Assembly: GCF_017313265.1 (NCBI RefSeq)
Contig: NZ_JAFLQZ010000023.1
Coordinates: 1 to 64,000, forward strand
Direction of reading: 5' to 3'
DNA: 64,000 bases
Source: Hymenobacter telluris
GTDB taxonomy: Bacteria; Bacteroidota; Bacteroidia; Cytophagales; Hymenobacteraceae
Both the position numbers and the translations under genes were made by a program. The first letter of the stretch is position 1; every line of letters starts with the position of its first letter. Positions 1 to 64,000 of the stretch are shown in pieces. The notes beneath the pieces are model-generated. The model was not told the DNA's origin, searched no databases, and saw only the letters and a list, made by a program, of their open reading frames with translations.

Positions 1-294
1 GTGCCCGAGTTGGGCCTGCGCCTGACTGGCGACGGCATCGAGCTCATGATTAGCCGCGTCGACGCCGACAACAGCAAGGAGGCCGATGCCGGGCTCGACC
101 AGCTGCTGCAGGCCCGCGCCTTCGACTCGCAACGCACGGCCGATATCCTGCTGGAAAAAATGCGCCTGTTCCTCAACCGCACGGCCTCCGCGACCCGCTA
201 CGCCACCTACTTCACTACTGGCCCCTACCGGGCGCCCAGCACGCCGGTGGTGCCCCTCAACACAGCGGAATCCCGCGTCTACCGCTTCCTCTGA
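1..294 (+). CDS. Phage structural-region protein, C-terminal fragment
   Basis: The reading frame is open from the first base, so this is the 3' part (97 codons) of a gene that begins outside the window. The visible part is mostly helical and ends YRFL before TGA at 292-294. The stop overlaps the ATG of the holin gene by one base, so the two are translationally coupled. Its place immediately before a lysis cassette suggests a phage morphogenesis or structural protein. It has the feel of the unknown proteins found near the connector genes of Bacteroidota prophages (DUF6712-like), but I cannot confirm a family from the fragment. Confidence 0.6.
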   Translation: MPELGLRLTGDGIELMISRVDADNSKEADAGLDQLLQARAFDSQRTADILLEKMRLFLNRTASATRYATYFTTGPYRAPSTPVVPLNTAESRVYRFL

Positions 295-866
295 TGCGTG
301 CCTTGCTACAACCTCTGGTGCTGCTGGTAACTGAGCCGCGCACCGTGTTCGTGCTCAACACAGCCCTGGGGGCTTCGCCCTGGGCCTTGCTGGTGCGCCA
401 GTACCTGTTTGCCGACTGGCAGTTTGCCGGCTTTCTCTTCACCCTGATTCTGGTTGATACCATCACCGGCGTGCTGCGCAGTTGGCAGAAGCGGCAGGTG
501 AGCAGCCGCGCCTTCAGCCGCATTTTCATCAAGTGTCTGGTCTACCTGCTGCTGCTGATTCTGGCCCATGTGATGACCAGCTTCACGATTAAGGGCGAGG
601 TGAACGTGATGTTTCAGTGGTTCGACACCTTCATCTACTGCGCCATGATGGCCCGTGAGGCCCTGAGCGTGCTGGAAAATCTAGCCAGCGTGGCGCCGGA
701 GCTGGTGCCCAAGGTGCTGCTCAAGCGCCTGGCCCTCTTCAGCGAAGACCCCGAGGCTGCCCTACGTGAGCTGAAGCCCGCGCCTACTCCCGAGCCGGAA
801 GTGGTGAGCCCTGGCATTGTAGAAATTTCCTCACCGACACCCGCTGAGGGTGTCATACTCAATTAA
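294..866 (+). CDS. Phage holin family protein
   Basis: This 190-aa membrane protein resembles the phage holin_4 (TcdE/CwlA-type) family. Three hydrophobic stretches are visible at about residues 38-58 (ending LILVDTITGVLRSW, the most family-like motif), 75-92 (LVYLLLLILAHVMTSF) and 105-120. The C-terminal third is hydrophilic and rich in proline and glutamate. It would permeabilise the inner membrane at the end of the lytic cycle and release the endolysin encoded next. It overlaps the previous gene by one base and is followed two bases later by the endolysin gene, a classic lysis-cassette arrangement. Family assignment is good; timing and topology are inferred. Confidence 0.8.
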   Translation: MRALLQPLVLLVTEPRTVFVLNTALGASPWALLVRQYLFADWQFAGFLFTLILVDTITGVLRSWQKRQVSSRAFSRIFIKCLVYLLLLILAHVMTSFTIKGEVNVMFQWFDTFIYCAMMAREALSVLENLASVAPELVPKVLLKRLALFSEDPEAALRELKPAPTPEPEVVSPGIVEISSPTPAEGVILN

Positions 867-868
867 TT

Positions 869-1411
869 ATGCAGTTAACCAAACCACAATTGGTGGCCGC
901 CCTGGTGGGCACCACCTCGGCCGAGGCCGACAAGTTTTTGAAGCCGATCAACGCCACGTTGGAGCGCTACCAGATCAACACCCCGCTCCGGGTGGCGCAC
1001 TTTCTGGCCCAGATTGGCCACGAGTCCTGCGGGTTGGATGCCGTGCGCGAATATGCCAGCGGTGCCGCCTACGAGGGCCGCAAAGACCTGGGCAATATCC
1101 AGAAGGGCGACGGGGTGCGCTTCCGGGGCCGGGGCCTGATTCAGATCACCGGCCGGGCCAACTACTACGCTTTGAGCCGCGCCTTCCAGGTGGACTTCGT
1201 GGCCGAGCCGCTGCTGCTCGAGCAGCCCCTGTACGCGGCGCTATCGGCCGGCTGGTACTGGAACAGCCGTAGCCTCAACGACATGGCCGACGCCAACTTC
1301 TTCGACACCATCACCAAGCGCATCAACGGCGGCACCAACGGCTACGCCGACCGCCTGAACCGCTTTTTGGTGGCCGCTAAAGCCCTGGGTATTCCGGGTG
1401 GGAAAGCATGA
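869..1411 (+). CDS. GH19 (chitinase-type) endolysin
   Basis: This 180-aa protein is a compact glycoside hydrolase family 19 domain, the fold used by many phage lysozymes to cut peptidoglycan. The first catalytic region is AQIGHESCG (around residue 50), followed by VREYASGAAYEGRKDLGN and the family block FRGRGLIQITGRANY, then WYWNSRSLNDMAD and ITKRINGG near the end. There is no signal peptide, so release depends on the upstream holin. It starts two bases after the holin stop and its own TGA overlaps the ATG of the spanin-like gene (ATGA at 1408-1411). Identification as a cell-wall endolysin rather than a chitinase rests on the phage context. Confidence 0.88.
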   Translation: MQLTKPQLVAALVGTTSAEADKFLKPINATLERYQINTPLRVAHFLAQIGHESCGLDAVREYASGAAYEGRKDLGNIQKGDGVRFRGRGLIQITGRANYYALSRAFQVDFVAEPLLLEQPLYAALSAGWYWNSRSLNDMADANFFDTITKRINGGTNGYADRLNRFLVAAKALGIPGGKA

Positions 1412-1773
1412 GGCGGCTCTATGGCGCGCTGCTACTCGCCTTGGCTGGCTGCGCCACCAGCCGGCCCGTGCCGCCGCTGCTGCGTCCACCGAACCTGGAC
1501 TCGCTGGAGCGGGTGGCGCAACTGCCGGCCTACTTAGTGCCGCCGCCCGCGCAGGCTAGCGTGAAACAGGTTGCGGCCTAGCGCGAGTCGCAGGTGAAGC
1601 TGCTTGGCAACGTCGGCGCCCCTGTAGGGAAGGTCAAGCTCAAGAATGTAGGTAATACGGATACCGATACAACTACTACCGTGCAGCACGGTATCACCAG
1701 TGCGCAACTCACGCTGGTGGCCGTGCTGCTGAGCGTCATGGGCCTGCTGTGCTGGCTTAAACCCTGGAAATAA
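1408..1773 (+). pseudogene. Unimolecular spanin-like lipoprotein split by an in-frame amber codon
   Basis: The frame opening at ATG 1408 encodes a signal sequence with lipobox LALAGC (Cys15), then a proline-rich stretch, and meets TAG at 1579-1581 after 57 codons. The same frame continues with no other stop to TAA at 1771-1773 and encodes a beta-prone region rich in Val, Gly and Thr and a C-terminal membrane segment (around TLVAVLLSVMGLLCWLKPW). An N-terminal lipidation site joined to a C-terminal transmembrane helix is the hallmark of u-spanins, which fuse inner and outer membranes in the last step of lysis, and the gene sits directly after holin and endolysin. One C-to-T change (CAG to TAG) would explain the stop. 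It may be a dead gene, a sequencing error, or a suppressed amber codon. If the stop is real, only a 57-aa lipoprotein is made. Confidence 0.65.
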
Positions 1774-1776
1774 TTA

Positions 1777-1810
1777 CGCCCTGGCCTGCTGGCCGGGGCG
1801 TTTTGCTTTG
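1777..1810 (+). terminator. Terminator after the lysis cassette
   Basis: A 10-bp stem (1777-1786 with 1791-1800, one T-G wobble, loop TGCT) is followed by TTTTGCTTTG. It lies four bases after the TAA of the spanin-like frame and would end the lysis transcript. Confidence 0.75.
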
Positions 1811-1811
1811 T

Positions 1812-1819
1812 TACCTTCG
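1812..1819 (+). promoter_or_regulatory. Possible -7 box (TACCTTCG) before the structured element
   Basis: TACCTTCG differs by one base from the Bacteroidota -7 consensus TAnnTTTG. If used, transcription would start around 1824-1827, almost exactly at the first base of the long stem that follows. No convincing -33 element is visible, so this is suggestive only. The same octamer occurs just before the recQ start at about 20717. Confidence 0.35.
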
Positions 1820-1822
1820 CCC

Positions 1823-1940
1823 TGCGAACATTACTGGAATACCATTACCTGGAAGCTCTGGGCCGTGACATACGGCCGGGGAGTAGAGCGGGAGCATGAC
1901 CCGTATACGAAAGGGCTTCTAGGAGCCAGTAGTGTTCGCA
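1823..1940 (+). ncRNA. Candidate structured RNA or cis-regulatory leader in the prophage
   Basis: About 118 bases fold into a closed multi-branch shape. The outer stem pairs 1823-1837 with 1926-1940 (15 pairs, one G-U). A second stem pairs 1848-1856 with 1915-1923 (9 pairs, one G-U). Inside are a hairpin 1861-1866 with 1872-1877 (GGCCGT/ACGGCC, 5-base loop) and one at 1889-1892 with 1900-1903 (CGGG/CCCG). It follows a terminator, has a possible -7 box exactly before it, and precedes the small gene at 1971 by 30 bases, so it could be a free small RNA or a 5' leader. No known riboswitch or ribozyme core was recognised. Strand is assumed from context, since the outer stems are nearly symmetric; the G-U pairs fit the plus strand. 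Confidence 0.5.
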
Positions 1941-1970
1941 GCAATTTCCCCGGCTTGCGCCGCTGCTGCT

Positions 1971-2249
1971 ATGGCGAAGAACAATAATCCAATCGGCTTT
2001 ACCAAGCCAAAGCCCATGCCTCGGGAAGCCGAGGAGTCGTACCTGACTGGCCATGGAGATGAGGAAGAGCAGAAGCCAGCCGCTCCGGCGCGCCAGCCCA
2101 AAGCGGCCCCGGTCTACGTCGGCACCAGCGAAAGCCTGGAAATTCTAGCTGCCTACGACCTATTTCCGCTGACTCCGCTCAGCAACCTGGAGCAGCAGCT
2201 GGTACAGGTGGTGGCGGGCCTGGAGCAGCGGATAACAGAATTGGAATAG
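1971..2249 (+). CDS. Small hydrophilic phage protein of unknown function
   Basis: This 92-aa protein was not recognised. It starts MAKNNNPIGF, continues with a lysine- and proline-rich segment, then an acidic patch GDEEEQKP and a proline/alanine linker. It ends in a helical region with leucine heptads (LEQQLVQVVAGLEQRITELE) that looks like a short coiled coil. I chose ATG 1971 over GTG 1932, because the latter lies inside the 3' arm of the long inverted repeat and would add a low-complexity Ala stretch. It stands alone between the structured element and a reversed membrane gene. A frame continuing after its stop also encodes a hydrophobic stretch, so a damaged longer gene is possible. Confidence 0.55.
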   Translation: MAKNNNPIGFTKPKPMPREAEESYLTGHGDEEEQKPAAPARQPKAAPVYVGTSESLEILAAYDLFPLTPLSNLEQQLVQVVAGLEQRITELE

Positions 2250-2333
2250 CCATCCCGATTACTTGATCCGGCAGACGTTCTACTGTATCGGCCTTTTCCT
2301 GCTGACGCTGGCGGGAAAAGTAGGCTACAGACA

Positions 2334-3164
2334 TTACTTGTCGTTTCCTAGATGGCGCAGCAGTTGAATTCCGATTAGATACGGCATTATTAATGGAATG
2401 GCGGGTACAGACACCACAAAACTGGCGGTGACTATAGGCTCTGGCATCGACGCTGGCAGTACGGCCAGCACCGTGCCTAGTAGGCCAAAGAAACCGTACA
2501 ACCAGCTAGAGGCGGGAGAAAGCCATCCCACCACCCGCAAGGAAATGGCAAAGGCTACTGTGGCCAGGTAAAGTAAGGCCACTTCGACCGCGCTGATGGC
2601 CCTGAAGAGGCTGCGTAGGGGCCCGTACCACGCCGGCCGGCTGTCGGTGGGGCCGAATCCTTGGAAGGCTTCTACCAGATAGCTGTGCCAGTAGAGCATG
2701 TTGAGGATGAACAAGGGGAGGGCCACGGAGAGCATTGTCTGGCCTAACAGCGAGTACAAATTTTCTTTGCTCGCTTTTAGTTGCTCGCGCAGTAGGGCAA
2801 AGCCCCCGAGCAGCAGCAGGCCACTCACTATTAGCAGGGCGTACCGAAGTTGCTGCTCGACGGCGGCGGCCGCGTACCCGGCGGCTGTGGACGGGGGAGG
2901 ACCCATACCAAATAGGAGCGAGAGTAGCAGCCATGGGGCGGCCAAGAGTACGGCTGCCACCCCCGTTGCCCGTTGCAAGTCCGTTCCTCGGCCAAACCTG
3001 TGCACCCCCAGCGACCACGCAGCCCCAGCCATCAGGAGCACATTGAGCCCCCAGAGCGGAACGTAGACAGTAGAGCGGACGGGGGCCACTGTGAAGCCCA
3101 ACAGGGCCCCCACAAAAGGCAACAGGACAAGGTAATAATAGCTAAGCGAGCGAGAAACAGGCAT
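2334..3164 (-). CDS. Multi-pass membrane protein, prophage cargo gene, function unknown
   Basis: This 276-aa protein has about seven to eight predicted membrane spans, beginning with a near N-terminal one (YYYLVLLPFVGALLGFTVAP) and ending in IPLIMPYLIGIQLL. I do not recognise a family. It is encoded opposite to all surrounding phage genes, between the lysis cassette and the tail module, with its own promoter region shared divergently with the gene at 3314. That is the typical position of a moron or cargo gene expressed in the lysogen. No catalytic motif is visible. A role in superinfection exclusion is possible but only by analogy. Confidence 0.7.
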   Translation of the reverse strand: MPVSRSLSYYYLVLLPFVGALLGFTVAPVRSTVYVPLWGLNVLLMAGAAWSLGVHRFGRGTDLQRATGVAAVLLAAPWLLLSLLFGMGPPPSTAAGYAAAAVEQQLRYALLIVSGLLLLGGFALLREQLKASKENLYSLLGQTMLSVALPLFILNMLYWHSYLVEAFQGFGPTDSRPAWYGPLRSLFRAISAVEVALLYLATVAFAISLRVVGWLSPASSWLYGFFGLLGTVLAVLPASMPEPIVTASFVVSVPAIPLIMPYLIGIQLLRHLGNDK

Positions 3165-3313
3165 AAATGCAATGCTAACTACGTAGGAATTTCATCAGCA
3201 ATAGAACCTTCCAACATGCGCAAGGCACTGTAATATATTTAAATTAATATATTAATTGGTAGTGGTCATTTCATGTCCTTTTTCACCGAGGCAGCTTGCG
3301 GCAGTTTTGCCGC
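3165..3313. promoter_or_regulatory. AT-rich divergent intergenic region in the prophage
   Basis: This 149-base gap separates the reversed membrane gene from the tail module. It contains an unusually AT-rich tract at about 3230-3258 in which AATATATT occurs twice as short palindromic arms around a TAAATT core. The contrast with the GC-rich flanks suggests a promoter or operator for one or both divergent units. I cannot place exact -33 and -7 boxes. Confidence 0.4.
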
Positions 3314-4093
3314 ATGGAAGATCTGCAAATCGGCCGCACGCGCTACCGCGTGCCCTCGACGTGGAACGAGCTGACCCGCGCCCAGCTGCTGGGCGTGATG
3401 GGCGTGCTCTACGGCCCGGAAACCAAACTGCCGGCGCGGTTGCGGCTGCTGAGCGTGCTCAGCGGTGCGCCCCTTGCTGAGCTACTGACCCTGCCCGAAA
3501 TCGTGGTGGTGCAGCTCTACCCGCTTACCGATTTTGTGGCCAGCGAGGAGCACCGGCTCACCGAGCAGCTGCTGCCCGAGGTGAAGGTGGGCCGCACGCG
3601 CTTTGTCGGGCCGCGTTCCAGCTTTCGCAACCTGCTCTTCGGCGAGTTTATTTTTGCCGACACCTACTTCCGGGCCTGGGCCACCCACCGCTCGGCTGAA
3701 GCCTTGGACTTGTTCCTGGCCACGCTCTACCGGCCGGCCGTGCCGGGCCTGGGCCCCGGCGACCCACGCTGGCGCGGCGACCGGCGCGAGGAGTTCAACG
3801 AGCACCGCACCGAGTACCTGGCCCAGCGCCTGGCTCACCTGCCCGACGCCCAGAAACTGGCCATCACCACTTGGTACCGCGGCTGCCGCACCCAGCTCGA
3901 GCTGGAATTCCCGGAAGTGTTCGACGGGCCCGACGAGGTCCGGCAGGGCAAGCCCGGCGACTGGGGACAGGTGCTACGCAAGCTCTCCGGCGGCGCTTTC
4001 GGCCCCCTGGAGCAAACCGCCCGCCAACACACGCGCACCCTGCTGGCCGAAATGCAGGACCGCGCCCGCCACTATACCTCCCTCAAAAAATGA
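3314..4093 (+). CDS. Phage tail-module protein of unknown function
   Basis: The 259-aa product is soluble and helix-rich, with no signal peptide or membrane span. It starts MEDLQIGRTRYRVPSTWNEL, reminiscent of a small N-terminal domain often seen in Bacteroidota phage tail-region proteins, and has a conserved-looking aromatic patch around FIFADTYF. I prefer ATG 3314 to the upstream TTG at 3296. The stop overlaps the start of the next gene (ATGATGA), so it opens a tightly coupled operon that runs to the tape measure gene. Position five genes before the tape measure would fit a tail assembly or chaperone role, but this is inference. Confidence 0.7.
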   Translation: MEDLQIGRTRYRVPSTWNELTRAQLLGVMGVLYGPETKLPARLRLLSVLSGAPLAELLTLPEIVVVQLYPLTDFVASEEHRLTEQLLPEVKVGRTRFVGPRSSFRNLLFGEFIFADTYFRAWATHRSAEALDLFLATLYRPAVPGLGPGDPRWRGDRREEFNEHRTEYLAQRLAHLPDAQKLAITTWYRGCRTQLELEFPEVFDGPDEVRQGKPGDWGQVLRKLSGGAFGPLEQTARQHTRTLLAEMQDRARHYTSLKK

Positions 4094-4635
4094 TGCTTCG
4101 CCATTCCCAATACGTGGGCCTGCTCCGAGAGCTGGCTACCCGCCACAAACAGATTCAGCACACCCCCGCCGCCCCGCGCTTCGCCCGGATCCTGGTGTCG
4201 CAGGACCCGTTCCAGCGCCAGGTAGATATGCACGAGTTGACTACCATCATCGGCCGCACGCTCAAGGCCGGCCCCGGCCAGCAGGTGCTCGTGGTCGAGT
4301 CCTGCGTGACCGACTACCAGGACAACCTAGGTGACAACCGCACCCGCCTGCGCCACGCCGCCTACATGGTGCTCACCCAGGTGCCCTCGGCCACCGACCA
4401 CAACGCTGTCGAAGCGGCGCTGGATGCCACCGAGCAAACCGGCGAGGAACTCTTCGGCGCGCTGGAGCACCAGCTGGCTACCCAGGTGAAGGTGCGCGTG
4501 CTGGCCGGCAGCCTCGGGGCCGAGAGCATCGGCCCACTGGCTAACAGCACCTGGTTCGGCACCCGCTTCGATTTCGATTTTACCACCCCGGCCAGTGGCG
4601 CCTTGCGCTACCACCCCGACGCTTTTCTGCCTTAA
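4090..4635 (+). CDS. Phage tail-module protein of unknown function
   Basis: This 181-aa protein begins at ATG 4090 (a second in-frame ATG follows at 4093) and overlaps the preceding gene by four bases. It has no membrane segment. The N-terminal half is helical; a central piece includes LVVESCVTDYQDNLGDNRTR and the C-terminal end contains TRFDFDFTTPASG followed by FLP. The repeated aromatic beta pattern FDFDF near the end is seen in tail and connector proteins but is not diagnostic. Tight packing with its neighbours indicates a virion or assembly protein. Confidence 0.7.
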   Translation: MMLRHSQYVGLLRELATRHKQIQHTPAAPRFARILVSQDPFQRQVDMHELTTIIGRTLKAGPGQQVLVVESCVTDYQDNLGDNRTRLRHAAYMVLTQVPSATDHNAVEAALDATEQTGEELFGALEHQLATQVKVRVLAGSLGAESIGPLANSTWFGTRFDFDFTTPASGALRYHPDAFLP

Positions 4636-4638
4636 TCG

Positions 4639-6591
4639 ATGCTGTATCCGCTTCTGACCACTTGGCGCTATTTCAGTTCCTACCAAGATCCTAACGACTC
4701 GCGCATTTACGGCGACATCTACCACGCTGAACGTTGGGAGTTTAACTCGCTGACTCGTCAGGTGGTCTTCACCGACTTCGGATCTAATCCCGGCGCCAAC
4801 TACTACGACTGGTACCGCGGCGAGGGCAGCTTCGACCCAGGGCCGCAGGACTACAGCCGCTCCTCTGATGAGGAGTTCTTTGTGTACGTGCAGGGCCCTA
4901 CCCGCACGGGCTTCTTTCACGACGGCGCCGGGGGCGTGTTTGAGGACCCGGTGACGCTCACCGCCGACTTCACACCGGGTGGCTTCAACTGCTTCGGGGC
5001 TCGCAACGCCACCCTGAACGTGACGCCGGGCGGCCTGGCCGGCCCGTTCACCTACGCGTGGAACGACGGCGTGACCACCCAGAACCGCACCGGACTGGGG
5101 GTCGGCATCTATGCCTGCACCATCACCGATATCCCCAGCGGCGCACAGGTAATGGTGCAGCACCGCGTGCTGGAAAACCCGCGTCTGAACGTACTCGTGC
5201 GCAAAGTGGACCGCGACGTCACGCTGGACGTGACGGGTGGCACGGCGCCCTACACCTACCTCTGGGACGATGGCGCCACCACCGCCACGCGCACCGGGCT
5301 CTCCTCCGGCACCTACTACTGCGTAGTCACCGACGCGGCCAACTGCGCGGCCGAAACCATCGAGGTGTCGCTCGACGAGTTTACGTTCTTCTTCTCGCGC
5401 AACCCGATCCTGCTCGCCCTCGATGCCGGCGCCGCCTACCGCGCCGACCCCAGCACCAAGCCGGGTCTGACGTTTCTCTGCGACGTGTTCATCGAACCCG
5501 AGTACCTGAGTGGGGACTTCGTGCAAGTGGGCGTGCGCCTCGAACAGCCGGCCGACCGCGACGGCCGCACCACGTTTGACGTGCAGGAACTGCTCGACGT
5601 GTTCCTCGACTACCACGTGCCGGCCGTGGGGCAAACCGCCCTGAGTGTGGCCGGCCCGCTGTTCCGGCGCTTTTACTTGCAGCACGCCGAGGTGTACGGC
5701 GAGCCACCGGTACCGGCGCCGGCCACCACGCTCACCCAGCACTACCTGCTCCGGGGCGGGCTCAGCCGCTACGAGGCGGAAACGCGCACCTACCTGGACG
5801 TCTACCGGCCTACGATCAAGCCGTTTCTGACCTGGCAGCCCCACAACAAAGTGGTCTTTGCCGACCAGCCCGAGTTTCTCTACTACCATTCCAACCAGGT
5901 GGGCCGCACCGACATCGCCCTGCGCTGCCGCGTGTTCTTCAGCGACGGCAGTAGCCGGCTGTTGCCGCTCGGGCCGCTCACGCCCGACGTGCGGCGCTAC
6001 GAGGCGTACTGCTGCCCGGTGGGCTTTCAGCAGTTGGGCCTGCAGGACGAGGCCGGTCGCCACGTCGTGCGCTGGAGCGTGTGGGTGGGCGACGACTACG
6101 AGGGCGTGTACTCCGAAACGCGCACCTACGTGCTCGACCGGGAGCCCAAGCCCCAGCGCCGCTACTTGCTGTTTGCTAACTCGCTCGGGGGCATGGATAC
6201 GATTTGCGTGTGGGGTGAGGCGCAACTCGACGCCGAAGTCACGGGCGAGGAGCTGGAGCGCAGCCCCGGCCCGCGCTACGACGCGCTGCTGGGCGACCAG
6301 TTGGTCTTGGAGCGCACGCTGCGCCCGGTGCTCAAGCTGGCCAGCGGCCTGCGCGCCGACTCACGCGAGTGGCTGGCCTGGCTGCAGGAACTGCTGCTGA
6401 GCCGGCGGGTGCTGCTCTTGAGCGGACCGCGCTGGCTACCGGGCGTGGTCAAGGCCAAAACCAGCACGATTCTCAAAGAAGGCGAGTGGCACCAGACGCT
6501 GGAAATCGACTTTCAACTGCCGCGGGAGCAGCACTACACCCCGCGCCTGGGGGCTGCGGCCGTCACGCGCCAAGATCGGCTGCTGCCATGA
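4639..6591 (+). CDS. Phage tail-associated protein with two SprB-type repeats
   Basis: This is a 650-aa protein in the tail operon. Residues about 114-160 and 194-243 each form a SprB-like repeat: a beta-rich Ig-like unit with the pattern TYAWNDGVTTQNRTGL / TYLWDDGATTATRTGLSSG, then a GxYxCxxTD-type ending with paired cysteines. SprB repeats are best known from the gliding adhesin of Flavobacterium johnsoniae and other Bacteroidota surface proteins. The rest is beta-rich and aromatic, with no signal peptide. The C-terminal 250 residues (from about YVLDREPKPQRRYLL) may carry the virion-binding part. The repeats could bind host surface glycans or mimic gliding adhesins, which would suit a receptor-binding or tail-tip role. 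It overlaps the next gene by four bases. Confidence 0.8.
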   Translation: MLYPLLTTWRYFSSYQDPNDSRIYGDIYHAERWEFNSLTRQVVFTDFGSNPGANYYDWYRGEGSFDPGPQDYSRSSDEEFFVYVQGPTRTGFFHDGAGGVFEDPVTLTADFTPGGFNCFGARNATLNVTPGGLAGPFTYAWNDGVTTQNRTGLGVGIYACTITDIPSGAQVMVQHRVLENPRLNVLVRKVDRDVTLDVTGGTAPYTYLWDDGATTATRTGLSSGTYYCVVTDAANCAAETIEVSLDEFTFFFSRNPILLALDAGAAYRADPSTKPGLTFLCDVFIEPEYLSGDFVQVGVRLEQPADRDGRTTFDVQELLDVFLDYHVPAVGQTALSVAGPLFRRFYLQHAEVYGEPPVPAPATTLTQHYLLRGGLSRYEAETRTYLDVYRPTIKPFLTWQPHNKVVFADQPEFLYYHSNQVGRTDIALRCRVFFSDGSSRLLPLGPLTPDVRRYEAYCCPVGFQQLGLQDEAGRHVVRWSVWVGDDYEGVYSETRTYVLDREPKPQRRYLLFANSLGGMDTICVWGEAQLDAEVTGEELERSPGPRYDALLGDQLVLERTLRPVLKLASGLRADSREWLAWLQELLLSRRVLLLSGPRWLPGVVKAKTSTILKEGEWHQTLEIDFQLPREQHYTPRLGAAAVTRQDRLLP

Positions 6592-7988
6592 TTGCGCTAA
6601 AAACCCAAGCGGGCTGGCTGGACCTGCTGCCCGGCACCATCGGCATCGAAATCAGCAACCCCTACTTCCGCTTCGATGCCGTGCCGGGCGTGAGCACCTA
6701 CCCCTTCGGGCTGCCCATGAGCCCGAAAAACCTGCGCGACTTGAACTTCCCGCACGTAGTGGCCGCCCAGGGCGAGCTGGTCCCGGCCGTGCCGGTGGAG
6801 TTCTACCTGGACGGGCTGCTCTGGCGGCTGGGCAGCCTGGTCTACCAGGACTACCAGCCCGACAAGCGCATGCTGCAGTACCAGTTCGTGGCCGCCGCGG
6901 GCGATTTGCAAACCCTGATCGAAGGGCTGAAGCTGGGCACGATGAACCTGGGCGGCGTGCGGCCCCTGGTGTTGAGCCCGAACGAGCCCGACTACGCGCT
7001 GGGTACGATTCGCAACCGCGGGTTTTTCGGCGACCAACCGATGGTCTGGACCGGCTACCTGAACTATTACGCGAACGGGGCCTATCCGGAGTTTGTGGCG
7101 CCCCAGCCTCGGTTGGTCCCGCTGCTGCGGCGCGTCTTCGCCCAGGTGGGCTATACGCTCAGCGGGGAGTGGCTCACCGATCCACTGATCACGCAGTTGG
7201 TGCTGTATTCCGACCGCATTGCCGACGACTACGTGCAGCTGGTGGCCACGCAGTTTCTGCTCGAGTGGCACGTGCCCCAGGAGCTGAGTCCGGGCCAGCT
7301 CCTGGTGGAGTTGCAGAAGCTCTTCGGGCTGGGCTACGACTTCCATCCTACCCGGCGCGAAATCCGCATCACGCGTCTGCGCGACGTGGCCACCAACCCC
7401 GAATACCTGGTCCGCGACCCAGGGCAGCTGACCCGTGCCACCCCGCCGCTGGCCGAAGGCTACACGCTGGAATTAGGGCTGGAGGCCGGCGACGAGTTGA
7501 GTAAAACGCTCGATACCAGCTGGACTAAGCTGGTAGTAGGGGCCGGCAAAACGCCGCTGAAGGCCGAAGCGGGCACGCTGCACTGCGTGGAAGAGAACGG
7601 CCAGCTACTGCCAGCCCTTGAAGGGAAAGGGGCAGGAGTGACCCAGAATCTCAACGCCGCGTCGCAGTGCGGGCTGCGCCTGCTCTTTGACCGGGGGAAC
7701 GCGCAACTCACCAACGGCCGCGAGGCCGGCAGTGCGCTGGCCTTGCAGTGGGCCGGGGCCAACGGGCTCTACGCGCAGGGCCACCAGGCCTGGCTTTCGT
7801 TCCTGGACCGGGCCGGCCGCGAAGAGCGCCTGGTGCCCTTCCGGGTGGGCGACTTGCTGAGCCTGGATCCGGCCCGCAAGGAGCTGGTCGGCCCGCGCAA
7901 GTACCTCTGGGAAAAAGTCTCGCTGAGCGTGAGCACCACCAAGCGGCTGGAAACGGCCCGCTTCACCTATCGCCCCATTCGTCTATGA
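6588..7988 (+). CDS. Phage tail protein, possible baseplate or hub component
   Basis: This 466-aa protein starts at ATG 6588, overlapping the stop of the SprB-repeat protein gene. It is soluble, rich in beta strands and aromatic residues (PYFRFDAVP, FYLDGLLWRLGSLVYQDYQPDK), with no signal peptide. The mix of an early beta domain, a central helical part and a late beta domain is compatible with tail hub or baseplate proteins, but no motif decides this. Its own stop overlaps the ATG of the following gene, keeping the operon translationally coupled. Function is therefore inferred only from position. Confidence 0.7.
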   Translation: MIALKTQAGWLDLLPGTIGIEISNPYFRFDAVPGVSTYPFGLPMSPKNLRDLNFPHVVAAQGELVPAVPVEFYLDGLLWRLGSLVYQDYQPDKRMLQYQFVAAAGDLQTLIEGLKLGTMNLGGVRPLVLSPNEPDYALGTIRNRGFFGDQPMVWTGYLNYYANGAYPEFVAPQPRLVPLLRRVFAQVGYTLSGEWLTDPLITQLVLYSDRIADDYVQLVATQFLLEWHVPQELSPGQLLVELQKLFGLGYDFHPTRREIRITRLRDVATNPEYLVRDPGQLTRATPPLAEGYTLELGLEAGDELSKTLDTSWTKLVVGAGKTPLKAEAGTLHCVEENGQLLPALEGKGAGVTQNLNAASQCGLRLLFDRGNAQLTNGREAGSALALQWAGANGLYAQGHQAWLSFLDRAGREERLVPFRVGDLLSLDPARKELVGPRKYLWEKVSLSVSTTKRLETARFTYRPIRL

Positions 7989-8416
7989 GCCAGGAACTAG
8001 ACCTCGCCAACAAGTGGCTGGACTTCACCATTGAAAGCTTCGTCGAGAACATGCGCAAGCTGCGCATCCAGGACACCGGCACCTTGATGGCCAGCTTTAA
8101 AAAACAGGTCATCGGCTCGGCCGAGGGGCGCCTGCAGTTGCAGCTCAGCTACGCGCTGTATGGCAAGTTCATCGACATGGGCGTGGGCCGCGGCATGGGC
8201 CAGGGCGTGCGCCGCGGCGATGACGGCTACGACCGGATTCGCACCAGCCGCGGCCGCCTGCGGCGCAAAGAGCGCAAGGCCCGCAAGTGGTACAGCCGCG
8301 AAATGGCTTACCAGACCAAGCGCCTGGCTGAACTCATGAGCGAGCTGCACGGCACCGTTCTTATCTCCAGTGTTTCCGATGCCCTGCCTGCGCAGGACGT
8401 CACCATTATCTTTTAA
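7985..8416 (+). CDS. Small basic phage tail-completion-like protein
   Basis: This 143-aa protein has an N-terminal helical part (LANKWLDFTIESFVENMRKL), a short TGTLMASFKK segment, and a central ALYGKFIDMGVGRGMGQG motif. It is followed by a strongly basic Arg/Lys stretch and a helical tail. The 'SF...Y..F.E.G' style layout recalls HK97 gp10-like head-tail joining or tail-completion proteins, which also contain a short helix, a Gly-rich loop and basic residues. The similarity is weak and by eye. It overlaps the preceding gene by four bases and ends 11 bases before the tape measure gene. Confidence 0.65.
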   Translation: MSQELDLANKWLDFTIESFVENMRKLRIQDTGTLMASFKKQVIGSAEGRLQLQLSYALYGKFIDMGVGRGMGQGVRRGDDGYDRIRTSRGRLRRKERKARKWYSREMAYQTKRLAELMSELHGTVLISSVSDALPAQDVTIIF

Positions 8417-8427
8417 GCGAAGCCGTT

Positions 8428-11400
8428 ATGGCCGAAAATAGCGAAGAACGGAAAGTCAAGATCCTGCTCGATGCGCAGCAGGCCAACGCCAGCATCAAGG
8501 AAATGGGGGCCGGCGCCGCCATCATGAAGAGCCAGCTGGATAAGATGGCCCAGGATGATCCGCGCCGGGCGCAACTCATCAACGACCACGCGCAATTACG
8601 CGAACGGATCCAGGAAGCCGCCCTGGCCCAGCGCACCTACGTCAAGTCCACCGAGGAGCTGGCGCGGGAGCAGGCCCAGCTAGCGCAGCAAAACCAGGAA
8701 GTCATTCTGAACGGACAAAAAGTGACGGCCTCCTTCAACGACATGAAGGCTTCGGCCGACTTGCTCGAGCAGCAGTTGCACGCGTTGTCGGCCGACGATC
8801 CGGGGCGCAAGAAGATGCTGGCCGACTACCAGGCCCTGCAGGAGCGCATTGACGGCGTGAAGAAGGAAATGGGCGAAACCACCGAAAAAGGTCTGACCAT
8901 GAAAGATGCGCTGGCCTTTGCCGGCGTGGGTGTAGGCCTGGAAGCGGCTGTGGACGTTGTAAAGGAAATGGGGGCCGAAGTTGTGCAGACCGTGCAGGAG
9001 TTCGAGAAGCTGCGCAGCTCCATCAACGGCCTAACCGGCGCCACTGGGGAGGAGCTCGACCAGCTCACCACCGGCGTGGCGGGCCTGGCCAAGACCTTCG
9101 GCAAGGAATACGACGAGGTGCTGGTGGCCAGCAACGCGCTGGCCAAGCAGATGGGCATTTCCCAGCAGGAGGCCCTCACCTTACTGGAGAAAGGCTTCGT
9201 GGCCGGCGCCGATGTCAACGGCGAGTTTCTCGACCAGGTGAAGGAGTACCCGGCCCAGTTCAAGCAGGCGGGTCTCTCGGCCTCCGAGTTCATCGGCGTG
9301 CTGAGCCAGTCGCAGACGGATGGCGTGTTTTCCGACAAGGGTGTCGACGTGGTCAAGGAGTTCGGCCTCCGGATCCGGGAGCAAACCAGCGCCACCAAGG
9401 ACGCGCTGTACGCTGCGTTTGGCCCGGAGTTTACCAAGGAAATCCTGGACGGCGTCAACAACGGCAGCCTCACGTCGGTGCAGGCGCTGCAGCGCATTTC
9501 GCAGCAGATGAACGACACCCAGATTCCGGCCGCTCAGCTGCAAACCGTCATTGCCGACGTGTTCGGCGGGCCGGGCGAGGACGCCGGGCTGGAGTATTTG
9601 CAGTCGCTGCGCAACGTGGGCGGGGGTATCGACTCGCTGATCGACAAGACCAACCCGTACGTGCAGCGCCAGCAGGCCCTGCTCGATTCCAACAAGGCGC
9701 TGGCCGCCACCCAGAACGACCTGGCCAAGGAGTTCGAAGGCACCGGCACCAGTCTGGAAATGCTGGGCAACAACGGCCTGGCGCTGCTCTACACGCTGCT
9801 CACTTCGCTGATTGTCACCTTTAAGGAGCTCTTCCAGCCCATCCAGGATATCTGGAACTCGTTTATGGAGCTGGGTCAGGCCGTGGGCATCTTCTCGCAG
9901 GGGGGCACCTCGGCCGTGAGTGTGGGCCAAGCGCTGGGCAACGTGATCCGGGCGCTGTTCACGCCCACGCGCCTGCTCTGGGGCGCGCTGGCCGAGGGTG
10001 CCAAGTCGTTGGTAGAATGGGCGAAGGGCTCGGAAACGGCCCGTGCTGCGCTAACCGTCATGGCTGCGCCCCTGCGCGGGCTCTATGAGCTACTCATGAA
10101 CGGGCCCGCGTACTTCGCCGGCTTCTCGGCCGCGGCCGAGAGCAGCTTCGGCACCATCGGCCGGGCCTGGCAACGAATTAAGAACCGGGACTTCGGTGGC
10201 GCGGCCGATGAGTTCAAGGGCATCGGTAAAAAGGCCGGGGATGCGTATGCGGATGCTTTTGCTCAGGCCATGGCCAAGAAGCCGGCGCCGGCCGCCAGCA
10301 CCCCCGCGAAGGCCGACGATCCGGAGGCGCCAAAACGGGCCGCGGGCGGGGATGGGACCACCGAAAAGGACCGGGAAAAGGCGGCCAAGGATGCGGAAAC
10401 TGCGCGGGCCAAAGCCAAAGCGGCCCGCGACAAAGCCGACCAGGAACATCTGGATGCCATCAAACTGCGCTACAAAGAGGAAGGCGGCTTGCTGGTGGCG
10501 CAGGACGCGTTGCGCAACCAGCTGGGCCAGCGGGCCCTCTCCGATGAGGAAGCCCTGCGCGCCCAGCAGCGCCAGAAGCTCTTCGACGATGCCGATGCCC
10601 AGGTGGAAAAACTCACCGGCAAGGAAATTGACTACACCGAGCAGGTAAAAGCCATCGTGGAAGCGCGGGGCCTGGCCCTGCGCGAGCTGCAAACCAAGTT
10701 CGAGGCTGAAGACAAAAAGGCCCGGCAGGAAAAGCTCGAGGCCAAGCGGGCCCAAAACCAGGCCGACGAGGAAATCGCCCTGGCCGAATTGGAAGTGAAG
10801 CTGGCCAACGGCGTGCTCAACGAGCAAACGTACGAGGATGCCATTTACGCCGTGAAAAAAGCGGCGGCCGACCGGGAGCTGGCGTTGCTCAAAGAGCAGA
10901 AGGGTGCCGAGTCCGCAGAATATAAGAAGGCCGTGGCCGATAAGCTAGCCGCCGAGGCCGACCACATTACGAAGAAAAAGAAGCTCGAGGAGGACCTCAC
11001 CAAATACGAGCGGGCGCTGGGCGCGGTAAAAAAGGCCCTGGGTAATGAGGAGCTGGCTTTTGTGGGGGAGTTGTTCGGCAAAAAATCGGGGCTCTACAAA
11101 GCCTTCGTGGCGGCGCAGAAAGCGACGGCCATCGCCGAGATTGGGCTGAACCTGGTATCGGAGCTATCAAGCAACTCGAAAAACGCGGCCGCCTTCCCGC
11201 CGCCGTTCAACGGCATCTACCTGCTGGCCACCAATGCTCTGTCGGTGGTGCGGGCGGGCGTGGCCACGGCCAAGGTGGCGGGCTTCCGGGAAGGGGGCAG
11301 TACCAGTGCCGGCAACGGCACCCTGGACTTGAACCGGTTGCAGGTAGCGCCCAACGGCAAGCTGCTTGATCAGGATGGCTTTGCCGTCGCGGGCCTGGTG

Positions 11401-11727
11401 CACGAGAACGAGTACGTAATTCCCGAGTGGATGCGCACCGACCCGAAGGTGGTGCAGGTGGAGTCGTGGTTGGAGGAGAAGCGGCTGCGCGGCTATGCTC
11501 AGGGCGGCGCCACCAGCGACGGCGGCAGCCTAGCCCCGGTGGACGAAGTGTCCGGCTCCGGCGAAGTAGCCACGCTGTTGCAGCAGTTGATTGCCGAGCA
11601 GCGCCAAACTCGGGAGGAGATGAGCACCTGGGTCCGCGAGTTCAAAGTGGTCAACCAGCTGCACGACTTCGACCAGGACTACGGCACCTTTAAAAAGGTG
11701 AACAACCAGAACGGTATTTCCGGCTAA
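8428..11727 (+). CDS. Phage tail tape measure protein
   Basis: At 1099 aa this is by far the longest gene of the phage part. The N-terminal 170 residues are coiled coil (LLDAQQANASIKEMGAGAA), followed by a TP901-type tape-measure core from about residue 180 with the VQEFEKLRSSINGLTGATGE block. Hydrophobic segments occur around residues 450-470 and 500-560. A long Lys/Glu/Ala-rich coiled coil runs from about 640 to 870. The C-terminal part holds Gly-rich turns and LVHENEYVIPEWM, a motif common in the C-terminal region of such proteins. It would set tail length and help DNA or effector passage through the membrane. It is the last gene of the tail operon and is followed by a strong terminator. 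Confidence 0.9.
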   Translation: MAENSEERKVKILLDAQQANASIKEMGAGAAIMKSQLDKMAQDDPRRAQLINDHAQLRERIQEAALAQRTYVKSTEELAREQAQLAQQNQEVILNGQKVTASFNDMKASADLLEQQLHALSADDPGRKKMLADYQALQERIDGVKKEMGETTEKGLTMKDALAFAGVGVGLEAAVDVVKEMGAEVVQTVQEFEKLRSSINGLTGATGEELDQLTTGVAGLAKTFGKEYDEVLVASNALAKQMGISQQEALTLLEKGFVAGADVNGEFLDQVKEYPAQFKQAGLSASEFIGVLSQSQTDGVFSDKGVDVVKEFGLRIREQTSATKDALYAAFGPEFTKEILDGVNNGSLTSVQALQRISQQMNDTQIPAAQLQTVIADVFGGPGEDAGLEYLQSLRNVGGGIDSLIDKTNPYVQRQQALLDSNKALAATQNDLAKEFEGTGTSLEMLGNNGLALLYTLLTSLIVTFKELFQPIQDIWNSFMELGQAVGIFSQGGTSAVSVGQALGNVIRALFTPTRLLWGALAEGAKSLVEWAKGSETARAALTVMAAPLRGLYELLMNGPAYFAGFSAAAESSFGTIGRAWQRIKNRDFGGAADEFKGIGKKAGDAYADAFAQAMAKKPAPAASTPAKADDPEAPKRAAGGDGTTEKDREKAAKDAETARAKAKAARDKADQEHLDAIKLRYKEEGGLLVAQDALRNQLGQRALSDEEALRAQQRQKLFDDADAQVEKLTGKEIDYTEQVKAIVEARGLALRELQTKFEAEDKKARQEKLEAKRAQNQADEEIALAELEVKLANGVLNEQTYEDAIYAVKKAAADRELALLKEQKGAESAEYKKAVADKLAAEADHITKKKKLEEDLTKYERALGAVKKALGNEELAFVGELFGKKSGLYKAFVAAQKATAIAEIGLNLVSELSSNSKNAAAFPPPFNGIYLLATNALSVVRAGVATAKVAGFREGGSTSAGNGTLDLNRLQVAPNGKLLDQDGFAVAGLVHENEYVIPEWMRTDPKVVQVESWLEEKRLRGYAQGGATSDGGSLAPVDEVSGSGEVATLLQQLIAEQRQTREEMSTWVREFKVVNQLHDFDQDYGTFKKVNNQNGISG

Positions 11728-11752
11728 AAAGGGTGTTCGAATTACCTGTCAA

Positions 11753-11790
11753 AAAATGCCCCCGAAAAACCGCGTTTTCGGGGGCATTTT
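11753..11790 (+). terminator. Strong terminator closing the phage tail operon
   Basis: A 14-bp stem (AATGCCCCCGAAAA at 11755-11768 with its exact complement starting at 11775) is bordered by A and T runs. It lies about 30 bases after the tape measure stop and may work in both directions. Confidence 0.9.
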
Positions 11791-11889
11791 CGTGGGTGCT
11801 ACACGTGTTCGAAAAAGAACTCTATTTCGAACAGGCTCTACATTTTCTTGCTAGCAGCTTGGATACTGAAAAGCACATTATGGTCAGGA

Positions 11890-12555
11890 TTAAGGGCGCG
11901 CTTTCAGATAGTAGCGCGTACCAATGGATACCGTGCTCGTTACGCCTGCACTGCCATAGATGATATAGGCTAACGGGCGTAGCGGAAGATTCAACAAAGC
12001 AGTTGCGGTCAGGTCCATGTGCGGACTCGCCTTATAGAGTAAACCGCCGCCGCCAGTTAGTCCTAGATCAAAGCTGGTGGACCGGTTCGTATTGGTAAAA
12101 AATACGGCGTTCGTGCTGTCCGCCTGGGTCTGCTTGTCATAGTGCATGTAAGCCATTACCGTAGCTCCTGCTATCGCCTGTAGCTGAAGTCGCCGTTGAG
12201 CGGGTTTACCCAGATCAATACGCAGAAGAATAGGTAGCAATAGGGTACGTTGGCGGGTTTGAGAATACACATTAATAGGAAACGGCTGGGGATAATTCGC
12301 TCGAATCACCCAGCGTTCCCGGTGCTCAAAGCGGCTTTGGGAAGCACTCAACCCCAGTTGCAGCGTTAGGCCCGGCTTGAGAAGCTTACCTGCTGTTATA
12401 ATTGGCGCAAAACCCTGTCCAGCCCACCCAAAGTCCGAGCGGTACGCACCACTGTGGCCTACCTCAAGACCGACAAAATATCCTTTTTCCGGCTGCGTCT
12501 GGCTGAATACGGGTAGGGGCAGCAGCAGCAAACTTGCCCAGTAAAAATTACGCAT
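11890..12555 (-). CDS. Secreted outer-membrane beta-barrel-like protein
   Basis: This 221-aa protein has a clear signal peptide (MRNFYWASLLLLPLPVFSQ, cleavage after Ser-Gln or nearby). The mature part alternates short amphipathic strands (YFVGLEVGHSGAYRSDFG, LTLQLGLSASQSRFEHR, STSFDLGLTGGGGLLYKAS) and ends in a tyrosine-rich strand, TVSIGTRYYLKARP. This is the pattern of small eight-stranded outer-membrane barrels (OmpW/PorT-like shape), not a specific family. It is transcribed toward the phage operon and faces its terminator. It may be a host gene at the prophage border or lysogenic cargo. Confidence 0.75.
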   Translation of the reverse strand: MRNFYWASLLLLPLPVFSQTQPEKGYFVGLEVGHSGAYRSDFGWAGQGFAPIITAGKLLKPGLTLQLGLSASQSRFEHRERWVIRANYPQPFPINVYSQTRQRTLLLPILLRIDLGKPAQRRLQLQAIAGATVMAYMHYDKQTQADSTNAVFFTNTNRSTSFDLGLTGGGGLLYKASPHMDLTATALLNLPLRPLAYIIYGSAGVTSTVSIGTRYYLKARP

Positions 12556-12629
12556 AGTGGTACAGATAAGGAAAGGGAATGAAGCAAGTAGTATCTTTCT
12601 ATTGAATAGAAAGATATAGAGATTATTTG

Positions 12630-12661
12630 ATGATAACTACAGGATAGTATCGACTTATCAT
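12630..12661. promoter_or_regulatory. Candidate recombinase or operator site (7-bp inverted arms)
   Basis: ATGATAA at 12630-12636 and TTATCAT at 12655-12661 form perfect inverted arms with an 18-base centre, giving a 32-bp site 70 bases before the serine recombinase start. The size matches a small-serine-recombinase binding site, but no second copy was seen, so it could equally be an operator. Confidence 0.3.
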
Positions 12662-12730
12662 GGTGGTAACAATAGTGCTGGATACTGCTGTTATAGAACA
12701 TAGCCTCACTTTTACTACTACATTGTCATT

Positions 12731-13354
12731 ATGCGAGTAGCACTTTACGCCCGCGTATCAACGGCCGACAAGGATCAGGACCCGGAAAATCAGTTGCAGG
12801 TACTGCGCCGGGAGGCTGAGCGTGCTGGCGACGTGGTGTATAAAGAATACGTCGACGAGGATTCAGGCCGTAAGTCCAGCCGCAAAGCCTTCCAGCAACT
12901 GCTCTCCGATGCCGGCAAGCGTCGCTTCGACATGGTGCGGGTGTGGGACTTGAGCCGCTTCAGCCGCGAGGGGATTGAGAAGGTGTTTGAGCACACGTCT
13001 GTTTTGGAGCAGTGCGGCGTGAGCTTCTGGAGCTACTCGGAGCCCATGCTCAACACGGCCGGCCCGATGAAGGACTTCATGAAGGCCGTGCTCAGCTGGG
13101 CCGCCGGCTACTACAGTGAGCGGCTTAGTGAGAACGTGAAGCAGGGGCTACACCGCAAGAAGGCCCAGGCCGCGTTGAAGGGCGAAGCATACGTGCACGG
13201 CCGCCGGGCGCTGGCGCCGGCCGTGGTGGAGGAAATTCGGGCCCTGCAGCAAGATGGGCTGAGTGTGCGCAAGATTAGCGCGGCTACGGGGGTAGCGGTC
13301 GGCACCTTGCACAAGTACTTGGTCAAGCCCGTGGTGGCAGAAGAGGCAAGGTAG
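12731..13354 (+). CDS. Small serine recombinase (resolvase/invertase family)
   Basis: This 207-aa protein begins MRVALYARVSTADKDQDPEN, the standard catalytic N-terminus with Arg8 and nucleophile Ser10. It continues with the usual RWDxSRFSR-type motif (VWDLSRFSREGIEKV), the long E helix, and a C-terminal helix-turn-helix (EIRALQQDGLSVRKISAATG followed by VAVGTLHKYL). Length and layout match resolvases and DNA invertases rather than large phage serine integrases. It could excise or invert part of the prophage, resolve a transposon, or be a leftover of a mobile element. No gene for a partner transposase is visible. It runs toward the STAS-like gene, whose stop lies three bases away on the other strand. 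Confidence 0.9.
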   Translation: MRVALYARVSTADKDQDPENQLQVLRREAERAGDVVYKEYVDEDSGRKSSRKAFQQLLSDAGKRRFDMVRVWDLSRFSREGIEKVFEHTSVLEQCGVSFWSYSEPMLNTAGPMKDFMKAVLSWAAGYYSERLSENVKQGLHRKKAQAALKGEAYVHGRRALAPAVVEEIRALQQDGLSVRKISAATGVAVGTLHKYLVKPVVAEEAR

Positions 13355-13357
13355 GAG

Positions 13358-13762
13358 TTACCGCCTAATCGGTTGGCGGGCCAGCCAGTCGTAGGCATCC
13401 AGCCCCTCCGTAAACACGGAAATGTACGGGACCGTAGCGTGCTGGATGATGTCAAGCAGGGTACGACTAGCGGACCAATCCCGAGCTACCACCCAAGCAA
13501 CGTGTGTAATACCCGCCTGGGCAAGTTGCGGTAAGTAATCCGTACTCACCCACTGCTCGAGTTCGTCCCAGCCATCGTAGGCCATACTGCTGTCACAGAG
13601 CAAGCGACTGCAATCTAGCTGTTGCGCATGGCGCAGGAGGATGGCACAGCTCTCCAAAGAAGAAGCGGCGTTGTGGGTGCCCTGCCACTCGGCTTGCAGC
13701 CATTGAAAAAGTTCGTCGTAGCCTAGCGTAAAGAATAGCGACGTATAGAGATTTTTTATCAT
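13358..13762 (-). CDS. STAS/SpoIIAA-like protein (paralogue of the gene at 19860)
   Basis: This 134-aa protein resembles the STAS/SEC14-like (SpoIIAA-like) proteins that are numerous in Hymenobacter. It starts MIKNLYTSLFFTLGYDEL (an ATG three codons upstream is also possible). It contains LQAEWQGTH, a cysteine-bearing LDCSRLLCDSS strand, and the shared block WVSTDYLPQLAQAGITHVAWV. The paralogue at 19860-20354 has the equivalent WLATEYLPHIEAAGVEYMAW. The family's biochemical role is not established; it is usually thought of as a small regulatory or binding fold. The gene is convergent with the serine recombinase and has an AT-rich upstream region of its own. Confidence 0.75.
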   Translation of the reverse strand: MIKNLYTSLFFTLGYDELFQWLQAEWQGTHNAASSLESCAILLRHAQQLDCSRLLCDSSMAYDGWDELEQWVSTDYLPQLAQAGITHVAWVVARDWSASRTLLDIIQHATVPYISVFTEGLDAYDWLARQPIRR

Positions 13763-13930
13763 CCTATACATACGGTGCTACGCGGAGCGATAAATACGGA
13801 AATTAAAACGAGATTAATAACGCCTCGTCAGTAACTACGCAGCCGCCGGCTGTTTTGTGTCCTTTTCGGCCCTCGGTCGTGAGGTGAGCTTTGAGTTCTT
13901 CAACTCACTGTTCACCTCATTGTCCTTCGT

Positions 13931-14365
13931 ATGAAACTGTATTTAGTAGGTGCCTGCCTGGCGTCTGCTTTCTTCCTCCAGACCCAGCTACTAGCGCAGG
14001 CCCCTCCTACCCTTTCGATAGAAAGGGTGACGCCTGGCCACGATAAGTGGGAGCACCTGCTCACGCTGAGCACTAGCCTCGACACCGTTGATTTGACAGT
14101 GCCTACCACTCCCTCGATGCTGCGGGCGGAGGTGAGCCCACCGCGCTACGACTATCGTAACGCCCGCCGGGTGGAGCGCAAGTACAACCGGGTGCGGCGC
14201 TACTACCGGCGCCAGAACCGCCGCGACACCCGCGGCCTGCAAAGGGAGAGCCACCGCAAGTACCAGTTGCAATGCCGGCAGATCCTGCAGGAAGAAAAAC
14301 AGCGAAAAAAAGAACGGCACAAGCGGCCAGTAGAGGCCGAACAGAAGCCGCGAAATAGGCCGTAA
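13931..14365 (+). CDS. Small secreted basic protein of unknown function
   Basis: The 144-aa product has a signal peptide (MKLYLVGACLASAFFLQTQLLAQA). The mature N-terminal half has mixed beta character. The C-terminal 70 residues are extremely basic and helical, with many Arg, Lys, Tyr and Gln (NARRVERKYNRVRRYYRRQN), likely a coiled or nucleic-acid- or envelope-binding tail. I recognise no family. It stands alone between an AT-rich region and a strong terminator that lies 38 bases after its stop. Confidence 0.65.
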   Translation: MKLYLVGACLASAFFLQTQLLAQAPPTLSIERVTPGHDKWEHLLTLSTSLDTVDLTVPTTPSMLRAEVSPPRYDYRNARRVERKYNRVRRYYRRQNRRDTRGLQRESHRKYQLQCRQILQEEKQRKKERHKRPVEAEQKPRNRP

Positions 14366-14402
14366 CGGCTAATTGTGACACACAATCTGCCACATAAAAA
14401 AT

Positions 14403-14437
14403 AAAAACCCCCTCAGTTTGATACTGAGGGGGTTTTT
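14403..14437 (+). terminator. Bidirectional terminator between a secreted-protein gene and tRNA-Arg
   Basis: A perfect 14-bp stem (14403-14416 with 14424-14437, loop TTTGATA) is flanked by A5 and T5. It can serve the plus-strand gene ending at 14365 and the minus-strand tRNA. Confidence 0.9.
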
Positions 14438-14439
14438 AG

Positions 14440-14511
14440 TGGTCACGCTAGGAATCGAACCTAGATCAAGAGCTTCGGAAACTCTTATACTATCCGTTGT
14501 ACGACGTGACC
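14440..14511 (-). tRNA. tRNA-Arg (anticodon CCG)
   Basis: The reverse complement folds as a 72-nt cloverleaf: acceptor GGTCACG/CGTGACC, D arm GTAC/GTAT with loop AACGGATA, anticodon stem AGAGT/GCTCT around loop TTCCGAA (anticodon CCG), a four-base variable loop, and T arm CTAGG-TTCGATT-CCTAG, then discriminator A. The 3' CCA is not encoded. It lies about 1.1 kb downstream of the serine recombinase, so it might mark an integration hot spot, but I saw no duplicated tRNA 3' end in the window. Confidence 0.95.
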
Positions 14512-14658
14512 CGGTTAGGAGGGGCAAAACTAGCCAGAAATAGCGGTGTAGCCAAACCCAAGACAGCATTTTATCTAAAATGCTGTAGCTGCGCACCATA
14601 ACCTTCCAGACGTTAATTCAGTTAGCTATTCTTAGAACCCGATCAACCTACTTCTATT

Positions 14659-15144
14659 ATGGCAACCACTGAAAAGAAAACCCTCTATACGGCTGATGCC
14701 TCAGCTGTTGGTGGCCGTAGCGGCCACGTTCGCTCCGCCACTGGTATCATCGATTTGGATATGTCGGTGCCGGAAGGCTTGGGCGGCAAGAAAGGCGCCA
14801 CCAATCCCGAAGAGCTATTCGCCGCTGGCTACGCATCCTGCTTTCAACAGGCGCTGCTGGTAATAGCACAGCGCGCCGGCGACAAGCTCGACGCCGATAC
14901 CACGGTAGCTTGTTCGGTGTCGTTGTTTCAGGAAGGGGAAGGCTATGGCTTGAGTGCTGTACTCGACGTGGACCTCAAGAAATTCGGCCGTGACAAAACC
15001 GTAGAAATGGTGCGTCAGGCCCATAAAATCTGCCCCTATTCGGTGGGTACTCGCGGCAACATGGAAGTGGAGCTGCGCGTGCAGGGCGAGGCTATTCCGG
15101 TAGCCGCCGAAGAAAATGCCGGCGTTGCCGAGAAAGGGAATTAA
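14659..15144 (+). CDS. ohr: Organic hydroperoxide resistance protein, Ohr/OsmC family
   Basis: This 161-aa thiol peroxidase reduces organic hydroperoxides, normally recycled by lipoylated proteins. Both catalytic cysteines are visible: YASCFQQAL (about residue 61) and KICPYSVGTRGN (about 125). The Ohr hallmark ATNPEELFAAGYASCF is intact. There is a family-typical N-terminal YTADASAVGGRSGHV. The C-terminus is about 15 residues longer than the second Ohr in this window (24923-25357). No MarR regulator is adjacent here, whereas the paralogue has one, so this copy is probably under different control. It ends inside the left arm of a long hairpin shared with sucC. Confidence 0.93.
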   Translation: MATTEKKTLYTADASAVGGRSGHVRSATGIIDLDMSVPEGLGGKKGATNPEELFAAGYASCFQQALLVIAQRAGDKLDADTTVACSVSLFQEGEGYGLSAVLDVDLKKFGRDKTVEMVRQAHKICPYSVGTRGNMEVELRVQGEAIPVAAEENAGVAEKGN

Positions 15145-15234
15145 AAAGTAAGAGTTAAAAATTAAAAATGGCCGTCTGACACCTCCTAATAGAGATGTCG
15201 AACGGCCATTTTTAATTTTTAACTCTTACTTTTT
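15143..15234. terminator. Long 33-bp hairpin between convergent ohr and sucC
   Basis: Arms 15143-15175 and 15202-15234 are perfect complements, far longer than usual for a terminator. The AT-rich outer part (AAAAAGTAAGAGTTAAAAAT) carries a GGCCGT core, and the loop is 26 bases. The arms reach into both stop codons, so it can end transcription from either side. Its length suggests an inserted palindromic repeat that has been adopted as a terminator. Confidence 0.85.
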
Positions 15235-16439
15235 TAATTGACGCCCTGCGTCGCTAGTACTTCCTTCACGCGCTCAGCGGCGTCTTTCAGCAATACAGCC
15301 GAGTACACCTTCAGGCCCGACTCGTCGATGATGCGGGCACCTTCTTCGGCGTTGGTACCTTGCAGACGCACGATGATAGGCACTTTGATGTCGCCGATGT
15401 TCTTGTAGGCTTCTACCACGCCATTGGCCACCCGGTCGCAACGCACGATGCCACCGAAGATGTTGATGAGGATGGCCTTTACGTTCGGGTCTTTCAGGAT
15501 GATGCGGAAACCGGCTTCTACGGTTTGGGCATTGGCTCCACCCCCTACGTCGAGGAAGTTGGCCGGCTCACCGCCGCTCAGCTTGATGATGTCCATGGTA
15601 GCCATAGCCAGGCCGGCACCGTTCACCATGCAGCCTACGTTACCGTCGAGCTTTACATAGTTCAGGTTCGAGGCTGAAGCTTCCACTTCCAAGGGGTCTT
15701 CCTCGTTGGTGTCGCGCAGGGCGGCAAAATCGGGGTGACGGTAGAGGGCGTTTTCGTCCAGAGTCACCTTGGCGTCAACGGCTAGGATTTTATTGTCCGA
15801 AGTTTTCAGCACCGGGTTGATTTCGAACATCGCCGAATCGGTGTCGTCGTAGGCTTTGTAGAGAGCCGTCACGAACTTTACCATCTCCTTCTGAGCCGGG
15901 CCGGTCAGGCCGAGGTTGAAGGCAATTTTAGCCGCCTGGAACGGACGCAGACCCACGCGGGGGTCTACATGCTCGCGGTGGATTTTCTCGGGGTGCGCCT
16001 CGGCTACCTCCTCGATGTCCATACCACCTTCAGTGGTGTAGATGATAACGTTTTTGCCGGTGCCACGGTCCAGCAGCACGCTCATGTAGTACTCCTTGGT
16101 TTCCGACTCGCCGGGGTAGTACACATCCTGCGCCACCAGCACTTTATGCACTTTGCGGCCCTCGGCACCGGTTTGCTTGGTTACGAGCTGCATGCCAATA
16201 ATCTGGTCGGAAATTTCTTTCACTTGGTCCAGGTTTTTGGCCAGCTTTACGCCGCCCCCTTTGCCGCGTCCGCCAGCATGAATCTGGGCTTTGATTACGT
16301 ACCAGCTGGTGCCGGTTTCAGCGTTCAGCTTTTTGGCAGCTTCCACGGCCTGGTCGGCGGTGTCGGCCACGATGCCTTCCTGCACGCGTACACCGTAGCG
16401 CTTCAGAATGTCTTTGCCCTGATACTCGTGAATGTTCAT
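15234..16439 (-). CDS. sucC: Succinyl-CoA ligase (ADP-forming) subunit beta
   Basis: The 401-aa product is the beta subunit of succinyl-CoA synthetase, the TCA-cycle enzyme that makes ATP or GTP from succinyl-CoA. It opens with the family signature [17 protein letters not shown] and has the ATP-grasp motif [16 protein letters not shown]. It carries the phosphate-loop region [20 protein letters not shown] and the C-terminal block [16 protein letters not shown]. Length is normal. The alpha-subunit gene (sucD) is not next to it, so the two are unlinked here. It is convergent with ohr and preceded upstream by a repeat-bearing intergenic region. Confidence 0.97.
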
Positions 16440-16496
16440 GGAGGTCAGTTATGGAGTGGTTCGATAAGTGCACGAAAGTAGGCAGAAACGGGGGGA

Positions 16497-16599
16497 TTGT
16501 TGATGTGCTGACTACTGATGTGTGGATTGATGATAAACTAATTGCTGAGTTGCTGCGCTGCCATGACAACTATCAATCAACAATCAGCACATCAATAAT
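16497..16599. repeat. Intergenic inverted repeat of dispersed TTGATGTGCTGA type
   Basis: ATTGTTGATGTGCTGA at 16497-16512 is complemented by 16584-16599 with one mismatch, and inner GATTGAT (16525-16531) is complemented at 16572-16578. Similar 'tgaatagttgaagtgctgaa' and 'tcaacaatcagcaagtcaac' motifs recur around 36355-36385 and 36530-36565, so this appears to be a repeat family. It separates sucC from the GH113-like gene and might act in transcription termination or mRNA stability. Confidence 0.6.
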
Positions 16600-16606
16600 C
16601 AGCCTA

Positions 16607-17734
16607 TCACCGGCCGTACCAGTGGGCCATTACCTGCTCGGCGGGTTTGTGCTGGGGCGTAAAGTCCAGATGGCGACGGGCCGACCCATCGGCTTGCAGG
16701 CCGGGGTACCATTTCCAGATGAAGGTGCCTTGAAACCAGGGCCGCCGCCAGAACGTCTCGAACATGGCTTCGTAGCAGAGGCGCTGGGTTTGCTGGTCGG
16801 TTTCAGTAACTACGGCCATGCGGTCGGGCCAGGCCCAAGGTTGAATGGCGGCATCAGGGGTGGTTTTGTAGCCGATTTCGGTGAAGAGCACCGGTTTTTT
16901 GTAGCGCTTCTGCACCGCTTCAATGCGCCGCAAAGGCTGTTTCCAAGCAGCTAGCAGGGTTTCTTTGGCAGGATGCACGGTGGTACTGAGCGGGAAATAC
17001 GCCTGGATACCAATGTAGTCCAGCGCATCCCAGAAGCGAATTTCCTCGAACTCCCCGCTCCAGTTGGCTGCGTAGGTCAGGGGGCCGTGGTACACTTCGC
17101 GCACTTGCTTAATCAATGTGCGCCATTCGGTTTCGTGGCCGGCGCTGGCGTGCTGCAACTCCGTACCAATGCAGAGGGCATCCATCTTGCTGGTTTCGGC
17201 TAGCTGGGCGTAGTGCAGCAGAAACACCGAGTAACTGGCAAACCAGGCCTGCCAATCGGCATCGGTGGTCATGTTGATGTCGCCGGGCCAGGCGCCACTA
17301 CCGCCCCGTACCCAGATGTGGGGCTTGAGCATCGTACGGATGCCGCGCCGCCGGGCCAGTTGCGTGGTGGCAAGCAGCCCTCGGTCACTCTCGCCCCAGT
17401 AGCCCCGGTTGCCCGCGCCCGTATGCAGGCGCACTTCCGGTATGGCGGCTCCCGCTTGCCAGCCAAAAGGGGTTTGGGCAATCCAGGTTACGCCAGCGCG
17501 CACCAGGGGCTCTATGTTGGCACTGGAAGCAGAGTCGGCGGCCACCCAGTTTACGCCCCGCAGGCGCTTGTCGGGCAATGTTGCGGGTGTGGTGGCCCCG
17601 TGGGGGCTGGGCGCGGCAGTTGGAGGCAATGGCGGCATCCGGCCCCACTGCCACCAACCGAGCAGCAGCAACACCGGCAACAGCAAAAGCGGCGGCCAGA
17701 GTGGGCGGCGGCCGGAAACAGGCATAGTGGGCAT
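16607..17734 (-). CDS. GH113-like TIM-barrel glycoside hydrolase, membrane-anchored
   Basis: The predicted 375-aa protein begins at MPTMPVSGRR (42 bases inside the longest frame) with a hydrophobic anchor or signal (WPPLLLLPVLLLLGWWQWG), then a proline-rich linker. The rest is a TIM barrel of the GH113 type. RGVNWVAADSAS starts the barrel, the first catalytic glutamate is in DALCIGTELQHA, and the second is in KPVLFTEIGYKT. The final strand has FIWKWYPGL. Known GH113 members include beta-mannanases; the exact substrate here is unknown. It is followed by the repeat region before sucC and preceded by the divergent lolD-like gene. Confidence 0.8.
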   Translation of the reverse strand: MPTMPVSGRRPLWPPLLLLPVLLLLGWWQWGRMPPLPPTAAPSPHGATTPATLPDKRLRGVNWVAADSASSANIEPLVRAGVTWIAQTPFGWQAGAAIPEVRLHTGAGNRGYWGESDRGLLATTQLARRRGIRTMLKPHIWVRGGSGAWPGDINMTTDADWQAWFASYSVFLLHYAQLAETSKMDALCIGTELQHASAGHETEWRTLIKQVREVYHGPLTYAANWSGEFEEIRFWDALDYIGIQAYFPLSTTVHPAKETLLAAWKQPLRRIEAVQKRYKKPVLFTEIGYKTTPDAAIQPWAWPDRMAVVTETDQQTQRLCYEAMFETFWRRPWFQGTFIWKWYPGLQADGSARRHLDFTPQHKPAEQVMAHWYGR

Positions 17735-17913
17735 GGTTCTGCTAAGAAACGAAACCTTTAGGTAGCAGAAAACCAACGCTAACCGTACGTATACTTGCCA
17801 GGCCGGCTGCTGCTACCAGCTGGCCGTTGCGGTTGCGCCCCGTACCGCATAATCTGCGGGGCAAACCGTAGCTTTGTTACCTCTATCGTCGGCTCATTTT
17901 ACCTGGTTCCGTT

Positions 17914-18579
17914 TTGCTGCAAGCCATCAACGTTCGTAAGAAATACAACACGCTGGAAGTCCTCAAGGGCATTGACCTGACGATTGAAAAATCGGAAATC
18001 GTATCGATTGTGGGCTCTTCGGGCGCGGGCAAAAGCACGCTGCTCCACATCCTGGGTACCCTCGACAACCCGGACTCCGGGGAAGTGCTTTTCGATGGCG
18101 AATCGGTGAGCACGCTGAAACGCTCAGAACTGGCGCGGTTCCGCAACCGGCACATCGGCTTTATTTTCCAGTTTCATAACCTACTGCCCGAGTTTACGGC
18201 CCTCGAAAACGTGTGCTTGCCGGCGTACCTAGCGGGCCGCTCGGAAACCGAAACCCGCGTACGGGCCCGCGAATTGCTGGGCATGCTGAACCTGGAGCGC
18301 CGCGCCGACCACAAACCCAGCGAAATGAGCGGCGGGGAGCAACAGCGTACGGCCGTGGCCCGCGCCCTCATCAACTCGCCGGAAATCATCTTCGCCGACG
18401 AGCCCAGCGGCAACCTCGACTCGCAGAACGCGCAGGAGCTGCACCAAATTTTTTTCCTGCTGCGCAAGGAGCTAGGCCAGACCTTTGTAATTGTGACGCA
18501 CAACGACCAATTGGCTGAAATGGCGGACCGCAAGATTACGATGAAAGACGGGCTGATTTGGGAAGGCGGCACCGTATAG
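17914..18579 (+). CDS. ABC transporter ATP-binding protein, LolD-like
   Basis: This 221-aa ATPase belongs to the MacB/LolD group that drives lipoprotein release or transmembrane efflux. Walker A is GSSGAGKST (about residue 35), the Q-loop is [18 protein letters not shown], the signature is [15 protein letters not shown], and Walker B is [13 protein letters not shown], followed by the His-switch VIVTHNDQ. It starts at TTG 17914 and has no permease gene next to it, so its membrane partner must be elsewhere. LolD is favoured by length and the LLPEFTA motif, but a MacB-type ATPase cannot be excluded. It ends at a good terminator. Confidence 0.88.
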
Positions 18580-18609
18580 GGAACCTGCCGTCTAGCTAAA
18601 ACGTATAAG

Positions 18610-18645
18610 AAGGCATCCGAGGCTCGTTCTCGGATGCCTTTTGCT
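18610..18645 (+). terminator. Terminator of the lolD-like gene
   Basis: AAGGCATCCGAG at 18610-18621 pairs with 18629-18640 (12 bp, loop GCTCGTT), followed by TTTGCTTTT. Confidence 0.9.
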
Positions 18646-18691
18646 TTTACGACCCAGGTCATGCGTCCGTCCGCCCCGGACCATGCTGTGC

Positions 18692-18735
18692 AACCCGCTC
18701 CCTCGTTTTCCGGAAACGAAGGAGCGGGTTTTCTT
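18692..18735 (+). terminator. Second long hairpin downstream of the lolD-like gene
   Basis: AACCCGCTCC pairs with GGAGCGGGTT, and after one mismatch TCGTTT pairs with AAACGA, around a TCCGG loop, then TTTTC. The two tandem hairpins isolate the lolD-like gene from the next gene. The remaining bases to 18971 are AT-rich, probably holding the promoter of the gene at 18972. Confidence 0.8.
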
Positions 18736-18971
18736 ATGCGCCGCGGGTAAGCAATAGCTCCGGATTGGCGCCTGATTCAGCCCGTAACCAAGCAGCAGAT
18801 AGCTAAAAAAATTAGTTGACTAAAAAATATTTCAATCACGCTTGTAAACACTTGATATACAGGCATAAAATTCGACAAAAAATATATTCATTTTTGCACC
18901 TTTTCCAACTGGCGGTGGTTTACATATCAGAACACAAACACGGTATTACAGGACATTAAAGAACAGACGCC

Positions 18972-19775
18972 ATGAGCGAAGCAACCAAGACCACCAAAGA
19001 GCCGGTACGCAAGACCAAAGTGGAGAGCTACGACATCTCGCGCTCCGACGAGACACTGCACTTGGCTACTGATCTGGCCAAGTTCATCAAGGAAAACAAG
19101 CTGACCACCACGGTGCAAGGCAAAGAGTTTGTGAACGTGGAAGGCTGGCAGTACGCTGGCTCGCGCCTAGGCATTGTGCCCATCGTCGACCACGTCATCA
19201 ACGTATCAAACGACCAAGAACTGAAGTATCAGGCTAAGGTGACGCTGTTCGACATGCGTTCTGGCCACACGGTAGGCGCGGGCTTTGCCATTTGCTCCAG
19301 CAAAGAGCAAGGCAAGAAGTTCTACCAAGAGTTTGCCATCATGAGCATGGCGCAGACCCGCGCCATCGGTAAGGCGTATCGTAACATCCTGGCCTGGATT
19401 ATTCGGGCGGCTGGTTATGAGCCTACTCCTGCCGAGGAAATGGAGTACGGCGGCAACATGCCTGCTACCACTCAACCTGCCATGACGGTGGTACCAACTG
19501 CCGCAGCTCCTACTCCTGCCGCTGAAGTTGCTGCGCCCATGAAGGCAGTAGCCGCCGAGCCGGCAGTTGAGGCCCCTGCCGTTGTAACCTATGCTTCGGC
19601 TGCTCAGAAAGAGGAAATCATTCGCTTGCTCAACCATCCGGTTATCACGCGCCAGGAGAAGACCAAGATGTTGCTCAACATCAACCGCTTGGACGATGAG
19701 CGTGCTACGCAAGCTATTGCCAAGCTGAAAAAAGCCATCGACGACCGTGAGAACGGGCAGTCGGCCGCAGCTTAA
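18972..19775 (+). CDS. Phage-type ssDNA-annealing (ERF/Rad52-like) protein homologue, tentative
   Basis: The 267-aa product has a globular N-terminal domain of about 160 residues with VEGWQYAGSRLGIVPIVDHV and the block MSMAQTRAIGKAYRNILAW, then AAGYEPTPAEEMEYG. A Pro/Ala/Val-rich flexible linker follows, then a small helical C-terminal domain. The N-terminal domain matches, by recollection, a protein common in phages and plasmids of diverse bacteria that is thought to be an ERF/Rad52-like annealing protein. The 'MAxTRAxxRALR' style motif is typical. It stands alone as a single-gene unit with its own AT-rich promoter region and terminator, with no other phage gene beside it. Function is inferred, not demonstrated. 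Confidence 0.65.
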   Translation: MSEATKTTKEPVRKTKVESYDISRSDETLHLATDLAKFIKENKLTTTVQGKEFVNVEGWQYAGSRLGIVPIVDHVINVSNDQELKYQAKVTLFDMRSGHTVGAGFAICSSKEQGKKFYQEFAIMSMAQTRAIGKAYRNILAWIIRAAGYEPTPAEEMEYGGNMPATTQPAMTVVPTAAAPTPAAEVAAPMKAVAAEPAVEAPAVVTYASAAQKEEIIRLLNHPVITRQEKTKMLLNINRLDDERATQAIAKLKKAIDDRENGQSAAA

Positions 19776-19795
19776 CCGCGCAGCCTTCTACCACA

Positions 19796-19832
19796 AAGCG
19801 CCTGACTCCGATTGGAGCCAGGCGCTTTTTTT
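19796..19832 (+). terminator. Terminator after the annealing-protein homologue
   Basis: A stem of about 13 pairs, AGCGCCTGACTCC with GGAGCCAGGCGCT (loop GATT, one mismatch), is followed by a run of T. Confidence 0.9.
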
Positions 19833-19859
19833 GTATTGACACTACCTACCACTTACTGT

Positions 19860-20354
19860 TCAGCGCAGGTACACTGGGCTAGGTGCTAGGCTGTAACTAA
19901 AGAGGTCTTGATAAACCGAGTTCTTTGTGGAGGGTACAGCAAAAACGGGAGCCTTGAACTTAACGGCGCGCAGCCAGCTATAGGCCGAGGCCAAGTCGTT
20001 GAATAGTGCCACCACTGGCGTCATCAGATCATATAGGGCAACATCGGTGCAGGCCTGCGTATCAATGTTGGAGGAATGCACCCACGCCATGTACTCAACA
20101 CCTGCCGCCTCAATGTGCGGCAAATATTCGGTAGCCAACCAGATGCCTACGTCGGGGGTGATACTGGTAACGTTGGTATTGTCGTTGAGGATGCGGGTGC
20201 AATTTTGGGCTAAGAAGCACTCAGCCACTAGCAAGCAACCCTGTTGTACCGAGCGTAGGGTAAGGTCGCCGCACCAATCCAGGTATAACCACTGATTCAA
20301 CCGGTCGTATGAAATCAACAAATTTGTAGTTTCAGCTAGTAGATCTATATTCAT
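19860..20354 (-). CDS. STAS/SpoIIAA-like protein (paralogue of the gene at 13358)
   Basis: This 164-aa protein shares the fold-defining block of the 13358 gene (WLATEYLPHIEAAGVEYMAW) and has the strand pattern LLISYDRLNQWLYLDWCGD at the start. It has a longer C-terminal tail that is not present in the paralogue. A cysteine lies early (LDWCGD) and another in the core (AQNCTRILND). No enzymatic motif is visible. It is transcribed on its own from an AT-rich region and faces the terminator of the annealing-protein gene. Confidence 0.75.
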   Translation of the reverse strand: MNIDLLAETTNLLISYDRLNQWLYLDWCGDLTLRSVQQGCLLVAECFLAQNCTRILNDNTNVTSITPDVGIWLATEYLPHIEAAGVEYMAWVHSSNIDTQACTDVALYDLMTPVVALFNDLASAYSWLRAVKFKAPVFAVPSTKNSVYQDLFSYSLAPSPVYLR

Positions 20355-20749
20355 ATTAATTGCACTTAAATTATTTTACAATGGCTGCAAAGGAGAAAAG
20401 AAAGTAGGACGAGTAAGCACTATTTAGAAGGCATAGAGCGCATATGCTGACCGTATAGGTACTTATTTACGATTGTAAATGTAATTATATTTGCTTTATA
20501 GGACGTTTTATAGACACCGTTTTTACAACTATTTTTTTGTTCGATTCTTATGTACCTGAAAATGAATAACTATCTTTATTCGTGAAATTTTTCGTGATAA
20601 GAAAATCCAGGTGGCCATAGCCTATTGCGCCGATAAGTACAATTATCTGAAAGCATTTACGAAGGTGGAGGTGCTCTTAGATTGCACGGTGCTTTCCTTT
20701 TCCCAAGGGCTGGTTGTACCTTCGTGTTGCTCTTAACCAGACTCTTATT
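20355..20749. promoter_or_regulatory. AT-rich intergenic region with promoter for recQ
   Basis: No convincing gene is visible. On the plus strand a perfect Bacteroidota -7 box TATATTTG lies at 20486-20493, and a TACCTTCG variant lies at about 20716-20723, 27 bases before the preferred recQ start. The minus-strand gene ending at 19860 also begins here, so the region serves divergent transcription. Confidence 0.5.
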
Positions 20750-22672
20750 TTGCCAGCGCCCACTGACGATATTCTGCACGTACTGCGCCAAACGTGGGGG
20801 CATTCCACTTTCCGGCCATTGCAGGAAGACATCATTCGGGCGGTACTGGCGGGGCAGGATGTGCTGGCCTTGTTACCTACGGGTGGCGGCAAAAGCATTT
20901 GCTTCCAGGTGCCGGCGCTAGCCCGCGACGGGCTTTGTCTGGTGGTGTCGCCGCTGATTGCCCTGATGAAGGACCAAGTGGAAAACCTGCGCAAGCGTGG
21001 CATCAAGGCTGAAGCGGTGTACGCGGGCATGAGCCACCAGGAAATCGACCAGACCCTCGACAACTGCGTGTATGGCCCGGTGAAGTTCCTCTACGTGAGC
21101 CCTGAGCGGCTGCTGACGGATATGTTTCGGGCACGGGTGGGCAAGATGCGGGTGAATCTATTGGCCGTGGATGAGGCGCACTGCCTCTCACAGTGGGGCC
21201 ACGATTTCCGACCGCCGTATTTGCGCATTGCCGAGTTACGGGCGTTGCTGCCGGGAGTACCCTGCATGGCTCTCACGGCCACGGCCACCGAGCGGGTACG
21301 AGAGGAAATAGTGGAACGGCTGCAATTCAGCCCGAATTACCAGGTATTTCAGCAGAGCTTTGCGCGGCCCAACCTGTCGTATTCGGTGCTGGCTACCGAG
21401 GACAAGCTGCGCCGCTTACTGGAAGTGGTACGCGGCGTGGGAGTAGGCAAAACCAGCATTGTGTATGCCCGCACCCGCCGCCAAACCGAGGAAACGGCGG
21501 CCTATCTGCAACAGCACGGGCTACGCGCCGCGGCCTACCACGCCGGCCTGCCCACCGAGCAGCGCACCCGCACCCAGCAAGACTGGATGCAAAACAAAAC
21601 GCACTGCATGGTAGCTACCAACGCCTTCGGGATGGGCATTGATAAGCCCGACGTGCGCCTAGTAGTGCACTTGGATGCACCCGATAACCTGGAGGCGTAT
21701 TACCAAGAGGCGGGCCGCGCCGGCCGCGACGAGAAATACGCCTTTGCCGTGCTGCTCGATGGCCCCAACGATGCCGACGAGCTGCGCCGCCGCACTCAGC
21801 AGGCGCATCCGCCGCTCGATACGGTACGCCGGGTGTATCAGGCCTTAGCCAATTTCTCGCGCACGGCGGTAGGCGGTGGCGAGTTGGTGGCGTTTGATTT
21901 CGACATGCAGCAGTTTGCCGAAACCTACCGCATCAAGGCCCTCGACGCGCACAACAGCCTCCGGATTCTGGCCCGCGAAGGATACGTGCAGATGAACGAG
22001 GCCGCCAACGACCCGGCGCGCGTGTTCATCCCCATCAACCACACCGACCTGTACCGCTTTCAGGTAGCCAACGCCCAGCACGACCAGCTTATCAAAAGCC
22101 TGCTGCGGTTTCATGGGGGCGAGTTGTTTGCCGGGTTTCAGCGGATTTCCGAGAACAGCCTGGCCCAGCACCTGAAGCTAAGCGTGGTGGAGGTGCGCAG
22201 GATGCTGCTATTCCTGCACCGCTCCAGCATCATTCAATACCAACCGCGCCACGACTCGCCCCAAGCCCTGTTCACCACGCCCCGCTTCGACGCCGACAAG
22301 CTGCCTCTCAACCAGAAGCAGCTCAACGACACCCGGGAGCAAGCGCGCCTGAAAACCGAATCGGTGATTGGGTATGCGGCGGGAGGGCGCTGCCGGCAGC
22401 GGCTGCTGCTGGAGTACTTCGGCGAAACCGACGCCGCTCCCTGCCAGGTCTGCGACTTTTGCCTGGCGAAGAAGAAGGCCAAGCAGACAGCTCTCCCCTC
22501 CCCGGCCCTGCGGGAGCAGCTATTGACCCTGCTGCGCACCACCCCCCAAACGCCGCGCGAGGTGCTGGGCAATTTCACTCCCGGCCAGGCCGTTACGGTA
22601 ACCGCGCAGCTGCGCGAGCTGGTGGAGCTGGGAGAGCTGCACTACGCCCCCGACGGGCGCTTAGAGGTATAG
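20750..22672 (+). CDS. recQ: ATP-dependent DNA helicase RecQ
   Basis: RecQ-family 3'-5' helicase used in recombination and fork repair. Visible motifs are WGHSTFRPLQEDII (Q-motif region), ALLPTGGGKSICFQ (Walker A), LAVDEAHCLSQWGHDFRPPY (DEAH-type box with aromatic loop), ALTATATE, TNAFGMGIDKPDVR and YYQEAGRAGRD. A zinc site follows: CRQRLLLEYFGE then CQVCDFC. No HRDC domain follows, so the protein (about 640 aa) is a shorter RecQ. Start TTG 20750 (PAPTDDIL) is chosen because a -7-like box at about 20716 would place the longer TTG 20714 start at or before the promoter. A bidirectional terminator follows. Confidence 0.92.
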   Translation: MPAPTDDILHVLRQTWGHSTFRPLQEDIIRAVLAGQDVLALLPTGGGKSICFQVPALARDGLCLVVSPLIALMKDQVENLRKRGIKAEAVYAGMSHQEIDQTLDNCVYGPVKFLYVSPERLLTDMFRARVGKMRVNLLAVDEAHCLSQWGHDFRPPYLRIAELRALLPGVPCMALTATATERVREEIVERLQFSPNYQVFQQSFARPNLSYSVLATEDKLRRLLEVVRGVGVGKTSIVYARTRRQTEETAAYLQQHGLRAAAYHAGLPTEQRTRTQQDWMQNKTHCMVATNAFGMGIDKPDVRLVVHLDAPDNLEAYYQEAGRAGRDEKYAFAVLLDGPNDADELRRRTQQAHPPLDTVRRVYQALANFSRTAVGGGELVAFDFDMQQFAETYRIKALDAHNSLRILAREGYVQMNEAANDPARVFIPINHTDLYRFQVANAQHDQLIKSLLRFHGGELFAGFQRISENSLAQHLKLSVVEVRRMLLFLHRSSIIQYQPRHDSPQALFTTPRFDADKLPLNQKQLNDTREQARLKTESVIGYAAGGRCRQRLLLEYFGETDAAPCQVCDFCLAKKKAKQTALPSPALREQLLTLLRTTPQTPREVLGNFTPGQAVTVTAQLRELVELGELHYAPDGRLEV

Positions 22673-22693
22673 GAGCCAACCTTTACTATCACA

Positions 22694-22741
22694 AAAAACC
22701 CGCCCCCGCATTCCTGCAAAGCAGTGCGGGGGCGGGTTTTT
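22694..22741. terminator. Bidirectional terminator between recQ and the DJ-1 family gene
   Basis: A perfect 17-bp stem (22694-22710 with 22725-22741) bounded by A5 and T5 lies between the two converging genes. Confidence 0.92.
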
Positions 22742-22760
22742 ATCTTGTTTACGCTTTTGG

Positions 22761-23441
22761 CTACTTCTTCAACAGCTTCAGCAGCTCCTGGGCGGCGGGC
22801 TCTGAGGATGCCGGATTCTGGCCGGTAATCAGGTGGCCGTCCGTTACCACGTACGGCTGCCAATCGGGCCCTTTCGAGTAATTGCCGCCGTTTTCTTTCA
22901 GCATGTCTTCCACCAGAAACGGCACAATGCCGGTTAGCTGCACGGCATCTTCCTCGGTATTGGTGAAGCCTGCCACCGCCTTGCCTTTCACCAGCAAAGA
23001 GCCGTCGGCGGCTTTTACGTGGCGCAGAACACCGGGTGCGTGGCATACGGCTGCTAGTGGCTTACCGGCAGCATAAGCGGCTTCAAGCAGGGCAATGGAG
23101 GTGGCATCCTCGGTTAAATCCCACAGCGGGCCGTGGCCGCCGGGGTAGAAAATGGCGTCGTAGTCGGCCACCGAAACGGCAGATAATTTCACTGTATTGG
23201 CCAGGGCCTGCTGGGCGGCGGCGTCTTGCTTGAAACGCTCAGTGGCTTCGGTTTGGGCGCTGGGGTCGTCGCTTTTGGGGTCGAGCGGGGGCTGTCCGCC
23301 CTTCGGGGACGCCAGCGTGAGCGTAGCCCCGGCATCCTGAAACACGTAGTAGGGCGCGGCAAATTCTTCCAGCCAAAAGCCGGTTTTCTTGCCTGTATCA
23401 CCCAGCTGATCGTGGGAAGTCAAAACCATCAGAATATTCAT
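22761..23441 (-). CDS. DJ-1/PfpI family amidotransferase-like protein (Hsp31-like)
   Basis: The 226-aa protein is of the DJ-1/PfpI superfamily, Hsp31-like group (glyoxalase III and chaperone-type activity in known members). The nucleophile elbow is AAVCHAPGVL with Cys, and the acidic residue and oxyanion loop are in DAIFYPGGHGPLWDL. Family blocks AGKPLAAVCHAP and PFLVEDMLKENGG are intact. It belongs to a minus-strand stress block with the ABM, CurA-like and Ohr genes. The true reaction (methylglyoxal detoxification or protein repair) is inferred from the family. Confidence 0.9.
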   Translation of the reverse strand: MNILMVLTSHDQLGDTGKKTGFWLEEFAAPYYVFQDAGATLTLASPKGGQPPLDPKSDDPSAQTEATERFKQDAAAQQALANTVKLSAVSVADYDAIFYPGGHGPLWDLTEDATSIALLEAAYAAGKPLAAVCHAPGVLRHVKAADGSLLVKGKAVAGFTNTEEDAVQLTGIVPFLVEDMLKENGGNYSKGPDWQPYVVTDGHLITGQNPASSEPAAQELLKLLKK

Positions 23442-23485
23442 GGGAGTTGTTGTAATAGGGTGAAGAAAAGGGAGGAACCTGCCAC

Positions 23486-23794
23486 TTAAGCCAGTAGCTT
23501 ATACAGCGTTACGGTGCGCTCGGTAAGCAGGGGCACTAGCTGGCCGGCAACCAGCTGCTGGTAATGGCTGGAAGCTACATGCGCTTCCAGCGCTGCCTGG
23601 TTGGCGTACTGTTCATAGAACAGAAAATGGGTTGGGTCTTTGGGGTCCTGATGACCTATGTAGAGCAGATTGCCCGGCTCCTGCTCGCGCACTGCCGCCG
23701 CGGCTTGCACCATCAGGCTACGGACAGTTTCAGCGTGTTCGGGCCGCGTGCGCCATTCGGCGGACACGCAAATAATGGCACTGGAATCGGTCAT
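23486..23794 (-). CDS. Antibiotic biosynthesis monooxygenase (ABM/YgiN-like) domain protein
   Basis: The 102-aa product is a single ABM domain: an alpha+beta dimeric fold with strands ICVSAEWRTRPEH and NLLYIGHQDPKDPTHFLFYEQY, and the helix AALEAHVASSHYQQL typical of YgiN-type proteins. These act on quinones or are involved in oxidative stress. The end is LVPLLTERTVTLYKLLA. It lies between the DJ-1 family gene (45 bases) and the reductase gene in the same direction, probably one operon of redox-stress genes. Confidence 0.88.
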   Translation of the reverse strand: MTDSSAIICVSAEWRTRPEHAETVRSLMVQAAAAVREQEPGNLLYIGHQDPKDPTHFLFYEQYANQAALEAHVASSHYQQLVAGQLVPLLTERTVTLYKLLA

Positions 23795-23835
23795 GACACG
23801 AAGGAAAAAGAGGTGCTAATTCGGCTAGCAAAGCG

Positions 23836-24834
23836 CTAGGCCACTTTTACCACGGCTTTGCCGGTGTTTTCGCCTTTGAACAGCCCCAGGAAAGCCGCCG
23901 GAATCTGGTCGAAGCCTTCCGTGACGGTTTCCTCGCCCTTCAGCTTGCCTTGCGCGTACCATTCGGTGAGCTGCTTTACGCCTTCGGGCCACCGGTCGAG
24001 GTAGTCGCTCACGATGAAGCCTTGCAGCTTGGTGCTGGTTTTGAGCAGCTTCCCTTCCGGGCGCGGGCCAACCGGGGCTTCGGTGGCGTTGTAAGTGGAA
24101 ATCTGGCCGCAAAGCGCAATACGGGCGTGCTTGTTGAGCTGGTCGTACACGGCATCGGTGATGGCGCCGCCCACATTGTCGAAGTAGCAGTCGATGCCGT
24201 TGGGGGCAGCGGCGGCAAGGGCTTTGGCTATATCGGGCGTGGTTTTGTAGTTGATGGCCTCGTCGAAACCTAGCTCTTTCAGGTACGCCACCTTCTCGTC
24301 GGAGCCGGCCGTTCCAATCACGCGGGCGCCGTGGATTTTGGCTAACTGGCCCACAATCATGCCCACGGCACCCGCCGCCCCCGACACCACAACCGTTTCG
24401 CCGGCTTTAGGCTGGCAGATATCGAGCAAACCGAAGTAGGCCGTTAGGCCGGGCATGCCCAGCAGCCCCAGAAAATAGCTGGCCGGTGCTTTATCGGCGG
24501 GCACTTGGTTTACCGCTTGCGCATCGGTCACGTTGTATTCCTGCCAAGGCAGGCTGCCAACTACCACGCTGCCTACCGGCAGCTTGTCGCTATGGCTTTC
24601 CACCACTTCGGCCACGATGCCGCCCACAATAGGCGCCCCCACCTCGAAAGGCGCCACGTATGATTTGGCGGCACTCATCCGCCCCCGCATGTAGGGGTCA
24701 ACAGACACGTAACGCGTTTTGAGTAGCACCTGCCCAGCGGTGGGCGCGGGTACTTCGCGGGTTTCGAAACGGAACTGCTCGGCGGTAGGCGTGCCCTGCG
24801 GACGGCTGGCCAGTAAGATGGTTTGTGTGTTCAT
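23836..24834 (-). CDS. CurA-like NADPH-dependent enone/quinone reductase (MDR superfamily)
   Basis: The 332-aa protein is a zinc-free MDR oxidoreductase. It starts with the family block SRPQGTPTAEQFRFE, has VSVDPYMRGRMS, and the nucleotide-binding glycine motif VVSGAAGAVGMIVGQLAK (about residues 150-167). It continues with NYKTTPDI and YFDNVGGAITDAV. This layout matches CurA / leukotriene B4 dehydrogenase-like reductases that use NADPH to reduce alpha,beta-unsaturated carbonyls. It is the first gene of the minus-strand unit running down through the ABM and DJ-1 genes, and is separated from ohr by a terminator. Confidence 0.92.
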   Translation of the reverse strand: MNTQTILLASRPQGTPTAEQFRFETREVPAPTAGQVLLKTRYVSVDPYMRGRMSAAKSYVAPFEVGAPIVGGIVAEVVESHSDKLPVGSVVVGSLPWQEYNVTDAQAVNQVPADKAPASYFLGLLGMPGLTAYFGLLDICQPKAGETVVVSGAAGAVGMIVGQLAKIHGARVIGTAGSDEKVAYLKELGFDEAINYKTTPDIAKALAAAAPNGIDCYFDNVGGAITDAVYDQLNKHARIALCGQISTYNATEAPVGPRPEGKLLKTSTKLQGFIVSDYLDRWPEGVKQLTEWYAQGKLKGEETVTEGFDQIPAAFLGLFKGENTGKAVVKVA

Positions 24835-24849
24835 AGCATTGGTAATCAG

Positions 24850-24901
24850 TGAAAAAAAACATTCGGAGCGGAGCGAATAAGTTTCCGTCCCGCTCCGAAT
24901 G
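24850..24901 (-). terminator. Terminator of the ohr-ohrR unit
   Basis: CATTCGGAGCGG at 24860-24871 pairs with 24890-24901, followed on the minus strand by a run of T (plus-strand GAAAAAAAAC at 24851-24860). Confidence 0.88.
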
Positions 24902-24922
24902 ACTACCTGTTAGTAAGCAGGC

Positions 24923-25357
24923 TTACGCGTTGGTGGTCGTGGTAAGGTTTACCTCGATGTTGCCACGCGTGGCCCGTGAGTAGGGGCAAATGCCGTGAGC
25001 GGCTTCCACCAGCTGTTCGGCCTGGCCCTGCTCGATGCCGGGAATATTGATGTGCAAGTCGGCGGAGATGCCGTAGCCACCATCTTCTGCTTTCCCAAAA
25101 CCGATAAGCGCCTCCACGGTCACGCCTTCCAGCTTCACGCTAGCCTGACGAGCGGCAACCCCCAGTGCCCCTTCAAAGCACGATGCATAGGCCGCAGCAA
25201 ACAGCTGCTCGGGGTTGGTAGTGCCAGGCTTACCAGGACCACCCATTTCTTTTGGCGTGCTCAAACCCAGATCCAGCACTTGGTCTTCAGATGAGATACG
25301 GCCGTCGCGGCCACCTTTTGCTTTTGCCTGAGCAGTGAAAACTTTTTCGATTTTCAT
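24923..25357 (-). CDS. ohr: Organic hydroperoxide resistance protein Ohr (second copy)
   Basis: The 144-aa Ohr starts at MKIEKVFTAQAKAKGG, 39 bases inside the longest frame, where an SD-like purine run precedes it. Both catalytic cysteines are present: AYASCFEGAL and HGICPYSRATRGN. NPEQLFAAAYASCF is the Ohr hallmark. It is a thiol peroxidase for organic hydroperoxides, using lipoyl groups for reduction. Upstream in the same direction is an ohrR-type MarR regulator with its conserved cysteine. Together with the terminator at 24850 this is a textbook ohrR-ohr unit, unlike the lone Ohr gene at 14659. Confidence 0.94.
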   Translation of the reverse strand: MKIEKVFTAQAKAKGGRDGRISSEDQVLDLGLSTPKEMGGPGKPGTTNPEQLFAAAYASCFEGALGVAARQASVKLEGVTVEALIGFGKAEDGGYGISADLHINIPGIEQGQAEQLVEAAHGICPYSRATRGNIEVNLTTTTNA

Positions 25358-25400
25358 AAAGGAAAGAAAGAAGGGAAAAGAGAGAAAAAAGCTCAACTGC

Positions 25401-25856
25401 TTACGTCAGCTGAGAAAGTAACTGGTTGAGTTGGGTGCGCAAGGCAGTGAATTCGGTTGGCGACATGTGTAGCTTGGTCAGGATTTGCTCGGGAATCTGG
25501 CAGGCCTGCGCCTGCAAGGCCCGGCCAGCCGGTAGCAGCCCAATAACAACGGACCGCTCATCGTGCGGGTCGCGCTGGCGGCTTACCCACTGCTTTTGCT
25601 CCATGCGCTTGAGCAACGGCGTGAGCGTACCCGAATCGAGCAGAAGCTTCTCGCCTATCTGCTTCACCGTGAGGGATTCCTGCTCCCAAAGCAGCAGAAA
25701 CACCAAGTACTGCGGATACGTGAGGTCCAGCGCCAGCAGGTACGGCTGATACGCCTTGGTTAGCATCCGTGAAACAGCATAAAGCGGAAAGCAAAGCTGG
25801 TTGTCCAGCTTCAGCATGTTGTTTTCCGGAGTGGAGTTGAGAGAAGCAGCCATCAT
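25401..25856 (-). CDS. ohrR: OhrR-type MarR family redox repressor
   Basis: The 151-aa protein starts at MMAASLNSTPENN (alternative first Met one codon later). It has LDNQLCFPLYAVSRMLTKAYQP, in which the Cys is the peroxide-sensing residue of OhrR proteins. The DNA-binding wing region follows, with VKQIGEKLLLDSGTLTPLLK and RDPHDERSV, the MarR wing signature. OhrR represses ohr until the cysteine is oxidised by organic hydroperoxides. It precedes ohr by 44 bases in the same operon, and a direct repeat upstream may be its operator. Confidence 0.93.
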   Translation of the reverse strand: MMAASLNSTPENNMLKLDNQLCFPLYAVSRMLTKAYQPYLLALDLTYPQYLVFLLLWEQESLTVKQIGEKLLLDSGTLTPLLKRMEQKQWVSRQRDPHDERSVVIGLLPAGRALQAQACQIPEQILTKLHMSPTEFTALRTQLNQLLSQLT

Positions 25857-25878
25857 GTATAAGTAGTAAACGGATTTG

Positions 25879-25901
25879 ATTGCACAATGTTTAATTGCAC
25901 A
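25879..25901. promoter_or_regulatory. Direct repeat upstream of ohrR, candidate OhrR operator
   Basis: ATTGCACA occurs at 25879-25886 and again at 25894-25901, in the same orientation, 15 bases apart, 23 bases before the ohrR start. The flanks also give an imperfect dyad (CAAT...ATTG). MarR proteins usually bind inverted repeats, so the assignment is tentative, but its position in the promoter region is right. Confidence 0.4.
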
Positions 25902-25954
25902 CAACTAAATTTTTCAGGAGCACAGTTATTTCTAACTGACATCCCGCTGCTGCA

Positions 25955-25994
25955 AAAAGAAAGCGCCGGCCCTCTACTGAGAGGAGGCCGGCGC
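25955..25994 (-). terminator. Terminator of the rhodanese gene
   Basis: GCGCCGGCC at 25963-25971 pairs with 25986-25994. On the minus strand the stem is followed by TTTCTTTTTG. Confidence 0.85.
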
Positions 25995-26020
25995 ATCTAG
26001 TAAAAATGGCTGATTACACT

Positions 26021-26320
26021 TTAAGCTTGCTGGTATGCCTGAAACCCACCTACCAGATTGCGAACTTTAGTGAAGCCCTGCTGCGTGAGGTAGGCTTTGG
26101 CGGAAGCCGAGCGGCCGCCTCCTTTGCAGTGCACTATAATTTCTTGCTCTTTATGATCCTCTAGTTCATCGAGCTTTTGCGGCAATGTACCCAGTGGGAT
26201 ATTCTGGCTGCCTTCAATGCGGGCCTCTTCGTTTTCCCAGGTTTCGCGCACATCAATGATAAAAGGATGTTCGCCGGCAGCTTGGCGCTGCTTTAGCTCA
26301 GCAGGAGTAATATCAGGCAT
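26021..26320 (-). CDS. Single-domain rhodanese-like protein
   Basis: The 99-aa protein starts at MPDITPAELKQRQAAGE, 45 bases inside the longest frame. It is one rhodanese domain with FIIDVRETWENEEA and the active-site loop VHCKGGGRSASA, containing the catalytic Cys followed by a Gly-rich loop. Single-domain rhodaneses carry sulfur as persulfide for many acceptors. It has its own terminator and follows the T9SS protein gene in the same direction, so it may be co-transcribed with it; the gap is about 100 bases. Confidence 0.93.
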   Translation of the reverse strand: MPDITPAELKQRQAAGEHPFIIDVRETWENEEARIEGSQNIPLGTLPQKLDELEDHKEQEIIVHCKGGGRSASAKAYLTQQGFTKVRNLVGGFQAYQQA

Positions 26321-26420
26321 TGGTTGTGGTAGTAAGGGATTGGATTGAGGAAGCTTCGTAAGCACAAAGGTGCTGAAAACCCAGCAAATCTTTCACTTCG
26401 CGGCTCAGTTCCACTCCCGC

Positions 26421-28337
26421 TTACCTGGTTAGCACTAGTCGTTTGGTTACGGTCAGCCGGTCGGCCAGAGTTAGTTGCACAAGGTACATACCGGGCGGTA
26501 AAGCGCTTAAATCCAGCGTACTACTGCCGGCTTGTACGGCTGGCTGCTGCCACACCACCCGGCCCAGGGCGTCCAGCACTGCCGCCTGCGCATACCGGCC
26601 TTGCACCTGCACTTGGCCATCGGCGCTGGGGTTCGGGTAGAGCGCATACGTGGCCGCCACCGACGCCGGGGCTGTAGCCAGTATGTTGTTGTTGAGCACT
26701 GGGCGCAGCATAAGGGCCCCCGTTGGATAAAACAGGCCGCTAGGTTGCGACCAAGCGCCAATGAATTGCCAAAAGCCATCGGCCGGCACCGGATTGTTCA
26801 GGTCGTAGCCAAACTGGATGGGGTTGGTAGTTAAGGCGCCAGTAGAACCGTGCCCGAAGCCAGCATAAAACGTTCCGCTTACAGCAACCGGGTTGGCAAA
26901 GGTTATTTCAATGAAATCCTGCCCAGCGGGCAATACAGTTGGAATAACGTAACTCTGGCTGGCTTTGGGGGTAGTCATGGGCTGCCCGTTGGCCGCCGGG
27001 TTGGCATCCCAGATATTAACGGTGAACTGCCGGCTGGCTGCCAACGGATAAACGGCTGCAAGCTTCAGCCGTATACTGCGAACCTGGTCGGCACGGTTCA
27101 CCTCGAAACGCAGGGCCTGGTACCGGACGCCTGGCTGGTCGAAGGGGGCAATGGCGTACGTAGCCTCCGCCGTACCATCATCATAAGCGTAGTAGTCGGC
27201 AAGCTGGGTGTCGCGCGAAATGGTGTCGTTGGGCAGCGTAAGCGGATCCACTTCGCTGGTATTCAAAGCAATGCGGTGCCGAATGGTCTTTTGGTTGGCG
27301 GTGGCCGGTATGGTAAAGGAAGTTAGGTTGCCCGTTACGGCTACCTGCTGCTGATTACTTAAGATAGTAACCGGAGCCGTGACCGGGAATGCTGCCAGTG
27401 GCCCGGCCGGGCGCTCCTGTACGGCTCCGGTGGCTAGCAGCGGCGTTGGAATACCGCTTTTATCCAGGTTGTTGACGGTGGTACCGGTTGCAGCATTAAG
27501 CTGGCTGGAAGGTGCGGCCGCCGCATTGTATTGCCAAACGGGCATTGCTGTACCACGGGCCAGCAAACTACTCAGTGGCTTGCTGATTGCCACATCCTGG
27601 TACAGCGTATCAATCACCACGCGGGGCGGCGGGGGTTGCAAGGGCGCTAGCCGCACATAGTCGAGGCTCCAATTATCGGTATTAGCCACCACGTTGCCGT
27701 TGGCCCGAAAGCGGAATTGAAACCCGCTGTGCAGGAATTGGGCCTGCGTGATGTTGATGATTTTGCGGCGAAATGGGCTCCGGACGCCATTGCTGGGCGC
27801 AATCCATACCTGCTGCCATACGCCGGCGTTGTCTTTAAATTCCAGCAGCAAATTCACCGTTCGGGTGCCACTATTGGAGCTCGGCGACTGTAACTGGTTG
27901 ATGTTGCCTAGCTGCCAGAAGAAGCCTAAGTACAGTTGGTCGGCGGCGGTGCGGCCGCTTAAGTCAATCGGCTGAGAAGTGAGCGTATCGAGGCTGCCGT
28001 AGCCACTGCTCCCGTAAGGCAACCCATTCTTGCGCAGCCCATCAAACGTAGCAACCCCACGGGTTGGGGGCTCAAACGCCAGTCGGTTGTTCACTAGCAC
28101 TCCGCCATTGGCTTCCCAGTTCGCCGCTTTTGGGGCTCCTTCTTGCGGGGAAGTGAAATCATCAAAAAACGGCAAGGCCAGTGCCTGCCCACGTTGCGCA
28201 GCAGATGGCTGCGGCGCGGGCAGCAAGTCACGCGCAGGGTCGGTGGTGAGCGGACCTACCACTTGGGCGTGCCCAGTGAGCGGCCCCAGGCTTAATAACA
28301 GGAAAGGAAGGCAGCGTAGAATTTTTGGGCTCATCAT
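26421..28337 (-). CDS. Large secreted T9SS cargo protein
   Basis: The 638-aa product starts at MMSPKILRCLPFLLLSLGPL, with a signal peptide ending near TGHAQ. The C-terminal 90 residues form a type A T9SS sorting domain: YALYPNPSADGQVQVQG, then VLDALGRVVWQQ, and GMYLVQLTLADRLTVTKRLVL at the end. The middle is beta-rich, with jelly-roll-like parts (NWEANGGVLVNNRLAFEPPT, WSLDYVRLAPLQPP) that look like carbohydrate or adhesin modules. No enzyme motif is visible. The protein is likely exported across the outer membrane by the T9SS and anchored or released. Start sites 22 codons earlier exist but lengthen an already complete signal peptide. Confidence 0.9.
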   Translation of the reverse strand: MMSPKILRCLPFLLLSLGPLTGHAQVVGPLTTDPARDLLPAPQPSAAQRGQALALPFFDDFTSPQEGAPKAANWEANGGVLVNNRLAFEPPTRGVATFDGLRKNGLPYGSSGYGSLDTLTSQPIDLSGRTAADQLYLGFFWQLGNINQLQSPSSNSGTRTVNLLLEFKDNAGVWQQVWIAPSNGVRSPFRRKIINITQAQFLHSGFQFRFRANGNVVANTDNWSLDYVRLAPLQPPPPRVVIDTLYQDVAISKPLSSLLARGTAMPVWQYNAAAAPSSQLNAATGTTVNNLDKSGIPTPLLATGAVQERPAGPLAAFPVTAPVTILSNQQQVAVTGNLTSFTIPATANQKTIRHRIALNTSEVDPLTLPNDTISRDTQLADYYAYDDGTAEATYAIAPFDQPGVRYQALRFEVNRADQVRSIRLKLAAVYPLAASRQFTVNIWDANPAANGQPMTTPKASQSYVIPTVLPAGQDFIEITFANPVAVSGTFYAGFGHGSTGALTTNPIQFGYDLNNPVPADGFWQFIGAWSQPSGLFYPTGALMLRPVLNNNILATAPASVAATYALYPNPSADGQVQVQGRYAQAAVLDALGRVVWQQPAVQAGSSTLDLSALPPGMYLVQLTLADRLTVTKRLVLTR

Positions 28338-28403
28338 AGATACAAGGTAGGATACCGGCAGTAAACGCATTACAGCAATCAGATATTTCGCCGGGTACCA
28401 CAT

Positions 28404-28600
28404 GAATATACATCCACAACGCCAAATTAGGCTCCAGGCAGCTTATTCGTGTGTTCCTCGTTGCGCTCTGTTTAAGCAGCTGTTCGCAGTAAACTAGTAC
28501 TACTACTCCGAAAGCTTCCGCAGGTTTGAAAACGCTTCACTCTGCCCGACTATCAGCAAGAGCCGACTACTCGTTTCAAGGTTCCGCTATGTGCCACACG
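28404..28600. other. Intergenic stretch without a gene
   Basis: I see no convincing reading frame or structure in this 197-base AT-balanced stretch upstream of the T9SS gene; it presumably holds that gene's promoter. Confidence 0.5.
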
Positions 28601-28634
28601 AAAAAGCCCGACCACTGGTAAGAGTAGCCGGGCT
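28600..28634 (-). terminator. Terminator of the small minus-strand unit
   Basis: AGCCCG at 28605-28610 pairs with CGGGCT at 28629-28634 around an 18-base loop. On the minus strand the stem is followed by TTTTTCGTG. Confidence 0.65.
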
Positions 28635-28693
28635 GGATTGACGTACTGGTGATGAATTGGTAGCGAAATCTGTGGTTGCTGAAACGGCAAGCT

Positions 28694-28870
28694 TTAAATG
28701 GCGAACAGACCGACAAGCAAACCGCCAACCAAAACGGCGCGGCCACTCCGCAAGGCATCCTCGCCTTCCTCACAGGAAACAAAGTGGCCGTCAATGGTAT
28801 TGAAACCAACGTTTCGCTCTACGCCAGTCGTAAGTACGGAAGTGGTAAAAGGTGTAGAAGTAGATTCCAT
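28694..28870 (-). CDS. Small gene (58 aa), possible small membrane protein
   Basis: The minus-strand frame from ATG 28870 to TAA 28694 encodes 58 residues starting MESTSTPFTTSVLTTGVERN and ending with a hydrophobic, Gly-rich segment (LVGGLLVGLFAI) that could be a membrane anchor. It contains one cysteine. I do not recognise it. Support comes from a complete transcription unit around it: a perfect -7 box TATATTTG on the minus strand at 28920-28927, 50 bases upstream, and a terminator 60 bases downstream. Overlapping frames on either strand have no such flanking signals. Confidence 0.5.
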   Translation of the reverse strand: MESTSTPFTTSVLTTGVERNVGFNTIDGHFVSCEEGEDALRSGRAVLVGGLLVGLFAI

Positions 28871-28919
28871 AAAGTGTGGTTAGAGGTGAAACATGCACTA
28901 TTTCGACCGGCGAATGAAA

Positions 28920-28927
28920 CAAATATA
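28920..28927 (-). promoter_or_regulatory. Bacteroidota -7 box of the small gene
   Basis: The minus strand reads TATATTTG here, a perfect match to TAnnTTTG. A TTTTC motif about 20 bases upstream (minus-strand sense) could serve as -33 element. Expected start is about 28913, 43 bases before the small-gene ATG. Confidence 0.5.
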
Positions 28928-28970
28928 TACGCGGTGCTAAGCGTCGAAAAGGAAGAAAACCATCAATAAA

Positions 28971-29284
28971 TGACTTGCATTTTATTTATACAACCGATGC
29001 TTATTACAACTTTGCGCGCTATGGTATTATATTATTTATATAATTTAAGTGATACGATATTGAAATAGTGTAGCAACGCAGAAGGTAGAAACGCCTTTAC
29101 GGTTCAGTTAGTAGCATAAGGCCACCTTGCCCTCGGCTTTATTGATGAACTCTGCTTGGCGCTGTAAGTGTGCACAAACAGGAACATTGGCTTGTGCGTA
29201 TAGCATAGAAAGTGAGCAGAAAGCAACCTGCTTGCTCAACCCTCCCACTCCGGCCCCAGGTAGCCTACTTCTTTTTCTTTCCTT
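28971..29284. other. Intergenic stretch, no convincing gene
   Basis: AT-rich in its first half (TATTATATTATTTATATAATTT at about 29023-29045, a near-palindromic tract). A frame on the minus strand runs about 60 codons to TAA near 29115 but has no start signals, so I do not call it. The promoter of the bestrophin gene must lie here. Confidence 0.5.
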
Positions 29285-30196
29285 ATGCTGCTCGACACCA
29301 AGCTGCCGGTTAGTTACATCGTCAAGCGTATCTGGCCCGATATTCTGCGGGTGCTGCTGATTTCGGTTGTTTTCCAGGTGCTGAAAATGACGTTTTCTGA
29401 CTATCTGCCCGCCATTCCGTTGCAGCTGCCAACCATCTTGGGTAGCTCTATTTCGTTGCTGCTGGCCTTCAACATCAGCCAGTCGTACGACCGGTGGTGG
29501 GAGGCCCGCAAGATTTGGGGCGCCATCGTCAACGATTCCCGCTCATTGGCGGTGCAAGTCAGTGGGTTTGTTGACGAGCGTTTTCTGCGGCGTGGTACGG
29601 CCGACTCACCATTCAAAACGTTCGTTTATCGGCAGATAGCCTGGTGTTACGGCTTGGGCGAAGCCCTACGTAGCCATGACCCGCTGCCTAGCATGCAGCC
29701 CTACCTCTCGGCACAGGAGTTGGCATTTGTGCAAGGCCACACCAACAAGCCGCTGGCGTTGCTGGCCCTGCACACCGAGCAGATAAAAGGCTTGTTTCAA
29801 CAACAGGCCATCAACTCGTTTCAGGAGGTGCAGCTCAACTCCACACTCGTACGCCTCTGCGACTCGATGGGCGCGGCCGAGCGAATCAAAAACACGGTAT
29901 TCCCCTCGAGCTACCGGCTCATGATTCACTTCTTTATTTATCTGTTCTTAGGAACTTTGTCTTTGGGCCTGGTAGAAACTATTGGCCTCTGGGAAATTCC
30001 GGTGCTGATGATTATTGCGTCCACGTACTTTCTGCTTGAGCGGACGGCCCGCTACCTACAGGACCCGTTCACCAACAAGCCCACCGATACCCCCGTTACG
30101 GCCATCAGCCGCACTATCGAAATCAACCTCAAGCAGTTGCTGCAAGAACAGGATATACCTGCTCCCGTTGCGCCTAAGGAGTATTATTTGATGTAA
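29285..30196 (+). CDS. Bestrophin-family chloride-channel-like membrane protein
   Basis: The 303-aa protein belongs to the bestrophin (UPF0187) family. A first membrane region IWPDILRVLLISVVFQVL and a long helix with GSSISLLLAFNISQSYDRWWEARKIWGAIVNDSR, the family hallmark, are visible. Later come IHFFIYLFLGTLSLGLVE and IPVLMIIASTYFLLE. Bacterial members form pentameric anion channels or transporters. The end is short and charged. The likely start is ATG 29285. It ends 16 bases before the convergent lipoprotein gene. Confidence 0.88.
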   Translation: MLLDTKLPVSYIVKRIWPDILRVLLISVVFQVLKMTFSDYLPAIPLQLPTILGSSISLLLAFNISQSYDRWWEARKIWGAIVNDSRSLAVQVSGFVDERFLRRGTADSPFKTFVYRQIAWCYGLGEALRSHDPLPSMQPYLSAQELAFVQGHTNKPLALLALHTEQIKGLFQQQAINSFQEVQLNSTLVRLCDSMGAAERIKNTVFPSSYRLMIHFFIYLFLGTLSLGLVETIGLWEIPVLMIIASTYFLLERTARYLQDPFTNKPTDTPVTAISRTIEINLKQLLQEQDIPAPVAPKEYYLM

Positions 30197-30211
30197 AGGG
30201 CTTTTGCCTAC

Positions 30212-30556
30212 CTATTTCACCATCAGGGCAGTGACCCGGCCCGTTTGCTTGTCTACCTCGAAAGCAGCGGCGTTAGGCATGCGCTTCGCCCAATCGGTGC
30301 GCGGCACCATCACCTGCCAGTGGGTATCCAGGTCCATGAAACGGGCCGAATCGAGCTGAAAAAGGGCGGCATTGGGTTGTTGCTGTACATACGCGGCCAC
30401 AGCGGTGCGCGCTGCCGTTTCGGTGGGGGCGCCAGTTGGAACCGTAGGAGCCACACCCTCTGCGGCCGAACTGGAAGCGGCGGGCTGGGTCTGTTGGCAA
30501 CCAGCTAAAGTAGAAGCACTTACCACTACCAGCAACGAGAAAAGCGTCTTTTTCAT
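30212..30556 (-). CDS. Small lipoprotein of unknown function
   Basis: I place the start at ATG 30556, because MKKTLFSLLVVVSASTLAGC is a full lipoprotein signal with lipobox LAGC. The longer frame upstream has no signal. The 114-aa product continues with an Ala/Pro/Thr-rich linker (PAASSSAAEGVAPTVPTG) and a folded part of about 70 residues with HWQVMVPRTDWAKRMPNAAA and EVDKQTGRVTALMV. It resembles small SH3-free periplasmic lipoproteins but has no named family. The stop is 16 bases from the bestrophin stop. Confidence 0.8.
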   Translation of the reverse strand: MKKTLFSLLVVVSASTLAGCQQTQPAASSSAAEGVAPTVPTGAPTETAARTAVAAYVQQQPNAALFQLDSARFMDLDTHWQVMVPRTDWAKRMPNAAAFEVDKQTGRVTALMVK

Positions 30557-30775
30557 GGCTGCAAAGTACGAAAGCCGGGGCAAGTGCTGCTTGCCGTATG
30601 AGTGGTTGCGCTGCTCAGGCGGTGCAACCTGGCGCGCCTGGCTTAGTTGAACTGGATGGTGGGCAGATACTATTTTTGCTGTTCCTGAAGTGGAAGGGAG
30701 AAGCTGTTTGATAATTGCGCACCTCAGGTAGCCTTGTCCGGTTCTGGGGGCCGTGTTTCTTGCTCTAAAGTGTAT

Positions 30776-31498
30776 ATGCCTGAAGTACAGATAGGTGATT
30801 TGCATGTGGAAGTGGTGCGCAAGAACATCCGCAGCCTACGCCTCACTGTGTACGCCGCCGACAGCCGCATCCGCGTGGCCGTACCTACCCGCACTTCCCA
30901 CGCCGACATCGAGCAATTCGTGAAGGCACGGCGCGCCTGGATTCTCAAGCACCAGGCCAACTTTCAGGCACGGGTGCGGCCGGCAGAGTTGCAGTACGTT
31001 TCGGGCGAAACGCACTACTACCAAGGCATACAACATGTATTGCAAGTGCATACTCTTGATGGGGTACCGCGGGTGGTATGTGCGCCCGACCGCACATTAC
31101 ACCTATATGTGCGCCCCACCGACTCAGTGCAGCAGCGCGAAAAGGTGCTAACCACCTGGTACCGGGCGCAGCTAAAGCAGCAACTCCCCACTTTGATAGC
31201 GCAGTGGCAGCAAGTGGTAGGGGTGCAGGTACAGGAGTGGGGCGTGAAGCAAATGAAAACCCGTTGGGGTACCTGCAACATCCGCGCAAAGCGAATCTGG
31301 CTGAATTTAGACCTTATAAAACGCGCCCCGCACTGCCTGGAATACGTGGTTGTCCACGAGCTGGTGCACCTGCACGAACGGCTACACAATGCTCGGTTTT
31401 GGGGCTTAATGGACCAATTCATGCCGGAGTGGCGCGCCTATCGAGACCAACTAAAAGTGTCGCTCGGTGAATCGGGTGGTAAGCCGGACGCTTGCTGA
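30776..31498 (+). CDS. YgjP-type zinc metallopeptidase (SprT/M48-like)
   Basis: The 240-aa protein starts at MPEVQIGDLHVEVVRKNIRSLRL, 42 bases inside the longest frame. It carries the zinc motif HELVH in VVVHELVHLHERLHNARFW, preceded by KTRWGTCNIRAKRIWLNLDL, the sequence block of YgjP/DUF45 metal-dependent hydrolases. The third ligand is expected in the following helix. The exact substrate is unknown. It is followed by a terminator 3 bases after its stop. Confidence 0.92.
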   Translation: MPEVQIGDLHVEVVRKNIRSLRLTVYAADSRIRVAVPTRTSHADIEQFVKARRAWILKHQANFQARVRPAELQYVSGETHYYQGIQHVLQVHTLDGVPRVVCAPDRTLHLYVRPTDSVQQREKVLTTWYRAQLKQQLPTLIAQWQQVVGVQVQEWGVKQMKTRWGTCNIRAKRIWLNLDLIKRAPHCLEYVVVHELVHLHERLHNARFWGLMDQFMPEWRAYRDQLKVSLGESGGKPDAC

Positions 31499-31500
31499 AA

Positions 31501-31534
31501 TAGCCAGCGGAATCCATTACTAAGCTGGCTTTTT
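31501..31534 (+). terminator. Terminator after the YgjP-type gene
   Basis: AGCCAGC pairs with GCTGGCT around a 14-base loop, followed by TTTTTTC. Confidence 0.85.
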
Positions 31535-31912
31535 TCTCTAACTACCAGCCACTCCTCCTTTTACATATATTGTTGATAGAACAACGTACACCCCGTTGCT
31601 TTTATTCGCTAGCTACATTGGGGTAAATACTGTGGTATTCTGGCTCTGTATGTCGTTACGCAGGCTTATATGCAGCATTTGCCAGCACAGTGACGCAGCT
31701 TACACTCTGCTATCTGACACTGTTTTTGCAGCAAAAGATTCATCAATACAAATTATTTTGTCAATACAGTTGTTATTTCTACAACATTATTATACATTTA
31801 ATCGTAATTACTTGTAAAAACAGCCCGTTGGCTGTGTGGCGCTGGTTCATACGCGGGAGTTGGGGTTGTGTTTTGTTGTACTGGGCTGTTCGCTCTTTAT
31901 TTGATTACGGCT
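31535..31912. promoter_or_regulatory. AT-rich intergenic region before the phage-like trio
   Basis: This stretch is strongly AT-rich, contrasting with the flanks. I see two short frames without coding character. It contains a small dyad GTTGT-TATTTCT-ACAAC at about 31769-31785. It is likely the promoter region for the coiled-coil gene and perhaps a repressor target. Confidence 0.45.
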
Positions 31913-32365
31913 ATGGATGATTTTACCAGCTACTGGGGCATTCTGGTTTCATTGCTAACGGCCGGTTCGGCGGCAGTGGTGTATTTCGTGAAAAACTGGC
32001 GCGACGTGGAGGCCCTGAAAGAACAGCGGCGGCTACAAGATAATCAGCTAGCTGTGCTGCTCGAAAAAGTAGACCGTTGCCAGCGGGCGGCCACCGAACA
32101 GGAAATGCAGTACCGGCAAGCTTTCGAGATGAAGCTACAAGAACACCGCGCCGATGTAGCGCGGGAAGTGGCCCTACTGCGCCGGGAAAGCAAAACAGCT
32201 ACCAACCGGCTCCATGAGCGGCTAGAAGCACTAGACAAACAGCTGACGGTTTCGGTGGAGCGCCAGAACCAGTTGCTGGATTCTACCAGGCGGCAAGACC
32301 AACGCAACGAGCGAATGGAGAAGCTGCTGTGGTCGTGGCCGAATGCGCGGCTAAACGAGGAGTAA
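31913..32365 (+). CDS. Membrane-anchored coiled-coil protein, phage-like
   Basis: The 150-aa product starts with a membrane segment (YWGILVSLLTAGSAAVVYFVKNW) and continues as one long charged coiled coil (VALLRRESKTATNRLHERLE). Proteins of this shape (short TM and long helix) occur next to holins in Bacteroidota prophages. Starting ATG 31913 fits the 5' end of the anchor. It is followed by a second phage-like gene and a repressor, without other phage genes, so it may be part of a remnant or a co-opted unit. Function is unknown. Confidence 0.6.
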   Translation: MDDFTSYWGILVSLLTAGSAAVVYFVKNWRDVEALKEQRRLQDNQLAVLLEKVDRCQRAATEQEMQYRQAFEMKLQEHRADVAREVALLRRESKTATNRLHERLEALDKQLTVSVERQNQLLDSTRRQDQRNERMEKLLWSWPNARLNEE

Positions 32366-32456
32366 CTCCCTGTCCTTTTGCGTGTAAGCGAAGCTGCTTG
32401 ATGCCCTTGAGGTGCTGCTTTGCCTGTTTTTCCATATTCCAACCAGCTTATTAATC

Positions 32457-32753
32457 ATGGAACAAAGCCAGAAATTAACCGTCTGGGACCGGCTGAAAAT
32501 GCCGACGCCCCGCTTCTTCCGCCGGGTGCGCGCCATTGGGGCCGCCTTAGGAGCCCTGGGCATGGTGCTTACAACCACGCAGGTGCCCTTGCCGGCCATT
32601 ATCATCACTATTGGCAGCTACCTGATTTTGGCGGGCTCCGTAGCAGCGGCTATTTCTTCGGTGGCGGTGGAACCGGAAATGGGTACGCCTCCCCCACCCG
32701 CTACCCGATCTACTGCCCAACAGCAACTATCAGGCCCCGCAGCCACAGAGTAA
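32457..32753 (+). CDS. Small holin-like membrane protein, phage-like
   Basis: This 98-aa protein begins MEQSQKLTVWDRLKMPTPRF, then a basic segment and two membrane helices (AIGAALGALGMVLTTT, AIIITIGSYLILAGSVAAAI), then a Pro/Ala-rich hydrophilic tail. The 'FFRRVRAIGAALGALGMVL' layout recalls the small membrane proteins seen in Bacteroidota phage lysis regions. This is a similarity of layout only. It lies 91 bases after the coiled-coil gene and 182 bases before the S24 repressor start, all in the same direction. Confidence 0.55.
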   Translation: MEQSQKLTVWDRLKMPTPRFFRRVRAIGAALGALGMVLTTTQVPLPAIIITIGSYLILAGSVAAAISSVAVEPEMGTPPPPATRSTAQQQLSGPAATE

Positions 32754-32862
32754 CGAGTTCCATCTTTGCTTGTATTGGCGTACTTCTACTTGCTTCTGTT
32801 GGCTCCTTAGCTTGTTACTTCGGCTGTTTTTGCCAACTCGCTTCAACTTTTCCCTTGCTTGT

Positions 32863-32881
32863 AAGTACAAATGTTGTACTT
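32863..32881. promoter_or_regulatory. Perfect palindromic operator in front of the S24 repressor
   Basis: AAGTACAA-ATG-TTGTACTT is a perfect 8+8 inverted repeat, 55 bases before the repressor start. Nearby TACTTCTACTTGC and TTGTTACTTCG resemble half-sites. CI/S24 repressors bind such palindromes, so autoregulation is the simplest reading. Confidence 0.6.
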
Positions 32882-32935
32882 GCTTACGGCTACGCCTCCT
32901 TATCTTCCATACTCTGCTTACAACAAAACACACCG

Positions 32936-33802
32936 ATGGAATTGCACGAACGATTTGCTGCCTTTTTAGCCGACAAAGCCATTACCGTTAACCAACTAGC
33001 CAAGGAACTGGATTATGACCGGCCGGAAAAGTTGTATTCCATTCTTCGGCAGCGCAACAAACCCAGCTACGAAACCCTCCTGACGCTGCTTACCCGCTAC
33101 CCCGAACTCAGCGCCGAATGGCTGATCAGGGGCCAGGGCCCGATGTACACCACCCCTATTACAACAGATACTGCGGTAACCGTAGAAACCACCACCCACC
33201 TGCCCTTGCGCACCGACAATGGCCGCACATTGGTAGTAACCACCGATACCACTGGCAAGGAAAACATGTCGTTGGTGCCTATTCCGGCGCAGGCGGGCTA
33301 CAGCCGGCAGTTCAGCGACCCATCATTTGTTGAAGACCTCGTGAAATTTACCATCCCCGGCTTCCCTATCCAGGGCGGGCGGGCTTTCGAGGTGGAAAGC
33401 GACAGTATGATGCCCATCATCCGGCACAAAGACATGGTGCTGTGCAGCTACGTAGATAAATGGACCAGCCTGGCCCCCGGCTACCCCTACGTGGTGGTGC
33501 TCGAAAACATGATTATGGTGAAGCGCATCAACGCCCCCATCCTGCACGCCAACGACACCGTGGAACTGCACTCCGACAACTCCCACTACCAAGTGCACCG
33601 CGTCCGGGCCGAGGACATCAAGGAAATCTGGCTGGTGCGCGGCATCCTCACCTCCCAGATTCCGGCCAACAACCGCGAAGTGCAGGACCGCCTCATTGAG
33701 ATGGTGGGCTTCATGACCAACAACACCGAACACCTGCAAATGATGACCATGGAAATGCTGCGCATGATTCGCGAAACGCAGTCGGTGGCGAAGGGGAAAT
33801 GA
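32936..33802 (+). CDS. LexA/CI-type S24-domain transcriptional repressor
   Basis: The 288-aa protein has an N-terminal helix-turn-helix (ITVNQLAKELDYDRPEKLYSIL, then SYETLLTLLTRYPELSAEWL, typical phage-CI layout). A linker follows, then an S24 peptidase-type domain: the catalytic Ser is in EVESDSMMPIIRHKD and the Lys in MIMVKRIN. The region ahead of Ser has the AG-like context AQAGYSRQF (Ala-Gly at the expected cleavage site). This would respond to RecA-coprotease induction during DNA damage. The start is ATG 32936. It is followed by an inverted repeat. Together with the two upstream genes it looks like a phage-derived regulatory unit. Confidence 0.9.
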   Translation: MELHERFAAFLADKAITVNQLAKELDYDRPEKLYSILRQRNKPSYETLLTLLTRYPELSAEWLIRGQGPMYTTPITTDTAVTVETTTHLPLRTDNGRTLVVTTDTTGKENMSLVPIPAQAGYSRQFSDPSFVEDLVKFTIPGFPIQGGRAFEVESDSMMPIIRHKDMVLCSYVDKWTSLAPGYPYVVVLENMIMVKRINAPILHANDTVELHSDNSHYQVHRVRAEDIKEIWLVRGILTSQIPANNREVQDRLIEMVGFMTNNTEHLQMMTMEMLRMIRETQSVAKGK

Positions 33803-33807
33803 GTAGT

Positions 33808-33857
33808 GAGTAGTAGGTAGTTGGTAATGAGACATTTCATCCTACTACCTACTACCC
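33808..33857. terminator. Imperfect inverted repeat between the repressor and M28 peptidase genes
   Basis: GAGTAGTAGGTAGTTGG (33808-33824) is complementary, with about three mismatches, to CCTACTACCTACTACCC (33841-33857), giving a 17-bp stem with a 16-base loop. It sits between two converging genes and can act as a bidirectional terminator or a small repeat. Confidence 0.55.
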
Positions 33858-33873
33858 AATACCTATTACTTCC

Positions 33874-35373
33874 TTACCGCTCTAGCTTGAAGCTGGGGTC
33901 TAGGGCGGGGCGCTGGGGTTGGTTGGCAACGGCCCAGCCAGTCAGGTAAATCCAGCGGGTGACGTTGGCTAGCTTGGCGATGTTGATACGTTCCGGCTCG
34001 TCTTTGGGCGTGTGGTAGTCCTGGTGCAGCAGCGTGGTGTAGCAGATGGCCGGGATACCGACGCGGGCGTACGAGAGGTGGTCGGAGCGGAAGTACCAGC
34101 CTTCGGGGTGCGTGGGCTTGTCCCACTCGGTGTCCAGCTTGAACTTGGGGCTGGCCTGGTTGGCGGCCAGGGCAATATTCACTAAGTCGGGCGAGTTACG
34201 GTGCGGCACTTGGGAGCCGAGCAGTGCCGCGCTGTCGGGGGCGTTGCGGCCCAGCATTTCGGCGTTCAGCACCGCCACAATAGCCTGTTTGGGTACCGTG
34301 GGCGTGGCGGCGTAGTAGCGGGAACCCAGCAAACCCCGCTCCTCGGCCCCGTGGTACACAAACAGCACCGACCTTCGCCCTGGTTTCTGCACAAAGGCCC
34401 GCCCTACGGCCAGCAGCGCCGCGCAGCCGGTGGCGTTATCGTCGGCGCCGTTGTAGATGGAGTCGCCGGCTACGGGGGCGCGCACGCCGTCGTGGTCTTG
34501 GTGGGTGCTGAAGAGCACGTATTCGTTTTTCAGCTGCGCATCGGTGCCCGGCAGTTTGGCCACGATGTTCACCGAGGGGTAAGCAAACGTCTCAACCGCA
34601 AGGTTGGCCGTGAACTGCTGGCCGGCTTGCTGCGCCCAACTGGCATCGGTAGCCGGCAGCCACACCACCGGCCCTTGGCTGGCCGGAATCTTTACGTTGG
34701 CATCACCCGGCAGCCCGTAGCGGCCCCGCTCGAAAATATGGCTCCAATGCTCGTAGATGGCCTGCGCTTTAGCATCCGAAATAAACACCACGGCCACGGC
34801 ACCGGCTTTTAGCAGGTCAGCGGCCTGGTCGCGGAGCTTGGCAAACAGGTAGCGCCGGTAGCTGATACCGTCGGTAGGGGCGCCCGAAATCTGCAAGGCC
34901 ACGGCTTTGCCTTTGATGTCTACTTTGGCAACCTCGGCAGGCGTGGCCGTACCCACATACACCAGCGGCGCCGCCACGCTGGCATTGGTGGGCGCTACTA
35001 ATACGGCATCCTGATTTACACGCAACTGGTGCGTGCCAATGCGCAAGGTGCTGGCCGGGGTCAGGCGAGTACGCTGGATATGGAAGAACTGGAAGTAGGT
35101 ACCATCGTCGCCGGCGGGTTGCAGGCCGCTGGCGCGAAGCTGCTCGGCAATCCACACGGAAGCCCGCAGCTCGTCGAGCGTACCGCCCTCGCGCCCCCGG
35201 AAATGGTCACCACCAATGGCGAACAAGTCACGTTTCAGGTCCGCTTCGTTGATGGCAGTACGTTTGTCGCCGGTGAAAGGGCTGCGCTGGGCCACGGCGG
35301 AGTTGGTCAGCAGCAGCAGCAAAGCGCTTAGGCAGCCAGTGGCAACTAGCCGGGCAAGAGGTAGGAAGGGCAT
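33874..35373 (-). CDS. Secreted M28-family zinc aminopeptidase with PA-type insert
   Basis: The 499-aa product has a signal peptide (MPFLPLARLVATGCLSALLLLLTN region, ending AVAQ). The peptidase carries the M28 metal ligands His in FSTHQDHDG, Asp in YNGADDNATGCAALL, Glu-Glu in VYHGAEERGLLGS, Asp/Glu in LNAEMLGRN, and His in HQDYHTPKDEP. Between the first domain and the catalytic part, residues about 130-250 look like a PA (protease-associated) domain. M28 enzymes cleave N-terminal residues or modify peptides in the periplasm or outside. It starts at ATG 35373 and faces the repressor gene. Confidence 0.92.
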   Translation of the reverse strand: MPFLPLARLVATGCLSALLLLLTNSAVAQRSPFTGDKRTAINEADLKRDLFAIGGDHFRGREGGTLDELRASVWIAEQLRASGLQPAGDDGTYFQFFHIQRTRLTPASTLRIGTHQLRVNQDAVLVAPTNASVAAPLVYVGTATPAEVAKVDIKGKAVALQISGAPTDGISYRRYLFAKLRDQAADLLKAGAVAVVFISDAKAQAIYEHWSHIFERGRYGLPGDANVKIPASQGPVVWLPATDASWAQQAGQQFTANLAVETFAYPSVNIVAKLPGTDAQLKNEYVLFSTHQDHDGVRAPVAGDSIYNGADDNATGCAALLAVGRAFVQKPGRRSVLFVYHGAEERGLLGSRYYAATPTVPKQAIVAVLNAEMLGRNAPDSAALLGSQVPHRNSPDLVNIALAANQASPKFKLDTEWDKPTHPEGWYFRSDHLSYARVGIPAICYTTLLHQDYHTPKDEPERINIAKLANVTRWIYLTGWAVANQPQRPALDPSFKLER

Positions 35374-35438
35374 AAACTAAGGAGTAGATCTGCTTGTGAA
35401 GCAGGTGGGTTCATTATAAGTAACTCAGATAGGGCAGC

Positions 35439-36347
35439 TTACACTGCCACCTCTACCAGCACTGCCGTGGAACCGCCCTGGTCGTCGTCGGTGACGAGTA
35501 GCAGCTCGTAGCGGTTGGCGGCAATGCGGCGGCGGACAGCCACGCTTTCCACTTTGCCGTGGTAAGGCTGGTTGTCAGGCAGTTGGAGCTGCGCGAAAGA
35601 CACGGGCTTATCGGCCTGTTTTAAATCCAGCAGACCCACGAAGCTGCCCAGCACTTCGCCATCCAGCACGGCATCGGTGGTGTCTTCCACGGAAGCCGTT
35701 ACAAATAGCTCCTTTTCGTACACGCAGGCCCCCGAAAAGCCGGAGGGCTTGCCATTGATGGTCGGCAGCTGAAACCGAATCGGTTGTACGGTGGGCAACG
35801 TGGTAGTACGGTGCTGCAAATAGTCGAGGGTGGCGGCAAGGGGCAGCTGAAACACGAGGTTACCGGCCGTAGAGCCTACCGTACGCTGGAATAGCAGCAG
35901 TTCCGTAGCCGTAGCCGCCACGGCTTCCAGGTTCAGCGTCACGCCCGTTGGCAACGACTTCCGCAGATGGGCATACAGGCCGCTCAACGCAATAGGATAC
36001 ACTGTAGCGGCGCTGTGGTTACTGGTTGAAACAGGCACCCAAAAACCGTTTTCACGCGCCGCCGTAGCCCCCGAACCCAGCACCAGCAAGCCCGTTTCGC
36101 CGGTGGCTGTGGTGAGCACAGTCATGCTTTCCAGGTCGGCTTTGATGGCTTTTTCAATGCGCCCGGAGCTGAAATGGGCCGTTTCAAACAGCGTAAGCGG
36201 CTCCCCCGGCTTCAGGTCGGCAGCGCTGAAACGGTACAGGTACGGCGAATCGTCGCCGATGATGTACACCGTGTCGCCCACAATTTCCACCCCCGAAGCC
36301 GACGGCAGATTAGGCAAATCAAGCTGGCGAAGGATAGTGGCGTGCAT
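35439..36347 (-). CDS. DUF6929-like beta-propeller protein
   Basis: The 302-aa protein starts at MHATILRQLDLPNLPSASG, 60 bases inside the longest frame. It is composed of repeated beta blades (VEIVGDTVYIIGDDSPYLYRF, FVTASVEDTTDAVLDG, ESVAVRRRIAANRYELLLVTDDDQGG) and looks like a six- to seven-bladed propeller (phytase-like or DUF6929-like family in Bacteroidota). It has no signal peptide, so it is probably cytoplasmic. No catalytic residues are recognisable, and function is unknown. Confidence 0.75.
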   Translation of the reverse strand: MHATILRQLDLPNLPSASGVEIVGDTVYIIGDDSPYLYRFSAADLKPGEPLTLFETAHFSSGRIEKAIKADLESMTVLTTATGETGLLVLGSGATAARENGFWVPVSTSNHSAATVYPIALSGLYAHLRKSLPTGVTLNLEAVAATATELLLFQRTVGSTAGNLVFQLPLAATLDYLQHRTTTLPTVQPIRFQLPTINGKPSGFSGACVYEKELFVTASVEDTTDAVLDGEVLGSFVGLLDLKQADKPVSFAQLQLPDNQPYHGKVESVAVRRRIAANRYELLLVTDDDQGGSTAVLVEVAV

Positions 36348-36414
36348 GGGGTTTGATTGTTGAATAGTTGAAGTGCTGAATAGTTGAATTGCCAACGAGG
36401 CTGTCATCTTCTAT

Positions 36415-36526
36415 CTGTCATCCTGAGCTTGCGAAGGACCGTGTCACGATAGAACAATTGATAATTGATGTAGCAGCAACGGCCTGTTCTCATCTCATAA
36501 GGTCCTTCGCAAGCTCAGGATGACAG
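36415..36526. repeat. 26-bp perfect inverted repeat (dispersed element)
   Basis: Arms 36415-36440 and 36501-36526 are exact complements (core TCATCCTGAGCTTGCGAAGG). The same theme recurs at 60945-61035 and as a fragment near 49270, so this is a dispersed palindromic element of the kind common in Hymenobacter. It lies between the propeller and OmpA-like genes, flanked by the 'gttgaa' type repeats. Confidence 0.9.
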
Positions 36527-36566
36527 TTCCGTCAACAATTCAACAATCAGCAAGTCAACAATTAAC

Positions 36567-38615
36567 CTACTTCACAATCGTGAATTCTACGCGGCGGTTG
36601 AGGCGGCGGGTTTCCTCTTTGTCGTTGCTGGCGCGGGGGCGGGTTCCGCCGTAACCGACTACACTGATGCGGCTTTCGGGTACGCCGCGGGTGATGAGGT
36701 AGCGGCGCACCTCCCCTACCCGGTCTTCGGAGAGCTTCTGGTTGAGGTCGGCGTTGCCCTGGTTATCGGTGTGGCCTTCCAGCTGAATATTGACGGTGGG
36801 GTTGTCGGTGAGCGTGCGGGCCAGCCGGTTCAGCTCGGCGTACGAAGCGGGCAGCAGCGTGAACTTACCCTGCGCAAAAATCAGCGTGGGCAGCTCCAGG
36901 CTCGACCCCACGGCGGCGGGCACCAGCACCAAATCGAGGGTGCGGGAGCCGGCCATATTCACGGTGTCGGTGGCGGTGAGGAAGGTGGCATTGCTGCCCA
37001 TGACCCGGTAGCGGCCCGGCGGCAGCGTGAACTGGTAGGAGCCCGTGCCCGGCAAGCTGCGGGCGGTGGCGTTAAACACCAAATCGTTATCCAGGCGCAT
37101 CACCTTTACCTCGGCGGCCAGCGGCTGCTTGGTTTTGGCGTTAAGCACCCGGCCCGTGAGCAGCATGCGCGGCAGCGTGGCCGGAGACGCCACGGCCGCT
37201 ACCGGGGCTGCCGAATCGGGGGCGGCAGGCAGCACGTTGGTAGCCGTGCGGTAGATGTCGGCCGGACCGTTGGCAGTGCGCGACGACGAATAATAGGCCT
37301 GCTTGCCATCGGGCGAGAGGGTGAAATAAGCATCAAAACCAGGCCCGTTGATGGACGGCCCGAGGTTGCGCGGCACGCTCCAATGCGTCCAGGATTCATC
37401 GAGGCGGGTGCTGGTGAAAATATCCACGCTGCCGTAGCCGGCGTGACCATAGGAGCTGAAGTACAGCGTTTTGCCATCGGGAGCCAGCCAGGGCGCAAAA
37501 TCGAAGCCCGGCGAGTTGACCACGCTGCCCAGGCTGCGCGGCTCGCTCCAGCTACCATCGGGCGCGGGCGTGCTCACGTAGAGGTCGTTGCCGCCTTCGG
37601 TGTCGCTGCGTTCCAGGGAAAGCAGCAGCACTTTTTCGTCGGGCGTCATGAAAAACGTGGTAGCCGGCCCCGAAGAATAGTAGCTTTTGATAGTCATGGG
37701 TACCGGCCGCGGACCTTTGCTGGCCGTACGCGCCACCTCCGATACGCCTTCGTCGCGGAAGCTGCCGTCTCGCTCGTAGGTGCCGCGCACCAGCAGCTTG
37801 CTGCCCTGCGGGCCTACTACGGCCATTACGCCGTTGTGCTGGGGGGTATTGAGAGCATCGAAGCGCGTAGGGGGCTCCCAGGTCTGGCCCTGGTCTTTGG
37901 ATGTGCTCACCCAGGCGTCGCCCGATTCGGTGTTGCCTTCGGTGTTACCGGCAAAGCGGGTGCGCGTGAGGTAGAGCGTGGTGCCATCGGGGGTTAGCAC
38001 GGGGTGTAGCTCGTTGCCGCCGGTGTTGAGGCTGGCCATGGGAGTAGGCACTCCATAACCCGGCAGCGTAGCATCTACGTTGAGGCGCAGCTGAAACAGC
38101 CGCCACTGCTGCGTAGCCCGGTTCTGCGGATTCTGGAGTACGGCCGCCGTACCGTTGAACTTATCGGAATTGGCTACGCTGAGGCACTTTTCGTTGCCGC
38201 GTACTACCAGCTGCACGCTACCTACCGGGCCGCTTGGCACCAGCTTCCACTGCTGATAAAAGCTACCCGACCACGGCCGCTGCACCAGCGGAGCGTTTTC
38301 GTCGGGCTTATCTACGGTCAGGCATTTGCCGCTGTGCCGGGCCTCAATGCGGTAATACTCGCCGCCGGGCACTACCGGCACGAAGCGCCACTGCTGGCTG
38401 GCCGGGTGCGTAAACTCCCACTGCACGATGGCCGCTCCGGCTTCCTGCGAGCCACCCCGCACATCGAGGGAGCGGCCACTGCTGCGGGCTATAATGCCGT
38501 ACCAGCCATTGGCATCGGGCGTGGGCGCCGACGGTTGTGCCCACAGGGGCGCGGTGGCAAGCAATAACAACAGGGAAAGCAGGGAAACTCGAAAACGGAA
38601 TGGCAACATGGGCAA
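36567..38615 (-). CDS. Secreted ricin-PD40-OmpA fusion protein
   Basis: The 682-aa product has a signal peptide ending about ATAPLWAQ. Residues about 35-185 are a ricin-type beta-trefoil (three QQW repeats: ASQQWRF, YQQWKLVP, ATQQWRLF). Residues about 200-460 carry WD40-like PD40 strands (LAPDGKTLYFSS, TLSPDGKQAYYSS). A carboxypeptidase-regulatory-like domain follows (LLTGRVLNAKTKQPLAAEVK). The C-terminus is an OmpA peptidoglycan-binding domain (IQLEGHTDNQGNADLNQKLS, then RVGEVRRYLITRGV and RLNRRVEFTIVK). A lectin-like outer end and a cell-wall-anchored inner end suggest an outer-membrane or periplasmic scaffold with sugar-binding role. The four-module order is unusual. Confidence 0.92.
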   Translation of the reverse strand: MPMLPFRFRVSLLSLLLLLATAPLWAQPSAPTPDANGWYGIIARSSGRSLDVRGGSQEAGAAIVQWEFTHPASQQWRFVPVVPGGEYYRIEARHSGKCLTVDKPDENAPLVQRPWSGSFYQQWKLVPSGPVGSVQLVVRGNEKCLSVANSDKFNGTAAVLQNPQNRATQQWRLFQLRLNVDATLPGYGVPTPMASLNTGGNELHPVLTPDGTTLYLTRTRFAGNTEGNTESGDAWVSTSKDQGQTWEPPTRFDALNTPQHNGVMAVVGPQGSKLLVRGTYERDGSFRDEGVSEVARTASKGPRPVPMTIKSYYSSGPATTFFMTPDEKVLLLSLERSDTEGGNDLYVSTPAPDGSWSEPRSLGSVVNSPGFDFAPWLAPDGKTLYFSSYGHAGYGSVDIFTSTRLDESWTHWSVPRNLGPSINGPGFDAYFTLSPDGKQAYYSSSRTANGPADIYRTATNVLPAAPDSAAPVAAVASPATLPRMLLTGRVLNAKTKQPLAAEVKVMRLDNDLVFNATARSLPGTGSYQFTLPPGRYRVMGSNATFLTATDTVNMAGSRTLDLVLVPAAVGSSLELPTLIFAQGKFTLLPASYAELNRLARTLTDNPTVNIQLEGHTDNQGNADLNQKLSEDRVGEVRRYLITRGVPESRISVVGYGGTRPRASNDKEETRRLNRRVEFTIVK

Positions 38616-38733
38616 CTAAACGCAGAGGTTGACCTGCAAGTTAGCTGAAACCACAGCGGCCTGCTAAGCGAAGCGCCGCGCCTCTCAATGAGAAACGCGG
38701 CGCATAGCATCAAAAAAGCAAGTTCGGAACCGT

Positions 38734-38928
38734 CTACTGAGGGTTGTGAATGTACTTGAAACGAACGAAACGGTCGTTTTCGTAGATGGCAGTGAAATGG
38801 CCGCTGCTCTGGGTTTTCACTTCTTGCTGCTTGCGCTCAGCTTTGGTAGTAGCCATGGGAACCGCCGGATAAGAACCGGGAGTTGTGCCCGGCACGTGTA
38901 CAATGAAGGAGAGAATTTTAGAGGGCAT
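38734..38928 (-). CDS. Small cytoplasmic protein of unknown function (64 aa)
   Basis: I place the start at ATG 38928 (MPSKILSFIVHVPGTTPGSY), which removes an upstream hydrophobic, cysteine-bearing stretch. The 64-aa product is soluble and ends in FVRFKYIHNPQ. It carries charged patches TKAERKQQEVK and aromatic residues. Small proteins of this pattern are common in Hymenobacter but I know no family or role. It has no clear terminator but lies in an AT-rich neighbourhood. Confidence 0.55.
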   Translation of the reverse strand: MPSKILSFIVHVPGTTPGSYPAVPMATTKAERKQQEVKTQSSGHFTAIYENDRFVRFKYIHNPQ

Positions 38929-39000
38929 TGTTTGTTTTCGTTTAGGTAAACAGAAGTGGGAAGCGGAGCAATGGAAAAACCAAAGCAGATCAGGAAACAA

Positions 39001-39345
39001 AACTGGTTTCGAGCACTAAAAGTGCCGTTATTAACTCAAATGTAACGATGTTTCTATTTGATAGAATGATCCTAATGTATATTTTTTCACAAAAAAAATA
39101 AAATAGGTTATACTCGATACTCCTTGCTTCTTTCTATCGTCTAGTTTTTTTCATAGTAATACTGCATTCGTCTTGTTACAGTTACACTTCGTCGGAATAA
39201 TAACTATGTTCATAGACCTGAGCTAGTGGCGCGGTGCAACATAAGCAAGCACTGCCTTTGAACCTAACCTGCTATTAGCCAGTAAAAAGATTAGAGTGCA
39301 TACCGCCTCCATCATCTGATTTTCCACTGTTATTAATTTCCCACC
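39001..39345. other. AT-rich intergenic region without a gene
   Basis: No supported gene. The stretch contains a run of A at about 39092-39100 and T at about 39145-39151. It probably holds promoters of the small genes on either side. Confidence 0.5.
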
Positions 39346-39561
39346 ATGCGCAAAGGCACTACCGTTAGCTGGAAGTACGGCACTGGCACCGCCACCGGCA
39401 AAATCGAAGAAACCCACAAGGAATCTATTACCCGAACGCTCAAAGGCTCGGAAATTACCCGCAACGGTACCCCCGACAATCCGGCTTTCGTTATCGTGCA
39501 GGAAAACGGCGACCGAGTAATCAAGCTGCAAAGTGAAGTGAAAGAAGCTACCAAAAAGTAA
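39346..39561 (+). CDS. HVA1/Tudor-like (DUF2945) small protein
   Basis: The 71-aa product begins MRKGTTVSWKYGTGTATGKI, the hallmark of the hypervirulence-associated protein (DUF2945, Tudor-like barrel) family. A short beta barrel follows (ITRTLKGSEITRNGTPDN and PAFVIVQENGDRVIKLQSEV) and ends in Lys-rich KEATKK. The family binds unknown ligands and occurs in many bacteria and fungi. It is a single-gene unit with a strong terminator 22 bases after its stop. Confidence 0.9.
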   Translation: MRKGTTVSWKYGTGTATGKIEETHKESITRTLKGSEITRNGTPDNPAFVIVQENGDRVIKLQSEVKEATKK

Positions 39562-39582
39562 CAGCAGCTCCTTTTCAAACGC

Positions 39583-39620
39583 AAAAACTCCCCGCCAGCG
39601 GCTGCCGGCGGGGAGTTTTT
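39583..39620 (+). terminator. Terminator between the DUF2945 gene and the permease
   Basis: AAAAACTCCCCGCC pairs with GGCGGGGAGTTTTT (14 bp, loop about 10). Confidence 0.92.
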
Positions 39621-39643
39621 TATTGCTGTACTGCGCGTACTAC

Positions 39644-41226
39644 TTAGCGGTTCTTAGCGTCGGGCTCGATGAAGGCTTGCTCCTCCATTTCGGTGGGCAC
39701 CACCACAATGCCGCGTTGCAGCATGGAGTTGCGCTTGCCGTAGAGGAAGTACACCACGAAGCCCAGCAGCATCCAACCCAACGCCAGCTTCAGCGTGTTG
39801 GCGTCGAGGGCGGCAATCATGAGCAAGCAGATAGCCGCGCCCAGAATGGGTACCAGCGGGAAGCTGGCCGACGAGAGCGGGGAACGGAAAGGCCGGTGCT
39901 GGTCGGGGTCGGAGCGGCGCATAATCCACACGCCCAGGCTTACCAGCACGAAGGCCAGCAGGGTACCAAACGAGGTAAGGTCGCCGGCCAGTGAGCCGGG
40001 TACGAAAGCAGCAAACGCGCCCACAAACACCAACAGCACCAGGTTGGATTTGTAAGGCGTGTTGAATTTGGGGTGAAGCTCGGAAAACGCTTTTGGCATC
40101 AGGCCATCTTTAGCCATCGAGAAGAACACGCGGCTCTGGCCCATGAGCATCACCAGAATTACCGACGAGAAACCCAGCAGGATAGCCAACGTTACGGCCG
40201 TGCTCAGCCACTCATAGCCGGGCATGTGCGCCTTGATGGCGTACGTTACCGAGGCCTCGCCGCCCTTGGCGGGGTCGGCAAATTCGCGCCAGTTGGCTAC
40301 CCCCGTCAGCACGTGGCCGAACAGGATGTAAAGCACGGTGCACACAGCCAACGAGCCGAGAATACCGAGGGCATGTCGCGCTTGGGATTTTTGGCTTCCT
40401 GTGCGGCAGTACTCACGGCATCAAACCCGATGAAGGCAAAAAACACAATGGCCGCGCCGCCAAGTACGCCACCCCAGCCATGCTTGTTCCAGGCCGTGTA
40501 TTCGCGCACGATGGTACCCGCCGCGTTTTTCACGGGCTCGGCATTTTCCGGAATCAGATAGGGCGTGTGGTTGGCCGGGTTGATGAACTGCCAGCCTACA
40601 GCAATGAATACCAGCACGATGGCCACTTTCAGTACCACCACAATGGCGTTGAACATAGCCGACTCCTGCGTACCCTTGATGAGCAGCAACGACAGGGCCA
40701 CAATCACCAGCAGGGCCGGCAGGTTGATGAGGCCGTGCTCCGTAACCCCGTTCACTACCGCACTTTCGAAGGGCGAGTGGCTTAAATTGTACGGGACGCT
40801 GGTGCCAAAGACTTCCAGCAGCTTGTTGAGGTACTCGCTCCAGGCAATGGACACGGTGGCCGCGCCCAGCGCGTATTCCATAATCAGGGCCCAGCCAATC
40901 ACCCAGGCCACAAATTCGCCCATGGTGGTGTAGGCGTAGGTGTAGGCCGAGCCGGCAATGGGAATCATGGCGGCAAACTCGGCGTAGCACAAGCCGGCAA
41001 ACACGCAGCCGATGGCGGCCACAATGAAGGCCAACGTTACGCCCGGCCCGGAAGCCTGCGCGGCGGCCGCGGCGGTGCGCACAAACAAACCGGCCCCAAT
41101 GATGGCCCCAACACCCAGCGCCACGAGGTTGCCCGCGCCCAGCGTCCGTTTCAGGGTGCCATGCCCGGAAGAATTAGCTTCACCCAGCAGCTGAGCTAAG
41201 GGCTTTTTGGCGAAAATACTTGCCAT
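39644..41226 (-). pseudogene. APC-family amino-acid permease with a single-base frameshift
   Basis: The 5' part (40306-41226) encodes the first half of an amino-acid/polyamine permease, with GALFVRT-like GAIIGAGLFVRTAAAAAQ and helices AGLCYAEFAAMIPIAGSAY and AVVFFAFIGFDAVSTA. The 3' part (39644-40351) continues as LYILFGHVLTGVANW in another frame. At 40368/40369 the gene reads ATG CCC TC GGT where ATG CCC ATC GGT is expected, so one A (plus-strand T) is missing. Restoring it joins the two parts into about 527 residues, which is close to the family norm. Either the gene is dead or the read has a deletion error. It begins at ATG 41226. Confidence 0.85.
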
Positions 41227-41434
41227 ACGAATTAGTAAGATGGAGAGAGGATTGAGTTGATGATGTAGCAGGAAGGCGCAACGCGAAAGTGGCTGTCCGG
41301 CCCCGAATATAGGCGTTTATTGGATTCGTCCGCTTCTAGTGGGTGATTGTCCTACGCAGAGGCAAACCTGATTAAACCTTGCAGCCCCACGTTGCTCTAA
41401 CCGGCCAGAATCAACCCCACAGACACACCTTCTC

Positions 41435-41884
41435 ATGAAAAAGACGCTTGTAGTACTAGCCGCTTGCCTTCTGACCGCCGTTGGCGCAGCCAACGCCCAA
41501 TCCACCGACGCAGCCCCCATGGGCCGGGGCAACCGCATGGGCCAGGGCCGCGGCAACCTCACGCCTGAGCAGCGGGCCGAAATGCAAACCAAACGCCTCA
41601 CCACACAGCTAGGCCTGACCGCCGACCAAACCACAAAGGTTCAGGCCATTGCGCTGGCCGAAAACCAGGAGCTGGCCACCCTGCGCGGCAAATACGCCGC
41701 TGCCGACTCGCGCCAGGGAGCCGGCCAGGAAATGAAAGCCTTGCGCGACAAATACGAAACCCAGCTCAAAGCCGTGCTGACGCCCGAGCAGCTCACCAAG
41801 TACGACCAGCTGCGCGACGAGCGGACAGACAACCGCCGCGACAAAATGAAAGCCGGCGGCATGAAGCAAAAAGTGAAAGCCTAA
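41435..41884 (+). CDS. Spy/CpxP-like periplasmic helical protein
   Basis: The 149-aa product has a signal peptide (MKKTLVVLAACLLTAVGAANAQ). The mature protein is helical, with repeated 'LTPEQ' segments: NLTPEQRAEMQTKRLTTQL and VLTPEQLTKYDQLRDERTD, and AEMQTKRLTT recalls LTxxQ motifs of Spy/CpxP-type periplasmic chaperones. The family protects proteins under envelope stress. The final residues are basic. A terminator follows 24 bases after the stop. Confidence 0.85.
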   Translation: MKKTLVVLAACLLTAVGAANAQSTDAAPMGRGNRMGQGRGNLTPEQRAEMQTKRLTTQLGLTADQTTKVQAIALAENQELATLRGKYAAADSRQGAGQEMKALRDKYETQLKAVLTPEQLTKYDQLRDERTDNRRDKMKAGGMKQKVKA

Positions 41885-41907
41885 GCTACTTGCTCATCAA
41901 TTCTTTG

Positions 41908-41942
41908 AAAAAGCCTCAGCCAATATGGTTGGGGCTTTTTTG
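41908..41942 (+). terminator. Terminator of the Spy-like gene
   Basis: AAAAAGCCTCAGCCA pairs, with a few mismatches, with TGGTTGGGGCTTTTT (41908-41922 with 41926-41940). Confidence 0.8.
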
Positions 41943-42077
41943 TGGGCTACCATTCTGTTGGCGGCTACCAAGAACTACCTGACTGCCACCCTGGCTAGCT
42001 CATCCGCCATCCATTGCCTGGCATCCTGCCAAGAATACTTTTCCTTGGTTTTCGGTTTAGGTAGCATTGCACTTGCT

Positions 42078-42085
42078 TATATTTG
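42078..42085 (+). promoter_or_regulatory. Perfect -7 box TATATTTG before the MBL-rhodanese gene
   Basis: The octamer matches TAnnTTTG exactly, with the expected start near 42092 and a 55-base leader to ATG 42147. Confidence 0.55.
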
Positions 42086-42146
42086 AGAATATGCGCCCGG
42101 TGTCACCTCCCCCGGCCGGCTGCGCATCCACCACATCCATCACCCC

Positions 42147-43526
42147 ATGAGTCCTCTGCCCAGTAGTACCGCGTCGGTACAAATTCAGCAGTTTTACGAT
42201 AAAGGCCTGGCCCACGCGAGCTACGCCATCCGCAGTGGCCGCCAGGTAGCCATCATCGACCCGGCCCGCGACCCCCAACCCTACTACGATTTTGCCGACG
42301 AGCACGACGCGCGCATTATTGCCGTTATCGAGACGCACCCGCACGCCGACTTCGTGAGCAGCCACCTCGAAATAGCCGAGGAAACCGGCGCCACTATCTA
42401 TTGCAGCAAACTGGTTAAGGCAACCTACCCGCACCACCCGTTTGATGATGGCGACCGGATAACGCTGGGCAACATGGAGCTGCACGCCATCAACACCCCC
42501 GGCCACTCGCCCGACAGCATTTGTGTGCTGCTCATGGACGAGTTTGCGCATACCCGCGCCGTATTCACCGGCGACACGCTGTTTGTGGGCGACGTGGGCC
42601 GGCCCGACCTACGCGAAGACAGCGCCGTGGGGGGCCACACCCGCGAAGACCTGGCCGTTGACCTGTATAACAGCACCCGCCAGAAGCTGATGACGCTGCC
42701 GCCGAGCACCAAGGTGTACCCGGCCCACGGCCCCGGCAGTTTGTGCGGCAAAACCACCAGCACCGACCTCGACAGCACCATCGGCAAGGAAGTGCAAACC
42801 AACTACGCCTTGCAGCCCATGTCGCAGGACGATTTTGTGAAGGTGCTGCTGGAAGACCAGCCGTTTGTGCCCAAGTATTTCGGGCATGATGTGGTGCTGA
42901 ACAAGCAAGGTGCGCTACCGTTCGAAGAAAGCCTCCGGCGGATACCGCGCCTGCAACCCGACGCCCCCCTCGACCCCAACGCCCTGATTATTGATACCCG
43001 GCCCGCCGCGCAGTTCCGGGCCGGCCACTTGCCCGGCGCCATCAACCTGATGGACGGCGGCAAGTTTGAAACCTGGCTAGGCTCGGTAGTTGGCCCGAAA
43101 GAGCAGTTCTACCTGCTAGCCGATTCGCAGATTGCCCTGGACACGGTGATGCGCAAAGCCGCCAAAATCGGCTACGAGGTCAACATCAAGGGCGCCCTGA
43201 TTACGCCGCAGCAGCTCCCGGTTACCAGCCCCGAAACCGACGTAGCCCACGTGCGCACCCGGCCCGAGGATTTCACCATCGTGGACATCCGCAACCGCAC
43301 CGAAGCCCAGCAGCCGGTTTTTGAAAACGCACTGAACATTCCGCTGCCGGAGCTGCGCGAGCGGGCCCACGAAGTACCCACCGACAAGCCCGTGCTAGTG
43401 CATTGCGCCGGTGGCTACCGCTCCGCGGCCGGGGCCAGCATCCTGGATGCCGCCCTGCCCGACCACGTGCCCGTGCATGATTTGGGCGAGGCCATTACCA
43501 CGTTCCAGAAGCAGCCGGTGCATTAA
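42147..43526 (+). CDS. MBL-fold hydrolase with two rhodanese domains (persulfide dioxygenase-like)
   Basis: The 459-aa product combines a metallo-beta-lactamase fold (metal ligands in ETHPHADFVSSH, TGDTLFVGDVGRPD, PAHGPGSL) with two rhodanese-like domains. This arrangement matches persulfide dioxygenase-rhodanese fusions that oxidise glutathione persulfide or detoxify sulfide. The first rhodanese domain (about residues 275-345) has YLLADSQIALDT and lacks a catalytic Cys, so it is probably structural. The second has the active loop VHCAGGYRSAAG with Cys. There is no signal peptide. A terminator closes the gene. Confidence 0.93.
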   Translation: MSPLPSSTASVQIQQFYDKGLAHASYAIRSGRQVAIIDPARDPQPYYDFADEHDARIIAVIETHPHADFVSSHLEIAEETGATIYCSKLVKATYPHHPFDDGDRITLGNMELHAINTPGHSPDSICVLLMDEFAHTRAVFTGDTLFVGDVGRPDLREDSAVGGHTREDLAVDLYNSTRQKLMTLPPSTKVYPAHGPGSLCGKTTSTDLDSTIGKEVQTNYALQPMSQDDFVKVLLEDQPFVPKYFGHDVVLNKQGALPFEESLRRIPRLQPDAPLDPNALIIDTRPAAQFRAGHLPGAINLMDGGKFETWLGSVVGPKEQFYLLADSQIALDTVMRKAAKIGYEVNIKGALITPQQLPVTSPETDVAHVRTRPEDFTIVDIRNRTEAQQPVFENALNIPLPELRERAHEVPTDKPVLVHCAGGYRSAAGASILDAALPDHVPVHDLGEAITTFQKQPVH

Positions 43527-43549
43527 CATAGTATCATCAGAAAAAACAG

Positions 43550-43582
43550 AAAGCCCCAATCCAGTACTGGTTGGGGCTTTCT
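43550..43582 (+). terminator. Terminator of the MBL-rhodanese gene
   Basis: AAAGCCCCAATCCAG pairs with CTGGTTGGGGCTTT (one bulge), then CTGTTTT. Confidence 0.9.
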
Positions 43583-43616
43583 GTTTTCCAGGCTATTCCC
43601 AAGGACACTTACTGAA

Positions 43617-44354
43617 TTACTGGCCGGCATTCGGCCCTACCAATCGGTTAGCGTCATCGTTGAGGGGCAGAGAGCCATCGGTGCGGCCCTGCATTTTGCG
43701 GCGCCAATGCTCGCCTAGCGCCGGGCAAGCCGCTAGTTGCGCTATCAGTTCCCGGTCGTGGCGCTGCTCGTATTTGGCCGAGTTGGCCCGCGCTACTGTC
43801 CACTCGGGATGAGGCCTTTCCAATAGGTGCAGCACGTCGGTTGGGCTTACCAGGCCGGGCTGTAGCACCCGCAGATACCAGCCGGTGAAGCCGGTTTCCT
43901 GGAGCCATTGCGAAAACAACGGCAGTTGCCACCGCCGCGCAATTTTCCAGCACGGCGAGCGGGGCTGCGAGATTTGCACTACCGCCTCCCCAAACGCAAA
44001 CACGTCGCCAATGCACACGTCGGCTTCGGTACAGTTTCCGCCGATGGTCAGGTTTTCGCCGAAGCTACCGGCTGCCAGTGGCAAGCCCAGGCGCTCAGCC
44101 CAGTAGGTGTAATGCACGGCGGGGTAGGCGCATAGCGCTTGGTCGGGGCCGCCGTGGTTGCGCTGGTCGGCTTGCGCATCGCCGGCGAGGTTGAGTGCAT
44201 CCAGCCACACCGGCTCTGCTACCGCCTGCTTGTATATGGCCGAAGTCCAGGGGCGGTTTAGCACCTCGGTTGCATTGGGCGCTCCTAGTGCCTGCGGAAG
44301 CCCGACGCGCAAGGAAATCAGCGGGACAGAAATAGCGGGAACGGAATCAGCCAT
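43617..44354 (-). CDS. MOSC-domain protein, YiiM-like
   Basis: This 245-aa protein is a MOSC domain of the YiiM type. The family blocks GSFGENLTIGG, CIGDVFAFGEAVVQISQPRSPCWKIA (conserved Cys) and LLERPHPEWTVARAN are visible. These proteins bind or transfer sulfur or molybdopterin-linked groups and reduce N-hydroxylated purines in enteric bacteria. There is no signal peptide. It converges with the MBL-rhodanese gene and starts divergently from sbcD with about 190 bases between. Confidence 0.9.
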   Translation of the reverse strand: MADSVPAISVPLISLRVGLPQALGAPNATEVLNRPWTSAIYKQAVAEPVWLDALNLAGDAQADQRNHGGPDQALCAYPAVHYTYWAERLGLPLAAGSFGENLTIGGNCTEADVCIGDVFAFGEAVVQISQPRSPCWKIARRWQLPLFSQWLQETGFTGWYLRVLQPGLVSPTDVLHLLERPHPEWTVARANSAKYEQRHDRELIAQLAACPALGEHWRRKMQGRTDGSLPLNDDANRLVGPNAGQ

Positions 44355-44543
44355 AGTTGTTGCGGGTTTTTCTGGGCGGTACTTGAAACTACGAAGGCGA
44401 GCTACCCCTCACGAAACTGAACGAACTGCCGCTGGCAAACTTATCTGCTTGCAGATACTGTTGTGAGCGAGCTGCGCCAAATTGCAGAGAAAATCGGCGC
44501 GGCAAAGGTTAATTTTGGCTTTTACATCATCACGATTTCCGGT

Positions 44544-45776
44544 ATGAAAGTTCTGCACACCGCCGACTGGCACCTGGGCCAGCGCTTTATCAGCGGCCAC
44601 GAACGAACCGAGGAGCACCGCCACTTTCTGGACTGGCTGGTAGCCACGGTGCGGGAGCAACGAGTGGAAGTGCTGGTAATAGCCGGCGACATTTTCGATA
44701 CCGGTTCGCCCTCCAACCAGGCCCTGGAGCTCTACTACTCGTTTCTGCTGAACATGCGCGGCACCGGCTGCCGCGACATTGTGGTGGTAGGCGGCAACCA
44801 CGATTCGCCGGCCACTCTCAACGCTCCCGCCCGGTTGCTGCGCCACTTGCGCGTGCACGTGGTGGGCTGCGTACCGGATTGTTTTGAAGAGCAGGTGCTG
44901 GTGCTCGATGATGCCGCTGGTAAGCCCGGTTTGGTGGTGTGCGCCGTGCCCTTTCTGCGCGACCGGGACGTGCGCCTATCAGTACCCGGCGAAACGGCCG
45001 AGGAGCGCGAAGCCCGCATCAAGCAAGGCCTCGCCGACCACTACAGCCGTATAGCCGAAGTGGAACAAGTGTGGCAATTGAAAGACCTGGGGCTACCCGT
45101 GCTGGCTACCGGCCACCTCTACGCCGCCGGTGCCGCCCCTTCCGATTCTGAGCGCACCATTCACGTAGGCAACCTGGGCCAGATTACGGCCGACCATTTC
45201 CCCGAAATCTTCGATTACGTGGCGCTGGGGCATCTGCACCGGCCGCAGCGGGTGGGCGGCCGGGAGCATATCCGCTACTCCGGCTCTCCTATTGCGCTGT
45301 CGTTTTCGGAAATCGACCACCCCAAGGAAGTGCTGCTGCTGGAGTTCAACGGCGGCAAGCTGCACACGCTGGAAGCCCTGCCCGTACCCGGCGCGCGGCG
45401 GCTGGTCCGCTTCCACGGCACCCTCGATGAAGTAACCCAGGGCCTCACCTCCTACGATAACACCGGCTACTTGCTGCCCGCCTGGGTGGACGTGCAAATT
45501 CATTCTGAATTGACGCAACTGGAAGTGGCCGAAGCCCTGCTTAAAGTGATTCAGGCCCTGGACCGCAAGCAGCTGGAAGTACTGGCCCGCCGCCACTTCC
45601 GGCTGGTGAAACTCCGCGCCCTTGGAACTGATGCCGATGATTCCGAGGAACCCCTCACCCGCAGCCTCCACGACTTCACGGAGCGCGAAGTATTCGAGCA
45701 GCGCCTGGAAGCAGAGCCCGAAGCCATCCGGACGGAGCTGCTGCGCACGTTTGATGAGCTGCTGGAGCGGATGTAG
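44544..45776 (+). CDS. sbcD: Exonuclease SbcD (nuclease subunit)
   Basis: The 410-aa SbcD (Mre11-like) starts at MKVLHTADWHLGQRF, 81 bases inside the longest frame. It has all metallophosphoesterase motifs: HTADWHLG, IAGDIFDTG, VVVGGNHDSP, LATGHLYAAG and VALGHLHRPQRV. With SbcC it forms the SbcCD endo/exonuclease that processes hairpins and DNA ends. The expected partner sbcC is not next door but about 11.7 kb away (57449-60883), both on the plus strand. The gap is filled with unrelated genes, so the operon appears split. Confidence 0.95.
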   Translation: MKVLHTADWHLGQRFISGHERTEEHRHFLDWLVATVREQRVEVLVIAGDIFDTGSPSNQALELYYSFLLNMRGTGCRDIVVVGGNHDSPATLNAPARLLRHLRVHVVGCVPDCFEEQVLVLDDAAGKPGLVVCAVPFLRDRDVRLSVPGETAEEREARIKQGLADHYSRIAEVEQVWQLKDLGLPVLATGHLYAAGAAPSDSERTIHVGNLGQITADHFPEIFDYVALGHLHRPQRVGGREHIRYSGSPIALSFSEIDHPKEVLLLEFNGGKLHTLEALPVPGARRLVRFHGTLDEVTQGLTSYDNTGYLLPAWVDVQIHSELTQLEVAEALLKVIQALDRKQLEVLARRHFRLVKLRALGTDADDSEEPLTRSLHDFTEREVFEQRLEAEPEAIRTELLRTFDELLERM

Positions 45777-45844
45777 CAGGGCATAATCGGGCAGGATAGA
45801 AACGTATTTGCAGTAGCTTGCTGCCGCCACTTGCCTAGTCGTTT

Positions 45845-46879
45845 ATGTCCTCTTCTCCCGACATCCTGCTTTACCAGTCGCCCAACGGGCAAACCCAGCT
45901 GGAAGTACACCTCCAAAACGAAACCGTCTGGCTGACTCAAGCGCAGATGGCGGGGTTGTTTGGCCGTGACCAAGGCGTTATCAGCCGCCACCTGAAAAAT
46001 ATATTTATCAGTGGTGAGTTGGAAGAGGAAAGCAGTACGCAAAAGCTGCAAGTCACTCCTTTGTCAATTGCAGAGGGCGTTGCTACTAGTTCTATGCAAA
46101 AAATGCATAAAACTTCTGGCGGCCGGCCTGTAAGCTATTATAATCTTGACGCCATCATCTCGGTTGGGTACCGAGTCAATTCCATTAAAGGCACCCAGTT
46201 TCGCAAGTGGGCCACCAGTATTCTGCGGCAGTACTTAGTGGAGGGCTACGCGCTGAATGAGCGGCGCCTGCGCGAAAGCACCCGGCAGCTAAACGACCTG
46301 AAACGGCTGGTAAAGCTTCAGGCAGAAATAGCCACCAAGCAGGAGCTTACCGCCGGCCAGTCGGATGCGCTGCTGCGGGTACTCGGCGACTACGCCCACG
46401 CCCTCGACGTGCTCGACCAGTACGACCACCAGCGCCTGCGCGTGCAAGGCACCGCCACCGAAGAGCCGTTTGAACTAACCTACGAAGCCGGGTTGGAGGC
46501 TGTGGACAGTCTGCGGGAGCAGTTTGGTGGAAGCGTACTGTTTGGCCGGGAAAAAGATGCGTCGTTTCAGAGTTCGGTACGCAGCATCTACCAAAGCTTC
46601 GGCGGCGAAGACCTGTACCCCAGCGTGGAGGAAAAAGCGGCCAATCTGCTCTACTTTGTAGTGAAGAACCACTCGTTTTCTGATGGCAACAAGCGCATCG
46701 CGGCCTTCTTGTTCGTGTGGTTTCTCGACCGGAACCAGTGCCTATACAAGCCCGATGGCTCCCGGCGCCTCGCCGATAACGCCCTGGTAGCCCTTACCCT
46801 GCTCATTGCCGAAAGCAAGCCCGAAGACAAGGATACCATGGTAACGCTGGTAGTCAACCTAATCAACCAAGACAACTAA
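45845..46879 (+). CDS. RhuM-Fic/DOC fusion protein
   Basis: The 344-aa product has an N-terminal RhuM virulence-like domain (LTQAQMAGLFGRDQGVISRHL, a winged-helix-like motif, then SYYNLDAIISVGYRVNSIKG). The C-terminal Fic/DOC domain has core HSFSDGNKRIAAFLFVWF, equivalent to HxFxDGNKR. Doc-type Fic proteins phosphorylate or AMPylate targets and often work as toxins. There is no antitoxin-like short gene beside it, only the hydrolase gene 10 bases downstream. The start is ATG 45845. Biological role may be defence or growth control, inferred. Confidence 0.92.
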   Translation: MSSSPDILLYQSPNGQTQLEVHLQNETVWLTQAQMAGLFGRDQGVISRHLKNIFISGELEEESSTQKLQVTPLSIAEGVATSSMQKMHKTSGGRPVSYYNLDAIISVGYRVNSIKGTQFRKWATSILRQYLVEGYALNERRLRESTRQLNDLKRLVKLQAEIATKQELTAGQSDALLRVLGDYAHALDVLDQYDHQRLRVQGTATEEPFELTYEAGLEAVDSLREQFGGSVLFGREKDASFQSSVRSIYQSFGGEDLYPSVEEKAANLLYFVVKNHSFSDGNKRIAAFLFVWFLDRNQCLYKPDGSRRLADNALVALTLLIAESKPEDKDTMVTLVVNLINQDN

Positions 46880-46888
46880 CTGCAACGC

Positions 46889-47890
46889 ATGCACAGCCTT
46901 CGCCCTATTTCACTGCTGCCCGCGTGGTTCCTGCCTGGTTACCTGCTGCTTGTTGGTATCCAACCCGTATCGGCGCAGGTACTCGCTCCGCCCGACACTT
47001 CCTTTACGGTGCACAGCGCTTTTACTAAGGCGAAGAAAAACTATCCAGCAATCAGTATTGCGCGGCCAGCCGTACCCACCACTATCCGGACTCAAACCAA
47101 CATCACGTACTGCACCATTGGTAACCGCAGTTTGCAGCTCGACGTGTTTCAACCGAAAGCCCGGCGCAAGCAGGGCTATCCGGCAGTCTTGTTCGTATTC
47201 GGGGGTGGCTGGCGTTCCGGCGACCGGTCACACCACATGCCCATAGCGCAGCAAGTGGCGGCGCAGGGCTACGTAACCGTTACGGCCGACTACCGGCTTT
47301 CCACCGAAGCCTTGTACCCCGCCGCAGTGCACGATTTGAAGGGTGCCATTCGGTGGCTGCGGGCTAACGCCAAAACCTACAACCTGGACACCACCAAAAT
47401 TGCAGTTTGGGGCTTTTCGGCCGGGGGGCAGTTGGCTTCCCTAGTGGGCACCACCAGCCACGACCCGACATTGGAAGGCGCCAGCTGCCATACCAGCCAT
47501 TCCAGCAGCGTGCAGGCCATAGTAGATGTGGATGGCACACTGGCTTTCATCCACCCCGAGTCGGGCGAAGGCAACGACAGCAAAGGCCCTTCGGCCGCTA
47601 CTTACTGGTTCGGGGCGTCCAAAACCGAGAAGCCCGAGCTGTGGCACCAGGCGGGGGCGCTCAACCACGTAACCAGCCAAACCCCACCTATCATGTTCAT
47701 CAACAGCGCGGTAGACCGCATGCACGCGGGCCGCGAAGACATGATCAAGCAGCTTGATGCTTTCCACATTTACCACGAAACCCATACATTTCCGGACTCG
47801 CCGCACACGTTCCCGCTGTTCAACCCGTGGTTCGAGCCCACGCTAAACTACACGGTGAAGTTTCTGAACAAGGTTTTCAAGAGCCAGTGA
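46889..47890 (+). CDS. Secreted alpha/beta-hydrolase esterase
   Basis: The 333-aa product has a signal peptide ending near PVSAQ. The alpha/beta-hydrolase signature HGGG-like loop is VFGGGWRSGD, and the nucleophile elbow is WGFSAGGQLAS (Ser). Acidic and His residues follow in NSAVDRMHAG and FPDSPHTFPLF. It resembles BD-FAE-type or xylan/pectin acetylesterases. The substrate is unknown but could be plant or fungal sugar esters. It starts ten bases after the RhuM-Fic stop and may be transcribed with it. Confidence 0.88.
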   Translation: MHSLRPISLLPAWFLPGYLLLVGIQPVSAQVLAPPDTSFTVHSAFTKAKKNYPAISIARPAVPTTIRTQTNITYCTIGNRSLQLDVFQPKARRKQGYPAVLFVFGGGWRSGDRSHHMPIAQQVAAQGYVTVTADYRLSTEALYPAAVHDLKGAIRWLRANAKTYNLDTTKIAVWGFSAGGQLASLVGTTSHDPTLEGASCHTSHSSSVQAIVDVDGTLAFIHPESGEGNDSKGPSAATYWFGASKTEKPELWHQAGALNHVTSQTPPIMFINSAVDRMHAGREDMIKQLDAFHIYHETHTFPDSPHTFPLFNPWFEPTLNYTVKFLNKVFKSQ

Positions 47891-48036
47891 GATGAGGCGA
47901 GCAAAATAGAAGTGGCCCACTCCTTCCCGCTTCTCCTGCTTTCCTTCCGTTCTATTCCCTACCAATAATCCGACAATAGTATCTAGCCGCCGGTACACCG
48001 CGCTGCTTCTATTATTTTATCCCCAATCCTGTACCC

Positions 48037-48684
48037 ATGCCTACCGAGCATAAGCTATATCTACTTAACTGCATTTGGGAAAAGCGCCGGCAATTAGGAA
48101 TCTTCAATACCTTGAAGGCCAATTCCCTGAACAAAGACAAGGGCTTTATTTACATCAACCGGAACACCGCCCTGCACATGGCAGCAAGCAGTACGCTGGC
48201 GGTTGCGGCCCACTTCACCATGAATGGCTATTGGGTGCCGCAAGAGTATGCTTCGGCTCTGCTGGCCCTGGCTGAGCAGGCTACGCTGGAGGTGCCCGGG
48301 AATTTTACTATCTATTCCGGCGCAAGAATCTACGTTAATAAGGGTGCCACTCTGGTTTTGGGTAGCGGCTACATCAACCATAATGCAAGTATCACCTGCT
48401 TGCACCGAATAGAAATCGGGCAGGATGTGGCCATTGCAGATAACGTCACGATACGAGACTCCGATGACCACGACATCCTTTCTTCGCCCCATGTAAAAAC
48501 CAGTCCCATCAAAATCGGCAACCACGTCTGGATCGGCATGAATGTTACTATTTTGAAGGGCGTAACCATTGGCGACGGCGCCATTGTAGCCGCCGGGGCC
48601 GTGGTTACCCGAGACGTTCCGGCCGGCTGCCTGGCCGGTGGGGTTCCCGCCCGAATTATCAGGCAGAACGTGGCCTGGCACTAA
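48037..48684 (+). CDS. Hexapeptide-repeat (left-handed beta-helix) acetyltransferase
   Basis: The 215-aa protein carries the hexapeptide pattern: [70 protein letters not shown] and [21 protein letters not shown]. The catalytic His is probably in RDSDDHDIL. The N-terminal 60 residues are helical and lack a signal. It likely acylates a sugar or small molecule, as in capsule or LPS O-acetylation, but no sugar-gene cluster is adjacent. The stop is followed by a gene-poor stretch. Confidence 0.9.
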
Positions 48685-48932
48685 CCCCTCCCCCACTCGG
48701 CTAAGGCCTGGCAGCAACTGGGCGCGCCGGGTGCAGACGGCTGGCAACCAACTCCTGCTACGGTACTGCGGTAGCAGCTTATCCATTCATTGACGGGCTA
48801 CGCCTGCTACTGAGGAAGCTTGCGGCACCAGAGGCCTCTACCCGGAAAGTTGCAAGCCACTCAGACAACACGCCCTCAACCTTACGAAGCTGAACTGCGT
48901 TAAAAAGGCATCACCATTTTTCTTTGTCACTC

Positions 48933-49169
48933 ATGGGTATATTCGGTTCAGATAGCCCCAGCGGCACGTTGGGCGGCTTGATTTCAGGTTTATTTGGGGG
49001 TAGAAAATCCGTGGATACCTCGTCTGAGTCCTACGGCTCTGCTCCTCGTTCCGGCGGGTTCAACCGCAAGCTGATGGGCGGTGCCTTGCTAGCCGCCGGC
49101 GCGGCCTACCTCTACAACCGCAACAAGAACAGAAGCGTCAGCCCCCCCAGCTTCACCGGTAACGAATAG
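48933..49169 (+). CDS. Small Gly-rich membrane-tethered protein
   Basis: I chose ATG 48933 (MGIFGSDSPSGTLGGL) over TTG 48924. The 78-aa product has an amphipathic Gly-rich N-terminal part, a Ser-rich segment, and one hydrophobic stretch (LMGGALLAAGAAYLYNRNK) that looks like a membrane helix with a basic end. I recognise no family. It is a single gene with a terminator 22 bases after its stop. Confidence 0.6.
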   Translation: MGIFGSDSPSGTLGGLISGLFGGRKSVDTSSESYGSAPRSGGFNRKLMGGALLAAGAAYLYNRNKNRSVSPPSFTGNE

Positions 49170-49190
49170 CGCATTCGTTGAAGTACCAAG

Positions 49191-49236
49191 CTGCCCGCCC
49201 CACGCCCGTTTTGGCGTAAGGCGGGCAGTTTTTTGT
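49191..49236 (+). terminator. Terminator after the small Gly-rich gene
   Basis: CTGCCCGCC (49191-49199) pairs with GGCGGGCAG (49220-49228), with inner ACGCC/GGCGT, followed by TTTTTTG. Confidence 0.9.
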
Positions 49237-49285
49237 TTACCTGTACTGTGTCCGAAGATTCTCAAACGGTCATGCTGAGCGCAGC

Positions 49286-49717
49286 CTAGCTTGCTGGTTC
49301 CCACAGCTCAATCTTGTTGCCGTCCGCATCCATAATGTGCACGAACTTGCCATAGTCATAGCTCGCAATATCATCCAGAACCACGACACCGCTGGCTTTG
49401 AGCTTATCCACCAGCCCTTCGATGTTCTGCACCCGGTAGTTGATCATAAAGCCTTTGGTGGACGGCGCGAAATAGTCGCTGCCGGTTTGGAACGGGCTCC
49501 ATTGCAGCGAGTTTACCTGCTCCGGCTTGTCCACGCTACGCGACTCAAACGTGGAACCCCAGTCGTTGACTTCCAACCCCAGATTGTTGGCGTACCATTC
49601 TCGCGTTTCCTTTGGATTATCGGAGAAGAAGAAGATACCGCCGATACCTGTCACTTTGGGGGTGATGGGGTTGGTGGCGGATGGACTATTAGGTGTTTGA
49701 TCTTTTGACTCCTCCAT
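49286..49717 (-). CDS. VOC-family (glyoxalase/bleomycin-resistance-like) protein
   Basis: The 143-aa protein is one VOC module: GIGGIFFFSDNPKETREWYANNLGL is the first beta-alpha-beta unit, and FMINYRVQNIEGLVDKLKASGV and DYGKFVHIMDADGNKIELWEP the second, with metal-site Glu in IELWEP. The substrate is unknown. The N-terminal 20 residues are hydrophilic and perhaps disordered. A fragment of the dispersed 'TCATGCTGAGC' repeat lies just downstream of its stop at about 49270. Confidence 0.9.
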   Translation of the reverse strand: MEESKDQTPNSPSATNPITPKVTGIGGIFFFSDNPKETREWYANNLGLEVNDWGSTFESRSVDKPEQVNSLQWSPFQTGSDYFAPSTKGFMINYRVQNIEGLVDKLKASGVVVLDDIASYDYGKFVHIMDADGNKIELWEPAS

Positions 49718-49755
49718 TTTTCTATGCTTTGACTTGAGGACTGATAGTTTATAAG

Positions 49756-50361
49756 CTATTCGGAAAATGTTTCCCCCAGCAAATCGAGTACTTCTTCAGT
49801 TGTCTTGGCTTCTGCGTCAAGCGTAGTTAAAGGAACTACCACTTTAGGAAATTCATCTACAAAACGCATTTCCTCAAATCTTGGAATGCCATACTGCTTC
49901 ATAATCTGCTCGAAGTGCGGCTGATCTATACCCCAGACTTTGATAAACTTCGATTCGGCAACGTACACTTCCACTAAAGTATCATCGTCGTTGTAGATAA
50001 GGCCAAATTCCAAACGGCAGTCTGCGGTTAGCTCTTTTTGCAAAGACCCCAACACAGTTAGTATAAGTTTTTTATCCTGATACTCGCCGTAGGTTACGTC
50101 GCCTTCATACGGGCAGAAAAGACAAGCACATACATCCGGCAACATGCTTGTTAAGTTCAGCAGCAGTTCCCATAAGCGCGAATTATTGACATTCACCTCA
50201 GCGTAGAAGCGAAACAATTGCTCAGAGTCTTTCACATCTGTCAGCACGTATCCTTCTATAAAGTGTACTTCCTGGCGTGCTGCTATTTTCTCCCAATAGG
50301 CGCGCGGCACCTCACTTTTTTCAGCGAATCGGGTTGTTTTTGGAAGTTCTAAGCTTGACAT
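49756..50361 (-). CDS. AT-rich hypothetical protein, immunity-like
   Basis: This 201-aa protein starts MSSLELPKTTRFAEKSEVPR and is soluble, acidic and helical/beta mixed. It has two Cys in DVCACLFCPYEGD, a possible metal or redox pair, and ends VLDLLGETFSE. I do not recognise a domain. Its base composition is lower in GC than the flanking genes, and it lies with other AT-rich genes around the GH92 genes. Such composition is typical of immunity or toxin-neutralising genes acquired by transfer. Confidence 0.6.
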   Translation of the reverse strand: MSSLELPKTTRFAEKSEVPRAYWEKIAARQEVHFIEGYVLTDVKDSEQLFRFYAEVNVNNSRLWELLLNLTSMLPDVCACLFCPYEGDVTYGEYQDKKLILTVLGSLQKELTADCRLEFGLIYNDDDTLVEVYVAESKFIKVWGIDQPHFEQIMKQYGIPRFEEMRFVDEFPKVVVPLTTLDAEAKTTEEVLDLLGETFSE

Positions 50362-50386
50362 ATTTTCTGTATGCTTTGTTACATCC

Positions 50387-52684
50387 TCACGGCTTTCCCG
50401 CCATTGTAAACACTAGCTCCCCGCCCTTCACCACATCGGCATACTGCAAAAACGGCCGCGTGATTTTCTGGCCGTTGAGGCGGGCTTCCTTCACGTAGAC
50501 GTTTTTGTCGCTCTGGTTTTTGACGGTGATGCGGAAGGTGTTGCCGTTTTCCAGATTGATGGTGGCGCCGTGGATGGCAGGGCTGCCGAGGGCGTACTCC
50601 GGCGAGCCGGGCGCTACGGGATAGAAGCCCAGAGACGAGAAGATGTACCAGGCCGACATCTGCCCGCAGTCGTCGTTGCCGCCGAGGCCGTCAGGGGTGG
50701 GGCGGTACATCTTGGGCAGAATCATCCGCACGCGGGCCTGGGTTTTGTGGGGCTGGCTGGTCCAGTTGTAAAGGTAGGCCACGTGGTGGGCGGGCTCGTT
50801 GCCGTGCACGTAGTTGCCGATGATACCGTCGCGGGTGATGTCCTCGGTTTCGGCGAAGAACTTATCCGGCAGGTGCATGGTGAACAGGGAATCCAGGTGG
50901 GGCAGAAACTTCTTCTCGCCGCCCATTTTGGCAATGAGGGCGGCGGGGTCTTGGGGCACGTAGAGGCTGTAGTTCCAGGCGTTGCCTTCGATGAAGCCTT
51001 GGTCGTGGGTGCTCAGCACGTCGAAGCGCGGGCGGAAGCTACCGTCGGCGAGGCGGGGGCGCATGAAGTTAATACGGCTGTCGTACACATTCTGCCAGTT
51101 TTGGGCCCGCTTGCTGAACTCTGCTTCGATGTCCGTCCGGCCTAGCTTTTTAGCCAGTTGCGCAATGCACCAGTCGTCGTAGGCGTATTCCAGCGTTTTG
51201 GATACCGAGGAGCCGCTTTTGTCCTCGGGCACGTAGCCCAGCTGCTCGTAGTAGCTGATACCGTCGAAGCGCGGCTGGTGGGCGGTGGCCACGCAGGCAT
51301 CGAGGACGCGCTGGGCCTGGTCGGCGGGCACCACGCCTTTCAGCACGGCATCCACCACCACGGGCACCGAGTGGTAGCCAATCATGCACCAGTTTTCGTT
51401 GGCGTAGTGGCTCCAGATGGGCAGCATGTGCATCGTGCTTTGGTCGAAGTGGGCCAGCATCGACTGCACCATGTCGGCATTGCGCTGGGGTTGCAGCAGG
51501 TTATAGAGCGGGTGCAGGGCGCGGTAGGTGTCCCAGAGCGAAAACGACGTGTAGTTGGTGAAGCCCTCCGCCCGGTGAATGTTCTGGTCGAGGCCGCGGT
51601 ACTGGCCGTCCACGTCCATGTAGGTGGTGGGACTGAGGGCGGCGTGGTACATGGCCGTGTAGAAGTTCTCCTTGTCCGCCCGTTTCGGCGACTCAATTAC
51701 CACTTTGCCTAGTTCCTGCTGCCACAGCGCCTGTCCGGCCCGCTTCACCGCCTCGAAGTCCCAGCCCGGCACTTCGGCCCGCATGTTGCGCAGCGCCCCC
51801 TCGGTGCTCACGCCCGACAAGGCCATTTTCACTTTCACCTTCTCCCCGGCCGTGGTCTTGAAATCGAAGAACAGCCGCAGCTGCTCGCCGGCCAGCTCGG
51901 GGAAGTTCTTGGACTGGTCGAAGCGGCCCCAGAAGCCGCGGTACACCTGCTTTTTGGACAGGTTGCGGCTGCCGTAGCTCACGAACGGCTTCGAGAACGA
52001 CATGGCGAAATACTCGGTGCGGGTGCGCGCCCAGCCGTGGGTTTGGCGGTAGCCGGTCACGAGCGTGTCGTTTTCCACCCGCACAAAGGTCCAGACGTTC
52101 TTATCAGGGTAGTTGTAGATGCCAGCCGTGAGGTCGAGAATGATGTGCGCCTGCTCCGACTGCGGAAACGTGTACTGGTGCATGCCCACCCGGTTGGAGG
52201 CCGTCAGCTCGGCCAGGATGTCGTGGTCATCGAGCCTGACGCGGTAGTAGGCGGGCTCGGCTACCTCGTTCTGGTGCGAAAACCGGGAGCGGAAGCCTCG
52301 CTCGGGCTGGTCGGCGGTGCCGGGGTTGAGCTGGAGCGGGCCGGTGGTGGGCATCACCAGAAAGTCGCCCAAATCGGAGTGGCCGGTGCCGCTGAAATGG
52401 GTGTGCGAGAAGCCGACGATGGTTTTATCGGCGTACTGGTAGCCGGCGCAGTACTCGTACATGCGGGGGTTGTACTTACCGTTCAGCTCATAGCTCAGCG
52501 TGTCGGTATCGGGCGAGAGCTGCACCATGCCGAAGGGCACCGTGGCGCCGGGGTACGTGTGCCCCATCCGGGCCGTGCCCACCAGTGGCTTGGCGTATTG
52601 CACGAGGTTTTCGGTGGTTTTGGCTTTCTGGGCGAAGGTTGGGACGGTGGCAAGGAGCAGCGCAGCAAGCGGCAGTAGTTTCAT
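50387..52684 (-). CDS. Secreted GH92 alpha-mannosidase (copy 1)
   Basis: The 765-aa product has a signal peptide (MKLLPLAALLLATVPTFAQ). GH92 enzymes are calcium-dependent exo-alpha-mannosidases. Visible family motifs are YAKPLVGTARMGHTYPGAT at the start of the beta domain, FSLWDTYRALHPLYNLLQ, the catalytic block GNDDCGQMSAWYIFSSLGFY, and NYVHGNEPAHHVAYL. It probably removes alpha-1,2-mannose from N-glycans or yeast mannan in the periplasm. It starts at ATG 52684 within a duplicated 22-bp repeat whose other copy is at 53257-53278. Confidence 0.94.
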   Translation of the reverse strand: MKLLPLAALLLATVPTFAQKAKTTENLVQYAKPLVGTARMGHTYPGATVPFGMVQLSPDTDTLSYELNGKYNPRMYEYCAGYQYADKTIVGFSHTHFSGTGHSDLGDFLVMPTTGPLQLNPGTADQPERGFRSRFSHQNEVAEPAYYRVRLDDHDILAELTASNRVGMHQYTFPQSEQAHIILDLTAGIYNYPDKNVWTFVRVENDTLVTGYRQTHGWARTRTEYFAMSFSKPFVSYGSRNLSKKQVYRGFWGRFDQSKNFPELAGEQLRLFFDFKTTAGEKVKVKMALSGVSTEGALRNMRAEVPGWDFEAVKRAGQALWQQELGKVVIESPKRADKENFYTAMYHAALSPTTYMDVDGQYRGLDQNIHRAEGFTNYTSFSLWDTYRALHPLYNLLQPQRNADMVQSMLAHFDQSTMHMLPIWSHYANENWCMIGYHSVPVVVDAVLKGVVPADQAQRVLDACVATAHQPRFDGISYYEQLGYVPEDKSGSSVSKTLEYAYDDWCIAQLAKKLGRTDIEAEFSKRAQNWQNVYDSRINFMRPRLADGSFRPRFDVLSTHDQGFIEGNAWNYSLYVPQDPAALIAKMGGEKKFLPHLDSLFTMHLPDKFFAETEDITRDGIIGNYVHGNEPAHHVAYLYNWTSQPHKTQARVRMILPKMYRPTPDGLGGNDDCGQMSAWYIFSSLGFYPVAPGSPEYALGSPAIHGATINLENGNTFRITVKNQSDKNVYVKEARLNGQKITRPFLQYADVVKGGELVFTMAGKP

Positions 52685-52692
52685 CAGCTTCA
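52671..52692. repeat. Direct repeat copy A at the GH92 start
   Basis: GGCAGTAGTTTCATCAGCTT continues CA to 52692 and spans the GH92 copy-1 start codon. It recurs exactly at 53257-53278. Confidence 0.85.
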
Positions 52693-52757
52693 GGAAGGGG
52701 CGTGGTAGGAAGGTACAGGAATACTAACTATGTGATAGGACGCTAGAATAGACAATT

Positions 52758-53228
52758 CTACTTGCTCTGTCTTTGTAAAATATTTAACGCCTTGTCAGCT
52801 GCTTCTTTATCTAGCCCAATCATCGGCTTAGTCATTACCCATCTGCTTTTGATTAATTCAGGCAAACTATTTATTGACAAATCATCGTCTATAATCACAT
52901 AATTCTCGGTTTCACCGAACTGGTTTACCCATACTTGAATTTCATCACTTCTTTTCCCTAGCGAATCAATAGATTCTTTTTCATTAATTTTTGAAATATC
53001 TTTTATCACTATACCTCTTCTTTCGAATAATGAATACCACTTCTCCAAGGGAAATTTAATCCTATGTGTAGTTGTTAATATAACAGATGCGCCTGTTTCA
53101 GAAATAATATACACCAGATTGTTTACTGCTCTTTCATTGAACTTCAAAAAGCCGTCGACTAATAATTCTGATGTTCGCCAAATTGGTGTTGTCACCAAAA
53201 CTCCATCTATATCAAGCAGAATTTTCAT
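52758..53228 (-). CDS. HAD-superfamily protein, HAD_SAK-like, AT-rich
   Basis: The 156-aa product begins MKILLDIDGVLVTTPIWRTS, the HAD motif I (DxDxV), with later motifs ILTTTHRI and YVIIDDDLSINSL. Domain size and layout match the HAD_SAK/HAD_SAK_2 group, seen in RNA-repair 'Swiss army knife' proteins and in polymorphic-toxin loci. It is much more AT-rich than its neighbours and is framed by two copies of a 22-bp repeat (52671-52692 and 53257-53278), suggesting insertion. Its role is unknown. Confidence 0.8.
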   Translation of the reverse strand: MKILLDIDGVLVTTPIWRTSELLVDGFLKFNERAVNNLVYIISETGASVILTTTHRIKFPLEKWYSLFERRGIVIKDISKINEKESIDSLGKRSDEIQVWVNQFGETENYVIIDDDLSINSLPELIKSRWVMTKPMIGLDKEAADKALNILQRQSK

Positions 53229-53256
53229 GAGTTAGTTTATATGAGCTACAGTAGGT

Positions 53257-53278
53257 GGCAGTAGTTTCATCAGCTTCA
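53257..53278. repeat. Direct repeat copy B
   Basis: It is an exact copy of 52671-52692, followed by GGGTGGCGTGGAAGCTGGCAAGG at about 53283-53305. A diverged third copy of the combined sequence is at 54045-54082 (TTTATCAGCTCC...GGGTGGCGTTGAAGCTGG). Confidence 0.85.
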
Positions 53279-53428
53279 ATCTGGGTGGCGTGGAAGCTGG
53301 CAAGGTAGAGCTTCCAAGGTTCTTCCGAAACAGTAATTCATAAGCAGCTTTGCCTATGCTATCAACCCACGACAAGCCCATCCATAGGCGTGATGCGTAT
53401 ATAGGGTTGTCATCAGCCTATGCTACTT

Positions 53429-54013
53429 ATGAAAAAGCTGCTTTCCTCCCTCACTCTTCTGCTTACGGGATGCATTACCTGCCAGGAAGTGGCGCTGCTA
53501 CCCGAGGAACGGGCCTGGCTTGGCTCTTATATCGAAGGCCAGCAGGTGGTTTTCCATAGCAACCGGGGCAATACCAATACGGCCACAGTGCTGAAGCCAC
53601 AGGAGTGGCACACCAACACTGATTGCAACTGGATGGAATCAGGCAAGTTTCAGCCTATCTTCTCCCAGATTGTGCTGCGCTCCAGCTCCATTTACAACGA
53701 GAAGAACCAGGACTTTGTGGTGAATCTGCGCAAAAACAACCCCGAGCGTCCTGCCGACCTGTCCTTCAGCGTAGCCGGCCTGGAGTGTCTTACCGCTTCC
53801 AAAGAGGGGGAGATTCTTTCCAAACTACAGCAGCAGGCCTGCACCCTGAGTACCACCGGCAAAACCTACCCGGCCGCCTACGTTTTCCGGCAAGGCCGGA
53901 ACGCCATCATCTACGGTGGCGGGCAGCTACAGGCTTTTTTCTGGGATAAGCAGGACGGCCTGATTCGGTATGAGCTTGTGAATGGGGAAGTGTTTGATTT
54001 GGTGAGCCGCTAG
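53429..54013 (+). CDS. Lipoprotein of unknown function
   Basis: The 194-aa product starts at MKKLLSSLTLLLTGCITCQ (lipobox LTGC), three codons inside the longest frame. The mature protein is mostly beta-like (LGSYIEGQQVVFHSNRGNTN, QDFVVNLRKNNPERPADLSF), with four cysteines besides the lipid-modified one. I recognise no family. It lies between repeat copies B and C, so its presence could reflect the same insertion process that brought the HAD gene. Confidence 0.7.
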   Translation: MKKLLSSLTLLLTGCITCQEVALLPEERAWLGSYIEGQQVVFHSNRGNTNTATVLKPQEWHTNTDCNWMESGKFQPIFSQIVLRSSSIYNEKNQDFVVNLRKNNPERPADLSFSVAGLECLTASKEGEILSKLQQQACTLSTTGKTYPAAYVFRQGRNAIIYGGGQLQAFFWDKQDGLIRYELVNGEVFDLVSR

Positions 54014-54044
54014 CACCAGGAAGCGTGGTAGAGCGGCCATTGGC

Positions 54045-54082
54045 TTTATCAGCTCCGGAGGGTGGCGTTGAAGCTGGCAAGG
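54045..54082. repeat. Diverged repeat copy C
   Basis: TTTATCAGCTCC-GGAGGGTGGCGTTGAAGCTGGCAAGG shares about 80 percent with copy B at 53264-53305 (TTTCATCAGCTTC...GGGTGGCGTGGAAGCTGGCAAGG). It follows the lipoprotein gene. Confidence 0.7.
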
Positions 54083-54101
54083 CAGGAATCAACTGTTTAC
54101 A

Positions 54102-54428
54102 TCAAGAATAATCAACGTCGAGCACCCAGTCTTTGGCCTCGTTTCTCCTTTCACTTATTGCGCGTTTATACAGTTGCATAGCAAAAGTGTACTGCTGAAA
54201 GACAACAACTACATCGTTTTCAAAATCTATAGCATAAGTATTATCTTTTGAAACGAGCATATACTCAGTTTCGGCGTCCAACTCAACTTCGACGCAAGTT
54301 GGCTCAAACCAGAGCCGTTTAAGCTTATTTGTCTTATTCGTGAACTGCACACTCGTAAGTTGAGATTCAGCGAATGGAATCTTATCATTTTCGTCTTCAA
54401 CGAAGAACAACCTGTTTAAAACACCCAT
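54102..54428 (-). CDS. Small AT-rich acidic protein of unknown function
   Basis: This 108-aa product starts MGVLNRLFFVEDENDKIPF and is acidic with mixed beta strands (LWFEPTCVEVELDAETEYML, VVVVFQQYTFAMQLYKRA). It has no signal peptide. It is AT-rich and adjoins the DUF4279-like gene, suggesting immunity-type cargo. I recognise no family. Confidence 0.55.
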   Translation of the reverse strand: MGVLNRLFFVEDENDKIPFAESQLTSVQFTNKTNKLKRLWFEPTCVEVELDAETEYMLVSKDNTYAIDFENDVVVVFQQYTFAMQLYKRAISERRNEAKDWVLDVDYS

Positions 54429-54477
54429 TACAAACCCTATTTACAATTTTCTGAAGCAGTCCAACCTCGTTCTAACA

Positions 54478-54907
54478 TTATTCTTTCTCGCGGGAATCAT
54501 AACGATAAATGTCAACGTCGGTATAGGTTTGAGTACGATACAGAAAATTGATTGTCCGTAAATCATGGCCTAACGCCGGCGTGGTTTTCTCTTCATTTAT
54601 ATCAATATCCAGAACAATTTCCAGAACTGATTCCAGCCCCAATTGCTGTTTCAGCGCGACAATAAGCTCCTCCTTGCCTTCTAGCTTAGATAGCACTTCA
54701 TCAACCAGATCATCAATAAGAACATGCTCTTTGCCTTTCTCCGTTGACCACTCCCAGCAAGAAAACTTCATTCCAGGGACATACTTGCCTTTATCCCCTA
54801 TTCGCCAAGCATTAGTTGGTTCAATACCTAAAGTGCGAGTTATTTCAGTAGGGTCAAAGTCGTCTCCTTTTTAATGCGAAATAGACGTAAGAGCTAGACG
54901 CACTCAT
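54478..54907 (-). pseudogene. DUF4279-like gene interrupted by a one-base homopolymer change
   Basis: From ATG 54907 the minus strand encodes MSASSSYVYFALK, but then the frame breaks. A second frame continues with GDDFDPTEITRTLGIEPTNA and WRIGDKGKYVPGMKFSCWEW, down to the stop at 54478. The junction is a run of five A (plus-strand T 54868-54872) where four would keep the frame. DUF4279 domains are frequent among immunity proteins of polymorphic-toxin systems. The change could be a real inactivating insertion or a homopolymer error. The full product would be about 142 residues. Confidence 0.75.
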
Positions 54908-54936
54908 AACTATCGGCTTTATCTATTCGACTTTCA

Positions 54937-57213
54937 CTACCGCTTCCCCCGCGAAAACGAATACGGCGCATCATCAGCGCCAATACCGCGGCTTGTGTTC
55001 GGCTGGTCGGCCATTTCAAAATCCACGGTGGCGCCTTGCTGCAAGGCGGCGTGGCTGAGGTAGTTGCGGGTATAGGGCTGGCCGTTGAGGCGCACGGCTT
55101 GCACGTAGCGGTTGGTGGCGCTGTTGGCGGGGGCGTTGAGGGTGATGGTTTTGCCGTTGGGCAGGCGCAGCGTGGTTTTGGGGAAGAGCGGCGCGCCTAG
55201 CACGTACTGGTCGGTGGCAGGGCATACGGGGTAGAAACCCAAGGCCGAGAAGACGTACCAGGCCGAGGTCTGGCCGTTGTCTTCGTCGCCGCAGTAGCCG
55301 TCGGGAGTGGGTAGGTAGAGGCGGTTCAGCACTTCGCGGGCCCAGTACTGCGTTTTCCAGGGCTGGCCGGCGTAGGCGTAGAGGTACACCATGTGCTGAA
55401 TGGGCTGGTTGCCGTGGGCGTAGTTGCCCATATCGGCAATCTGCATCTCCCGGATTTCGTGAATCACCGAGCCGTAATACGAAGCATCGAACACCGGGGC
55501 CAAGGTAAACACCGTGTCCAGGGCCGCCACGAAGGGTTTGGGGCCGCCCATGAGCGTCATCAGCCCGTGCACATCATGAAATACCGACCAGGTGTAGTGC
55601 CAGCTGTTGCCCTCGGTGAAGGCGTCGCCCCACTTGAAGGGGTTGAAGGGTGTCTGGAACGTGCCGTTCTGGTTGCGGCCGCGCATCAGGTTGGTTTGCC
55701 TGTCAAAGAGGTTGCGGTAGTTCTGGCTGCGCTTGTAGTAGAGCGCCACTTCCTTTTTGGGCCGGCCCAGCGCCTGCCCGAGCTGGGCAATGGCGAAGTC
55801 GTCGTAGGCGTATTCCAGGGTGCGAGCGGCGTTTTCGTTGATTTTAACATCATAAGGCACGTAGCCGAGCTTGTTGTAGTAGCTGGCCCCGGCGCGGCCT
55901 ACGGCTTCCAGCGGGCCTTGGGCGTTGGCACCTTTCAGCATGGCTTCATACAGCACGTTGATGTCGTAGCCGCGCAGGCCTTTCAGGTAAGCATCGGCCA
56001 CCACCGAGGCCGAGTTGTTGCCCACCATTACGTCGCGGTAGCCGGGGCTGGCCCACTCCGGCAGCCAGCCGCCTTCCTTATAAGTATTCACCAGGCCGGC
56101 CTGCATCTGGCTGTTCACGTCGGGGTACACCAGGTTCAGGAACGGAAACAGGCAGCGGAACGTGTCCCAGAACCCGGTATCGGTGTAAAGGAAACCGGGC
56201 AGCACCTGCCCGTTGTAGGGCGAATAGTGCACCGGCTGGCCCTGGGCATCCAGCTCGTAAAACTTGCGCGGAAACAGCAACGAGCGGTACAAACACGAAT
56301 AAAACGTACGCTGCTGGGCGTCGGTGCCGCCTTCCACCTGCACGCGGCCCAGCTGCTCGTTCCAGGCGGCGCGGCCCTTCTCTTTCACCGTATCGAAATT
56401 GTCCTGCCCGATTTCGCCCAGGTTCCGCTCGGCCTGCTCGGGGCTGATAAACGACGAGGCCACCCGCACCTGCACCTGCTCGCCCTTGCGGGTTTTGAAA
56501 CCTACCACGGCGCCCGTGTGGTTGGCGGTGGCTTCCAGCAGCTTACTGTCCAGCACCTTGTCCTGGTAGATGGTGGTGCTCAGGAAGTCGTGGTCGAACT
56601 CCAGGATAAAGTAGTTCTTGAAGTTCTGCGGCACGCCGCCGCTGTTGCGGGTAGTGTACCCGATGATGCGCCGCTGCTTGGGTAGCACTTGCACGTGCGA
56701 GCCTTTGTCGAGGGCATCGAGCACCACGTAGGCGCTGTCGGTTTGCGGGAACGTGAAGCGGAAACGGGCGGCGCGCTCAGTGGGCGTCAGCTCGGTGGTG
56801 ATGTTGTGGTCGGCGAGGTACACGCGGTAGTAGTAGGGCGTAACCTCCTCGGCTTTGTGCGAAAACCAGCTGGCCCGGTCGTCTTCCTCGAAGCGCAGCT
56901 TGCCGGTGATGGGCATGACGCTGAACTGCCCGTAGTCGTTCATCCAGGGCGAGGGTTGGTGGGTTTGCTTGAAGCCCTTGAGCTTGTCGGCCGAGTATTG
57001 ATAGGCCCAGCCGCTGCCCATTTTGCCGGTTTGCGGCAGCCAGAAGTTCATGCCCCAGGGCCGCGCAATGGCCGGGTAGGTGTTGCCGTTGGACAGGCTG
57101 GGCTTGGAATCGGTACCCATCAGCGGGTTCACCAAAGCGGCCAGGTCACGCGGGGCCTGGGCAGTGGCGGAGAAAGACAGCAGCGTCAGGAGGGCAAGAA
57201 GCAGTCGGGACAT
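54937..57213 (-). CDS. Secreted GH92 alpha-mannosidase (copy 2)
   Basis: The 758-aa product starts at MSRLLLALLTLLSFSATAQA, 108 bases inside the longest frame. It has the GH92 blocks ALVNPLMGTDSKPSLSNGNT, TPTERAARFRFTFPQTDSAY, FLYTDTGFWDTFRCLFPFLN, YCGDEDNGQTSAWYVFSALG and NYAHGNQPIQHMVYLYAYAG. The His-Gly-Asn-Gln-Pro differs from the Glu version in copy 1 at the same place, which may change specificity. Both genes are on the minus strand but separated by 2.2 kb of AT-rich inserts. Likely exo-alpha-mannosidase of the periplasm or outer membrane. Confidence 0.94.
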   Translation of the reverse strand: MSRLLLALLTLLSFSATAQAPRDLAALVNPLMGTDSKPSLSNGNTYPAIARPWGMNFWLPQTGKMGSGWAYQYSADKLKGFKQTHQPSPWMNDYGQFSVMPITGKLRFEEDDRASWFSHKAEEVTPYYYRVYLADHNITTELTPTERAARFRFTFPQTDSAYVVLDALDKGSHVQVLPKQRRIIGYTTRNSGGVPQNFKNYFILEFDHDFLSTTIYQDKVLDSKLLEATANHTGAVVGFKTRKGEQVQVRVASSFISPEQAERNLGEIGQDNFDTVKEKGRAAWNEQLGRVQVEGGTDAQQRTFYSCLYRSLLFPRKFYELDAQGQPVHYSPYNGQVLPGFLYTDTGFWDTFRCLFPFLNLVYPDVNSQMQAGLVNTYKEGGWLPEWASPGYRDVMVGNNSASVVADAYLKGLRGYDINVLYEAMLKGANAQGPLEAVGRAGASYYNKLGYVPYDVKINENAARTLEYAYDDFAIAQLGQALGRPKKEVALYYKRSQNYRNLFDRQTNLMRGRNQNGTFQTPFNPFKWGDAFTEGNSWHYTWSVFHDVHGLMTLMGGPKPFVAALDTVFTLAPVFDASYYGSVIHEIREMQIADMGNYAHGNQPIQHMVYLYAYAGQPWKTQYWAREVLNRLYLPTPDGYCGDEDNGQTSAWYVFSALGFYPVCPATDQYVLGAPLFPKTTLRLPNGKTITLNAPANSATNRYVQAVRLNGQPYTRNYLSHAALQQGATVDFEMADQPNTSRGIGADDAPYSFSRGKR

Positions 57214-57273
57214 ACGAGGGTGGTTGGAAGAGAAGCAGATGCAAGTAAAGCGAAAATTCGGATCGTGTAGCGC

Positions 57274-57362
57274 GGAAATCTGTTCCGCGACGAGCACCGC
57301 GAGTATTCGGTATTGCACCATGCGCGTAGGAATTCGCGTTGCTCGTCGCGGAACGGATTTCC
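57274..57362. repeat. 29-bp inverted repeat between GH92 copy 2 and sbcC
   Basis: Arms 57274-57302 and 57334-57362 are complementary with two mismatches (core GTTCCGCGACGAGCA). It looks like a dispersed palindromic element distinct from the 36415 and 60945 family. Confidence 0.85.
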
Positions 57363-57413
57363 TGTGGCTTCTGTGCTACATGCCTTAGTAGCCCAAGCTC
57401 CCGCTAAGCGTTT

Positions 57414-57421
57414 TACCTTTG
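57414..57421 (+). promoter_or_regulatory. -7 box TACCTTTG before sbcC
   Basis: A perfect TAnnTTTG match 28 bases before the sbcC start; transcription would begin near 57428, giving a leader of about 20 bases. Confidence 0.55.
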
Positions 57422-57448
57422 CGTTATCCTTTCCGCCGATTTGCACGC

Positions 57449-60400
57449 ATGAAAATCCTCCGCGTCCGTTTCTTTAACCTTAACTCCCTGCGTGGCGAGC
57501 ATAGCGTGGATTTCAGCTTGACGCCGCTTTCGGATGCGGGCCTATTTGCCATTACGGGCGCCACCGGGGCGGGCAAAACCACCATCCTCGACGCCATTAC
57601 CCTGGCCCTCTATGGGCAGGTGCCGCGCCACGAAACCACCAGCCCCGAGCAGGTAATGAGCCACGGCACCGGCGAAAGCTGGGCCGAAGTGGAGTTTGAA
57701 GTGAACGGCCAGCAATACCGTTCGAAATGGGGCCAGTACCGCGCCCGCAAGCGCCCCGATGGCAAGCTGCAAGACCCGCGCATGGAGCTGAGCGAGCGGA
57801 AAGTGGCCGACGACGGCGCCGAAACCTGGCCGTTTCTGGAAACCTATAAGTCGAAGGTGCCGCTGCGGGTGGCCGAGTTGAGCGGGCTGGAATACCGGCA
57901 GTTTTTGCGCTCGGTGCTGCTGGCCCAGGGCGAGTTTACCCGCTTTCTGAAATCGACGGCCGGTGAGCGGGCCCAGCTGCTGGAAAAGATTACCGACACC
58001 AAAAAGTACTCCGACATCTCGCGGGCGGCCTTCGAGAAAGCCAAGCTGGAAGCGCAGCAGGTAGACACGTTGCGCACGGGCCTGGCCGGCGTCGTGCTGC
58101 TTTCGCCGGAAGAGGTGGCTTTTCTGGAAGCCGAAGTACAGGGCTTGCAGCAGCAGTTGGCGGACGCCAACACCACCCAGCAGAAGCTCCAGGAAATGCA
58201 AACGTGGCTGCGGCGCCTCCAGGAGCTGCGCACGCGCCACCAGGAAAGCCAGGCCCGGCAAGCGCAGTTGGCGGCCCAAACCCACACCCTCACCCCTCTC
58301 CGGCAGCGCCTCGACCTGCACACCCAGGCGGCACCTTTCGCTACGGATTGGGCCTTACTCCGGCAAGTGGACCAGCACATCAGCCGCCTGCATCAGGAAG
58401 CAAGCCAGTTTCGGCAGCAGCTGCCTCGTTTGCAGCAGCTCCGCGACGCGGCCGCCACCGCTCGTACTACCGCTCAGCAAACCCACGAAACTGCCACCGC
58501 CACCCGCCAGGAGCAGGAACCCAAACTACGCGAAGCCGAGCAGCTGGACAGCCAAGTGCGCGAAGTGGAAAAGCTGCTGCAAGCCGCCAAGGAAGAATAC
58601 GAAGAGAAAAACGAGCTTTGCAAAGCCTTGAAAGCGAAGGCCGAGCAAGCCACCAGCCGCACCCGCACCCTGCGCGAACAAGTGCGCGACCTAACGAAGT
58701 GGCTGGAGCTGAACGCCAACGTAAGTGAGCTAAGCGAAACCCTGCCCGACCTCTCGGCCAACCTGCAACACTGGGAACACCTGAAGGCCGAGCTGGGCCA
58801 GTTACGCCAGCGCCTGCACGAAGCGCGCCAGCGGCAGCAGCATGCCACCGACGCCACCACCCGCCAGCAGCAAGTGGCCGCCGAGGCTAGTCGGCAGCTT
58901 CAGGTGCTGGCCACCCGGCAGGCAGCGGCTTCGGAAGAACGCACCGGCTGGCTGCAACGGCTGCGCTACCATGTGGCCGGTTTGGTGCGCGAGCAGGAAA
59001 CGCAGCAGCAGCACTGGGACGATTTGCGCCGCAGCCTCCAGATGCAGCAGCTGATTTTGTCGCACACCGATACGCGGCAGCTGCTGGAAGCCGGCCAGCC
59101 CTGCCCGGTGTGCGGGGCCACTGAGCACCCGTACATGGCAGGCGTATTGGGAGTGAGCGAAGACTCGTTGCAGCACGACCGGCAGCGCGAGGAAGACCTG
59201 AGCCAGAAGGTTCGGGCGCTGGGCACCCGCTTCAACCGCCTGAATACCTACGTGACGATGCTGGAAGAAGCCGGCACGGAATCCGTTGAGCCTTATTCCG
59301 ACACCATTCAGCTGCTATCCGAAACCAGCGAAAAAGCGGCGGCCGAAGAAGTGCGGGCCTTGGTACAGCAGCTTAAAGACCTGCGCGACCAACACGCCTT
59401 GGCCCAGCAACACCTCACGCAGGCCACCAGCCAGCAGGAAGCCGCCGCCCGGCAGCAGCAGGAGTACGCCCAGATGGTGGCGGCGCTGGAACAAGAGATG
59501 GCCGATGCCGAGGAGCGCGGCCCCGCCGCCCGCCAGATGATTCAAAGTCAGCTGGAAAACTTCGGGCTGGTGTTCACCGAAGAAAACGGCCGCGCCCTGA
59601 TGGAGCAGGCCCGCCAGCGCATTCTGGAATTCACTGCCAAGCAGCAGGAGCGCGAAAAAGCCACCCATGAGCTAAGCGGCAGTAGTGTAACCGCCGACGA
59701 AGCCGAGCGCCAGAAAGCGGAGCTTGACACCTGGCTGCGCGCCCGTAAGCAGAAGCTCCTCGACCAGCACGCCGCCATTCAAACCCAGAAACACCACCGG
59801 CAGCAACTGTTCAGCGGCCCCGATGTAGCGCAAGCCCGGCAGCAATTAGAAGACGCCATTCGCCGCGCGGAAACCCAGCGCCAGCAAACCGAGCAAGCGC
59901 TTCAGCAGCACGAAACTGCCTTGGTGCTGGCCGGCACCCAATTAGCGCAGCGTGAGCAGGAAGTGGCACTACAGCAACAGCTTCGGGAACAGCAGTACAC
60001 AACCCTCACGGCCGCCCTCCGCGCGGCGGGTCTCGCCCCCGACCCTACGGCCCTCACCGCCCTGCTCCTCCCCGACCCGGAAGTCCGCCGCCTCGCCGAC
60101 CAACTTCAGCGGCACGAGCAGGCCCTGGCCGTCACGCAACAGACGCTCACCGACGTAGCCCAGCAGTTGCAGCAGGAACAGGCGCGCGCCCTCACCCAGG
60201 AGCCCAGCGAGTCGATAAATCAGCAGCTGGAAGTTAACAAGCAGCAACTGGCCAGCCTCAACCAACAGCTCGGCCAGCGGCAGCAGCGCCTCCACGACCA
60301 CCGCAGCGGGCAGGAACGCCACGCCGCCCTAGCCGAGCAGCTGGTGGCACAGCAGCAGGAAGCCCGGCGCTGGCGTCAGTTGGCCGATGTTATTGGCTCG

Positions 60401-60883
60401 GCCGATGGCAAGAAGTTCAGCGAATTTGCCCAGGGCCTCACCCTGGCCCGCCTCACCGACCTCGCCAACCGCCACCTGCACCGCCTCACCGACCGGTACC
60501 GCATCCTCCGCAACCCCGACGAGCACCTCGACCTGCTCATCGTGGATGAGTACCAGGGCGGCAGCACCCGCAGCATGAATTCGTTGTCGGGCGGTGAGAG
60601 TTTCCTGGTGAGTTTGGCGCTGGCGCTGGGCTTGTCGGAGCTGGCCAGCCGCCGCACCCAGATTGACACGCTCTTTATCGACGAAGGCTTCGGCACCCTC
60701 GACCCCGACACGCTGGATGTGGCCCTTTCGGCGCTGGAAATGCTGCAAGGCACCGGCAAAACCATCGGTATCATCTCCCACGTCGAAGCCCTGAAAGAGC
60801 GAGTCACCACCCAAATCAACGTCCGCAAGGGCGCAGGGGGCGTCAGCTCCTTGCAGGTTATTGGCTTCGGCGTGGAAGTATGA
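57449..60883 (+). CDS. sbcC: Exonuclease SbcC (SMC-like ATPase subunit)
   Basis: The 1144-aa SbcC (Rad50-like) starts at [19 protein letters not shown], 30 bases inside the longest frame. Walker A is [16 protein letters not shown] (about residue 35). A long coiled coil is broken by the zinc-hook [10 protein letters not shown] at about residue 551. The signature [18 protein letters not shown] (about 1045) and Walker [18 protein letters not shown] (about 1070) close it. It works with SbcD on DNA ends and hairpins. The gene begins about 11.7 kb after sbcD ends, on the same strand, with unrelated genes between. Confidence 0.95.
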
Positions 60884-60944
60884 TGGTTGGAGCTGTTAGC
60901 TGCTGGCTGTCAGCTTTTTCCGGTCACCACCGCATGTATTCCGC

Positions 60945-61035
60945 CCGTCATGCTAAGCTTGCCGAAGCATCTCTACTGCCAAAGTAAATCATATACTAGC
61001 ACGGGAGAGATGCTTCGACAAGCTCAGCATGACGG
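60945..61035. repeat. 30-bp inverted repeat of the 'TCATGCTGAGCTTG' family
   Basis: Arms 60945-60974 and 61006-61035 match at 28 of 30 positions. The core GCTTGTCGAAGCATCTC motif and TCATGC ends relate it to the element at 36415-36526. Placed between sbcC and the DUF6687-like gene. Confidence 0.9.
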
Positions 61036-61073
61036 CCTCTACTACTCACTGTTGTTACAGTTCAGTATAGCGG

Positions 61074-62141
61074 CTAGATACTGATGTTCTCCGCCCCTGC
61101 GGCTTTGATTTCCGCCCACGTCCAGTAGCGTTTCGGGGCTATGCCAGCGTATGTCTCTCGGAAATAGCTAACAATTACCTGTTCCATTTCTTCCGGCGAA
61201 ATGCTTGACGCATGAATGGGGCGTTGGTCGGGGTCGGCGTAGCGCTGGGCTTTGCGGAGGGTTTTGCCCGCCAGGCGCAGTAGCGGGCCGGTATCGGTAA
61301 CGCCGTCGAAAGTCCAGCGGTGGGGGGCCTGCTCTAAGGCGTTGAGTTGGGCGGCCAGGTTGTTGAGGGGCAGGCGTGGCAGCGTGGGGCGGCTTTCCAG
61401 GTCTATCCAGGTGGTGTATTTGTACTCGAACTCGTAGCGCTGGCCACTGTAGATACTGAGCACCATATCCAGGCCGGCGGTACTGCCAAACAGCGCGTAG
61501 TACGGCAGCGGCTCGGGGGCGCGTATCACGGCCAAGCCTATTTCGGGGTAAGTGGTACGGGTGGCGGCGGTTTGCATGGTTGCCACGGCTTGCTGCACCC
61601 GCTCATACTCCGGCTGCCACGCGGCGCGGTCGGTTTCGGGGTCTTCCAGGAGCTGCTGAAAGCGCGGCAGAAACCACTCGAACTTTTCGGCGGAAGCTTC
61701 GTCTTCGCGGCGGCGCAGGGCGGGCGCCCCAAACGGCTCGTAGAACAGCTCTTTCTCGCGGGCATTCAGCCAACATACCAGCCGCAGCGCATGGTCGGCC
61801 AGTGGGTCGCGGAAATCCAGTTCCCGGAAGTCACCGAGGGTGGCGGTGAGGCGGAGCAGGTGCTCGTGGCGAAGCGCCAGGGCCGGATTCAGCAAGCTCC
61901 ACACCCCCACAAAACCATCTACATCGAAGTGGTTGGCCGTAACAGCGGCGGCATCCAGGCCGGGCGTTTCGGGGCGGTGCAGGGCCCGGAGCACCGAGCC
62001 GGCGCTGGTATCGTCACGCAGCAGCTCGGGCGTGGCGGCCCCGCGCCAGTGGGCCAACGTTAGCGCCGCGCCCAGGCCCACGCTGTCTACCACAATAGTG
62101 GGTTGCTGCCGCAACTGCTGAAACGGAACGAAGTATCTCAA
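61074..62141 (-). CDS. DUF6687-like protein
   Basis: The 355-aa product is soluble and helical/beta mixed. It has a central Asp-rich motif HFDVDGFVGVWSLLNPALAL that recalls a DHH-type acidic metal site, HEHLLRLTATLGDFRELDF, and a late strand region FEYKYTTWIDLESRPTLPRL. I believe it corresponds to DUF6687, a family of unknown function in Bacteroidota, but this is from memory. There is no signal peptide. It converges with sbcC across the 60945 repeat. Confidence 0.7.
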   Translation of the reverse strand: MRYFVPFQQLRQQPTIVVDSVGLGAALTLAHWRGAATPELLRDDTSAGSVLRALHRPETPGLDAAAVTANHFDVDGFVGVWSLLNPALALRHEHLLRLTATLGDFRELDFRDPLADHALRLVCWLNAREKELFYEPFGAPALRRREDEASAEKFEWFLPRFQQLLEDPETDRAAWQPEYERVQQAVATMQTAATRTTYPEIGLAVIRAPEPLPYYALFGSTAGLDMVLSIYSGQRYEFEYKYTTWIDLESRPTLPRLPLNNLAAQLNALEQAPHRWTFDGVTDTGPLLRLAGKTLRKAQRYADPDQRPIHASSISPEEMEQVIVSYFRETYAGIAPKRYWTWAEIKAAGAENISI

Positions 62142-62247
62142 AAGTGAAACAGTGAAGTGGTGAGCTTACTATGCCGGCGCCGTCGGCGCAAGTTGCGCTA
62201 AAGCGGCCAATAGAACGTCAAATTCCCTGTTTCACCACCTCACAAGC

Positions 62248-62580
62248 TCACTCCCTACCGCGCCGGTTGCTGATGCGCTCCACGCGGCTGCGCCGAATCC
62301 AGTGCAGGTATTTTTGCAGTTTCTCGGCGTTGCGCAGGGCTTCAATGGTGTGGTACTGGCGGGCCAGCTCTTTGTTGTCGAGCAGCAGATGAATGCTGCT
62401 GTGGCAGGGTTGGCACAGGTCGGCGGTGGGACCGTGCCGGCCGCCTTCCTCGCGCGGTATCAGGTGGTGGCGCGAGGTCTGCTGCACTTCCCGCTCACAC
62501 AAAGCACAGCAAGTTTCGGTTGCAGCGGCTGCTTCCAAAGTGGGGCTCGGGTCAGGTGAAAACCGGCGGCGGCGGGCCAT
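62248..62580 (-). CDS. HNH-type endonuclease
   Basis: The 110-aa product starts at MARRRRFSPDPSPT, 102 bases inside the longest frame. It carries the HNH zinc site ETCCALCEREVQQTSRHHLIPRE and LCQPCHSSIHLLL, with CxxC, His-His and CxxCH. It may be a single-gene homing-like or DNA-repair endonuclease. No restriction-modification partner is adjacent. It is in the same direction as the DUF6687-like gene, with about 100 bases between. Confidence 0.88.
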   Translation of the reverse strand: MARRRRFSPDPSPTLEAAAATETCCALCEREVQQTSRHHLIPREEGGRHGPTADLCQPCHSSIHLLLDNKELARQYHTIEALRNAEKLQKYLHWIRRSRVERISNRRGRE

Positions 62581-62784
62581 AGGCGAATACGGAATAGTCT
62601 CTTGAAAAACCCCGGTACCAAGCCAGAGGTTCGCCTTCCAGCAACAAAAAAATATAGACCACTGGCATAAAGCCAGGGGCAAATACTCCTATATTGGGTT
62701 GGTTTAAAACGATATAGCAGCCATTTACCTTGTTTTTTTAACTTTTCCGTCCTTTTGTTGCCTTCTCACTTTATTACCTCACTC

Positions 62785-63231
62785 ATGGGAATTTCTACGC
62801 CTGTTTTTTCTACCCGTATCCTCTCTATTCTCCGGCCGCTTGGGCTGGCGCTGGCCCTGCTCCTGCTGGCTCCGGTAGCTTCGCAGGCCCAAACCTGGAT
62901 GGTTTCCACCGACGCTTACATGAAGCTGGGGGTGATGGATAAGTATGGCACCCTGGGCACCTACAAAGCCCGCTTTGTAGTGACCAACACGCGCACCAGC
63001 AAAACCTACTTCCTGGTGAAAGAGGTGCCCACTGGCCAGAACGGCGTCGATGTAATTTTCCCGTCGGAACCGTCGGAGCCCGACTACTTTAAAAGTGAAA
63101 CCGGCGAAGCGGCCCGTGCCCAGCCCGGTGCCTACACCTGGGAGTGCCAGGTGAACGGCAAGAAAGCGGTAGGCGGCCGTTTCACGTTTGCTGAAACGGC
63201 CAACGATGTAACCGTGGTGGATAAAAAGTAG
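62785..63231 (+). CDS. Secreted small beta protein of unknown function
   Basis: The 148-aa product starts at ATG 62785 (MGISTPVFSTRILSI), with a long signal peptide (PLGLALALLLLAPVASQAQ). The mature protein is an immunoglobulin-like beta sandwich (TYKARFVVTNTRTSKTYFLV, PGAYTWECQVNGKKAVGGRF). No family was recognised. A terminator follows the stop. Confidence 0.8.
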   Translation: MGISTPVFSTRILSILRPLGLALALLLLAPVASQAQTWMVSTDAYMKLGVMDKYGTLGTYKARFVVTNTRTSKTYFLVKEVPTGQNGVDVIFPSEPSEPDYFKSETGEAARAQPGAYTWECQVNGKKAVGGRFTFAETANDVTVVDKK

Positions 63232-63252
63232 CTACTGTGTACTTTCCTCTCG

Positions 63253-63285
63253 AAAAGCCTGGTGCTCACGTACCAGGCTTTTTTG
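63253..63285 (+). terminator. Terminator after the secreted beta protein gene
   Basis: AAAAGCCTGGT (63253-63263) pairs with ACCAGGCTTTT (63272-63282), followed by TTT. Confidence 0.92.
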
Positions 63286-63387
63286 TGCTCAACAAACGCC
63301 GAACGGGCAATTTCGTATCATCTAGGCCGGCGGTATTGCCTTAGTGGTAGCTGCCCGTTGTATTTCCCTACCTCAACTTTTCTTCCG

Positions 63388-63696
63388 ATGCCTAAGAAAT
63401 CCTTTTCCGAACTCATTAACAGCCCTGGTATGCCCGTGCTGGTTGATTTTTACGCTGATTGGTGCGGCCCTTGCAAAACCATGGCGCCCATTCTGGAGCA
63501 GGTTGCGGCGCAGCATCAGGGTAAGCTCAAAGTCATTAAGATTGACGTGGACCGCAACCAGGCCGTGGCCCAGCAATTCCGCGTGCAGGGCATTCCTACC
63601 CTTATTTTGTTTCATAAAGGCCAGCCTGTGTGGCGGCAGTCGGGGGTGGTACCGGGGACGCAACTCACGCAAGCCGTACAACCTTTTTTGGGGTAA
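63388..63696 (+). CDS. Thioredoxin
   Basis: The 102-aa product starts MPKKSFSELINSPGMPVLVD and has the redox motif WCGPC in VDFYADWCGPCKTMAPIL, KIDVDRNQAVAQQFRVQGIP (cis-Pro) and TLILFHKGQPVW. It is a canonical thioredoxin fold without signal peptide, serving as cytoplasmic dithiol donor. It starts at ATG 63388 and stands alone. Confidence 0.95.
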   Translation: MPKKSFSELINSPGMPVLVDFYADWCGPCKTMAPILEQVAAQHQGKLKVIKIDVDRNQAVAQQFRVQGIPTLILFHKGQPVWRQSGVVPGTQLTQAVQPFLG

Positions 63697-63768
63697 GCTG
63701 CTCACTTCAGGAAGGTTGGGTGCTTGCAAACTAATCCGGCAAAGCCCGGCGTTAGGATGCGCGTAGCC

Positions 63769-63776
63769 TACCTTTG
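63769..63776 (+). promoter_or_regulatory. -7 box TACCTTTG before the last gene
   Basis: A perfect TAnnTTTG match 27 bases before ATG 63803. Confidence 0.5.
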
Positions 63777-63802
63777 CTACCATCGGCACTTACCCCCTCC
63801 GA

Positions 63803-64000
63803 ATGCGCAACACGTTTCTACTGCTTGTTTTCAGCTTTTTCCTGGTTCTATCTGGCTTACCCGCTGCGGCGCAGTCGGCCGTAAAATACACGCTCAGTGG
63901 CTACGTGCGGGCCGCCAACAGCCGGGAAGTGCTGCCCGGCGCATCGGTTACGGTGCCAGCGCTGGGCACCGGCGTCACAACGGATGCAGCGGGCTTCTAC
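63803..64000 (+). CDS. Outer-membrane protein with carboxypeptidase-regulatory domain, partial
   Basis: The frame from ATG 63803 is open to the window edge. It starts with a signal peptide (MRNTFLLLVFSFFLVLSGLP, ending near AAAQS), followed by TLSGYVRAANSREVLPGASV and GVTTDAAGFY, the start of a carboxypeptidase-regulatory-like domain. In Bacteroidota this is the N-terminal beginning of TonB-dependent receptors or similar outer-membrane proteins. Only 66 codons are in view, so the class is inferred. Confidence 0.8.
   Translation, partial: MRNTFLLLVFSFFLVLSGLPAAAQSAVKYTLSGYVRAANSREVLPGASVTVPALGTGVTTDAAGFY

Follow-up and report, generated by a model that had tools for sequence, protein, structure and literature searches.

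A pseudoknotted RNA family preceding small open reading frames in Cytophagales phages and chromosomal cassettes: a candidate translational leader

Background

A prophage of Hymenobacter telluris carries, shortly before a small gene, a compact palindromic stretch that a first-pass annotation had read as a multi-branched, RNA-like element of no recognised class. The locus raises the question of whether this element is a transcribed RNA or a DNA-level mobile element and, if an RNA, whether it acts as a free molecule or as the leader of the gene that begins at position 1971. Here we analyze the element in its genomic context and in its homologues. The window is the whole stretch of DNA analyzed, 64,000 nucleotides in length, which forms the start of a 68.5 kb contig (NZ_JAFLQZ010000023.1); unless a locus is named, coordinates refer to it.

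Results and discussion

Architecture of the element

The minimum free energy predicted for positions 1823-1940 is -60.3 kcal/mol, as compared to -34.8 +/- 3.9 kcal/mol for 200 dinucleotide shuffles, none of which folds as well (0/200; z -6.6). The predicted fold is made up of an outer stem (P1), a second stem (P2) and two inner hairpins (P3 and P4), and it bears out much of the original outline: the 15-bp outer stem with its single G-U pair and both hairpins were found, a terminator-like hairpin and a possible -7 box precede them, and a small gene starts 30 bases downstream (Table 1). Two dimensions had to be revised. The second stem had been given 9 bp, which fits the outer part of P2 (with one G-U pair there), but the predicted helix has 12; and the 118-base shape folds as described, but its end at 1940 cannot be upheld, because one strand of a pseudoknot falls beyond it and the RNA reaches to about 1955-1970.

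Table 1. Features of the RNA unit in the window
Feature	Position	Strand	Remarks and basis
Terminator-like hairpin with T run	1776-1801	+	Closes upstream lysis genes; script search
-7-like box TACCTTCG, Bacteroidota type	1812-1819	+	12 nt 5' of P1
P1, outer stem	1823-1837/1926-1940	+	15 bp, one G-U; predicted fold
P2	1848-1859/1912-1923	+	12 bp in predicted fold
P3, variable hairpin	1861-1877	+	Predicted fold and alignments
Pseudoknot strand B, GGCCGGGGAG	1874-1883	+	Alignment pairing and helix search
P4, hairpin with loop AGCATGA at 1893-1899	1888-1904	+	Predicted fold and alignments
GNRA linker from P1 to strand C	1941-1944	+	Third letter G in 61/64, A in the window copy
Pseudoknot strand C, TTCCCCGGCT	1946-1955	+	Alignment pairing and helix search
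Optional P5 strand, GCTGC	1962-1966	+	Could pair with GCAGC at 1938-1942, just before start codon
Small ORF, 92 aa, no known family	1971-2249	+	ORF call

The box is named on the basis of what we take to be the -7 promoter motif of the Bacteroidota. A hairpin in a place comparable to that of the upstream terminator is present in most, not all, of the 23 mapped loci. Pairing of the P5 type, of at least 4 bp, can be drawn in 29/29 loci of the window's own group and in 27/35 others, which is weak evidence in the absence of a background control. The product of the 92-aa ORF is modelled by AlphaFold with low confidence (mean pLDDT 66.4) and shows two C-terminal helices. In a blastn search of the 6.0 Mb genome that contains the window, the element matches only itself.

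Homologues and distribution

Among 120 genomes of the same genus, blastn returned matches in 19, a number of them short and due to chance, and a covariance model built from seven members (R1) located 23 places in 19 of the 120. Applied to 204 genomes of the family, R1 was positive in 19, all of the window's own genus (one of six genera), and it was positive in 12 of 291 genomes of the order. A model of 28 members (R2) detected the element in 17 of 390 genomes of the order, including two from a further family (f11), and in 2 of 395 genomes of the class, while a model of 31 members (R3) found 61 places in 30 of 200 f11 genomes, distributed over 7 of 36 genera and with up to five copies per genome in the genus g58; R3 was positive also in 2 of 247 genomes of the phylum, both of the window's genus. 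The R3 search of f11 admitted E-values up to 0.05, and its place in genome G960 (locus L154) is probably spurious. Searches of more than 40 genomes were strictly filtered and may have missed weak relatives.

Viral contigs from IMG/VR yielded further members, two of them through the adjoining holin gene, eight through the pattern of the core and three of a second type; among later pattern matches were L097, L104, L107 and, weakly, L112. The viral pattern scans mostly picked up other places: two of ten stretches fit the model in one scan (a third, at E 2.7, was not counted), as did 2 of 20 in another, these being the already known L097 and the weak L112 (E 0.007). A distant blastn search of phage records gave no match.

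The widest alignment (A7) comprises 65 matches, 64 of them credible. It leaves out the near-duplicates L028, L030, L031, L034 and L036 and takes 30 of the 61 f11 places, namely those with a locus, one per genome; L154 was judged spurious and dropped before the counts over 64 members. At gathering scores, Rfam 15 identifies only a tRNA in the whole window, and every match listed for positions 1700-2100 at E-values up to 5, or for 18 loci at E-values up to 1, lies below the gathering score of its family.

Covariation and conserved letters

The nested helices are strongly supported by their homologues. In an alignment of 28 members (A4), 97.0% of the cells in nested pairs are paired and 27 of 36 pairs have changed on both sides; the corresponding figures for A7 are 92.3% of stem cells and 33 of 36 pairs, the doubly changed ones comprising 13 of the 14 pairs of P1 and all 10 of P2. 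The nested covariation score reaches 0.626 in A4 (at most 0.098 when slid) and 0.723 in A7 (at most 0.131), with the caveat that both alignments, having been fitted to the nested helices, lean towards them. The covariance search called for by the first-pass annotation has thus excluded a lack of covariation, which would have refuted the RNA reading. Read on the plus strand, moreover, the stem cells of 64 members hold 155 G-U as against 37 A-C combinations, as is expected for a plus-strand RNA, and the wobble bias initially noted in the two long stems extends in this way to the family.

Amid these variable stems, four unpaired letters are invariant in 64/64 members: the G at positions 2 and 6 of the P4 loop and, in the GNRA linker that follows P1, the initial G and the final A. 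The P4 loop itself comes in two types, UGNRAGU, which is T-loop-like, and AGNRUGA (23 of 65 matches), with another in L154. Positions 1, 5 and 7 switch jointly between the two, from U, A, U to A, U, A, with 2 and 6 remaining G, as though a non-canonical pair between positions 1 and 5 were being preserved. T-loop hairpins are known from cobalamin riboswitches and from the T arm of tRNA, and the seven-base UGNRAGU loop, found in 41 of 65 matches, resembles them; unlike those RNAs, however, the family shares no other part with them, and the loop of the window copy is AGCATGA.

A pseudoknot beyond the predicted fold

Strands B and C pair over 10 bp in the window. In A4, all 271 two-sided cells of this helix are standard pairs, double changes occur in 4 of its 10 pairs, and its covariation score (0.268) exceeds that of any slid register (at most 0.121) and of every shuffle (0/500 as high). 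The pseudoknot is part of no covariance model used. The least clear of five measures, the number of further pair types, gave 12 as compared to 9.7, with 7/500 shuffles as high. A script that takes the best helix between the 24 letters 5' of P4 and the tail recovered the pseudoknot, with 6-11 bp, in 63 of 65 matches, at a mean score of 22.4 versus 15.9 when tails were re-dealt among the 65 (range 14.8-16.9 over 20 deals), and the letters involved differ widely among relatives (GGCCGGGGAG/TTCCCCGGCT, GCTGGTTGG/CCAACCAGT, GCCGATTGG/CCAATCGGC, GGCCGGTAAG/CTTACCGGCT). Only L154 and L053 lack it by this script; L053 is a deletion derivative that holds both GGCCGGGG and CCCCGGC, the former outside the letters searched. 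The covariation would also be compatible with additional, intermolecular pairing of the two strands.

In the window's genus, the 3' strand of P3 overlaps strand B by 4-5 nt. A mutually exclusive switch between P3 and the pseudoknot was considered and dropped because, by eye, the overlap is absent in L097 and minimal in L093.

Taken with the lack of an Rfam family and the wobble bias, this covariation leaves the original assessment of an RNA of no known class standing, as far as can be judged from sequence.

The ORF behind the RNA

The -7-like box lies 12 nt 5' of P1 in 58 of 65 matches and 12-14 nt in 61. In 59 of 63 members, an ORF of 55 aa or more begins 3' of strand C at a distance of 6-29 nt (median 18), L053 and L154 having been left out of this count. 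A conserved fold with a conserved unpaired core thus occupies a 5' UTR position, insofar as the start of transcription can be inferred from the box. As to whether the element is a free RNA or the leader of the gene at 1971, a distinction the first-pass annotation had left to be drawn, the ORF just behind the RNA in 59/63 leans towards the leader, without settling the matter.

The ORFs encode 66-231 aa (120 or fewer in 56 of 59), and a profile comparison of the three main ORF families detected no homology among them, albeit with small alignments (10, 12 and 13 members). Pfam gave no match above cut-offs for the ORF families, and PHROGs only weak ones (best E 0.002). Since the RNA is common to ORF families without detectable homology, the conserved part of the unit is the RNA. 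In two members from IMG/VR (L104:421-1116 and L107:3675-4232), the ORF behind the RNA consists of repeats of a K/E/N-rich stretch and is unlike the others listed.

No ORF of 55 aa follows the RNA in 4 of 63 members, including L071. In L071 and L076, of the same genus, box and RNA lead into a terminator-like hairpin, with no ORF behind them, and in H. perfusus (L026) a homologue of the ORF occurs without the RNA, so that each of the two can occur in the absence of the other. Where the mapped loci have an ORF, no terminator-like hairpin turned up between it and the RNA.

Pairing of the start region in g58

In the leaders of g58, the start region, which is taken to begin with the G of the ATG, can base-pair with the 3' strand of P1 in the same leader. 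Across 24 g58 leaders, the mean score of this pairing is 26.0, versus 19.0 when partners are shuffled within these 24 (0/500 as high), and inclusion of L097 changes it little (25.9 versus 18.6; 0/500); in 18 of the 24 it scores at least as high as the longest uninterrupted run of P1. Codon 2 is CAA where the RNA starts with GCAA (19 leaders) and CGA where it starts with GCGA (6), without exception in the 25 leaders (24 of g58 plus L097), which are related copies and not 25 independent events; in these sequences, the amino-acid change at codon 2 follows the RNA. The predicted best fold contains P1 in 17 of the 25, the start pairing in 6 and neither in 2, and the two states, when forced, lie within 5 kcal/mol of each other in 18/25 (pseudoknots not modelled). 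On paper, and for g58 only, these features are those expected of a translational switch.

A wider group of 35 loci gave a similar excess (21.9 versus 15.1; 0/200 as high); it mixes lineages, and the comparison was repeated within g58. The window's own group shows no start pairing (11.6 versus 11.4 shuffled, 57/200 as high, n=29), and cis control there rests, as a result, on position alone. The own-group and wider-group tests leave out L173 and L112 (for want of an anchor) as well as those loci in which no ORF had been called.

Phage and cassette contexts

The element had been placed in the prophage, which is correct for the window copy but too narrow for the family, since this occurs also in dispersed chromosomal cassettes of g58. 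In the type-1 phages of the window's genus, a portal-like gene, DUF6712 and often holin, endolysin and spanin-like genes lie on the 5' side, ahead of box and RNA, and are followed on the 3' side by the ORF of ~66-115 aa, in many cases by an Amidoligase_2 gene pair, and then by tail genes. Type-2 phages, found also in family f11 (L095, L168-L171 and L173), present head-protease and capsid-like genes, the RNA, an ORF of 72-120 aa, a gene of ~210-260 aa and then a ParB-like and a TAGT glycosyltransferase gene; L069 combines a type-1 RNA with type-2 surroundings. In the representatives scanned, Pfam or PHROGs matched holin, endolysin, head protease, portal, DUF6712, Amidoligase_2 and TAGT; capsid, spanin-like and ParB-like, and in part portal, are our own reading, and genes of loci not scanned were named from their similarity or location.

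The g58 unit is a cassette of ~500 bp, made up of box, RNA, 95-aa ORF and terminator and lying between unrelated genes. In some genomes, these cassettes (L155-L167, L174) are found within tens of kilobases of one another, together with decayed partial copies.

A terminator-like hairpin lies at most 170 nt behind the ORF in 11 of 15 type-1 loci that have one, and was not seen in the other four, which are the window, L060, L061 and L070, the contig of the last ending there. The idea of a simple leader of the tail operon is weakened by these 11 loci.

Proposed function and its alternatives

We propose, at what we would call an even chance, that the element represents a new family of compact 5' leader RNAs controlling the translation of small ORFs. 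Secondary structure, pseudoknot, fixed distance to the box and location before small ORFs are observed; the start of transcription and cis control of ribosome access are inferred, and no transcript, ligand or function has been demonstrated. Judging from the box, transcription would probably start at or a few bases 5' of P1, which would make the RNA the extreme 5' end of the small-ORF message. The transcript is then predicted to close into P1, P2, an asymmetric internal loop and the P3/P4 junction, with P4 T-loop-like in most members, and a pseudoknot of 6-11 bp, whose distal strand lies 6-29 nt 5' of the start codon, would complete the fold, which may control access of the ribosome to the start codon in cis. 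For an RNA at the 5' end of a message and directly before its start codon, cis control of translation is the simplest use, and strand C presumably falls inside the footprint of the 30S subunit. The Bacteroidota are described as lacking Shine-Dalgarno sequences (PMC6847099). In g58, the start codon region and the P1 5' strand might compete for the P1 3' strand, and the trigger of such a switch could be a metabolite, a protein or folding kinetics alone. Against the leader reading stand the two members L071 and L076, which have a terminator but lack an ORF, as would suit a free RNA, and the ORF homologue of H. perfusus, which manages without the RNA. Only tentatively do we take the proposal further, to an undescribed riboswitch-like class of translational switch that Cytophagales phages and dispersed one-gene cassettes would have spread: a T-loop/pseudoknot module at the 5' extremity of the message would gate the translation of an interchangeable small ORF, with the g58 start region serving as the competing strand.

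Were the element instead a free, trans-acting small RNA, its 3' end would arise by processing or at a terminator, and the ORF would be a frequent neighbour or fused cargo. L071 and L076 have just this make-up of box, RNA and terminator; the lack of detectable homology among ORF families and the occurrence of the ORF without RNA in L026 point the same way, and compact closed ends suit a stable RNA. Still, we deem a free RNA unlikely, if deserving of serious attention, given the start of the ORF 6-29 nt past the pseudoknot in 59/63, the lack of any terminator-like hairpin found between RNA and ORF in the mapped ORF-bearing loci and the way codon 2 follows P1 in g58.

A ligand-binding riboswitch, with the P4 junction and the pseudoknot as aptamer, would be a specific form of the leader reading. 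SAM-II and preQ1-II exemplify translational riboswitches whose pseudoknot lies close to the start site, and the new RNA resembles them in being a compact 5' leader with a pseudoknot strand before the start codon and a conserved unpaired core. The unpaired letters invariant in 64/64 amid variable stems and the alternative start pairing of g58 agree with such a role, whereas the downstream genes are unknown small ORFs without a shared pathway, nothing hints at a ligand (a protein, or no ligand, is equally possible) and the window's group lacks the alternative pairing; we consider a riboswitch in this strict sense rather unlikely. The new RNA also differs from SAM-II and preQ1-II in its larger size, its P1 outer stem and T-loop-like hairpin, the absence of an Rfam match and of any ligand or pathway, and its host phylum, described as devoid of Shine-Dalgarno sequences (PMC6847099).

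More doubtful is a role in processive antitermination for the downstream operon. EAR is an element of this kind, and its fold, like that of the HK022 put RNA, is presumably different from the one described here. The put RNA is described as a processive antitermination element (PMC9378689). As with put and EAR, the new RNA is a structured RNA right behind a promoter and no phage protein is obviously needed; it sits directly behind the box, at least two terminator-like hairpins precede the first tail gene in 9 of the 13 type-1 loci that have an ORF and in which tail genes can be seen, and such a hairpin follows the RNA immediately in L071 and L076. Unlike put and EAR, however, its units frequently close, past a single small ORF, with a terminator-like hairpin of their own, as does the single-ORF unit of g58, and a separate promoter for the tail operon is not settled, so that the need for readthrough is not settled either.

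We see poor prospects for a message of the type I toxin-antitoxin kind, in which a structured 5' end and sequestration of the start would silence a harmful small ORF: multiple dispersed box-RNA-ORF-terminator cassettes and start pairing in g58 would fit, but the ORFs (66-231 aa, 56/59 of at most 120 aa) do not look by eye like membrane toxins, no antisense RNA is known (none was searched for) and the ORF of type-2 phages is the first gene of an operon of several genes. A DNA-level palindromic repeat or mobile element with an incidental fold is hardly credible: the recurrence named as a refutation by the first-pass annotation does occur in g58, where a ~500 bp cassette is dispersed between unrelated flanks, but it involves the whole box-RNA-ORF-terminator unit, and mobility alone cannot yield covariation that includes the pseudoknot, next to which stand the strand-biased wobble (155 G-U, 37 A-C), the fixed distance to the box and the single match in the window's genome.

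Relation to known RNAs

The closed outer helix, three-way junction and phage structural-gene neighbourhood of the phi29 pRNA recur in the new RNA, which differs from it in the pseudoknot to a 3' tail, the ORF present in most members and its occurrence outside phages as well. We noticed no literature on this RNA in Hymenobacter, Dyadobacter or their phages, although many subscription papers lay outside the scope of the search. It is a new RNA family of a broad kind that is already known, the structured leader. A pseudoknotted RNA without an Rfam match that recurs in several phage types and in chromosomal cassettes, nearly always before small ORFs of unknown nature, suggests a regulatory module answering to a common cue, and it offers a test system for the translation of a highly structured leader in a phylum described as devoid of Shine-Dalgarno sequences.

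Other features of the prophage

The spanin-like gene before the RNA (1408-1773) is split by an in-frame stop at 1579-1581, and its relative in L060 (10088-10492) is a single ORF of 134 aa. Between the RNA unit and the tail genes, the minus strand of the window encodes a hydrophobic protein of 276 aa (2334-3164; mean hydropathy 0.85), for which a tblastn search of the 30 loci L060-L089 returned no relative and which looks like inserted cargo; in L060, the corresponding interval (8190-9397) holds an Amidoligase_2 gene with a 77-aa partner, an arrangement similar to that of several type-1 prophages. Near the prophage end, the window carries a serine recombinase gene and a tRNA-Arg (12731-14511); the prophage of genome G016 (L083) has a similar recombinase followed by similar host genes, and hence probably occupies the same integration site. 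Finally, TGTCCTTTTTCACC is found shortly 5' of the first tail gene in the window (3274-3287) and in L062, where it lies directly behind a terminator-like hairpin; TGTC follows such hairpins in other type-1 loci, and TGTCCTTTTTCACC is possibly a phage late promoter.
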